A stretch of DNA of 33,879 bases, taken from contig CP070697.1 in NCBI GenBank assembly GCA_020353555.1, positions 3,850,283 through 3,884,161 of the forward strand. The letters run 5' to 3'. Both the position numbers and the translations under genes were made by a program. Source of the DNA: Desulfobacterales bacterium (GTDB taxonomy: Bacteria; Desulfobacterota; Desulfobacteria; Desulfobacterales; G020353555). The notes beneath the pieces are model-generated. The model saw nothing but the letters and a program-made list of their open reading frames with translations, did no database searches and had not been told where the DNA came from. Positions 1 through 33,879 of this stretch are shown here, piece after piece; the first letter of the stretch is position 1, and every line of letters begins with the position of its first letter.

Positions 1-230
1 CGGCTGATTCCCGGGGCGCCGGTGCCGGTCAGGGGACCGGTGGCGAAGATCAGCTTGTTTAGAGAATCCAGGGCATTCACCGCCGGATCGATTTCGCCAT
101 AAAGATACTTGACGCCCAAACCGCGGGCGCCGATAAAGTTCGCGGCCGCTTTCCGGTCCAATGTCTCCACCGTCACCAGAGGTTCATTCAAATCCAGCCG
201 TAATACATTTCCGGTCCACCCGTACCACAT
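1..230 (-). CDS. Aldehyde:ferredoxin oxidoreductase, N-terminal part (runs off window)
   Basis: The first about 76 residues of a tungsten/molybdenum aldehyde:ferredoxin oxidoreductase; the rest lies beyond the left edge. The translation starts MWYGWTGNVLRLDL and contains GARGLGVKYLY and NKLIFATGPLTGTGAPG, the characteristic start of the family, whose N-terminal domain binds the bis-pterin cofactor. Known family members oxidise aldehydes to carboxylic acids and pass electrons to ferredoxin in the cytoplasm. The ATG lies two bases after the stop of the upstream ferredoxin-type gene, so the two are co-transcribed and probably translationally coupled. It is the last visible gene of an operon that begins with a complete Liv transporter. 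The substrate cannot be read from this fragment, and the cluster and catalytic residues are outside the window. Confidence 0.88.
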   Translation of the reverse strand, partial: MWYGWTGNVLRLDLNEPLVTVETLDRKAAANFIGARGLGVKYLYGEIDPAVNALDSLNKLIFATGPLTGTGAPGIS

Positions 231-232
231 GG

Positions 233-715
233 TCAGCCCTCCTGATAGGAATCCAAAAGTCGTTTAGCCACGATTTTCTGTTTGGCGCTCACCGCCGTTT
301 GGGAATCGGCAAATTTCAAGGCGCCGCTGCGGCAAATTTTCACGCACTGCGGGGTGCCCCCGCAAAGATCGCATTTCTCGGCCCAGGCTTCGCTCACAAC
401 GATACACCCAAAAGGACACGCCATGGTGCACATCTTGCAGCCGACACAGCGCTCCCGATTGACTTTGATCATTCGCGCTTCACCTTTGGAATCCACTTCG
501 GTCGTAAGCGCTCCGGCCGGGCAAGCCTTGGCGCACCATGGTTCTTCACATTGATAGCAGACAACCGGCACGGCCATCGATTTTTCGAGAAAGACATTTA
601 CATGGATTCTGGCTTTGAGCGGGTTGAATTCATCGTGATGGGCGAAGGAGCAGATCAGTTCACAATATCCGCAGCCGGTGCATTTTGCTATGTCAATGAC
701 GATCGATTTGGGCAT
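233..715 (-). CDS. 4Fe-4S ferredoxin-type electron-transfer subunit of the aldehyde oxidoreductase
   Basis: A 160-residue polyferredoxin of the HycB/AOR-small-subunit type. Four cysteine groups are visible: C12-C15-C18-C22, C53-C56-C61-C65, C90-C93-C96-C100 and C115-C118-C124-C128, with one extra cysteine at C104. Sixteen ligands would hold four [4Fe-4S] clusters, with cysteines exchanged between groups as in other members of the family. There is no signal peptide or membrane segment, so it should act in the cytoplasm. It sits between the MoaD-like gene and the aldehyde oxidoreductase, two bases from the latter. That position fits an electron-relay subunit between the oxidoreductase and a ferredoxin or membrane acceptor. 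The family and role are well supported; the partner is inferred from adjacency. Confidence 0.9.
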   Translation of the reverse strand: MPKSIVIDIAKCTGCGYCELICSFAHHDEFNPLKARIHVNVFLEKSMAVPVVCYQCEEPWCAKACPAGALTTEVDSKGEARMIKVNRERCVGCKMCTMACPFGCIVVSEAWAEKCDLCGGTPQCVKICRSGALKFADSQTAVSAKQKIVAKRLLDSYQEG

Positions 716-760
716 TGGCAGAGTTCCTCCTTTGTAAGTGTTCCTCAGTGCGTTTCGGTT

Positions 761-1045
761 TCACCCGCCCACCACCTGGGGAAAGACGGCGATCTTGTCT
801 CCGCTGGCCAGTTCGGTCTCCAGTCCATCCAGGAAAACGATGTTGCGGCCGTTGCGCAGAATTTTTACATCACTACGCAGGCGGCCGGAATCATCGAAAA
901 TTTGAGCCCGGCGCTCGCCGGACGTACATACGGCGTCCAACAGCGTTCGCACCGTCGGCGGCGAGCCTAACGCGATGCGGATTGATCTGTCGCCAAAGAC
1001 CTGTTGAATGGTGAAATGAAAATCAACTTGAACGGATATCGTCAT
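761..1045 (-). CDS. MoaD/ThiS-family sulfur-carrier-like protein
   Basis: A 94-residue beta-grasp protein ending in PQVVGG. The terminal Gly-Gly is the activated tail of MoaD/ThiS sulfur carriers. Internal features fit the family: TVRTLLDAVC in the middle, and DGLETELASGDKIAVFP before the tail, matching the usual 'L.dGDeV.ifPpvaGG' ending. MoaD-type proteins donate sulfur to the dithiolene of molybdopterin/tungstopterin. Stand-alone copies are commonly found in aldehyde oxidoreductase operons, which need that cofactor. An AGGTGA ribosome-binding site lies about 7 bases before the ATG. A gap of 68 bases separates it from the preceding livF and 45 bases from the ferredoxin gene, so one transcript is likely. 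No E1-like activating enzyme (MoeB/ThiF) is seen in the window. Confidence 0.85.
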   Translation of the reverse strand: MTISVQVDFHFTIQQVFGDRSIRIALGSPPTVRTLLDAVCTSGERRAQIFDDSGRLRSDVKILRNGRNIVFLDGLETELASGDKIAVFPQVVGG

Positions 1046-1113
1046 GGCCAGTCACCTGAATCGAGCGATTTGTCCTTCATGGCGGCTCTCACAAGGGGGG
1101 GTTAACCCTGGGC

Positions 1114-2229
1114 CTATCGTTTCTTCGGTGTAAACACCTTCTTGACCACCCTGGCGGGTCGTTCGTTGCCGGAAACGCGATTTGAAACTGTGAATCGATC
1201 CGTCCTGGTTTCCGACGGTCGACCGAGGTCGAGGATCGATCTGTCGGGTGCCGTGATTCCGTGAACCGCGTTTTTCAGGGTGGAGATTTCCGGGAGCCGA
1301 CAATCGGAGCGCAATTTGTCCGGCCAGTCAAATTCTTTCCCGAGAAGTTCGGAAGTTCGGCTGCCCCAGGTCTGACTTTCCGACGCCCGGCTTTCCGGTT
1401 TCAGCACCGGCGTCCGGGCATCTTGCCAGCGGCGATCTCCGGTTCGATCGGACTTCGCGGCGGGCGCGTCTTCGGTTTTCACCCGGGGGCGCGGTGCCGC
1501 CGGGCGGGACCCGTCCCATGTACAGGAGATTCCCAAGTAGGCGGCCTTTACGTGTTCATTGTCCTGCAAGTCCTTGCTCGTTCCTTCCAGGGCGATGCTT
1601 CCGGTTTCCAAAACGTAGCACTTATGAGCCAATTGGAGGGCTAAATTCGCGTTCTGCTCGATGAGCAAAATGGATACCCTTTCCTCCGCAATCCGTTTAA
1701 TAATAAATCCGACTTCACGGGTCAGAATCGGGGACAATCCCAGGGAGGGCTCGTCCAGAAGCAGCAGTTTGGGTGAGCCCATCAAGCCCCGGCCAATGGC
1801 GATCATCTGCTGCTCGCCGCCGCTCATCTTGGAAGCCGGCTTGTTCCTGGCGGACCCCAGGACCGGAAAGTAGCCGTAAACCCGCTGAAGATCTCGTTCA
1901 ATGGATTCTTTGTCGTGTCGCAGGTGAGCGCCGGTCAGCAAATTGTCCCGGACGGTCATCTCCAGAAAAAGCTTCTTGCCCTCCGGAACATGTCCGATTC
2001 CCATTTCCACAATTTCTTCCGGTTCCATACCGTCGATGCGACGGCCTTGAAACCAGATTTCACCCGAAGTCAACGGGACCATGCCAGAGATCGCTCTTAA
2101 AGTTGTGCTTTTTCCGGCCCCGTTGGCCCCAATCAGACAAGTAATCGCGCCCTCCTGTGCCTTCAGAGAAATGCCTTTCAGAGCCTTGACCCCCCCGTAG
2201 TGGACCACCACGTTTTCTAAGGTAAGCAT
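1114..2229 (-). CDS. livF: Liv-type ABC transporter ATPase LivF, with a 137-residue C-terminal extension
   Basis: ATP-binding subunit of the first branched-chain-amino-acid-type importer. Residues 1-234 are a complete LivF: Walker A GANGAGKST (about 34-42), Q-loop region near VPEGKKLF, signature MSGGEQQ (135-141), Walker B KLLLLDEPS (154-162), switch His region LLIEQNA, and the usual end AYLGI. LivF proteins are normally about 235 residues and stop here. This one continues to 371 residues with a tail rich in Arg, Ser, Pro and Asp and ending in KKVFTPKKR, with no fold I recognise. The tail may be a genuine disordered extension or read-through into former intergenic DNA after loss of the original stop. 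The start overlaps livG by 13 bases. The ATPase call is secure; the tail is unexplained. Confidence 0.9.
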   Translation of the reverse strand: MLTLENVVVHYGGVKALKGISLKAQEGAITCLIGANGAGKSTTLRAISGMVPLTSGEIWFQGRRIDGMEPEEIVEMGIGHVPEGKKLFLEMTVRDNLLTGAHLRHDKESIERDLQRVYGYFPVLGSARNKPASKMSGGEQQMIAIGRGLMGSPKLLLLDEPSLGLSPILTREVGFIIKRIAEERVSILLIEQNANLALQLAHKCYVLETGSIALEGTSKDLQDNEHVKAAYLGISCTWDGSRPAAPRPRVKTEDAPAAKSDRTGDRRWQDARTPVLKPESRASESQTWGSRTSELLGKEFDWPDKLRSDCRLPEISTLKNAVHGITAPDRSILDLGRPSETRTDRFTVSNRVSGNERPARVVKKVFTPKKR

Positions 2230-2993
2230 ATATTTATTTCTTCTCCCAGATAAGCTTTGATCACTTCCGGATGACTGCAGACATTTTGCGGTGCGCCTTC
2301 GGCGATTTTGCAGCCGAAATTAATGCAGGTGATCTCATCACAGGTACTCATCACCGCATTCATATCATGCTCCACCAACAAGATCGTGATTCCCTGGTCC
2401 CGGACGGCCTTAATCCGTTCCATCGTATCGGTGGTTTCGGTCGGGTTCATGCCCCCCACCGGCTCGTCAAGCAAAATCATCTTGGGTTCGGTGGCCAGGG
2501 CATTCGCAATACCCAACGCGGCGGCATGGCCGTGAGGAAGATCGGCGGCGCGCTCGTGGGCCTTGTCAGCGATGCCCATCTGTTCCAGCAAAGCCATGGC
2601 ACGCTGTTCCACAGCCTTTTCTTTGCGTTGCGTCTTTTTGTTGCGCCAGAATTGCTGCCACAGGTTGACGCCGGTATGGAGGTGACAGCTCAGGACCACA
2701 TTCTGCAAGGCGGTCATCTCTTTGAAAAGGGCGGTCAACTGAAACGTGCGACCCAGCCCCAGTTTAGCAACTTTATAGGTCGGTAAAAGGGTAATATCAC
2801 GGCCCTGCCAGACGATCTTGCCCTTGGAGGGACGCAGGAAACCTGAAATCAGATTGAACACCGTGGTCTTGCCCGACCCGTTCGGTCCTATCAGGCCGTG
2901 TATCTGACCTTCTTCCACGCGCATGTCCAAAGTATTGACGGCGGCATTCAGTCCGAAGAGTTTGGACAACCCTTTGAGTTCAAGTAAAGCCAT
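2217..2993 (-). CDS. livG: Liv-type ABC transporter ATPase LivG
   Basis: A 258-residue ATPase partner of LivF. Walker A is GPNGSGKT (about 36-43) and Walker B is MILLDEP, followed by the LivG-typical GGMNPTET. The C-terminal IKAYLGEE is also standard. The signature region reads DLPHGHAAALGIANALA. Liv ATPases often have a relaxed LSGGQ, but the Gln usually found after HGH or YG is Ala here. I chose the ATG at 2993 (MALLELKGLSKLFG), which matches the family start and lies 20 bases after the livM stop; an in-frame extension to 3263 would overlap livM and looks unrelated. It hydrolyses ATP to drive uptake through LivH/LivM. Confidence 0.92.
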   Translation of the reverse strand: MALLELKGLSKLFGLNAAVNTLDMRVEEGQIHGLIGPNGSGKTTVFNLISGFLRPSKGKIVWQGRDITLLPTYKVAKLGLGRTFQLTALFKEMTALQNVVLSCHLHTGVNLWQQFWRNKKTQRKEKAVEQRAMALLEQMGIADKAHERAADLPHGHAAALGIANALATEPKMILLDEPVGGMNPTETTDTMERIKAVRDQGITILLVEHDMNAVMSTCDEITCINFGCKIAEGAPQNVCSHPEVIKAYLGEEINICLP

Positions 2994-3013
2994 AATTCGT
3001 TTGCCGGCCGGCT

Positions 3014-3958
3014 CTACCGCGGGGATCTCAATTTGCCCGGCAGGCTCTCCAATCCATTCGGTAGAAAAGTCAGGATCAGGATGATAATCGCCCCGAAGAT
3101 CATCGGTACCCATTCGTATAAGGGACGCAGCAGTTCCGCCAGGAAGGTCAAGGCCACGACACCTACAATCGGGCCGGCAAATGTGTGCGACCCGCCGAAA
3201 ACAATCCAGACCAGAAGATACAGGGTGGTCGTAAAACCAAACTGACGCGGCTCGATGGCCCAAAGGCGATGGGCCAATAGCACCCCGGCCACACCGGAAA
3301 AAAAAGATCCGAGGGAAAAGGCCAGCATTTTGTACTTGGTAATGTTGATACCGACACTTTTGGCCAGATTCTCCTGGGATGCCAGCGCTTTCCAGGTATC
3401 GCCGATCCGAGAGCTGTTCAGACGATACATAAGGATCAGACAGATCAGGGTCACCGTCAGCGTGAGGACGTAGTATGGAACCGCGCTCTCAAAATCCATC
3501 CAGGCCACATTGTTGAATAGCACCGGTGGGGGCACGGTCAGGCCTTTGTGGCCGCCAAAAGGTATTTTGAACCTGATCCAGCACAGCCGAATGGCTTCCC
3601 CGGCGGCGAAAGAGGCGACAAAAAAGGCAAATCCCTTGGTTCGGGCCAGAGGGTAGCTGATGGCCAGGCCGGTCAGCCCTGCGGCCAGGGCGGCCGTCGG
3701 CAGCGAAACCCAGAAAGGCACCCCCAGTTTTCCGGACAAAAGGGCCGTGGCGTAGGCCCCGCAACCCATCATGGGAACGTGGGCCAACGACCACCCGCCT
3801 GTGGTGGTGATCAGCTGAAAGCTGGATACTAAAATGATGTTGATCAAAAGATTGGTCAGCAAATCGACTTTATAGGCGCTGACGGCAAACGGCGCGGAAA
3901 TCAGCAGAACCGGAGAGGTGCCCAGCAAGAAAGCCTGCTTGTAATTAATCTTCAGCAT
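3014..3958 (-). CDS. livM: Liv-type ABC transporter permease LivM
   Basis: A 314-residue polytopic inner-membrane permease with about 8-9 hydrophobic segments. Family landmarks include GGWSLAHVPMMGCGAYATALL near residue 55 and the cytoplasmic coupling motif around SRIGDTWKALASQENLAKSVGINITKYK, the EAA-like loop that docks on the ATPases. The usual motif is 'R.G.a..AiReNe.aA.a.Gin...yK'. After the loop come GSFFSGVAGVLLAH and VVGVVALTFLAELLRPLYEW. It forms the channel with LivH. The start overlaps the end of livH by 14 bases, so translation is coupled. Substrate range cannot be read from the permease. Confidence 0.92.
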   Translation of the reverse strand: MLKINYKQAFLLGTSPVLLISAPFAVSAYKVDLLTNLLINIILVSSFQLITTTGGWSLAHVPMMGCGAYATALLSGKLGVPFWVSLPTAALAAGLTGLAISYPLARTKGFAFFVASFAAGEAIRLCWIRFKIPFGGHKGLTVPPPVLFNNVAWMDFESAVPYYVLTLTVTLICLILMYRLNSSRIGDTWKALASQENLAKSVGINITKYKMLAFSLGSFFSGVAGVLLAHRLWAIEPRQFGFTTTLYLLVWIVFGGSHTFAGPIVGVVALTFLAELLRPLYEWVPMIFGAIIILILTFLPNGLESLPGKLRSPR

Positions 3959-4808
3959 ATCCCGTCATGCCCTGGGGCCGGATGGCCAGCAGAATCAGCA
4001 TTACCAGCACCGTGACCAAGCTGGCGATGGTGGAGTCCAACAGGGTGGTGATAATCGTGGTTAAGAACCCGAAAAAAAGCGAAGCCCAAATGGTACCTCG
4101 AATGTTCCCCGCCCCGCCGACGATGACGACCACGAAGGCCGTCCATACGACGGAGTGGCCCATGTACGGATGAACGGACATGATCGGCGCCATCAGCGCA
4201 CCGGCCGCCCCTGCCATGGCCGAACCCAGGAGCATCGCCAGCGCGGCGCTCTTTTTGACGCTCACGCCTTGCAAGGCCGCGGCCTCCGGTTCCATGGCAG
4301 CCGCGCGCAACCCTCGACCGACCTTGAATCGCTCCAGAAAGTTCCACAGCGCCACCAAGAGCAGAATGGTGGCCGGAACGACGATGAATCTTTGCCAGCT
4401 GGTGGAAATGCCCCCCAGATCCAGCACTTGCGGATAGGCGGCCGGAACGGGTTTCATCTTGCCCAATCCCCAGATTTTGACCACGGCCACCTGGAGAATG
4501 AAAACCAGTCCCACCGACATGATGAAGCCGCTTAAGATGTTGCCCTTGGCCTGACGAAAAACGAGCCGTTCCGAAACGAGGCCCAGAAGTCCGACGATCA
4601 CAATCGCCATCGCCACCGCCAGGAAGAAAGGCCAGTGCATTTTGGCGTAAAGGACCCAGACCGTATATGCGCCGACCATATAAAATTCACCGTGGGCGAA
4701 ATTGACGATATGCATCACCCCAACAACCAGGCTCAAACCCACGGCGATCAGGGCGTAGAAGGAACTCGTCATCAGCCCGTTCAATATGGTTTGCCCGATG
4801 AATTCCAT
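3945..4808 (-). CDS. livH: Liv-type ABC transporter permease LivH
   Basis: A 287-residue permease with about 8 membrane spans. It opens with the typical 'Q.ilNGl..ss.YaLiAvGLslvvGvm.ivNFAHGEfym.GAy' pattern; ALIAVGLSLVVGVMHIVNF and AHGEFYMVGAY are clearly visible. The coupling loop RGLRAAAMEPEAAALQGVSVKK and the late VVVIVGGAGNIRGTIWASL are both LivH hallmarks. It pairs with LivM to form the translocation path. The ATG at 4808 follows the livK stop by 77 bases, and that gap contains a strong hairpin. The ribosome-binding site is weak (GAAGAAA), which may also limit permease synthesis relative to the binding protein. Confidence 0.93.
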   Translation of the reverse strand: MEFIGQTILNGLMTSSFYALIAVGLSLVVGVMHIVNFAHGEFYMVGAYTVWVLYAKMHWPFFLAVAMAIVIVGLLGLVSERLVFRQAKGNILSGFIMSVGLVFILQVAVVKIWGLGKMKPVPAAYPQVLDLGGISTSWQRFIVVPATILLLVALWNFLERFKVGRGLRAAAMEPEAAALQGVSVKKSAALAMLLGSAMAGAAGALMAPIMSVHPYMGHSVVWTAFVVVIVGGAGNIRGTIWASLFFGFLTTIITTLLDSTIASLVTVLVMLILLAIRPQGMTGYAED

Positions 4809-4836
4809 GTTATTTCTTCGGACCGTCTCAGGCGAA

Positions 4837-4858
4837 AGGGCGGGGTAAACCCCGCCCT
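4837..4858 (-). other. Perfect 9-bp hairpin between livK and livH (first Liv operon)
   Basis: AGGGCGGGG-TAAA-CCCCGCCCT is a perfect inverted repeat with a 4-base loop, between the stop of the binding-protein gene and the start of livH. No run of U follows it on the transcribed strand, so it is more likely an mRNA-stabilising or pausing structure than a full terminator. Comparable hairpins occur at the same place in the other two transporter operons of this window. Confidence 0.7.
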
Positions 4859-4885
4859 GATCTCTTTAAATTCAAAATATGACGC

Positions 4886-6130
4886 TTATTTCAGCTTCCA
4901 CTTGGCGAGACACTTGAACAAAATATCCTTGTTTCCCGGTTTGGCCAGCCAGTCGGCAAGGCTCTTTTGCGCGACGATGGCGGGTTTGCCGCTTCGGATT
5001 TCGGTGATGGGCCAATTGGGGACCAGGAGATTATCCACACCGAATACCTCTTTGCCCCACCAAACACCTGGTCCAAAGGCATGCGGCACCGACTCGGAAG
5101 CCTTCAGCGCCTCGAACACCTTCTCCGACTCGATGCTTGCGGCTTTCTCCACCCCGAACTTCCAGACCTCCAAACCGCCCATGTATTCCCAAACGATCTC
5201 GGAAAAACCGTGATCCGGGTATTTGGCTTGCCACTTCGCGTAGAACTCGTTTTGCGTTTTTGATAGCTTGGGGTCGTCGAAATCCGGGAACCCGGACACC
5301 GCACCCTGCATCCACTCCACCGGAACTTTGGCGGTAATGGCTTTAAAGTCCCAGCAGGCCGAGGTGATGATCCCCTTCCAGCCCTGCGTATACGCCTGTT
5401 CGAGGATCAAGGCCTGGAATTCCGGATAGGAGGCTCCCATGCTGAGAATGTCGGGTTTGGTGGCCAGCGCCGCGGTCACGATGGGGGCGAAATCGGTGGT
5501 GTCCATCCCAAAAGGTTTCGAGTAGACCACCTCGATTCCGGCCGCGTCGAAGCCCGCCTCCGACCAAGCGATGGCCGCAACTCCGATCTCGCCATCCTGG
5601 GACAGGATGGCCGCCTTTTTGGCCTTGGGATAGGCCTCGCCGATATATTCGGTGTGCAGCAGATGGTAAACGGGGAAATTATCGGTGACGTCCATGAGGT
5701 AGGGTCGGTCTTTGGCGATGTCCGAGGCGATCAAGACGAAGGTGATTATTTTTTCTTTGGTCACGAAAGGCTGCACTACGGCGCTTTCTGCTCCCCCCAG
5801 CATCAACATGGCCACGACCTTGTCTTCCAAGATCAGCTTTCTGGCGCCTAGAAGGGCTTTACCCGCGTCGCCTTCGTTGTCGAATTTGACGATTTCGACC
5901 TGATAGGTCTTGTCTCCGGCTTTGATCCCGCCGGCACCGTTGACCTCCTCGAGCCAGATGCCGACGCCTTCGAGACCCGGCAGGCCCCAGGCGGCCGCCG
6001 GTCCCGAAAGGGGAGCGTTGTATCCGATTTTGACAACCTCGCTTTGGGCCGCGACCCCTCCGGGCGCAAAAAAGGTTGCCACACACACGATCAGCGCCAA
6101 TGCCCAAACTGGTTTACACGTTCCTTTCAT
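4886..6130 (-). CDS. livK: Periplasmic substrate-binding protein of a Liv-type ABC transporter
   Basis: A 414-residue type I periplasmic binding protein (Peripla_BP_6 family). An N-terminal signal peptide (MKGTCKPVWALALIVCVATFF, cleavage near VAAQ-SE) is followed by VVKIGYNAPLSGPAAAWG, the usual ligand-domain start, and GVGIWLEEVNGAGGI. The ATG at 6130 is preceded by GGAGGGC at correct spacing. An in-frame extension to 6358 has no signal-like start and was rejected. Binding proteins of this family carry branched-chain amino acids, but also amides, urea, aromatic acids and other carboxylates. The downstream aldehyde oxidoreductase suggests a substrate metabolised through an aldehyde, but ligand identity is not visible. 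First gene of the operon. Confidence 0.92.
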   Translation of the reverse strand: MKGTCKPVWALALIVCVATFFAPGGVAAQSEVVKIGYNAPLSGPAAAWGLPGLEGVGIWLEEVNGAGGIKAGDKTYQVEIVKFDNEGDAGKALLGARKLILEDKVVAMLMLGGAESAVVQPFVTKEKIITFVLIASDIAKDRPYLMDVTDNFPVYHLLHTEYIGEAYPKAKKAAILSQDGEIGVAAIAWSEAGFDAAGIEVVYSKPFGMDTTDFAPIVTAALATKPDILSMGASYPEFQALILEQAYTQGWKGIITSACWDFKAITAKVPVEWMQGAVSGFPDFDDPKLSKTQNEFYAKWQAKYPDHGFSEIVWEYMGGLEVWKFGVEKAASIESEKVFEALKASESVPHAFGPGVWWGKEVFGVDNLLVPNWPITEIRSGKPAIVAQKSLADWLAKPGNKDILFKCLAKWKLK

Positions 6131-6728
6131 GGTATGCCCTCCTTCCATTTCTTGTGGGTTTATGTTCAAAGATCCGGTCCTTTTTCCCCGACAGCGGTCG
6201 GCAATTTCCGCAGTGCGCCAAAGCCCTCCTTTTCGAGCAAAAAAAGAGGCCTTGGGATAAAGTCCCGGGCCCCGAGGCGGATGATGAGTGCGCATATGCT
6301 CGACCCTGAAAAATAGGAGGCAACACGATCTGAAAGTCAGTCCATGAGAATTCGGCATTTACCGATTGGAGCATTAACATTGAATTGGGAACCTGTCAAA
6401 TAAATTCAGGAAGGGGGGTTTGGGCCGGGAAATATCAAAATTCAAGCAATTTCGCCTTGTTGCTGTCGCGCTCGTCTAGGTCGCGTTGGATTGACGCGGG
6501 CAATCTGCGGGAGGCCGAGTATGCCGGCGAAGTGCAAAGATGAGAAGACTTGAGTTTATTCGGAGGGCGGGCAGGGCCAAAGCCGGATGGAACTCAAGAG
6601 GTGAGAGCGCACGTGATCTTGCCGAGGCTGAAAGCGCGTGAGGAGGGTGATCCCAGGCGGCGCTCTGGGAACGAGGATCCCGGGTGGCAACAATCAAAAG
6701 ATAGGCCGCTGGGTCCCTGACGCCTGAT
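6131..6728. other. Long non-coding interval between livK and the kinase remnant
   Basis: About 600 bases lie between the first Liv operon and the end of the kinase locus. I see no gene on either strand with a plausible start or family resemblance. The interval holds a possible promoter (6371-6399) for the Liv operon and a short inverted repeat (TCCCAG/CTGGGA around 6650-6669). No convincing terminator for the kinase transcript was found. Confidence 0.5.
6371..6399 (-). promoter_or_regulatory. Possible sigma-70 promoter for the livK-to-aldehyde-oxidoreductase operon
   Basis: On the minus strand a perfect TTGACA (6394-6399) is followed after 17 bases by TAATGC (6371-6376), a weak -10. It lies about 235 bases upstream of livK, so the leader would be long. 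The -35 match and spacing are good and the -10 is poor. Confidence 0.28.
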
Positions 6729-6993
6729 TTAAACGGGAAGGAGGACTTTAAATGTGCTCCCTTTGCCTTCGCCGTCACTCTCCGCCCAGATTGTGCCGCC
6801 GTGAAGCTTTACGAGCTCTTTGCTCAGGGAGAGCCCCAACCCGGTCCCTTGATATCGACGACCGGCGGAAGCCTCCACCTGCTCGAAAGGCGTGAAGATC
6901 CTCTGCAGATCTTCTCTCTTCATCCCGATCCCATTGTCACGGACAACGATCTGCACGAAATTGCCGTTTTGCATTTTCGCATTCTTGCCGTCA
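6729..6993 (-). pseudogene. Detached ATP-binding end of the histidine kinase
   Basis: This stretch encodes the missing C-terminal half of a HATPase_c domain in a different frame from the kinase upstream. DNGIG (G1 box), IFTPFEQ (F box), GTGLGLS (G2 box) and the standard end GGTIWAESDGEGKGSTFKVLLPV are all present. The frames join exactly if the C8 tract at 6994-7001 is read as C7: the joined peptide runs ...SAPPDGKNAKMQNGNF..., giving one 672-residue kinase from 8748 to 6729. An internal ATG at 6974 could only yield an 81-residue fragment without the N box. It is therefore a frameshifted part, the off state of a switchable gene, or a sequencing error, rather than an independent gene. Confidence 0.85.
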
Positions 6994-8748
6994 GGGGGGG
7001 GCTGATACCGGATACGGGAGATGGGAAACGCGCGCGGCCTTCAGCGTGATTTGTCCCCCCTCCGGAGTGAACTTCACGGCGTTGGACAGCAGGTTGTACA
7101 GCACCTGCTTCAACTTGCGCTCGTCGGCCCGGAGCGTCCCCGGAAGCGTGTCGTCAATTTCCGCTTCCAGGCGTATGCGGTGCTTGAGGACCTTCTCCGT
7201 CACCATGCCGAGACAGCCCTCCAGCAAGGTTCGCAGGTCCACATCCGTTGGATGCAACTCCAGTTTTCCGGCCTCCACCTTGGATAGATCGAGGATGTCG
7301 TTGATCAGGGAGAGCAGGTGCCGGCTGCTCTGGAGCACATCGTGCAGGTACTCTTCCTGGATTGCGGTCAGATCGCCGCAATGCCTGTCTATGATTAACT
7401 CGGTAAAGCCGATGATGTGATTGAGGGGTGTCCTCAACTCGTGGCTCATGTTGGCCAGAAATTCGCTTTTCGCAGAATTGGCCTTTTCCGCGGCATCCTT
7501 GGCGCGTCGGAGTTCCTCCTCTTTTAGGATGCTGGCCTTGATTAAATCATCAAACTCCCACTTGATGAGTTCCAAGGCCTCAAATACGGGGCGAAAAGGA
7601 TGGGAAGCGGTGTTCACTTTTTTGTCGCCCAATCCCTGATGATCCCAGTTGATTCCGTCCAGAAAAAGGAGCAGATCCTTGACGTATTGTTCGATTGGAT
7701 CGGCGGCCGGCGATTTCGGGGAGGCGTCGGCGAGGGTGGCGCGATGGGATTTGTTTTGGTTTTCGAAACCTTCCTTTGTAGTAATTTCCAAAGCCTGGGC
7801 GAGATCTTTAGCCAATCGGACCGGGAAAGGGATAAAGGGCCTCGATAGGTTAATGGCCGATCGAAATAAGCTGTTGGCGCCGTAGAAGACAAGCAATTTA
7901 AATGGATATTTGGCATAAAATTCCAGAATGGCGGATATATACAGTTTGCGCGCTTTCTGGGTAAAGCCTTTGGATTCGGAAAGCCCTAAAATATAGCCGT
8001 AGTCTCCCGGCGGCAGCATTGACCTGGCAATGTTCGCCTTCATCGTGAAGCAGGGATCGATATGCGCCTCTTTGAGCTTGCCGGTGGTCAGCCCATGGAG
8101 GATGCGACCGTTGATGATTTCATAGCGCAGCGAGAAATCTTCAATCTGTATAAACCACTCCGGTTTGGAGACAATGGCTGGCGGAGCGGGCTTATTCCCG
8201 GGATGCCGCTTTTGCGCCGGCTGAGCGGAGAAAGGCGGTTCATCAATAATTATTTTGTTGCGCTGCAGTAAATCCTGGGTGAATATGATTGCATCCTTGT
8301 AGTTGGCCGCAACTTCGACCCGCAAATCCAATCGGTGCAGTCTTTTCCCGATCCTGACGGCTAACTTGAGAAATGTGTTCAGCCCGTAAAAGATCAATCC
8401 CAGGAGTTGTTTTTGATTTTTGATATGGCGGGTATAGAGTTCCCTGGCCTCGCGCGAGGCGCCCTCAAGATTCGACCAATCCTCAATACGCGCGTAAAGA
8501 ATCCCTTCAGGAAAAAAAGATTCGCGGATGCTATTTTCGAAATTCAAGGCTTGTTCCAGCTCGGGGAATGTGGAGTACCCTGAGGTCGTAATGTGCAGAA
8601 TGTGTCTCCCGATCAGATCGTAGGTGACCTGGCAGCTTTTCCCAAAACGCACTTCGCGCCATTCAGGCTTGCTGAATAAGGGCCAGCCCGTCACAGGACA
8701 AACGCGGCCGGATGTGACGTTCACCTTTCTGATATCACTCGGCGCCAT
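6991..8748 (-). CDS. Soluble sensor histidine kinase with duplicated N-terminal domain, truncated by frameshift
   Basis: As written, the frame gives 585 residues: two related sensor domains, a coiled segment, a HisKA domain and the start of HATPase_c. HisKA has SEFLANMSHELRTPLNH with phosphoacceptor H436. The N box YNLLSNAVKFTPEGG (N552/N556) is present, but the protein then ends in ...PVSAPP at a TGA directly after C8. The G1, F and G2 boxes are in the next frame downstream. The sensor halves (about 26-163 and 194-325) share SKPEW starts, an 'I.GRILH..T.G' strand, an 'AR.LY' helix and an 'FYG.N...R.A' end. I do not recognise the domain; the pattern is loosely STAS-like. No signal peptide or membrane span is seen, so sensing is cytoplasmic. 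No response regulator is adjacent. A sigma-54-type promoter lies upstream. Confidence 0.88.
   Translation of the reverse strand: MAPSDIRKVNVTSGRVCPVTGWPLFSKPEWREVRFGKSCQVTYDLIGRHILHITTSGYSTFPELEQALNFENSIRESFFPEGILYARIEDWSNLEGASREARELYTRHIKNQKQLLGLIFYGLNTFLKLAVRIGKRLHRLDLRVEVAANYKDAIIFTQDLLQRNKIIIDEPPFSAQPAQKRHPGNKPAPPAIVSKPEWFIQIEDFSLRYEIINGRILHGLTTGKLKEAHIDPCFTMKANIARSMLPPGDYGYILGLSESKGFTQKARKLYISAILEFYAKYPFKLLVFYGANSLFRSAINLSRPFIPFPVRLAKDLAQALEITTKEGFENQNKSHRATLADASPKSPAADPIEQYVKDLLLFLDGINWDHQGLGDKKVNTASHPFRPVFEALELIKWEFDDLIKASILKEEELRRAKDAAEKANSAKSEFLANMSHELRTPLNHIIGFTELIIDRHCGDLTAIQEEYLHDVLQSSRHLLSLINDILDLSKVEAGKLELHPTDVDLRTLLEGCLGMVTEKVLKHRIRLEAEIDDTLPGTLRADERKLKQVLYNLLSNAVKFTPEGGQITLKAARVSHLPYPVSAPP
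6994..7001. repeat. Mononucleotide tract G8 (C8 on the coding strand) at the kinase frameshift
   Basis: Eight identical bases within the kinase coding sequence, immediately before the TGA that truncates it. Loss of one base, or gain of two, restores a full-length kinase. Such tracts are typical slipped-strand sites and also typical places for base-calling errors. Confidence 0.9.
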
Positions 8749-8884
8749 TGGAAACTTTCAAGAGAGTATCAAAGTGAAGACTGAAATATGCGAAAGTAAG
8801 GATGAAATGGACTGCCCCTTGTGCGCCAACACGGCACCCTTCCCGCGGTGATTTCGCCGAGACGTCATGCGTTGTGATTGAAAA

Positions 8885-8900
8885 AGCAAGAAATGTGCCA
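8885..8900 (-). promoter_or_regulatory. Sigma-54-type (-24/-12) promoter upstream of the histidine kinase
   Basis: The minus strand reads TGGCACATTTCTTGCT. It matches the sigma-54 consensus TGGCAC-N5-TTGC at every conserved position, with exactly 10 bases between the GG and GC elements. It points toward the kinase start at 8748, giving a leader of about 125 bases. Sigma-54 promoters need an enhancer-binding activator; none is encoded in the window. Confidence 0.62.
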
Positions 8901-8995
8901 TCGTTGAAAAATAGAATATTAAATAAATACAATGGGTTAAATGTTTGTCCGACCACGCCTCAAGCAAGAAAGTCAAGGGCAAGCGCATGGGCAAC

Positions 8996-9009
8996 GTCAA
9001 GCGCTTGAC
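8996..9009. promoter_or_regulatory. Perfect 14-bp palindrome, possible operator
   Basis: GTCAAGCGCTTGAC is fully self-complementary and lies about 100 bases upstream of the sigma-54-type promoter and about 220 bases upstream of the flavoprotein gene. Symmetry and location suit a dimeric regulator or an enhancer site; no regulator is identified. Confidence 0.35.
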
Positions 9010-9142
9010 CGGGGCCGATCCCAAATGGATGCGTGCGTTCCCAAGCGTGATTTTCCGATGAAGGCCCTGGAGATCAAGTCCCGGGATGATAACGGTGCCC
9101 AAAAGAAATGCGAAAGGGTTACTTTGAATCTTGTTTTGTGAT

Positions 9143-9174
9143 ACAGACGATTCAATATCGCCGAATACGTCTGT
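9143..9174 (+). promoter_or_regulatory. Inverted repeat in the leader of the flavoprotein gene
   Basis: ACAGACG-ATTC pairs with GAAT-a-CGTCTGT around a 9-base loop: 11 paired bases with one bulged A. It ends 57 bases before the start codon of the flavoprotein gene. It could be an operator or an RNA hairpin in the leader. Confidence 0.4.
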
Positions 9175-9231
9175 CTCTCAAGGGGCACACCACCGTAATC
9201 ATCCAACAAATATCGAAAAAGGGAGGTATCA

Positions 9232-9933
9232 ATGAAAATACTGGGAATTTCGGGCAGCACCCGTAAAGATGATGTTTCCGGCACCTCTAAACTGGTTCAG
9301 ACGGTGCTTGGAAACACCGGTTGCGACTATGACCTGATATCCCTCAAGGGAAAACGGATATCCGGGTGTATCGCCTGTTTAGGATGTGTCCCAGACAACA
9401 TCTGCAAAGTGCAAGATGATTTGGCTGAATTGCGGGCCCCAATTGTTGCGGCGGATGCGTATGTGATCGGCGCTCCCAACTATTACTCGGCCATGAATGC
9501 CACGACCCATGCTCTATTGGAAAGATGGTATCAATTCCGGCATCAAGAAGGCAACACCCTGTGGGGTAAGTTGGGAGTGGCCGTCGGGGTGGGAGGAACC
9601 AGCGGTCAATATCCGGCCGATGAAATCGAGAAGTTTTTCCTGTATAATTTCGTGGAAACGGTCGCCAAGGTGACCGGCCAGGGCGCCGCCTCCTGTTTTT
9701 CATGCGGCTACGGCGAGACGTGCCGTGTGGGCGTTCCCACCTTGCTTTATGGAGAGGGGATCAAGATCACCTCCGAGATGGTCCCGGATGTGACAAAGCA
9801 AGCGGACGTCATGCAATCCGCGGCGCAAGCCGGGGAGAGGCTGGGGAGAAAACTGCGCGAGGGGCATGATCGAACGGAAGTCACCCGGACAATGCAGCAA
9901 AAATTGATGGCCAAGTTCAAGGAATCCACTTAG
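9232..9933 (+). CDS. Iron-sulfur flavoprotein / NADPH-dependent FMN reductase family
   Basis: A 233-residue flavodoxin-fold protein. The N-terminal MKILGISGSTRK is the FMN-phosphate loop of this family. C46, C49, C52 and C58 (GCIACLGCVPDNIC) give the compact C-x2-C-x2-C-x5-C motif that holds a [4Fe-4S] cluster in archaeal/bacterial Isf proteins. GAPNYYSAMNATTHALLERWYQ is the conserved flavin-side loop. Two more cysteine pairs occur near residues 155-164 (CFSCGYGETC), which is not usual and may bind metal. Isf proteins pass electrons between ferredoxin and acceptors such as O2 or peroxide in anaerobes. AAAGGGAGG precedes the ATG at correct spacing. It is transcribed alone, with a terminator after it. 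The acceptor is unknown. Confidence 0.83.
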   Translation: MKILGISGSTRKDDVSGTSKLVQTVLGNTGCDYDLISLKGKRISGCIACLGCVPDNICKVQDDLAELRAPIVAADAYVIGAPNYYSAMNATTHALLERWYQFRHQEGNTLWGKLGVAVGVGGTSGQYPADEIEKFFLYNFVETVAKVTGQGAASCFSCGYGETCRVGVPTLLYGEGIKITSEMVPDVTKQADVMQSAAQAGERLGRKLREGHDRTEVTRTMQQKLMAKFKEST

Positions 9934-9960
9934 TTCAATCAGCGCCCGTTTCGACCCGCA

Positions 9961-9990
9961 AAAAGGCAGCTTTTTAGCTGCCTTTGCTTT
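9961..9990 (+). terminator. Rho-independent terminator after the flavoprotein gene
   Basis: AAAGGCAGCT-TTTT-AGCTGCCTTT is a perfect 10-bp stem with a 4-base loop, followed by a short T-rich stretch (GCTTTA), about 30 bases after the stop. It should end the flavoprotein transcript before the diadenylate-cyclase-like gene. Confidence 0.78.
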
Positions 9991-10014
9991 ATGGGTGTCA
10001 AGGCTTTCCGCTTT

Positions 10015-10034
10015 TTGCCGACCGGCAATTGCCG
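10015..10034. promoter_or_regulatory. Overlapping palindromes upstream of the diadenylate-cyclase-like gene
   Basis: TTGCCGACCGGCAATTGCCG contains the perfect 12-bp palindrome CGGCAATTGCCG and a second inverted pair, TTGCC/GGCAA. There are thus three alternating half-sites about 140 bases before the gene. It could be an operator; nothing else supports a specific regulator. Confidence 0.33.
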
Positions 10035-10171
10035 TTCTCAAAGCAAAGCAGGACGAAACCGTCAGCCCGCAAGACCGTATAACCGGCAGGGATTTGATCA
10101 CGTTTTCGAGCCCCAGGAACCGCCGCATCCGTTCGCCGTCATGCCTGTTGAGATGGGGGTGAGAGTGTGCT

Positions 10172-11677
10172 ATGCAGTTATGCGTGCAGCCTCAGGCCGG
10201 TAACGATTGCGACATCGATTGCGGGAGTCATGCGGTGAAGGATGATTTTTTTTCATGCCAATGTATTGTTGATACGGTCGACGGCTTACGCGATGGCCTC
10301 AGCCACTTTTCCGGTCCCAGCCGAGCCGCCGTGATTTATGCGCTCATGCCCGATGATCCCGTGCGCATCTACGATCCTCAAAACCTTCTGCAGGGGCATG
10401 AACCCAGATTCAAAGAACTCTATTTGGATTCCCAGAAATGGCGGAGCGAGGTGAGGGTTCCGCTGGACAAAAAGAACTTTGGCTATATGCGGCCCGAGAA
10501 AAATCTGCAGCTGGCGGGCCTCATCTCCTATGGCGGCCGTTCCGGTTCCGTTTTTTACCAGATGTGGTTTACGGAGCATCATCCGGATATGTGCTCGATC
10601 GGTCCGACGGAACGCTGGCTGGAACACGCGGCGTGGCGCTTTTCCCATGATATCGCCAATGAAAAAGAATTATACACAGGCATATCGGGTCACTTCCTCC
10701 GGGAATACGGGACCCATGCCGTGCGCGACCATATTATCGATGAAATGAATATGATCCTGGGATGGGATACGCATATTCGGGTGTATCCGATCCTGGACGC
10801 AATCTTGGCTATTTCGCGAACCCGCGAAGAGGGTGAATGGCCCGTGGGGGAGTTGCTTTTCGTCGAATCGCGTTCGCTGGCGAAATTGGAATTTGTTGCC
10901 CGATTTCCTGAGATGGAGCGACCCAACCTGGAAAATTACAAGCATGTGCGCAAACTCTTGCTGGCGGTGGAAGATTCCGCGCGCAAGTTGGTATCGGACG
11001 GCAAGACCATCGTGGGGATTGCGACCGGTGCGCTGCCGGAGTTTTGCATCCTGGCTGATTTCCGGGGAAGATACGGCTTTTTGGAATTGCAGAGCGGCCC
11101 GGTCTGCAGTTTTGCCGACGGCAGTTTCAAATCGACCACCCATAAAGCCAAATTGGTGCACATCGAAGAGGCCCTCCTGGAAGCGGATATGGACCCGGTG
11201 TCCGGCAATCGGCTGTTTAAAATAATCGCCAGTCTCGTCCATAACGCCGAAAACTCGGAACACGGGTGCACCCTCGTGATCGATCTCAATCATGAGCCGC
11301 TGATGATTTCCGGTCAAAAACTCGCTAGCCCTCTGGATCTTCAGCAACCGCACTTCTTGGAGCTAGCCCAATCGTTGTCGAAGGTGGACGGCGCCCTGCA
11401 TATCGGCGCCGACCTGAACCTGCATGGATTTGCCTGCTTGCTCGACGGCCGCGCCATCGCCGGGGAAGACCGCGCCCGGGGCGCACGATTTAATTCCGCC
11501 CTGCGATTTACCGCCGAGCACCAACAGGTCATTGTGGTGGTGGTTTCGTCTGATCGACCGGTGGCAATCATCCAGGAGGGAGTGGAATTGAGCGCCCAAT
11601 GTTACTGGAAGCCATACTCCACCTGCAGGGTCAGGCCACCCACATTGCAAGCGTGGATCGCCGCAGCGGACCCCTGA
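10172..11677 (+). CDS. Diadenylate-cyclase (DisA_N/DAC) domain protein with large uncharacterised N-terminal region
   Basis: A 501-residue soluble protein. Residues about 345-470 resemble the DisA_N nucleotidyltransferase fold that makes cyclic di-AMP from two ATP. The DGA motif is at 406-408 (KVDGALHI), followed by GRAIAGEDRARGAR and the strand VIVVVVSSDRPVAII. The second catalytic motif, RHR in DisA/CdaA, reads R439-F440-N441 (GARFNSALRF), so activity or nucleotide choice may differ. Residues 1-340 form an N-terminal region I cannot assign. It includes an ADFRGRYGFLEL...FADGSFKST stretch (about 295-322) just before the cyclase domain and is probably a sensor. The start is uncertain: the ATG has a GGGGG stretch rather far upstream, and Met59 is the next option. 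It stands alone between the flavoprotein and the TRAP operon. Confidence 0.72.
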   Translation: MQLCVQPQAGNDCDIDCGSHAVKDDFFSCQCIVDTVDGLRDGLSHFSGPSRAAVIYALMPDDPVRIYDPQNLLQGHEPRFKELYLDSQKWRSEVRVPLDKKNFGYMRPEKNLQLAGLISYGGRSGSVFYQMWFTEHHPDMCSIGPTERWLEHAAWRFSHDIANEKELYTGISGHFLREYGTHAVRDHIIDEMNMILGWDTHIRVYPILDAILAISRTREEGEWPVGELLFVESRSLAKLEFVARFPEMERPNLENYKHVRKLLLAVEDSARKLVSDGKTIVGIATGALPEFCILADFRGRYGFLELQSGPVCSFADGSFKSTTHKAKLVHIEEALLEADMDPVSGNRLFKIIASLVHNAENSEHGCTLVIDLNHEPLMISGQKLASPLDLQQPHFLELAQSLSKVDGALHIGADLNLHGFACLLDGRAIAGEDRARGARFNSALRFTAEHQQVIVVVVSSDRPVAIIQEGVELSAQCYWKPYSTCRVRPPTLQAWIAAADP

Positions 11678-11748
11678 AGGGCGGCGACAGGCTTGCGAAT
11701 AGCGGGGCCATCCCCTGGTAAGCGGATCGCGCCGGAACCCCAAAGATG

Positions 11749-11863
11749 ATTGACTATCGACCAAGCTCTGTTGTTTATTGACGCAAGTCGTTGCGCGCCC
11801 CCCGTCCTGATGGTTGCATCGAAAGCATTTCAGTGTCAGCCAGTCGCCAATCCGATAGTCAAT
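11749..11863. repeat. Spaced 11-bp inverted repeat upstream of dctP
   Basis: ATTGACTATCG at 11749-11759 and its exact reverse complement CGATAGTCAAT at 11853-11863 flank 93 bases. The arms could be two sites for one regulator acting by looping, which suits the enhancer position of a sigma-54-type promoter downstream, or a remnant of an inserted element. Confidence 0.45.
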
Positions 11864-11985
11864 TCACGGAGAGGCTCCGTTTGCCGGGCTTGCCGGGTGG
11901 TGGTCGCCGGGAAGCCAGGCTCCCAGCTCTGAGATGTTGAGCGGCGAAGCCCGAAGAAGGGAGGTGATGTAAATTTGAAAGTCAG

Positions 11986-12000
11986 GGGGATCCAAGTTGC
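11986..12000 (+). promoter_or_regulatory. Possible sigma-54-type promoter of the TRAP-aminotransferase operon
   Basis: GGGGATCCAAGTTGC has GG and GC elements exactly 10 bases apart and a perfect TTGC at -12, but the -24 box (GGGGAT) matches TGGCAC only partly. Transcription would start about 25 bases before the dctP ATG, leaving just the ribosome-binding site GAGGGGAGG in the leader. Confidence 0.35.
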
Positions 12001-12037
12001 GGGGCATTAATGCATCATTCAAAGAGGGGAGGCTAAA

Positions 12038-13120
12038 ATGCAATCAAAATTTGATAAATCAAAGATTTGGGGTTTAAGCGTTGTTCTGATGCTGGCCTGG
12101 ATGGGGTTGGCGGCCGGGACGGCGCTTTCCGCCGAAAAATTGGCCATTGGAACCGTATATCCCGGTAACATGACCGACAACGAGGTCTATCCCGCCCTCA
12201 TGTACTTTAAGTCCCTGCTGGAGGAGAAAACCGGCGGGGCCTACGATGTCGAAATCTTTCCTGGGGGGCAACTGGGCAGTGAAGTCGAAGTGACCCGGGA
12301 GTGCCAGGACGGGACGACGGTTCAAATGTCCATTGCGTCTTCCGGCGCCTTTTCTTCCTTTTACAAAAAATACCAGGCCATTGTGGCGCCCTTTCTGTTC
12401 CCCGACCGTTTCACGGCCTGGGCCTTTTTTGATTCCGATTATTTTGCCGATTTCATGAACGAGCTGCCCGCCATCGGACTGCGCTATCTGGGAACCATGG
12501 ACGACGGGGGGGGGTTTGTGGTTCTGACCAACAGCCTGCGACCGGTCAACGCGGCGGCCGATTTTAAAGGAATGCGCGTCCGCACCGAGGAAAATCCGGC
12601 CCATATGGCGATCATGAATGCCATGGGGGCCTCCGCCGTACCCATGGCCTGGGGTGAGGTGCCCACCGCTCTGGCCACGAAAACGGCCCACGCGCAGTTC
12701 AATGCGCCCTCCATCATTAGCTGGGCCAAGTTGTGGGAAACCCAAAAATACGTGACCTTTCTCAATCACATCTACAATACCACCACCTGGGTGGTCAATG
12801 AGAAGTGGTTCAAGGCCCAGAGCCCGCAAAATCAGCAGGCGCTGGTCGAGGCGGCCCGCGCGGCCATCATTTACTCCCGCGGGATTGCGGCCCATCTTTC
12901 GGAACTGGCCGTAGAAGAGTCCAAGAAACATGGGATGGAGTTCAATCATATCAAACCGGAAAATATGGCCGAACTAAAAAAACTGGCGGAAGGCGGCTAC
13001 CGCAAATGGGCGGTGGATGAGTTCGGTCTCAAGGCCGAGCTGTTGGACTCTGTTCAGAATGAAGTCGCTCGCATTCAAAAGGATTTGGGCGACAGCTTGA
13101 TGACACGCTACGGTAAATAA
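12038..13120 (+). CDS. dctP: TRAP transporter solute-binding protein DctP
   Basis: A 360-residue periplasmic binding protein of the DctP family. The signal peptide spans about residues 1-31 (hydrophobic VVLMLAWMGLAAGTA, cleavage near LSA-EK). The mature start EKLAIGTVYPG, the VEIFPGGQLGSEVEVTRECQDGT segment and the GMRVRTEENPAHM segment carry typical family features; the Arg after GMRV is the usual carboxylate-binding arginine. TRAP binding proteins capture organic acids such as dicarboxylates, 2-oxoacids, sialic acid or ectoine for Na+-driven uptake. GAGGGGAGG lies 7 bases before the ATG. It is the first gene of a dctP-Q-M-aminotransferase operon, which suggests an amino or 2-oxo acid ligand; this is an inference. 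Confidence 0.92.
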   Translation: MQSKFDKSKIWGLSVVLMLAWMGLAAGTALSAEKLAIGTVYPGNMTDNEVYPALMYFKSLLEEKTGGAYDVEIFPGGQLGSEVEVTRECQDGTTVQMSIASSGAFSSFYKKYQAIVAPFLFPDRFTAWAFFDSDYFADFMNELPAIGLRYLGTMDDGGGFVVLTNSLRPVNAAADFKGMRVRTEENPAHMAIMNAMGASAVPMAWGEVPTALATKTAHAQFNAPSIISWAKLWETQKYVTFLNHIYNTTTWVVNEKWFKAQSPQNQQALVEAARAAIIYSRGIAAHLSELAVEESKKHGMEFNHIKPENMAELKKLAEGGYRKWAVDEFGLKAELLDSVQNEVARIQKDLGDSLMTRYGK

Positions 13121-13136
13121 CGCCGCTTCCTGCCGG

Positions 13137-13173
13137 TAAAGGGGCCTTCCGCCTCCCGGCCGGCGGCCCTTTA
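13137..13173 (+). other. Hairpin between dctP and dctQ
   Basis: TAAAGGGGCC pairs with GGCCCTTTA (one bulged G) around a GC-rich loop that can itself fold. It lies 17 bases after the dctP stop. The paired strand is not followed by a T run, so it is likely a 3'-end stabiliser or partial block that raises binding-protein mRNA over permease mRNA. Confidence 0.6.
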
Positions 13174-13242
13174 ACCTCAGAGGACCCGGTGGCGCCGCCA
13201 GGATCGGCAAGAAACCGTCGCGAGGGAGATCGTTCGCACGCA

Positions 13243-13788
13243 ATGGGCACGCTCCGAGATATGCAACGCCGCTGGGATTTCCTCAGCGCTAAAGTGAACA
13301 CGGGCGTCAGCTGGATCTGTATTGTCTTAATTATTTTCATGACCGTTGAGGTTATCGTGGCCGTGTTTTTCCGGTATGCGCTGGACGCCCCGATCAAATG
13401 GGGTGAAGAGCTGGCGCGTTTGGTGATGGTTTGGGCCGGCCTTTTGGGTATCAGTATCGCCCTCCGGGAAGGCGAGCATATCGGTTTGGAAGTGCTCACC
13501 GCTCGACTATCCGGCCGCGTCCTTGCCGGGTGCAACCTTGCGGCCCATGGTCTCGTAGGTCTTTTTCTGGTGGTTCTGCTGGTCTGGGGGATACAGATCG
13601 CCCAAGCCGCCTGGGGGACTTTTCTGCCCGCCTTGCAGATCAAATGGACCTGGTCCCATTTGGCGGTTCCCGTCACGGCCGGCATTCAGCTGATCCATCT
13701 GGTCTCCATGCTTCTGGGCGATGCCGTGGACATCCTGGAGCCTGAAGGCCCCATCGCCGGAGCGGGACTTGGCGGCGCTTCCGATTGA
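13243..13788 (+). CDS. dctQ: TRAP transporter small membrane subunit DctQ
   Basis: A 181-residue membrane protein with four hydrophobic spans, as in the DctQ family. Diagnostic features are VFFRYALDAPIKWGEELARLVMVWAGLLG and the following REGEHIGLEVL, which match the family pattern 'v..RY.f...i.w.eEl.r.l..w...lG...a.r...hi.ie.l'. The start is uncertain. I chose ATG 13243; GTG 13189 has a closer GAGG and would add 18 polar residues, and ATG 13261 is also possible. DctQ is required with DctM for Na+-coupled transport. It lies between dctP and dctM. Confidence 0.87.
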   Translation: MGTLRDMQRRWDFLSAKVNTGVSWICIVLIIFMTVEVIVAVFFRYALDAPIKWGEELARLVMVWAGLLGISIALREGEHIGLEVLTARLSGRVLAGCNLAAHGLVGLFLVVLLVWGIQIAQAAWGTFLPALQIKWTWSHLAVPVTAGIQLIHLVSMLLGDAVDILEPEGPIAGAGLGGASD

Positions 13789-13848
13789 GTTTTGTGTGAA
13801 CCCGGCGCCGGAAAATTACGGCCGACCTTTCTTGCTTGCGGGGAGCCC

Positions 13849-15132
13849 ATGACGTTTATCATTCTGGCCCTGATCATCCTTATCGTGGTGATCGGCGTGC
13901 CCATGGGATATATGCTGGGCATCATTTCCTTGGCCGGCCTCTGGGAAATGGGCGGGTGGCGTTTTTTGCGCATCATTGCCACCCGGCACCATTCCGCCGT
14001 AGAAGAGTTCTTGTTGATTGCCATCCCGTTTTTTATTCTGGCGGCCGTCTTGATGAACCGCTCCGGGCTGACCGACCGCTTGATTCGGTTCGTGAACCTT
14101 TTGATCGGTCACTATCCGGGCGGTCTATCCCATGTCAACATCGGCGGTTCCATCATCTTTGCCGGCATGACGGGGGCGGCGGTGACGGATACCGTCGCGA
14201 TCGGCAACATCTTGATTCCGGCCATGAAGAAGGAAGGCTATTCGCCCGAATTTTCGGCGGCCGTTACGGCCGCGTCCTCCATCGTCGGCCCCATCATCCC
14301 GCCGTCGATCACCATGATCGTCTATGCCCATATCACGGGACTCTCGGTGGGCGCTCTTTTTACGGCCGGGTTTTTCCCGGGTCTGCTCATGGGCGGGCTC
14401 CTGTTGATCGTCAGTGCCATCATCTCGCTGCGGCGTCATTATCCCCGGCGGGAAACCCGGGCGAATTGGAAGGAGGTGCTTGCAGGCGCCCGGGACGCCT
14501 TTTTGGCGTTGATCATTCCCGTGATTATTCTGGGGTCCATATTGACCGGTGTGGCGACGGTGACCGAGTCGGCGGCCGTCGCCGCCGGATACGCGTTCGT
14601 GGTCGGCAAGTTCGTCCTGCGCACGCTGCGGTTCAAAGATTTGATCCCCGCTGCGCTTTACACGGCCAAGCTGAGCGGCGTCATCTTTCTGCTTTTGGCC
14701 ACGGCCCATACCTTCGGCTGGTACATCACCCGGCTCGGGGTGCCGGCCAAAGTGAGTGCGCTGATTTTGGGCCTTACCAGCAGCCCGCTGCTCATTTTGC
14801 TGATGGTCAACGTCTTTCTTTTGATCGTCGGCATGTTCATGGATATTCTGCCCGCCGTGCTGATCCTGGTGCCGGTATTGGCCCCGGCCATGGTGCAGGC
14901 GGGGTTGGATCCCCTGCATTTTGCCTTGATCATGCTGATGAATTTGAACATCGGGATGATCACGCCGCCCTATGGAATGACCTTGCTGACGGCGGCCCGG
15001 ATTGCCGATTGCTCCTATGACCGCACGATTCGGGCCGTGCTGCCGTTTTTTGTCGCCGAGTTGGCGGCGCTGGTCATTATTACCTATTTTCCGTGGCTGG
15101 TCTTGGTGTTGCCGCGTGCTTTGGGGTTTTAG
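13849..15132 (+). CDS. dctM: TRAP transporter large permease subunit DctM
   Basis: A 427-residue polytopic membrane protein, the ion-coupled channel of the TRAP system. It has about 11-12 hydrophobic spans and the family's signature stretches: the early GVPMGYMLGI, GSIIFAGMTGAAVTDTVAIGNILIPAMKKEGYSPEF, the AASSIVGPIIPPSI loop, and the late LMNLNIGMITPPYGMTLLTAARIADCS. The ATG at 13849 has GGGGAG five bases upstream and gives a normal-length protein. It follows dctQ by 60 bases and precedes the aminotransferase by 96 bases, probably on one transcript. Confidence 0.93.
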   Translation: MTFIILALIILIVVIGVPMGYMLGIISLAGLWEMGGWRFLRIIATRHHSAVEEFLLIAIPFFILAAVLMNRSGLTDRLIRFVNLLIGHYPGGLSHVNIGGSIIFAGMTGAAVTDTVAIGNILIPAMKKEGYSPEFSAAVTAASSIVGPIIPPSITMIVYAHITGLSVGALFTAGFFPGLLMGGLLLIVSAIISLRRHYPRRETRANWKEVLAGARDAFLALIIPVIILGSILTGVATVTESAAVAAGYAFVVGKFVLRTLRFKDLIPAALYTAKLSGVIFLLLATAHTFGWYITRLGVPAKVSALILGLTSSPLLILLMVNVFLLIVGMFMDILPAVLILVPVLAPAMVQAGLDPLHFALIMLMNLNIGMITPPYGMTLLTAARIADCSYDRTIRAVLPFFVAELAALVIITYFPWLVLVLPRALGF

Positions 15133-15228
15133 CCTTTGGTCAAATGGTCAAACGATCTACGCGACAGCTGCACCGACCAACCGTGCTCCGCAACCCTAGC
15201 GAGAATATCAAACAGTAAGGAGGAAATT

Positions 15229-16137
15229 ATGCGCGATCAACGGCAAGTCTGGCTAAACGGCCAATTGATCCCCTGGGAAAACGCCACCGTTCACATCTTG
15301 TCCCACGGCTTCAGCCGCGGTTCGGCGATTTTCGAGGTATTCGGCATTCACCCGCTTCCCGCGGGTCCGGCCGCCTTCCGACTGGATCTTCATCTGCGAC
15401 GCTTTGCGAGAACAGCCCAACTGCTGGGGATGGAACTGGCCCAGTCCCAGGAAGAACTCGCGCAGGCCGTCGCCGAAACGGTAAGAGCCAATAAAATGGA
15501 CAACGGGTTCATAAAAATGGTGGCGTACTACGGTCTGGAGGCCTTTGCGACCCTCGTTCCGGGCGTGAAGCTGGATCTGTCCGTGTTTGCCGTGCCCGCC
15601 AGCGCCGATTTGGGTCTGGATCTCTCCAAGCCCATCAGCGCTTGCATCAGCAAGTGGAGAAAGATTCATCCCGAAACGGTTCCGGTGGCAGCCAAGGCGG
15701 CCTCGAACTACCTAAATGGCATGCTGGCGCGTCAGGATGCCCTGCGGCGGGGGTTCGATGTGGGGCTCATGATGGACACCCACGGTTTTATGGCCGAAGG
15801 CAGTATTGAGGCGTTCTTTATGGCCAAGAACGGTGTACTCCTGACGCCGCCCTTGGGTCGAATTTTGGCCAGTGTCTCGCGCCAGTCCGTGCTGGATGCC
15901 GCGCGGGTGGTCGGGATTGAGGCGCATGAGAAGGCCCTCCGGCCCGAAGAACTCCTGGAGGCCGATGAAATTTTCACTTCCGCCACCCCCTTTAAAGTGC
16001 TGCCGGTTGGCCGCATCGAAGATCGCAAACTGGACGATGCACCGGGGCCGGTGTCCCGCGGATTGATTCAACTCATGGATGCGATTGTGGCTGGTCGGGA
16101 TGAGCGTTTTAAGGACTGGCTGCAACCTCTGCCTTAG
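15229..16137 (+). CDS. Class IV PLP-dependent aminotransferase (branched-chain / D-amino acid aminotransferase family)
   Basis: A 302-residue fold-type IV PLP enzyme. The N-terminal VWLNGQLIPWENATVHILSHGFSRGSAIFEVFG, the candidate Schiff-base lysine K156 in AAKAASNYLNGMLARQDA, the GFMAEGSIEAFFM segment (PLP-phosphate side) and EADEIFTSATPFKVLPV (second phosphate-binding loop) match the branched-chain aminotransferase/D-alanine aminotransferase/aminodeoxychorismate lyase superfamily. AAGGAGG sits eight bases before the ATG. The usual KxxGNY reads KAASNY. Its place after dctM suggests that it transaminates the imported compound or the 2-oxoacid derived from it. L- versus D-specificity cannot be decided by eye. 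Confidence 0.87.
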   Translation: MRDQRQVWLNGQLIPWENATVHILSHGFSRGSAIFEVFGIHPLPAGPAAFRLDLHLRRFARTAQLLGMELAQSQEELAQAVAETVRANKMDNGFIKMVAYYGLEAFATLVPGVKLDLSVFAVPASADLGLDLSKPISACISKWRKIHPETVPVAAKAASNYLNGMLARQDALRRGFDVGLMMDTHGFMAEGSIEAFFMAKNGVLLTPPLGRILASVSRQSVLDAARVVGIEAHEKALRPEELLEADEIFTSATPFKVLPVGRIEDRKLDDAPGPVSRGLIQLMDAIVAGRDERFKDWLQPLP

Positions 16138-16320
16138 ACGCCATGACCGAAGGGATGACGCGGCCGCATACCCCGTACCGCATGCCGTCCGACGATGGAA
16201 ACACGCAATTCAGCACAGGGGTTGAGTTTGCGCCGTGTTCTACCCCCAAAATCCGTGGCCAGCTGTTTCGTATGAATGCGAAAAAAGTCGAGACCGCTGT
16301 CCGTCAAGGCCGGCCCACTT

Positions 16321-16857
16321 TTATTTGTATGCCTTGCCATACGATTCCCGGTGGACTTTCTCATACTGCAATTCGGCGGCCGCATGAGGTGCCTTTTGCT
16401 CCGCCGGATACCCCACCGCGACCATGGATTCGACCTGCAGTTCGGGGGGCAGGTTTAATACTTCGGCGATATAATCCCCCGCCGTTCGGCGGTCGTTGTG
16501 CATGCGCGCGCGGATTTGAATCCAGCAGCTTCCCAGATCCAGGGAGGCGGCCGCCAGTTGGATCATGATCGTGGCGATGGACGCATCTTCGATCCAGACA
16601 TCCGATCGGCCCGGGTTGGCACATACCACGAAACCCACCGCCGCATTTTTCATAAAGGCGGAGCCGTGTTCTTTGGCGCGGCCCAGCTTAGCCAGAACCT
16701 TGCGATCGGTTACCACGACAAACTCCCAGGGATTCAATCCCCGCGAAGAGGGGGCGCGCAGCGCCGCTTCTACCAGTTTATCGATTTTTGCGCTTTCGAC
16801 GGCTGTATCCGAGAATTGCCGAATACTCCTTCGCTTTTGAATCACTGACATAAACAT
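16321..16857 (-). CDS. Nitroreductase-family FMN oxidoreductase
   Basis: A 178-residue protein of the nitroreductase superfamily. The N-terminal IQKRRSIRQFSD holds the FMN-phosphate arginines, ALRAPSSRGLNPWEFVVVTD is the second FMN motif, and SIATIMIQLAAASLDLGSCWIQIR is the dimer-interface helix and active-site region. The C-terminal MVAVGYPAEQKAP completes the fold. Members reduce nitro groups, quinones, flavins or enones using NAD(P)H as homodimers. I chose ATG 16857, which has AAAGGAG 11 bases upstream. The frame stays open to 16926 but the extra residues do not fit the family. It is monocistronic and convergent with the aminotransferase gene. Physiological substrate unknown. Confidence 0.88.
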   Translation of the reverse strand: MFMSVIQKRRSIRQFSDTAVESAKIDKLVEAALRAPSSRGLNPWEFVVVTDRKVLAKLGRAKEHGSAFMKNAAVGFVVCANPGRSDVWIEDASIATIMIQLAAASLDLGSCWIQIRARMHNDRRTAGDYIAEVLNLPPELQVESMVAVGYPAEQKAPHAAAELQYEKVHRESYGKAYK

Positions 16858-17112
16858 GATTAAATATGCTCCTTTCTTTGAAGCGCTTTCCAGGATCCCC
16901 AATATATCGTGCTCGAATCCAATCAAGCCCTGAAGGCAGGCGAATCAAAAATAAAACGGTTTCAAATCTGATCCTCCATGCCGCGTCTAATGGGGAGCAC
17001 GCTTAAAATGTGATAAAGCAAAACTAGGGACGACCTCGCCTCTGTCACATCAAAAATGCCCCTTGCAGACATCGGCCGACAGGTCGCTATCAGGGCCATA
17101 GGCGCCCCCATC

Positions 17113-18138
17113 TTAGGGCACCAGGATGGCCTTCAGGGTCCGTCCGGCATTGGCTTCTTCGAACGCCTCGCTGGCCCGCTGGAGGGGGAAAAACTGCATC
17201 AGACGTTGCACATCGGCGGCATGGGCTTCCATCAAACGGATCGCGTAAATATAATCTCTGTATACGGAAGCATAGCTGAACAGCAGGGTCTGTTCCGCTC
17301 TGACGGGGATTGTCGGAAACCAGGAAAATTCCCTGTGGTACATGGCCAGCACCACTATGGATCCCCCCCGACGCACCAGATCCATGGAAGCCTTGAGGGC
17401 GGCGGTGGCACCGGAGGCTTCGATCCATAAATCCGGCGGTTGGTTCCCGAAAACATGTGTTACGGCCCGGGGCAGCGGAACCTGGTCCGTGTTGGTCGTC
17501 CGCAATCCCAGCTGCTCGGCAGCGGGGAGGCGCAGCGCGGCATCCACCTCGGTGCCGCAGATCAAAACTCGCGCGCCGTTTAACCGGGCCACCAGTGCAC
17601 TGAAAAGACCGACGGGGCCGGGCCCGGTCACCACGATTCTTTGTTCGGGATAAATAGAGGTCTTGGACAGAGCGTGAATGGCCACCGAAAACGTTTCAAT
17701 GGCCGCGGCGGCGGACAATTCGAAATTTTCCGGCAGTCGGATTAAATACCGCGGGTTGACAACGGCATAAGGGGCCATCCCGCCATTCATATTCAAACCG
17801 ATCACCCGGCGGTCGGAGCATAGATTGGTATCGCCGCTCCGGCAAAATTGGCAGTGGTCGCAGCCCTGAATGGCAATAACCACCACTTTGTCCCCCGGCT
17901 GATACCCGTTCACGCCGGCCCCCACGGCCGCCACCGTACCGGCGAACTCATGGCCCAGGATGACCGGCGGTATCACCCACTCGTATCCGGGACTGGCCCG
18001 ATAGGCATGCAAATCACTGCCGCAGATACCACATCCGGCCACCGCGATTAAGACTTCCTCAACCGCCGGTTCCGGCACCGGCACTTCCCGCAGCCCGGTT
18101 TCCAAGGGATTTTTTCCGTATTTGACGAAAGCTTGCAT
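17113..18138 (-). CDS. Zinc-dependent medium-chain alcohol dehydrogenase
   Basis: A 341-residue MDR-family dehydrogenase. Catalytic zinc ligands appear as C36 (GCGICGSDLHAY) and H63-E64 (GHEFAG), with E148 at the fourth position. Structural zinc ligands are C93, C96, C99 and C107. The Rossmann loop is GPGPVG (172-177). This layout is shared by sorbitol, threonine and 2,3-butanediol dehydrogenases; I cannot choose among them. The start at 18138 (MQAFVKYGKNPLETG) matches the family; the frame remains open to a GTG at 18210 and no good ribosome-binding site marks either. It follows the second livF by 140 bases on the same strand and may be the last gene of that operon. Confidence 0.88.
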   Translation of the reverse strand: MQAFVKYGKNPLETGLREVPVPEPAVEEVLIAVAGCGICGSDLHAYRASPGYEWVIPPVILGHEFAGTVAAVGAGVNGYQPGDKVVVIAIQGCDHCQFCRSGDTNLCSDRRVIGLNMNGGMAPYAVVNPRYLIRLPENFELSAAAAIETFSVAIHALSKTSIYPEQRIVVTGPGPVGLFSALVARLNGARVLICGTEVDAALRLPAAEQLGLRTTNTDQVPLPRAVTHVFGNQPPDLWIEASGATAALKASMDLVRRGGSIVVLAMYHREFSWFPTIPVRAEQTLLFSYASVYRDYIYAIRLMEAHAADVQRLMQFFPLQRASEAFEEANAGRTLKAILVP

Positions 18139-18278
18139 GGGATCGTATGACCTGTGAAGTTGGGAGTGATGCATTCGAAAAACCTTGTTCAGACAATGAT
18201 TGATTCCCACCGCTTTTGGTTGGCAACTGTCGGTTGCCCGTTGCGGAGAAAAAGCGAATCAGGGTGTGAAGGCAACGG

Positions 18279-18983
18279 CTACATCCCCAAATAGGCTTTT
18301 TTGACATGGGCATGTCCCGCAATTTCCTGGGTCGGTCCGGAAAGCATAATATGCCCTTTTTCCATGATATAGGTGTAGTCGGCCACCTCCATGGTATGAT
18401 GGACTTGCTGCTCCACCAGGAGGATCGTCACGCCGGATTCAGCAATTCGTCTTATCATGTCAAACATCTGTTTGACCAGGATCGGCGACAGCCCTAAAGA
18501 CATTTCGTCGATCATCAACAGGCGCGGCTGGGCCATCAGCCCCCGCGCAATGGCGCACATCTGCTGCTCGCCGCCGGACAGGGAGCCCGCCTGCTGGTTG
18601 GTGCGCTCTTGCAGAACCGGAAAAAGGGCGTACACTTGCTCCAGGGTATCGGAGACGCGGGCGCGGGCGTGCTTCGGGTAGGCGCCCAGCTCGAGATTTT
18701 CTTTCACCGTTAAGGTATTAAATAGTCTGCGGCCTTCCGGCACATGGGCGATGCCCATGGCGACGATTTTCTCCGGTTTAACATGCGTGAGGTCATACCC
18801 CTCAAACGTGATCCGCCCGCTGGGATATTTGATCACACCGCTGATCGCCGTCAGGGTGGTCGACTTGCCGGCCGCATTCGGTCCCAGCAAAGCCACAATC
18901 TGTCCCTCACGGATTTCCATCGTAACGTCCCGCAGGGCTTGAAAGTCACCGTAATAACAATCGACATTTTCAATGGCTAACAC
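18279..18983 (-). CDS. livF: Liv-type ABC transporter ATPase LivF (second operon)
   Basis: A 234-residue ATPase of normal LivF length. Walker A is GPNAAGKST, the signature is LSGGEQQ, Walker B is RLLMIDEMS with the catalytic Glu present, and the end AYLGM is standard. I chose a GTG start (18983; VLAIENVDCYYGDFQAL), because GAGAGGAGG lies just upstream and the seven-base overlap with livG is typical; a longer frame to 19022 would add residues unlike the family. Unlike the LivF of the first operon, it carries no C-terminal tail. It powers uptake together with LivG. Confidence 0.92.
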   Translation of the reverse strand: MLAIENVDCYYGDFQALRDVTMEIREGQIVALLGPNAAGKSTTLTAISGVIKYPSGRITFEGYDLTHVKPEKIVAMGIAHVPEGRRLFNTLTVKENLELGAYPKHARARVSDTLEQVYALFPVLQERTNQQAGSLSGGEQQMCAIARGLMAQPRLLMIDEMSLGLSPILVKQMFDMIRRIAESGVTILLVEQQVHHTMEVADYTYIMEKGHIMLSGPTQEIAGHAHVKKAYLGM

Positions 18984-19699
18984 TGAGGGGCCTCCTCTCC
19001 AAGATACGCTTTGATTACGCATTCATCATTGGTCACTTCGGCGGGAGTTCCGGTGGCGATCAGCGCGCCCTGATCCATGACGAGCACGCGCTCCGACACT
19101 GACATCATGGCGTCCATCAAGTGTTCGATAAAGATGATCGTCACCCCGCGGTCACGTACCTGGCGGATGAGCGGGAGATTTTGGGCCACTTCGGTGGGAT
19201 TCAATCCGGCCAGGACCTCGTCGAGCAAGAGCAGTTTCGGATTCGTGGCCAAGGCCCGGGCGACTTCGATGCGTTTGCGCTGGGCCAGGGTTAAGCTGCC
19301 AGGCGCGGCGTGGGCCAAATCATCCAATCCCATCATGGCCAGCACCGCGGAAGCCTTTTGGCGGGCGTGGGTGGTGTTTTTGGTTCGGGCCAGCGCCGGC
19401 GCCATGACGTTTTCCAAAACCGTCATTTCAAAGGGACGCACCACCTGGAAGGTTCGCCCGATCCCCACCAGGCTGCGGCGATAGGCCGGCAGGCCCGTGA
19501 TCTCGCGGCCGTCCAGGATAATGTGACCATCGTCTTTGGGAATGATACCTGTCATCCAATTAAACACAGTGGTTTTGCCGGCGCCATTCGGTCCGATCAA
19601 ACCGACGATTTCTCCCGGGGCGACATCGAAGCTTACGTCTTTGACGGCGGTCAGGCCGCCAAATTTTTTTGTCAGATTTTTTACTTGCAGAAGAGCCAT
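18977..19699 (-). CDS. livG: Liv-type ABC transporter ATPase LivG (second operon)
   Basis: A 240-residue ATPase. Walker A is GPNGAGKT (about 36-43), the Q-loop region is IGRTFQVVRPF, the signature region is LTLAQRKRIEVARAL (degenerate LSGGQ, as often in LivG), and Walker B is LLLLDEVLAGLNPTEV. It starts at an ATG that shares one base with the livM stop (TGATG). Pairs with LivF as the asymmetric ATPase dimer. Confidence 0.93.
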   Translation of the reverse strand: MALLQVKNLTKKFGGLTAVKDVSFDVAPGEIVGLIGPNGAGKTTVFNWMTGIIPKDDGHIILDGREITGLPAYRRSLVGIGRTFQVVRPFEMTVLENVMAPALARTKNTTHARQKASAVLAMMGLDDLAHAAPGSLTLAQRKRIEVARALATNPKLLLLDEVLAGLNPTEVAQNLPLIRQVRDRGVTIIFIEHLMDAMMSVSERVLVMDQGALIATGTPAEVTNDECVIKAYLGEEAPQC

Positions 19700-20697
19700 C
19701 AGCGCGCCTCCACTTGGCCGGACAGAGGAATTTTCTTCCTACCGGGCGTGCGTTTGATGATCGGTGTCAAAAGCGACACAATCCCGCCGGGAATGAATTT
19801 GACCGTCGCGATCAAAACCAACCCATAGACCACGTAGTTCAGCCCCTGCTGGATCGTTCCCAGATAGAAGCGCAGGAATTCACCCAGCGGGGTCATCAGA
19901 ATGGCTCCGATGACGGGCCCGGAGATGGTGCCCATTCCGCCGATGATGCCGTTTAAAGCCGGCTGCAATGAAAAGAGATCCAAGGAAAATATGGTATGCG
20001 GTTCCAGCACGTAGATGTAGAACACGTAAAAAACACCGATAGCGCCCGTCAAACCGGAACTCCACATCAGGGCAATGAAATGGGCCCGGGACGTGTTGAT
20101 GCCCAGGGCCTGGGCCGCCTCTTCATCGGAGGCCGCCGCGCGTAAATGAAAGCCGAGGGCCGAGTTTTTCAGTCGGTAAGTAAGCCACACAATCCCCACG
20201 GCGAGAATCAAGGACATGTAGTAAAATGGCTTGCCCCCCTGAAACGTCATATTGATCCATGCGGGTTTAAAGGGGATGTTGATCCCCACGGAGCCATTCG
20301 TAAGGCTGCGCCAATCGATGGCGATCATGCGCAGCACTTCGGCAAAGGCAATCGACGCCAGGGTGAAAAAAGGACCCCGCAAACGGATGAGGGGCAAGGT
20401 CATCACCAGGCCGCCCAGCATTGAAACAACCAACGCGGCCAACAATCCGAGCCAGGGGGTGATACCGTATTTGACATAGAGAATCGTGGCCGTGTATGCC
20501 CCGATTCCGAAAAAAGCCGCATGCCCCAGGGACAGTTTGCCACCAAAGGCCGGTATGTTCCATACCGCGGTCAAGGCAATGTAGAAGAAAATAAGGGTAT
20601 GCATATGCAAGACAAAGGTGGATTGAAAAAACCAGGGGATCAGCAGTAATATCAGGAACGCCGGAGCGCCTAGCCAGTATCGTAGGTTCGGTTTCAC
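19699..20697 (-). CDS. livM: Liv-type ABC transporter permease LivM (second operon)
   Basis: A 332-residue inner-membrane permease with about 9 spans. Landmarks are FGGKLSLGHAAFFGIGAYTATILYVKYG, then RLRGPFFTLASIAFAEVLRMI, and the coupling loop SALGFHLRAAASDEEAAQALGINTSRAHF. The start is a GTG that overlaps the livH stop by four bases (GTGA), so translation is coupled. The C-terminus is unusually basic (IIKRTPGRKK). Confidence 0.92.
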   Translation of the reverse strand: MKPNLRYWLGAPAFLILLLIPWFFQSTFVLHMHTLIFFYIALTAVWNIPAFGGKLSLGHAAFFGIGAYTATILYVKYGITPWLGLLAALVVSMLGGLVMTLPLIRLRGPFFTLASIAFAEVLRMIAIDWRSLTNGSVGINIPFKPAWINMTFQGGKPFYYMSLILAVGIVWLTYRLKNSALGFHLRAAASDEEAAQALGINTSRAHFIALMWSSGLTGAIGVFYVFYIYVLEPHTIFSLDLFSLQPALNGIIGGMGTISGPVIGAILMTPLGEFLRFYLGTIQQGLNYVVYGLVLIATVKFIPGGIVSLLTPIIKRTPGRKKIPLSGQVEAR

Positions 20698-21590
20698 TTT
20701 AATCCAACCTCCTCTGAGCCTTTGCCTTTTCCGAAAAGACCTTGCGGGCGCACCAGCAGAACCAGAACGAAAATCGCAAAGTAGATGGCCTCTTTCAAAG
20801 CCGGAGATACGAATGTTCCGCCGATGGATTCCACGACTCCGATGAACAGGCCGGCGAAAAAGGTCCCGCTCATGCTGCCCAGTCCTCCCAATACGACCAC
20901 CACGAAGGCCAGCAGGGTAAAGGTCACACCCACGGTGGGATAAACCGAGCTGAAGGGCATAAGCAGTACGCCGCCCAAGGCGGTAAACATCGTCCCCATT
21001 CCAAAGGCCAGAATGTAGTGTTTTTCGACGTTGACACCCATGAGGCGGGCCACCGCGTGATCTTCGACAATCGCGCGGAGCGCTTTGCCCACGTAGGTAT
21101 ATTTCAAAAAGTAGTACAGAACGATAATCGATAGCAGAGCGGCGCTGAACGCTACCAAACGGGGGATGCTGACAATAATATCAAAAACCTCCAGTGAACT
21201 CATGGAGTAGGAGGTCTGCACGGTACGAAAATCGCCCTTCCAGGCAATCAAAGCCAGGTTTTGGAGCAACAGAGAAACACCGACCGTGGCAAAAATCTTC
21301 ATCGTGGCCGATGTGGCGAGTATAGGCTGAACCACGATGCGCTGAAAAACAATTCCGAAGATAAACATCACCGGCATGATGACGATGGCGGAAACGTAGG
21401 GATCCAGCTTGGAAAAATGATGGAGCCAAAAAGTAAGGTACATGGCGATCATCACCATTTCGCCGTGGGCGAAGTTGATGATGCGGACGACGCCGAATAT
21501 CAGGTTGAGCCCCACACTGATCAAGGCATAAACACCGCCCAGCAATAGTCCGGAAACAAGTACCTGAATATAAAGATCCATGCGCGACAA
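20694..21590 (-). CDS. livH: Liv-type ABC transporter permease LivH (second operon)
   Basis: A 298-residue permease with the LivH opening 'LLLGGVYALISVGLNLIFGV', then VRIINFAHGEMVMIAMY, the coupling loop GKALRAIVEDHAVARLMGVNVEKH and VVVLGGLGSMSGTFFAGL. The start lies 63 bases after the binding-protein stop, on the far side of a strong terminator-like hairpin. Forms the channel with LivM. Confidence 0.93.
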   Translation of the reverse strand: MSRMDLYIQVLVSGLLLGGVYALISVGLNLIFGVVRIINFAHGEMVMIAMYLTFWLHHFSKLDPYVSAIVIMPVMFIFGIVFQRIVVQPILATSATMKIFATVGVSLLLQNLALIAWKGDFRTVQTSYSMSSLEVFDIIVSIPRLVAFSAALLSIIVLYYFLKYTYVGKALRAIVEDHAVARLMGVNVEKHYILAFGMGTMFTALGGVLLMPFSSVYPTVGVTFTLLAFVVVVLGGLGSMSGTFFAGLFIGVVESIGGTFVSPALKEAIYFAIFVLVLLVRPQGLFGKGKGSEEVGLK

Positions 21591-21601
21591 TCCTCAGGGT
21601 C

Positions 21602-21638
21602 AAAAAATGAGATGCCCTTCCCCGCCAGGAAGGGCATC
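21602..21638 (-). terminator. Terminator-like hairpin with T6 between livK and livH (second operon)
   Basis: GATGCCCTTCC and GGAAGGGCATC form a perfect 11-bp stem with a 6-base loop. On the minus strand the stem is followed by TCA and six T (21602-21607). It lies 15 bases after the binding-protein stop, yet the permease genes continue downstream on the same strand. It therefore most likely works as a partial terminator that lets some polymerases through to livH-M-G-F. Confidence 0.75.
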
Positions 21639-21653
21639 GCGTCGGTCGTAGGG

Positions 21654-22859
21654 CTACTCTTTGAGTATGGGGTCCATTACCGCCGCATCTTGGGGCCACA
21701 CGGTTACCAGTTTGCCGTCACGCCATTGGGTGACCAGGGGAACGGCACGCACATTCTGGCCATTTGCGTCAAACTTGACACCCCATCCGGTGGCCGTTGT
21801 CCCGGCGGGGATGTCCAGCGACATGGCCGCCTTGCGAAGATCTTCCGGATTCATGCTGCCGCCGGTTTTTCCCAGGATGTCAAAGACCACACTGGCCCCC
21901 ATGTAGTTGGCCAAGGAGTGGCCTGATCGGGGATTTTCCTGGAACGTTGCCTTGTAAAGAGCCAGGAACTCCTCCAGACCGGGGGTGAAGGAAGTGTTGA
22001 CAGCATATTGGGTAAAATCGACATTCAGCACGCCATCGGCCTGCGCGCCCAGGGCATCGGCGAAGCTCTGGAGACTGTGGCCGCCGCCGGTGCCCATCAG
22101 CGGAGCCTTCAGTTTCAGCTCATAAGCCTGGCGCGCCATCAAAATGGCGTCCTGGGCATAGGAAACCGCGATCACAATGTCCGGTTCGGCCTTGCGCAGG
22201 CGGAAAATAACCGACGAGAGGTCGGTCGCGTTGGCGCTGTATGGCTCGACGGATACAACCTGGATGCCGGATTCTTTGGCCAACGTGGAAAAGCTTTCCG
22301 CCACGGATGTGCCGTAATCGGAGTCTTCGTGGGCGATGGAGACTTTCATTTCCGAGGGTTGCTTGCCCATTTGGCTGGCCAACCAGTCGGTGATAAATGC
22401 CACCTGGGACTTGCTGAAGTCCTGGGCGGTGGGATTGGTCCGCCACATGGTTTTATAGCCCCGGCCGGTGATGGCATTGGCGATGGCACCGAGTTCAAAA
22501 TACGGAATTTCTTTGCGCGCAGCCACTTCGGAAGCTGCCATGCACCGGGAGCTGGAATAGGAGCCTATAATTATGGGCACCTTTTTCTGCTCGATGAGCC
22601 GCTCCGCCTCCGAGCGGGCCGCGGCCACCGTGCTGCCGTCGGCCTTTTCGAATACGATTTCACGGCCGGCGATGCCGCCGGCCTTGTTGCGCTCCAGCCG
22701 GGCGATTTCGGCCCCGCGCAGACTTTCTTCGCCCAGCAGGGCCAGGCTGCCGGAGATCGGGTAAAGCGCTCCAATTTGCAGGGTTTCGGCAAACCCCGCG
22801 GCGGAAAACACAATCGCCAGAGCCCCGCAGAGGACGAGAGTTACAGCAGCTTTTTTCAT
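21654..22859 (-). CDS. livK: Periplasmic substrate-binding protein of a Liv-type ABC transporter (second operon)
   Basis: A 401-residue type I binding protein. The signal peptide MKKAAVTLVLCGALAIVFSAAGFA ends near AGFAE-TL. The mature protein starts LQIGALYPISGSLALLGEESLRGAEIA and contains VPIIIGSYSSSRCMAASEVA and WRTNPTAQDFSKSQ, all standard for the Peripla_BP_6 family. AAAGGAGG is seven bases before the ATG, a very strong ribosome-binding site. Sequence resemblance to the binding protein of the first operon is limited to family motifs, so the two systems probably have different ligands. Neighbouring 2-oxoacid dehydrogenase, hydroxyacid oxidase and hydroxyisobutyrate-dehydrogenase-like genes hint at amino, oxo or hydroxy acids. 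Confidence 0.92.
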   Translation of the reverse strand: MKKAAVTLVLCGALAIVFSAAGFAETLQIGALYPISGSLALLGEESLRGAEIARLERNKAGGIAGREIVFEKADGSTVAAARSEAERLIEQKKVPIIIGSYSSSRCMAASEVAARKEIPYFELGAIANAITGRGYKTMWRTNPTAQDFSKSQVAFITDWLASQMGKQPSEMKVSIAHEDSDYGTSVAESFSTLAKESGIQVVSVEPYSANATDLSSVIFRLRKAEPDIVIAVSYAQDAILMARQAYELKLKAPLMGTGGGHSLQSFADALGAQADGVLNVDFTQYAVNTSFTPGLEEFLALYKATFQENPRSGHSLANYMGASVVFDILGKTGGSMNPEDLRKAAMSLDIPAGTTATGWGVKFDANGQNVRAVPLVTQWRDGKLVTVWPQDAAVMDPILKE

Positions 22860-22919
22860 GGAATCCTCCTTTCATGGTTTTAGGTGATAAAATACAGACG
22901 AACAATCAACGGCCGATCG

Positions 22920-22959
22920 AAAAAAGTTGACAAGGCCGAGACGGCCGGCGTTGGCCTTG
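22920..22959 (-). terminator. Probable terminator after the FAD oxidase gene
   Basis: On the minus strand CAAGGCC and GGCCTTG pair around a GC-rich 15-base loop, followed after a few bases by six T (22920-22925). It lies in the 256-base gap between the FAD oxidase stop and the livK start, and would separate the upstream catabolic genes from the second Liv operon. Confidence 0.6.
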
Positions 22960-23115
22960 GATAAGACTGCCGCCCGTTCGGCCTTTGCCTGATGGGCCGG
23001 GTCAGCGTTCACGTCCCCGCCGGCCACCCGTGCTCCTGCCCGGCATCAGGCCAAAGCAAGCGCGCGTTCGCTTTTCAGATTTTGTGACGATTGATCGACT
23101 GGTGGTGGGCACCGC

Positions 23116-24240
23116 TCAATTCGTCAATAACCGCTTCACATACCGAGCAATTGCGATACAGGAGGTTAATCCCGGCGACTCCATCCCGACCAGGTTAACG
23201 ACACCGGGAAAGCCTTTGTCCGATTCTTCGTGAATGATGAAATCGCGAACGGCATCTCCGGGCCGCTGCAATTTGGGCCGGATGCCGGCCATGGCCGGAC
23301 TCAAATCTTCGTATTGAATGAAAGGGAGAAACCGGTGGGCGGATTCGAAAAACGCCTTTTGCTCGGCTTGGTCCACCGTGTAGTCATAGTTTCTCTCCGG
23401 GAGGTATTTGGCATTGGGCCCCAGTCTGATTTGACCGTTCAAGTCGATGGTGGCGTGTACTCCGAGCCCGACATTGTTGGGTAAAGGAACGGGATACACC
23501 AGCCGGTTGACCACATGGGCCTTGCCGCGGACGCTGAAGTATTCCCCCTTCCAAAAATGTTGTTCATATTGATTGGCGACGATATCGATTCCTAAAGCGG
23601 CCGCGATATGGTCGGCTTCCAGGCCGCCGCAATTTATTAAGTAGCGCGTTGTATACGAAAATCGCTGACCGTCCGGGTTTACAATGTGGACCGCATATGC
23701 TCCGCCGTCGCACCGGCTAACCCGCTCAACCTGCGTTTTATAGACCAGGTTGGCACCATTATTCTTGGCTTTGCTTTCGAGATAGGCCATGAGTCGATGC
23801 GTATCGATGATGCCGGTTGAGGGCGAATACAACGCAGCGACTGCCTTGACGGCGGGCTCGAGTTGATTTATCTGTTTGCGGCTAATGGGCTGAATGTCGT
23901 CGACGCCGTTGGCCCTGGCTTGGGTCAATATGGAATCCAGCTGCGCGGCTTCCTCATCGTTTGTGGCGACGATCAATTTCCCGCATTTACGGTGAGGAAT
24001 TTGGTGGGCTTGACACAATTCGTACAGCCGTTGGTTGCCTTCAACACACAGCTTGGCCTTCAGGGAGTTGGGCGGATAGTAAATTCCGGCATGAATCACT
24101 TCGCTGTTGCGGCTGCTGGTTTCCTGCCCGAATTTCGGATTTTTTTCGAGCACGAAAACATCTTCGGATTCTTCGGAGATTTCCGCAGCGACCGCCAGAC
24201 CGATGAGCCCAGCTCCGATGATGGTTGTTTCAATTTCCAT
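23116..24240 (-). CDS. L-2-hydroxyglutarate oxidase-like FAD-dependent enzyme (LhgO family)
   Basis: A 374-residue FAD oxidoreductase of the DAO/LhgO family. The N-terminal TIIGAGLIGLAVAAE is the ADP-binding GxGxxG. SSRNSEVIHAGIYYPPNSLKAKLCVEG is the LhgO hallmark, nearly identical in form to proven L-2-hydroxyglutarate oxidases. The C-terminal GMESPGLTSCIAIARYV is the second FAD segment. It would oxidise an L-2-hydroxyacid to its 2-oxoacid; proven bacterial LhgO passes electrons to quinone. The start at 24240 has GGAGG about 12 bases upstream, and the frame upstream of it does not fit. It sits between the hydroxyisobutyrate-dehydrogenase-like gene and the Liv operon; substrate could be another hydroxyacid. 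Confidence 0.87.
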   Translation of the reverse strand: MEIETTIIGAGLIGLAVAAEISEESEDVFVLEKNPKFGQETSSRNSEVIHAGIYYPPNSLKAKLCVEGNQRLYELCQAHQIPHRKCGKLIVATNDEEAAQLDSILTQARANGVDDIQPISRKQINQLEPAVKAVAALYSPSTGIIDTHRLMAYLESKAKNNGANLVYKTQVERVSRCDGGAYAVHIVNPDGQRFSYTTRYLINCGGLEADHIAAALGIDIVANQYEQHFWKGEYFSVRGKAHVVNRLVYPVPLPNNVGLGVHATIDLNGQIRLGPNAKYLPERNYDYTVDQAEQKAFFESAHRFLPFIQYEDLSPAMAGIRPKLQRPGDAVRDFIIHEESDKGFPGVVNLVGMESPGLTSCIAIARYVKRLLTN

Positions 24241-24318
24241 TAGGTCAAAACGCCTCCGACGCGTATCCCTGCGACGGTCTAGAACCGCTGTTAGCCACAA
24301 GAGCAAAACGTTTTCGTT

Positions 24319-24606
24319 CTATCGACGCCGAAATTTTGCGTGGCTTTCGTATGTCGAAAATATGCGTAAGACCTCTGGTATGTCAACAATTATCAGGATT
24401 GGGTGGTCTTCCCGACGGTCCGGTGCTCTGGCCCATATTGTCCTTGCTTTGGCGATCCACCGGGCTTGCGGTCGCTCTAAATATTCCACCAAGTCGATGG
24501 TGACGCCCTCGAGGTCGCGCATGTATGTGGCCCACACTCCGGGGCGCAGATTCTGGGGCGGGCAGTTGAATTGAACGCCGGCCCCTGCAAGTCGTTCGTA
24601 CGACAT
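24319..24606 (-). pseudogene. C-terminal remnant of a glyoxalase/VOC-family gene
   Basis: An open frame of 95 residues whose first half (AGAGVQFNCPPQNLRPGVWATYMRDLEGVTIDLVEYLE) matches the last strand-helix-strand unit of VOC proteins, with the metal-ligand Glu in DLVEY. A TGA directly precedes its only plausible ATG. The expected first half of a VOC domain is absent, and the remaining about 50 residues are unlike the family. I see no ribosome-binding site. It is best read as the tail of a decayed gene, occupying the 457-base gap between two dehydrogenase genes. Confidence 0.6.
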
Positions 24607-24697
24607 TCACTCTCTGCTAACACCTTGTAATTGTTGAATGCTCCGAGGTCTACGGGAATTTCGGGAGCGATGCGGAGGCCTTGGATGCGGCTACCGG

Positions 24698-25603
24698 TCA
24701 GTGGTTGTCGGCCCCCTTCTGGGGGCCTGCCAGCTCCTCAAATAAGGACAACAAAGCGAAATAATCGAGATGCCCCTTGCCCTGAGCATCCATTGCCGTC
24801 CAAAATTGGCGGACCAAAGCCGTGATGGGCATGGGAACCTTCAGGGCGCGGCCGGCCCCCAGAGCAAGATCAAAATCTTTGGCCATCTGGGTTGCCGTAA
24901 AGGCGGGTGCAAAATCGCGATTTCGCAGCATCTGCGTTTTATATCCGACCAACGGCGAGGCCACCACACTGCTGTTGACAATGTCCATCATTTGATTCCA
25001 ATCCAATCCGCCGCGCTGTCCAAAAGTCAGCGCCTCGGCGATCATGCCTGAGGTGAGGCCCACCATCATATTCAATACCAGTTTGAGATAGCGGGCCTCT
25101 TCCCCGGAACCCACATAGAACAATTTTTGCCCCAGGGCGCCAAAGATATCGACACAGGCATCATGCGCATCCCGGGGACCGGAGGTCAAAATCGTCAAGG
25201 TCGCCGCTTCGGCCAAGGCGGTGCTGCCCGACACGGGGGCCCGCAGATATTTGATTCCCTTTTTTGCGGCGGCTTCCGCCACGCGGCTCGAAACGGTCGG
25301 CGAGACCGTGCTCATGTCGATATAAATGGTCCCGGCCTGGGCGGCTGCGAAGGCGCCCTCGGCGGCGATCGATACTTGCTCCAGGGCCCTATCGTCCGCA
25401 ATCATTGAAATCAACACCTCCACCTCGCGCGCCAAAGCCTTAGGGGAATCCGCAATCTGTGCTCCCCGGTCGGCGAGTAACCTTGTTGTGGTTCGCGTGC
25501 GGTTGTACACCGTTAATGGATATCCGGCTTGAATGAGATTTTGGGACATGGGGAGCCCCATTTTGCCGAGGCCGATCCATCCTATTTTACGCTTGTTCGT
25601 CAC
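24698..25603 (-). CDS. 3-hydroxyisobutyrate dehydrogenase-family protein
   Basis: A 301-residue beta-hydroxyacid dehydrogenase. IGWIGLGKMGLPMSQNLIQAGYPLTVYNRT is the NAD(P)-binding Rossmann start, APVSGSTALAEAATLTIL is the substrate loop, and the catalytic Lys lies in ARYLKLVLNMMVG. The usual SGG of the substrate loop is SGS. I chose GTG 25603 (VTNKRKIGWIG), which overlaps the dihydrolipoamide dehydrogenase stop by 17 bases; GTG 25621 is the alternative. The family includes 3-hydroxyisobutyrate, tartronate-semialdehyde and related dehydrogenases. Beside a 2-oxoacid dehydrogenase complex and Liv genes, valine-type catabolism is plausible but not proved. Confidence 0.87.
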   Translation of the reverse strand: MTNKRKIGWIGLGKMGLPMSQNLIQAGYPLTVYNRTRTTTRLLADRGAQIADSPKALAREVEVLISMIADDRALEQVSIAAEGAFAAAQAGTIYIDMSTVSPTVSSRVAEAAAKKGIKYLRAPVSGSTALAEAATLTILTSGPRDAHDACVDIFGALGQKLFYVGSGEEARYLKLVLNMMVGLTSGMIAEALTFGQRGGLDWNQMMDIVNSSVVASPLVGYKTQMLRNRDFAPAFTATQMAKDFDLALGAGRALKVPMPITALVRQFWTAMDAQGKGHLDYFALLSLFEELAGPQKGADNH

Positions 25604-27050
25604 GGGCAATATTCCTCTCACCGATAAACCTTCCGGTGGTGTAACGGATGTTATCAGCTCTTTTCTTAAGCGTATGAATGGCCAATCCGCTCCAGTCCAG
25701 AGCCGCCTCCATTAATGTTTCGCTCAATGTTGGATGAGGCTTGATGGCGGCTGCCAGGTCTTCCACCGCCGATTCCATGGTCATGGTGGTGACCGCATCG
25801 CCGATGAGATCCGTGGCATGCGCCCCGATGATGTGCACCCCGAGGATTTCGCCGGTTTCGGCATCGCCCACGATTTTTGCCAAACCGTCAATGTTTCCCA
25901 TGGCCCGGGCGGCGGCGCTGCCCGTAAAAGGGAACCTGCCGACCTTAATTTGGTGCCGGGTCGCGCGTGCTTCCTCCTCGGTGAGTCCAACGGCGCCGAT
26001 CTCGGCCAGGCCCCAGATGCAGCGGGGAATCTTTTCCGGCCTAACCCCGCGGTTGGCGCCCAGAATGTTGTCTACCGCCGCCTCGGCTTCGGCCGCGGCT
26101 TTGTGGGCCAGCATCCTGCCGCCCACCAGGTCGCCCACCGCGTAAATCCCGGGCAGATTGGTCTGCAGCCTGGAGTTGACTTTCAGGTAAGGCCCTTCCA
26201 TCTTGAGTCCCAGCTTTTTGACAGCGATTCCTTCCAGAACCGGGGCGCGGCCCGTGGCCACCAGGATCCGGTCGGACCTGAGGGCGTGGACGGCACCGCT
26301 CGCATCGGCAAAAGTGAGCTCGACTCCGTCCTTGCGGCGCGTCAGTTCCTTGGCTTGGGCCTGAAGGTAAAACGCTGCTCCTCGTTGGGCCAGCAAGCGG
26401 CGCATCATCTCACGGATCTCTTGATCTTCGGTGAGCAGGATATCCGGCAGCATTTCCACTATGGTCACCGTTGCGCCCAGGTTCAGGTAGATGCCGGCCA
26501 TCTCCATGCCGATGACGCCGCCGCCGATGATGATCAAGTTGGCGGGAACATCTTCGGCCTCCAGGGCTTCATCCGTGGTCTGCACGAATTGACCGTCCAC
26601 ATCGATAAAAGCCGGCACCGCCGGCTTGGAGCCGCTGGCCAGGATAATGTGCCGGGCCTGGTATGCTTTTGCCGGTCCTTCATGGGGGTGGACGCGCACT
26701 TGGCCGGGGGCCGTCAACTGGCCCTTGCCCCGGGCGATATCGATGCCGTGGCTTCGAATGATCTTGCCCAGTCCCTCGACAAGGGTCTTGACGACTTTCC
26801 TCTTGCGGGCAACCATTTGGACCGGGTCGATCGTCAACGCTGCGGCCCCCCTCAGAACCGGCGAGGTTCGGGCGGCCTGCAAAAGCTTCGCATCGTAGAC
26901 AAAGCTCTTGGTGGGGACACAGCCCCGGTTCAAGCACGTTCCGCCCAGGGCGTCCTTTTCGACCAGCAGCACCTTCAGACCGCGTTGGGCGCCTTTGATG
27001 GCGGCCACATAACCGCCGGGCCCCCCACCGATAATGGCTAAATCGTGCAT
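25587..27050 (-). CDS. lpd: Dihydrolipoamide dehydrogenase (E3)
   Basis: A 487-residue flavoprotein disulfide reductase. The FAD-binding start is LAIIGGGPGGYVAAIKGAQRG, and the redox-active disulfide is C39/C44 in GGTCLNRGCVPTK. The NAD-binding loop is IIGGGVIGMEMAGIYLNLGA and the second FAD motif ends in YAVGDLVGG. The His-Glu pair of the dimer partner lies in KPHPTLSETLMEA. It reoxidises the dihydrolipoyl arm of E2 with NAD+. The last about 25 residues (IRYTTGRFIGERNIARDEQA) extend past the usual E3 end. It follows the E2 gene by 18 bases in the E1 alpha-E1 beta-E2-E3 order and overlaps the next dehydrogenase gene. Confidence 0.95.
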   Translation of the reverse strand: MHDLAIIGGGPGGYVAAIKGAQRGLKVLLVEKDALGGTCLNRGCVPTKSFVYDAKLLQAARTSPVLRGAAALTIDPVQMVARKRKVVKTLVEGLGKIIRSHGIDIARGKGQLTAPGQVRVHPHEGPAKAYQARHIILASGSKPAVPAFIDVDGQFVQTTDEALEAEDVPANLIIIGGGVIGMEMAGIYLNLGATVTIVEMLPDILLTEDQEIREMMRRLLAQRGAAFYLQAQAKELTRRKDGVELTFADASGAVHALRSDRILVATGRAPVLEGIAVKKLGLKMEGPYLKVNSRLQTNLPGIYAVGDLVGGRMLAHKAAAEAEAAVDNILGANRGVRPEKIPRCIWGLAEIGAVGLTEEEARATRHQIKVGRFPFTGSAAARAMGNIDGLAKIVGDAETGEILGVHIIGAHATDLIGDAVTTMTMESAVEDLAAAIKPHPTLSETLMEAALDWSGLAIHTLKKRADNIRYTTGRFIGERNIARDEQA

Positions 27051-27068
27051 AATTTTTCCCGCTCCGAT

Positions 27069-28403
27069 CTATAGATTGAGAAACGTGAAGGTCGGGCGCT
27101 CCAGCTTCCACTTGAGGTTTTGCAGAAAGTCCGCGGCCACCGTGCCGTCGATAATCCGGTGGTCGACGGAGAGGCCGAAGGTGGCCTGTTGTCTGGTTTT
27201 CACCGCGCCGCCATCGGACAGGTACAATTCGTCGCGCGTTTTGCCCACGGACAGGATGCCGCTTTGCGGCGGGTTTAAAATGGCGGTGAAATAGGTGATG
27301 TCGTATTGCGCCAGGCTGGAGACGGTAAAGGTGCCGCATTCGAGTTCGGCCATCGTCAAATGGCCGGCGCGGGCCCGCTTGACCAGGTCCATCCGCTGCC
27401 GGATGATGTCAACCAAGCCGGCGCGGTCGGCGTTGGTAATGGCCGGCACGATTAAGCCGTCGTCCAACGCCACGGCCAGGCCAACATTGACCTCGGGCGC
27501 GATGTGAATTTCCTGATCCTTGACCGTGGCGTTCAGAATTGGAAAGTCCAGGATGTTCAAGGCGACGGCTTTAATCAGGAAATCATTGATGGACGGCTTC
27601 AGGTCGAATGCTTTTTCAAAATCCGGCAGAATTTCGCGTCTGAAGTTTAACAAGGGGTCCATCCGGACATCGGTAAAGAAATAGATATGGGGCGCGGTAA
27701 AAGCGCTGGTGGACATCCGGCGGGCAATAACCTGCCGCATGCGGTCCATGGGGATAATTTTACCCAGACCGGGGGTTTGGGCTTCGATGAGCGTGCGTTC
27801 CACGTCGGCGCGCATGATCCGGCCCCGAACGCCGGTTCCCTCCATTCCCGCAAGGGCCACGCCCTTTCGGTCGGCAAACCGGCGTGCCAGCGTGGAAGCG
27901 CTGATCCCCGGTGCGGCCGCCGCCGCAGCGACATCCCGCAGGAGAATCACACCGCCGGGTCCGCTGGCGGCGATCGTCGCCAGATCCAATCCTTTTTCTC
28001 GAGCCAGTTTGCGCGCGGCCGGCACAATCGCGATGGGTCCCCTCGGGATGGCGGAAGCAGACGGCGCCGAACGAGCCCCGGCGCTCGCGGCAGCCAACGC
28101 CGCCGCCCCGTGTTCGGCCGCAGGGGCGGCGGGTCGGGCCTTGTATTCATCCGGTATTGCTTCCCCGGCTTCCGTGATGAGCCCCACCACGGTCAACACC
28201 GGTACTTCTTGGCCGGCGGGGATCAGGATTTTGGCGAGAATCCCCGTCGCCGGTGATTCGACTTCGGTGGTGACCTTGTCGGCTTCGACCACGAATAGGC
28301 TCTCGCCCCGCGCGACCGGATCCCCTTCCTGTTTGATCCATTCGACGATAATGCCTTTCTCGACGGTGACCCCGAGCATGGGTATGACAACTTCCGTAGC
28401 CAT
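27069..28403 (-). CDS. Dihydrolipoamide acyltransferase (E2) with two subunit-binding domains
   Basis: A 444-residue E2 core subunit of a 2-oxoacid/acetoin dehydrogenase complex. Domains in order: one lipoyl domain (1-80, lipoyl lysine K43 in EADKVTTEVES), an Ala/Pro linker, a first peripheral-subunit-binding domain (about 125-158, VPAARKLAREKGLDL...), a second one (about 167-203, ASTLARRFADRKGVAL...GTGVRGRIMRADV), and the catalytic domain with H415 and D419 in SVDHRIIDG. Most E2 proteins have a single subunit-binding domain; the first here has a degraded GTGxxGRI loop (ASGPGGVIL). I chose ATG 28403, which has CAGGAG nine bases upstream; ATG 28424 overlaps the E1 beta stop (ATGA) and would add seven residues. 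Confidence 0.92.
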   Translation of the reverse strand: MATEVVIPMLGVTVEKGIIVEWIKQEGDPVARGESLFVVEADKVTTEVESPATGILAKILIPAGQEVPVLTVVGLITEAGEAIPDEYKARPAAPAAEHGAAALAAASAGARSAPSASAIPRGPIAIVPAARKLAREKGLDLATIAASGPGGVILLRDVAAAAAAPGISASTLARRFADRKGVALAGMEGTGVRGRIMRADVERTLIEAQTPGLGKIIPMDRMRQVIARRMSTSAFTAPHIYFFTDVRMDPLLNFRREILPDFEKAFDLKPSINDFLIKAVALNILDFPILNATVKDQEIHIAPEVNVGLAVALDDGLIVPAITNADRAGLVDIIRQRMDLVKRARAGHLTMAELECGTFTVSSLAQYDITYFTAILNPPQSGILSVGKTRDELYLSDGGAVKTRQQATFGLSVDHRIIDGTVAADFLQNLKWKLERPTFTFLNL

Positions 28404-28420
28404 TGAGTTGTACTCCTGTT

Positions 28421-29401
28421 TCATGCATATTCCATCAAGGATTTGATTGCGGGTACTAAATACTTTTCGTCGGGAATGAAGGCCCGCTCCAGCGGCGGTG
28501 AGAACGGTACCGGCGTATCGGGTGAGCAAACTCTTTTCACGGGAGCTTTCAAGTAATAAATGGCCTCTTCGGCGACGAGGGCCGTGATTTCGGCGGCGGC
28601 ACCGCAGGTTTTGTGGCCTTCGTCGGCCACGATGAGCCGTCCGGTCTTTTTGACCGAGTTGAGGATCGTCTCTTTGTCCAGCGGCACCAGCGTTCGCGGA
28701 TCGACGATCTCCACGTCGATACCTTCTTTAGCCGCTTCCCCGGCGGCATTTAACGAACGTTGGACCAGGGCGTGGGTGGCCACAATGGTAATATCCTTGC
28801 CTTCGCGTTTGATTTCGGCCTGGCCGAAGGGAATTGTATAGCTTTCCTCCGGGACCGGACCCTTTTCGATATAGAGCTTTTTGTGTTCCACAAATATGAC
28901 CGGATTTTCATTTTGAATCGCCGCGATCATCAGCCCCTTGGCATCGTAGGGAGTGGATGGAGCGGCCACGTACAAACCCGGTATGTGCATGAAAATGGCG
29001 TGAAAGCTCTGGGAGTGCTGGGCGGCGGTTCCCCGGCCGGCGCCGATGTTGGTTCGCAGGACCATCGGAACCTTGCCGCGGCCGCCGAACATGTAGTGCA
29101 TCTTGGCCATCTGATTGACGATCATATCCATGCAAACCGTCGTAAAGTCGATGAACATAATCTCGGTCACCGGGCGCATTCCGGTCAATGCAGCTCCGAC
29201 CGAGGCACCTACGAAACCGGCTTCGGAGATGGGGGTATCGACCACCCGCTCCGGCCCGAACTCTTCCAGCAGGCCGGCCGTTACCTGGAAAACCCCGCCG
29301 TAACAGCCGATGTCCTCACCCAGGAGGACCACCCGTTCATCCTGTTGCATACTCTGTCTCAGCGCTTCATTGATTGCCTGGGCATAAGTTATTTCTCGCA
29401 T
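28421..29401 (-). CDS. 2-oxoacid/acetoin dehydrogenase E1 component, beta subunit
   Basis: A 326-residue thiamin-diphosphate enzyme subunit. It opens REITYAQAINEALRQSMQQDERVVLLGEDIG, the pyrimidine-binding start with the catalytic Glu in the GED motif. It continues with VDTPISEAGFVGASVGAALTGMRPV, NIGAGRGTAAQHSQSFHAIFMHIPGL and the C-terminal transketolase half (VEIVDPRTLVPLDKETILNSV). The general style is that of acetoin dehydrogenase AcoB and pyruvate dehydrogenase PdhB. It lies 15 bases after the alpha-subunit gene, and the two subunits form the heterotetramer that decarboxylates or cleaves the substrate. Confidence 0.93.
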   Translation of the reverse strand: MREITYAQAINEALRQSMQQDERVVLLGEDIGCYGGVFQVTAGLLEEFGPERVVDTPISEAGFVGASVGAALTGMRPVTEIMFIDFTTVCMDMIVNQMAKMHYMFGGRGKVPMVLRTNIGAGRGTAAQHSQSFHAIFMHIPGLYVAAPSTPYDAKGLMIAAIQNENPVIFVEHKKLYIEKGPVPEESYTIPFGQAEIKREGKDITIVATHALVQRSLNAAGEAAKEGIDVEIVDPRTLVPLDKETILNSVKKTGRLIVADEGHKTCGAAAEITALVAEEAIYYLKAPVKRVCSPDTPVPFSPPLERAFIPDEKYLVPAIKSLMEYA

Positions 29402-29416
29402 GTCGATTCAACCTCG

Positions 29417-30385
29417 CTAAATATAGACGTCTTCGTACATCTCAACGACGGCCGGAAACTCACTTTCCTGGGCAAAGGCCACCGCGGCATCGATTTCTGC
29501 GACAACCTGCTTTTCAATTGCGGCCAGCTTCTTTTTGGTTGCAACCTTGTCGTTGCTAAGTTTTATCTTCAGCCGCTCGATCGGGCATTTCTTGCGCCAG
29601 GCGTCGATTTCCTCTTTGGTCCGATAGCGTGCCCCCTGATTCGGGTCCCCCTCATGATGCCCCCGCCAGCGGTAGGTTTTACATTCGATCAGGGTGGGTC
29701 CCTCTCCGGCCCGGGCCCGTTTGACGGCCTCGGCGGCCGCCTGATAGACTGCCAGGACATCATTGCCGTCCACCACCACCCCCGGCATGTTGTAACTGGT
29801 GGACCGGATGGCAATATCGGTAATTGGCTGATGCGTTATTTGGCAGACGGAAATGCCGTACAGGTTGTTCTCACAGACAAAAACGACAGGTAGCCGGTGC
29901 AGGGACGCCAGGTTGAGGCTTTCGTGAAAGGTGCCGTTATTGGAAGAATCATCGCCAAAGAAGCAGGCGGTCACCTGATCGGTGCCGCGCCACTTGGCTG
30001 ACCATCCGGCGCCTACGGCAATGGGTAGCCCTCCGCCGGCGATTCCATTGGCCCCCAGGATACCGATATTCATGTCGGCGATGTGCATGGACCCGCCCTT
30101 GCCCTTGCAGTAGCCGGATTTCTTGCCGTATAGCTCGGCCATCATGGGTTTGAGATTCGCGCCCTTGGCAATCACATGGCCGTGCCCGCGGTGGGTGCTG
30201 GTGATATAATCGTCCGCGCGTAACACCGCGCAAATTCCGGCCGCTACGCCTTCCTCGCCGATATACAGATGGGCCAACCCCGGCACTTCCCCGCGCGCGT
30301 AAAGGTTTACGATCCGGTCCTCGAAAAGACGAATTTTCAGCATGGTGGTGTAAAGTTCCAGCAGTGTTTCTTTTTTGAGCTTCAT
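29417..30385 (-). CDS. 2-oxoacid/acetoin dehydrogenase E1 component, alpha subunit
   Basis: A 322-residue thiamin-diphosphate-binding subunit. The motif FFGDDSSNNGTFHESLNLASLHRLPVVFVCENNLYGIS is the ThDP/Mg site (usual GDG...N is GDD...N). HRGHGHVIAKGANLKPMMAELYGK and GKGGSMHIADMNIGILGANGIAGGGLPIAVGAG are standard, and YRWRGHHEGDPNQGARYR is the regulatory-loop region. The length matches AcoA and short PdhA/BkdA forms. The start at 30385 has GGAGG; a longer frame to 30529 is unlike the family. First gene of the complex operon. The substrate (acetoin, pyruvate or a branched-chain 2-oxoacid) cannot be fixed from sequence; an adjacent Liv operon and a hydroxyisobutyrate-type dehydrogenase favour a branched-chain compound. 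Confidence 0.93.
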   Translation of the reverse strand: MKLKKETLLELYTTMLKIRLFEDRIVNLYARGEVPGLAHLYIGEEGVAAGICAVLRADDYITSTHRGHGHVIAKGANLKPMMAELYGKKSGYCKGKGGSMHIADMNIGILGANGIAGGGLPIAVGAGWSAKWRGTDQVTACFFGDDSSNNGTFHESLNLASLHRLPVVFVCENNLYGISVCQITHQPITDIAIRSTSYNMPGVVVDGNDVLAVYQAAAEAVKRARAGEGPTLIECKTYRWRGHHEGDPNQGARYRTKEEIDAWRKKCPIERLKIKLSNDKVATKKKLAAIEKQVVAEIDAAVAFAQESEFPAVVEMYEDVYI

Positions 30386-30661
30386 GGGTATCCTCCCCCC
30401 AGTTGATCGGTTGCGTCTGGACCGCTTCGAGTCTGAATACAACAATGAAATACTCCCGAGCATGCGGTTCCGTTGAATCCAAAAGCCGTTTCGGGAGCTT
30501 ACTTGGCATGGGGATGGTGTCTTTGTCAATGATTATGAAAATACGCTTCGGTATTCGGTGGGTTCGATTGCCAGGAACCGCGGCCTGGCGTGTGTGTACT
30601 TTTCGGCGGGTAGTGATCTCCGGGCAAACATATTTGGAAATGAGAATATTTTGAAATTTAC
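30386..30661. other. Intergenic leader of the 2-oxoacid dehydrogenase operon
   Basis: No gene is evident. It must contain the operon's promoter on the minus strand; I see a TTGACA near 30528-30533 without a matching -10, and no sigma-54 element. A short inverted repeat (CCAGG/CCTGG near 30570-30590) is present. Confidence 0.4.
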
Positions 30662-30965
30662 CGCAACGGCCAAACTGAAGCCTGCCAGACTTGGGGTCTG
30701 TCGGCCGAGCGCGTAGCCCCCACGCGCCCCAATTTGCGGCTATTGGTGGTGGGGGGAGGGGATCGCGGTTTGCTGGCGGAGCTGAAGGCCATCGCAGGCC
30801 GCAGTGCCGTGGTGGATTTTAGGGGCCATCGAGCAAGTGTTGGCCGATGCCGGCTTGCGGCATAAAATTGCCACCGCCGGCCAACGTACCGTGCGGGAGC
30901 GGTTCGACGCGGAACGGATGGTGGATGATGTGGAAAAATTGTATCGGCAGGTGTTGGAGGGCTAA
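30662..30965 (+). pseudogene. Remnant of a group 1 (GT4) glycosyltransferase gene, with internal deletions
   Basis: Two frames of the plus strand carry pieces of a GT4 glycosyltransferase C-terminal half. The first frame (30662 to about 30818) reads NGQTEACQTWGLSAERVA, then PTRPNLRLLVVGGGDRGLLAELKA and AGRSAVVDF. The second (about 30822-30965) reads AIEQVLADAGLRHKIATAGQ, then RTVRERFDAERMVDDVEKLYRQVLEG and a stop, a classic GT4 ending. The region that should lie between them (sugar-nucleotide site with the E-x7-E motif) is missing, as is the segment between GLSAER and PNLRLL. The gene has thus lost at least two internal stretches and its whole N-terminal half. No start or ribosome-binding site remains. 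Confidence 0.72.
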
Positions 30966-30990
30966 AGAAATTCAACGCGGACCCCGGGGT

Positions 30991-31021
30991 CCCAGGGCAG
31001 CCAACAGGGGGCTGCCCTGGG
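30991..31021. terminator. Strong hairpin between convergent glycosyltransferase remnant and repeat-protein gene
   Basis: CCCAGGGCAGCC and GGCTGCCCTGGG form a perfect 12-bp stem with a 7-base loop, 34 bases beyond the stop of the minus-strand repeat-protein gene. There is no clear T run, but its position between convergent units and its stability fit a (possibly bidirectional) transcript end. Confidence 0.55.
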
Positions 31022-31054
31022 CCTTCGAATCCCCTCCATCCTGAAAGGGGCAAG

Positions 31055-33067
31055 CTATTTCTGCCTCACACGGGTCGCCCATTTGCGGTCGTTGAGCTTG
31101 TTGGCCAGGCTGAGGGCCAGTTCCGAGCGCATCCGGCCGGCATCCGGAGCCTTTTCGGCCTTGGCATAGACCTGTCGCGCCCAGGTGCTGTCGGAAAAAC
31201 GCTGTAAAATGCTTTCCGCGAGATAGACAAGGTCGCGGGTTTCCCTGAATTTGCCTTCGGCGGATCGGTGAATTTGCTTCAGAAATTCACCATCCTTCGT
31301 CTTTTTCCAGGCGGATTCCACCAGCTGTTCGTAATCATCACGGGTGCTGCAATCGGCTTCAGCCTTGTTGTAGATGGCTTTGGCCCATTCCTTGTCCGCC
31401 AGACTGTCGATGACGGCGCCGGCCACACTCGTATATCCGGCCAAATCGGCACTCTTGGTCTCCGCGTTGGCCAGAAGGCTTTTAGCCCACTCCTGGTCGT
31501 CTAATCTGGCCAGTATCATTCGGGCCAGTTTGATATAATCGGTTTCGCGGGCGCAATTTTCTTCCAGACCGGCATATATTTTCCGGACCCACTCCGTATC
31601 TTTCAGGGTGGTCAGGATGCCATCTGCCAGTTCGTTATACTTGTGCGCATCATCGCATCTTGGCAGTTGTTGTTGATAGATCGCACGGACCCAATCCGAA
31701 TCCTGCAGGTCGGCGTGAATCATTCCGGCAACGTTTATATGGTCGATAAAGTAACGGCATAATCCCAGGGCTTTCTGGTAGAGTTTTCGGCAGTAAGGGA
31801 TATCACCGGTTTTTGCCATGACCTCATGGGCCAGATTTGCCAGAGAGGTACTGGTCAGGCATTCCTGCTCGCGCTTGACAAAATCAACGTAGAGGTCTTT
31901 ATGCGCCTCCCGTTTTTCCAGCTGGGATTTAATGTCACTCACCCAGTGCTCATCGTCGGCATATTTAAGGATGGCCGCAGCGGTTTTCTTAAATTCATCC
32001 ACCGTCTTGACGGCCTGTTCGGCCTGTTTCAATACCTCCAGCGCCGCCGGCTTAGCGTTGACTTCATCGGCCAGGGGCACGGCCACGGCCACCAGCTGAT
32101 TGGCGTCCGGACGGGTGTCGGCTGCTTTGCGGTACAACTCCGCGGCAAAGCCGGCGTCGCCGGTATCTTTGAAAACAGCCTTGGCCAGTTTGACATAATC
32201 GGCATAGGTTTTGTAACGGGCTTCCGCCTGTTTGTAAACGGATAGCGCCAGGTCGCGGTCTTCGAGCTTGTTGAATACGGAGCCGGCCAGCTTCATCAAA
32301 TCATCGCCGCTTGTCATTTGGTCCCCGGCCTTTCTGTAAAGTGCACGGGCATACTCTTTGTCCGCCAGATCGCTGATGGCGATTTCGGCCAGTTTCACCA
32401 GCTCGGTTCCGGACGTCAACGCGTTTTCCGCCTTGGTATAGATAGATTTCCCCAGTTCCTTGTCGGCCAGAACCTCTATGGCCCCCTTGGCGACCGCGCC
32501 GAAGTCTTCGGCCTTCTTGCAGCCTTCAAGCGCCTTGTCATAAACGGTTCGCGCCCAGTCCCGATCATCGAAGACGTTGATCACGGCCTTGGCAAAATCA
32601 TTATAATCGGCGGCTTTGCTGCATTTAGCCAGCGCCTTGTTGGCGGTCTCCTTGGCCAGTTCCTCATCCGACAACAATTCCCTGACGCTTTTGCTGAGAT
32701 TGAGGAAGTCCTGAATCTTGACACATTTGCCCTGGGCCGCCTCACAGATTTCTTTGGCTTTCTCCGTTGCCCCCATATCGCCGGCCGCTTTGGCAAGTTT
32801 CAAGAACTCCTCAGCGTTCATGCAGTAATCTTTGGCCTGGTCCAGAAATTGTCCGGTGCGCTCCTGATCTTCCAGAACCTCCTGGGCGCCTTTGGCCAGC
32901 GTGATTAAATCGTCGGCCGTGGAAGCCCAGTCGGCGCCGTCGTCAATGAGACGCGTCGCCCATTCCTTATCCGACAATCCTTGCATGACTTCCTTCGCCA
33001 ATGCGGCATAATCTTCCGTTGTTTGAAGATCCTGTTCTTTTTCTTCCAGTTCTTCTTTGAGTCCCAT
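31055..33067 (-). CDS. Tandem 34-residue helical-repeat protein (TPR-like), function unknown
   Basis: A 670-residue protein of about 18-19 tandem repeats that start after a short charged helix (residues 1-15). The consensus is roughly 't..Dy..LAk.v...L.DkeWA..iY.KAe..C.'. The period is 34 residues almost throughout, the length of a TPR, but the conserved positions differ: LA near 8-9, D-x-x-WA near 18-22, Y-x-KA near 26-29, and a Cys near 33 in at least eight repeats. The pattern predicts an all-alpha superhelix. Repeats 3, 10, 11 and 12 are the most irregular. No signal peptide, membrane span or catalytic domain is seen, so it is probably a cytoplasmic scaffold. AAAAAGGAG precedes the ATG, with a TATAAT about 50 bases upstream. 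Seemingly a single-gene transcript. Confidence 0.85.
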   Translation of the reverse strand: MGLKEELEEKEQDLQTTEDYAALAKEVMQGLSDKEWATRLIDDGADWASTADDLITLAKGAQEVLEDQERTGQFLDQAKDYCMNAEEFLKLAKAAGDMGATEKAKEICEAAQGKCVKIQDFLNLSKSVRELLSDEELAKETANKALAKCSKAADYNDFAKAVINVFDDRDWARTVYDKALEGCKKAEDFGAVAKGAIEVLADKELGKSIYTKAENALTSGTELVKLAEIAISDLADKEYARALYRKAGDQMTSGDDLMKLAGSVFNKLEDRDLALSVYKQAEARYKTYADYVKLAKAVFKDTGDAGFAAELYRKAADTRPDANQLVAVAVPLADEVNAKPAALEVLKQAEQAVKTVDEFKKTAAAILKYADDEHWVSDIKSQLEKREAHKDLYVDFVKREQECLTSTSLANLAHEVMAKTGDIPYCRKLYQKALGLCRYFIDHINVAGMIHADLQDSDWVRAIYQQQLPRCDDAHKYNELADGILTTLKDTEWVRKIYAGLEENCARETDYIKLARMILARLDDQEWAKSLLANAETKSADLAGYTSVAGAVIDSLADKEWAKAIYNKAEADCSTRDDYEQLVESAWKKTKDGEFLKQIHRSAEGKFRETRDLVYLAESILQRFSDSTWARQVYAKAEKAPDAGRMRSELALSLANKLNDRKWATRVRQK

Positions 33068-33117
33068 CTTGCGCTCCTTTTTATCAGATTTAGGATTTAG
33101 GCTTTTGGCAAAGCGAC

Positions 33118-33123
33118 ATTATA
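33118..33123 (-). promoter_or_regulatory. Candidate -10 element of the repeat-protein gene
   Basis: A perfect TATAAT on the minus strand lies 51 bases before the start codon. A small hairpin (CCGGC/GCCGG, 33135-33149) covers the -35 region, where no TTGACA-like box is seen, so an activator or an alternative arrangement may be involved. Confidence 0.4.
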
Positions 33124-33262
33124 CAGGCGGCGCTCCGGCGGTTTGCCGGAATAATACAGCCTTGTTCGAGATAGCTCTAATTAGCGATGGAAATACGAAA
33201 TGTCAAGAAATCAAAGGCGTGGTCGCTCCCTTTTGCAAACCCCCCGCCCCTGACCGCTTCGG

Positions 33263-33868
33263 CTACCGCGCTGGCTGCAAATGCGCGACCTTTTTTTGCA
33301 GTCTGGCGATCACCTGCGCGGGGGATTCCGTCAGCAGAATTGCTTGAAACTGAGCACGATAATTGCGCACCGCGCTCACCCCGAGCACGAGAACATCATA
33401 AGCTTTCCATGTCCCGTCGCGTTTGAGCATCCGAATGTCCACGGGGACTTCCAAGTCCTTCCAAAGCACGCTGGTTTTGACCACTGCCTTGGACGCGCCT
33501 ATGAATTCCTGGCTCAGATAGAGGATCTTTTCGTCCGTATACTTCTCCTGTAACTGGCCGAGATAGTATTTTCTCAGGAATGCGGCGAATACCTCGACGA
33601 ATTCTTCCTTTTGCTGAGGGTTGAATTTGTGCCAGTTAGTCGCCAGAACCAACCTGGAGAACTCTCTGAAATCGAAAACCCGCTGCAGGATCTTCCCGAG
33701 TCGCTGCTGCTGGGGATCTTTCTGACGGAGATGTTGGTAGCGGGGGTCGTTCAATATGCGGATGCCCTGATCGATGTTCTGCTTCAAAACATCGATGGGC
33801 TGTTCGGCGTAAACCAACGAGTGGATAGCGATGAATACGACTAAATATAACCCCAGTTTTTGAGGCAT
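33263..33868 (-). CDS. mlaC: MlaC/Ttg2D-family periplasmic phospholipid-binding protein
   Basis: A 201-residue secreted protein of the MlaC (Ttg2D) family. The signal peptide is MPQKLGLYLVVFIAIHSLVYA with cleavage before EQ. The body shows the family's pattern: DPQQQRLGKILQRVFDFREFSRLVLATNWHKFNPQQKEEFVEVFAAFLRKYYLGQLQEKY, then KTSVLWKDLEVPVDIRMLKRDGTWKAYDVLVLGVSAVRNYRAQFQAIL, close to 'F..ll...Y...l' and 'W.vyDv.v.GvSlv.nyR.qF..il'. MlaC ferries phospholipids between outer and inner membranes with MlaA and the MlaFEDB complex. Those partners are not in the window but may lie beyond the right edge, only 11 bases upstream of this start. Confidence 0.9.
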   Translation of the reverse strand: MPQKLGLYLVVFIAIHSLVYAEQPIDVLKQNIDQGIRILNDPRYQHLRQKDPQQQRLGKILQRVFDFREFSRLVLATNWHKFNPQQKEEFVEVFAAFLRKYYLGQLQEKYTDEKILYLSQEFIGASKAVVKTSVLWKDLEVPVDIRMLKRDGTWKAYDVLVLGVSAVRNYRAQFQAILLTESPAQVIARLQKKVAHLQPAR

Positions 33869-33879
33869 GGTGCGGCTAC

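Follow-up and report, generated by a model that had tools for sequence, protein, structure and literature searches.

The window analysed here, a stretch of 33,879 nucleotides from the contig CP070697.1 of a Desulfobacterales bacterium, carries at 10172–11677 (+) a gene for a DACND-DACNH-DAC protein of 501 amino acids. The reading frame is open over the whole of this span, as an earlier note made from the letters alone had claimed, and the motifs DGA (residues 406–408) and R-F-N (439–441) read exactly as described there. Translation may instead begin at an alternative GTG start at 10235, which corresponds to residue 22, since residues 1–22 are modelled with pLDDT below 50 and are absent or unalignable in most orthologues. 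Pfam recognizes three domains, each against a cut-off of 27 bits and in the following order: DACND (PF21749; residues 27–198, 10250–10765, +; 287.8 bits, E 2.8e-86), DACNH (PF21750; residues 205–306, 10784–11089, +; 113.4 bits, E 6e-33) and DAC, or DisA_N (PF02457; residues 356–470, 11237–11581, +; 46.9 bits, E 2.4e-12). The last of these substantiates the DisA_N-type core proposed earlier, whereas the statement that about 340 unassigned residues precede it was wrong, because DACND and DACNH cover that region. Nor is the sensor region unknown sequence: both of its domains are named in Pfam, and DACND, DACNH and DAC are all present in the 23 members of the family scanned (23/23). The picture of a DAC-fold protein carrying a sensor region of its own at the N-terminus is thus borne out by the Pfam domains, the function of DACND and DACNH as sensors being predicted from the Pfam wording ("probable sensor"). 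The architecture was already known and the gene in the window is an ordinary member of the family; a search of the literature brought up no experimental work on DACND proteins.

Between the DACNH and DAC domains lies a linker, CSFADGSF (residues 312–319; 11105–11128, +), identified in the orthologue alignment. In its general form, CSFxDGxF, residues C312, S313, F314, G317 and F319 are invariant, and the motif is confined to DACND proteins, being absent from the DACNG and other DACNH proteins compared. A redox or ligand role of C312 is possible.

The gene is flanked upstream by a gene of the FMN-reductase family and downstream by a TRAP transporter. It lies outside the cdaA-cdaR and disA-radA settings, as noted earlier, with no cdaR, glmM, disA or radA adjacent, and no Rfam family, riboswitches included, was found within the window. 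A conserved operon partner was sought and rejected, the commonest neighbour family occurring at 16 of about 80 loci and looking like a generic sensor protein. Elsewhere in the window, a histidine kinase gene at 6732–8748 (-) is split: HisKA and positions 2–31 of HATPase_c are encoded in the ORF 6991–8748, and positions 36–108 of HATPase_c in another frame at 6732–6974 (-), which indicates a frameshift. It may be a pseudogene or reflect a sequencing error.

Fold, motifs and conservation of the DAC domain

An AlphaFold model of the protein, built from 23 sequences, has a mean pLDDT of 86.4, with values of about 91–97 over most of residues 340–460. Searches of the PDB with the protein sequence gave nothing significant. 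At the level of structure, the earlier note had made its assignment depend on a match to DisA_N, and in a Foldseek search of the PDB the model did match CdaA, CdaM and DisA, with probability 1.00; the DisA structures matched were 3c1y and 9y4s, and the match to 2fb5 had an rmsd of 2.9 A over 155 alignment columns. The core therefore has the DAC fold. The N-terminal region modelled alone (pLDDT 77.8), as had also been proposed, had no PDB match with E below 0.1, and no known fold is claimed for the sensor part.

The motifs of the DAC domain are in part canonical and in part altered. DGA (11387–11395, +) is retained. In place of the canonical L-P-L stands L-D-G (residues 424–426; 11441–11449, +), in which D425 and G426 are invariant. 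The canonical GxRHRxA motif is absent, its position being taken by GARFNSA at 437–443, within RGARFNSALR (residues 436–445; 11477–11506, +), where R-F-N replaces RHR and R436 and R445 are additional invariant arginines. At the place of the S-E-E metal/phosphate motif lies S-S-D (residues 459–461; 11546–11554, +), with S459 and D461 invariant; if the inferred register holds, VSSD at the (V/I)SEE site keeps the serine and has aspartate for the second glutamate, so that the counterpart of the metal-binding E124 of CdaA would probably be an aspartate. Residues were mapped to Listeria monocytogenes CdaA from alignments, with contacts as given in PMC7288161. In CdaA numbering, R103 is kept, T102 becomes Ala, H104 becomes Phe or Tyr, and R105 becomes Asn. 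The first leucine of L-D-G aligns with L88, whose backbone contacts adenine (PMC7288161), and the adjoining P89 is Asp here. The change from LPL to LDG at this adenine-contacting loop may mean that the base differs.

Whether R-F-N is a variant shared by a subfamily, as the earlier note had asked, could be judged from a search with the DACND profile, which is independent of the motif. Of 395 genomes of the phylum, 24 proved to be carriers, the window's own among them, and R-[FY]-N is present in the window protein and in 22/22 complete orthologues. A set of 80 related loci, chosen partly by the motif, was left out of this statement. Motif decay is rejected on this result, and the suggestion that the motif change by itself hints at loss of function is not supported, given the same 22/22 and the fact that R-[FY]-N is common to the DS-2 DAC family as well. 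In the orthologues (47–63% identity) D406, G407, A408, D425, G426, R436, G437, A438, R439, N441, S442, R445, S459 and D461 are all invariant, most of them even against relatives with 16–20% identity, and R260 and K261 of DACNH are invariant out to the most distant relatives. Such invariance is the pattern expected for an active site under selection.

Comparison with known systems places the protein clearly. It shows no substantial difference from the DACND-DACNH-DAC family (PF21749, PF21750, PF02457), which is widespread in Desulfobacterota and with which it shares domain order, R-[FY]-N and a full-length alignment with common DAC motifs at 47–69% identity. CdaA (DacA) has the DAC fold, DGA and the first arginine of RHR in common with it, but differs in its membrane N-terminus, RHR, S-E-E and L-P-L at the base loop; the window protein has no Pfam match to the CdaA_N membrane region, and cdaR and glmM are not its neighbours. 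DisA likewise shares the DAC fold and DGA, but there an N-terminal DAC domain is followed by HhH, whereas here DAC is C-terminal, Pfam finds no HhH and radA is not nearby. DacZ-type archaeal and bacterial DACs resemble it in being soluble, in having a sensor-like domain before DAC and in their non-strict RHR (RHA, RHM), but have a PK_C-like N-terminal domain, retain the histidine and fall on a separate tree branch. Natural variation is seen at the third position of the motif, with RHA or RHM in DacZ-like proteins (L003, L141, L142); RHH stands for RHR in a CdaA-like branch (L133, L134, L136–L140).

The R-x-N branch and the DS-2 anti-phage systems

The motif extends well beyond the orthologues. 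A tblastn search against plasmids returned distant DACNH-type DACs in Priestia, Dyadobacter, Phycisphaera, Gluconobacter and Citrobacter, all of which have R-[FYL]-N, LDG and S-x-D. R-x-N is also common to DACNH-type DACs on prophages, and IMG/VR contigs yielded five more R-x-N DACs in a scan seeded with the motif; no relative was found in phage records. Tree building with 60 DAC domains put the R-x-N proteins to the same side of one branch (support 100/99), and this split persists without the motif columns, although long branches limit the reading of the internal order. Together, the 22/22 orthologues, the distant plasmid and prophage DACs and this support identify R-x-N as the signature of a clade, and neither decay nor a one-off change. 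The DACNH-DAC gene of a Priestia megaterium plasmid (L112, 1885–6163) adjoins genes for a DNA methyltransferase and a restriction endonuclease. Predicted viral contigs (L191, 1–1722 and 1800–2963; L192, 5161–7758) carry DACNG/DACNH-DAC genes with R-x-N; that on L191 adjoins an apparent integrase gene, and the protein on L192 has weak C-terminal TPR matches.

The Citrobacter plasmid protein and that of Gluconobacter score 803.8 and 712.2 bits, respectively, against the DS2_3_antiphage model (NCBIfam NF053872; cut-off 630), and both adjoin genes for a patatin phospholipase and a CD-NTase. According to the DefensePredictor report (PMC13092281), DS-2 is a trio of patatin, CD-NTase and DAC, and phage defence was lost when two residues of its DAC, predicted to be catalytic, were mutated. 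The third DS-2 protein (NF053872, DACNG-DACNH-DAC) shares with the window protein DACNH and DAC, DG[AT], LDG, RG[AS]RYNS, R and S-x-D. It differs in that DACNG rather than DACND comes first, in its longer C-terminus and in having DGT instead of DGA, and overall identity is 16–19%. The window protein has common descent with the DS-2 anti-phage DACs.

This kinship raises the question of whether the protein is itself an anti-phage component that, like the DS-2 DAC, works with CBASS. Its nearest tested relatives are CBASS-linked, and the DS2_3 model, run against the 395 genomes at E <= 1e-10, matched DACND-family carriers only and not canonical CdaA. However, the window protein scores 72.3 bits where the cut-off is 630. 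On plasmids the DS-2 gene adjoins patatin and CD-NTase genes, whereas the window gene has neither: no homologue of the two was found in the window flank or among the neighbours at the 80 related loci. No SMODS cyclase was matched in the window's genome, and just 5 of the 24 carriers have one. Finally, sequences from one host family cluster together in the gene tree, with the minimum number of changes, and this agreement with host taxonomy points to vertical descent, unlike the situation in the plasmid and prophage relatives. We therefore consider a defence role of this kind very unlikely.

Other DACs in the host genomes and the probable function

The window's genome encodes three further DACs. 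One, a CdaA, is fused to YbbR (CdaR-like) repeats in a single chain of 481 residues (L001, 1147–2592); the other two are another CdaA-like protein and one of the PK_C-DAC type. The similar open-frame lengths of CdaA genes in many relatives (L122–L132) suggest that such CdaA-CdaR fusions are common in the phylum. Most carrier genomes have another DAC, canonical CdaA being usual. In a survey of 171 genomes of the order (completeness filter 95%, window's own genome included, motif checked), six genomes, of which two are single contigs, have the gene as their sole DAC, so it is kept where CdaA is absent, i.e. without a partner CdaA.

Of the c-di-AMP phosphodiesterases and receptors that the earlier note had proposed to look for, a PgpH-type phosphodiesterase is present in the window's genome, and no ydaO riboswitch was found there at the gathering score. 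PgpH was rejected as a sign of c-di-AMP, because the control failed. It occurs in 6/6 sole-DAC genomes, yet also in 18/20 genomes without a DAC, and thus says nothing on the product. The DAC-less genomes with a PgpH-type 7TMR-HDED protein include L185 and L187–L190, and in Desulfobacterales lacking a DAC at the threshold used this protein may have another substrate. DHHA1 proteins were likewise uninformative as a clue, being present in every genome tested.

We favour the reading that the gene encodes a soluble, stand-alone, ligand-regulated cyclic-dinucleotide synthase of the R-x-N branch of DACs, most likely making c-di-AMP, and give it a probability of about 0.58. DACND and DACNH would sense an intracellular signal and control the pairing of two DAC domains, as domain order and the general behaviour of DACs suggest, and the paired domains would condense a pair of nucleoside triphosphates, c-di-AMP from two ATP being the most likely outcome. 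D406 (of DGA), R439, S459 and D461 would be the catalytic residues, and N441, R436 and R445 would stand in for the missing histidine and arginine of RHR. That the active-site set is invariant speaks for a functional enzyme, and, in view of the DS-2 mutants (PMC13092281), catalysis in the R-x-N branch is likely. As for the product, c-di-AMP is the default because it is the main product of characterised DAC domains (PMC7288161). The three other DACs and the lack of a ydaO riboswitch in the window's genome count against this reading.

An objection to catalysis comes from Mycobacterium tuberculosis DisA, in which changing RHR to AAA abolished both ATP binding and activity (PMC3328451). If RHR is that essential, the DAC domain here could be a degenerate nucleotide-binding regulator that makes no product, and most carrier genomes do hold another DAC. 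That mutant, however, lost three residues, whereas R-x-N retains the first arginine, and an asparagine and two further arginines have been gained and are fixed. A degenerate domain also fits poorly with the invariance of DGA, R439, S459 and D461, with the retention of the gene as sole DAC in six genomes and with the need of the DS-2 relatives for catalytic residues in defence (PMC13092281), so that we regard it as improbable.

An active synthase with another product, such as a mixed or guanine-containing or a linear dinucleotide, is unlikely. It would imply that base and phosphate contacts changed together, and the replacement of LPL by LDG, that of RHR by R-x-N and the two new arginines are indeed fixed branch-wide rather than scattered. 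The change to LDG, moreover, is adjacent to the position at which L. monocytogenes CdaA touches adenine with its backbone (PMC7288161). It would also explain why canonical CdaA is usually present in the same genomes, and the DS-2 relatives act beside a CD-NTase, a second cyclase. Against it stand the six genomes that carry solely this DAC. In its broadest form, which we likewise hold to be unlikely, the R-x-N DACs would be a separate class of synthases with rebuilt base and phosphate pockets and a product other than c-di-AMP, used for stand-alone sensing in sulfate reducers and for CBASS-linked defence.

The R-x-N signature may already have been noted in earlier surveys of DAC architecture. 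Its significance is that, through R-F-N, the DS-2-type defence DACs of plasmids and prophages fall into one branch with stand-alone sensor DACs from Desulfobacterota, and knowing what a chromosomal member makes would give a hint of the product of the defence relatives.
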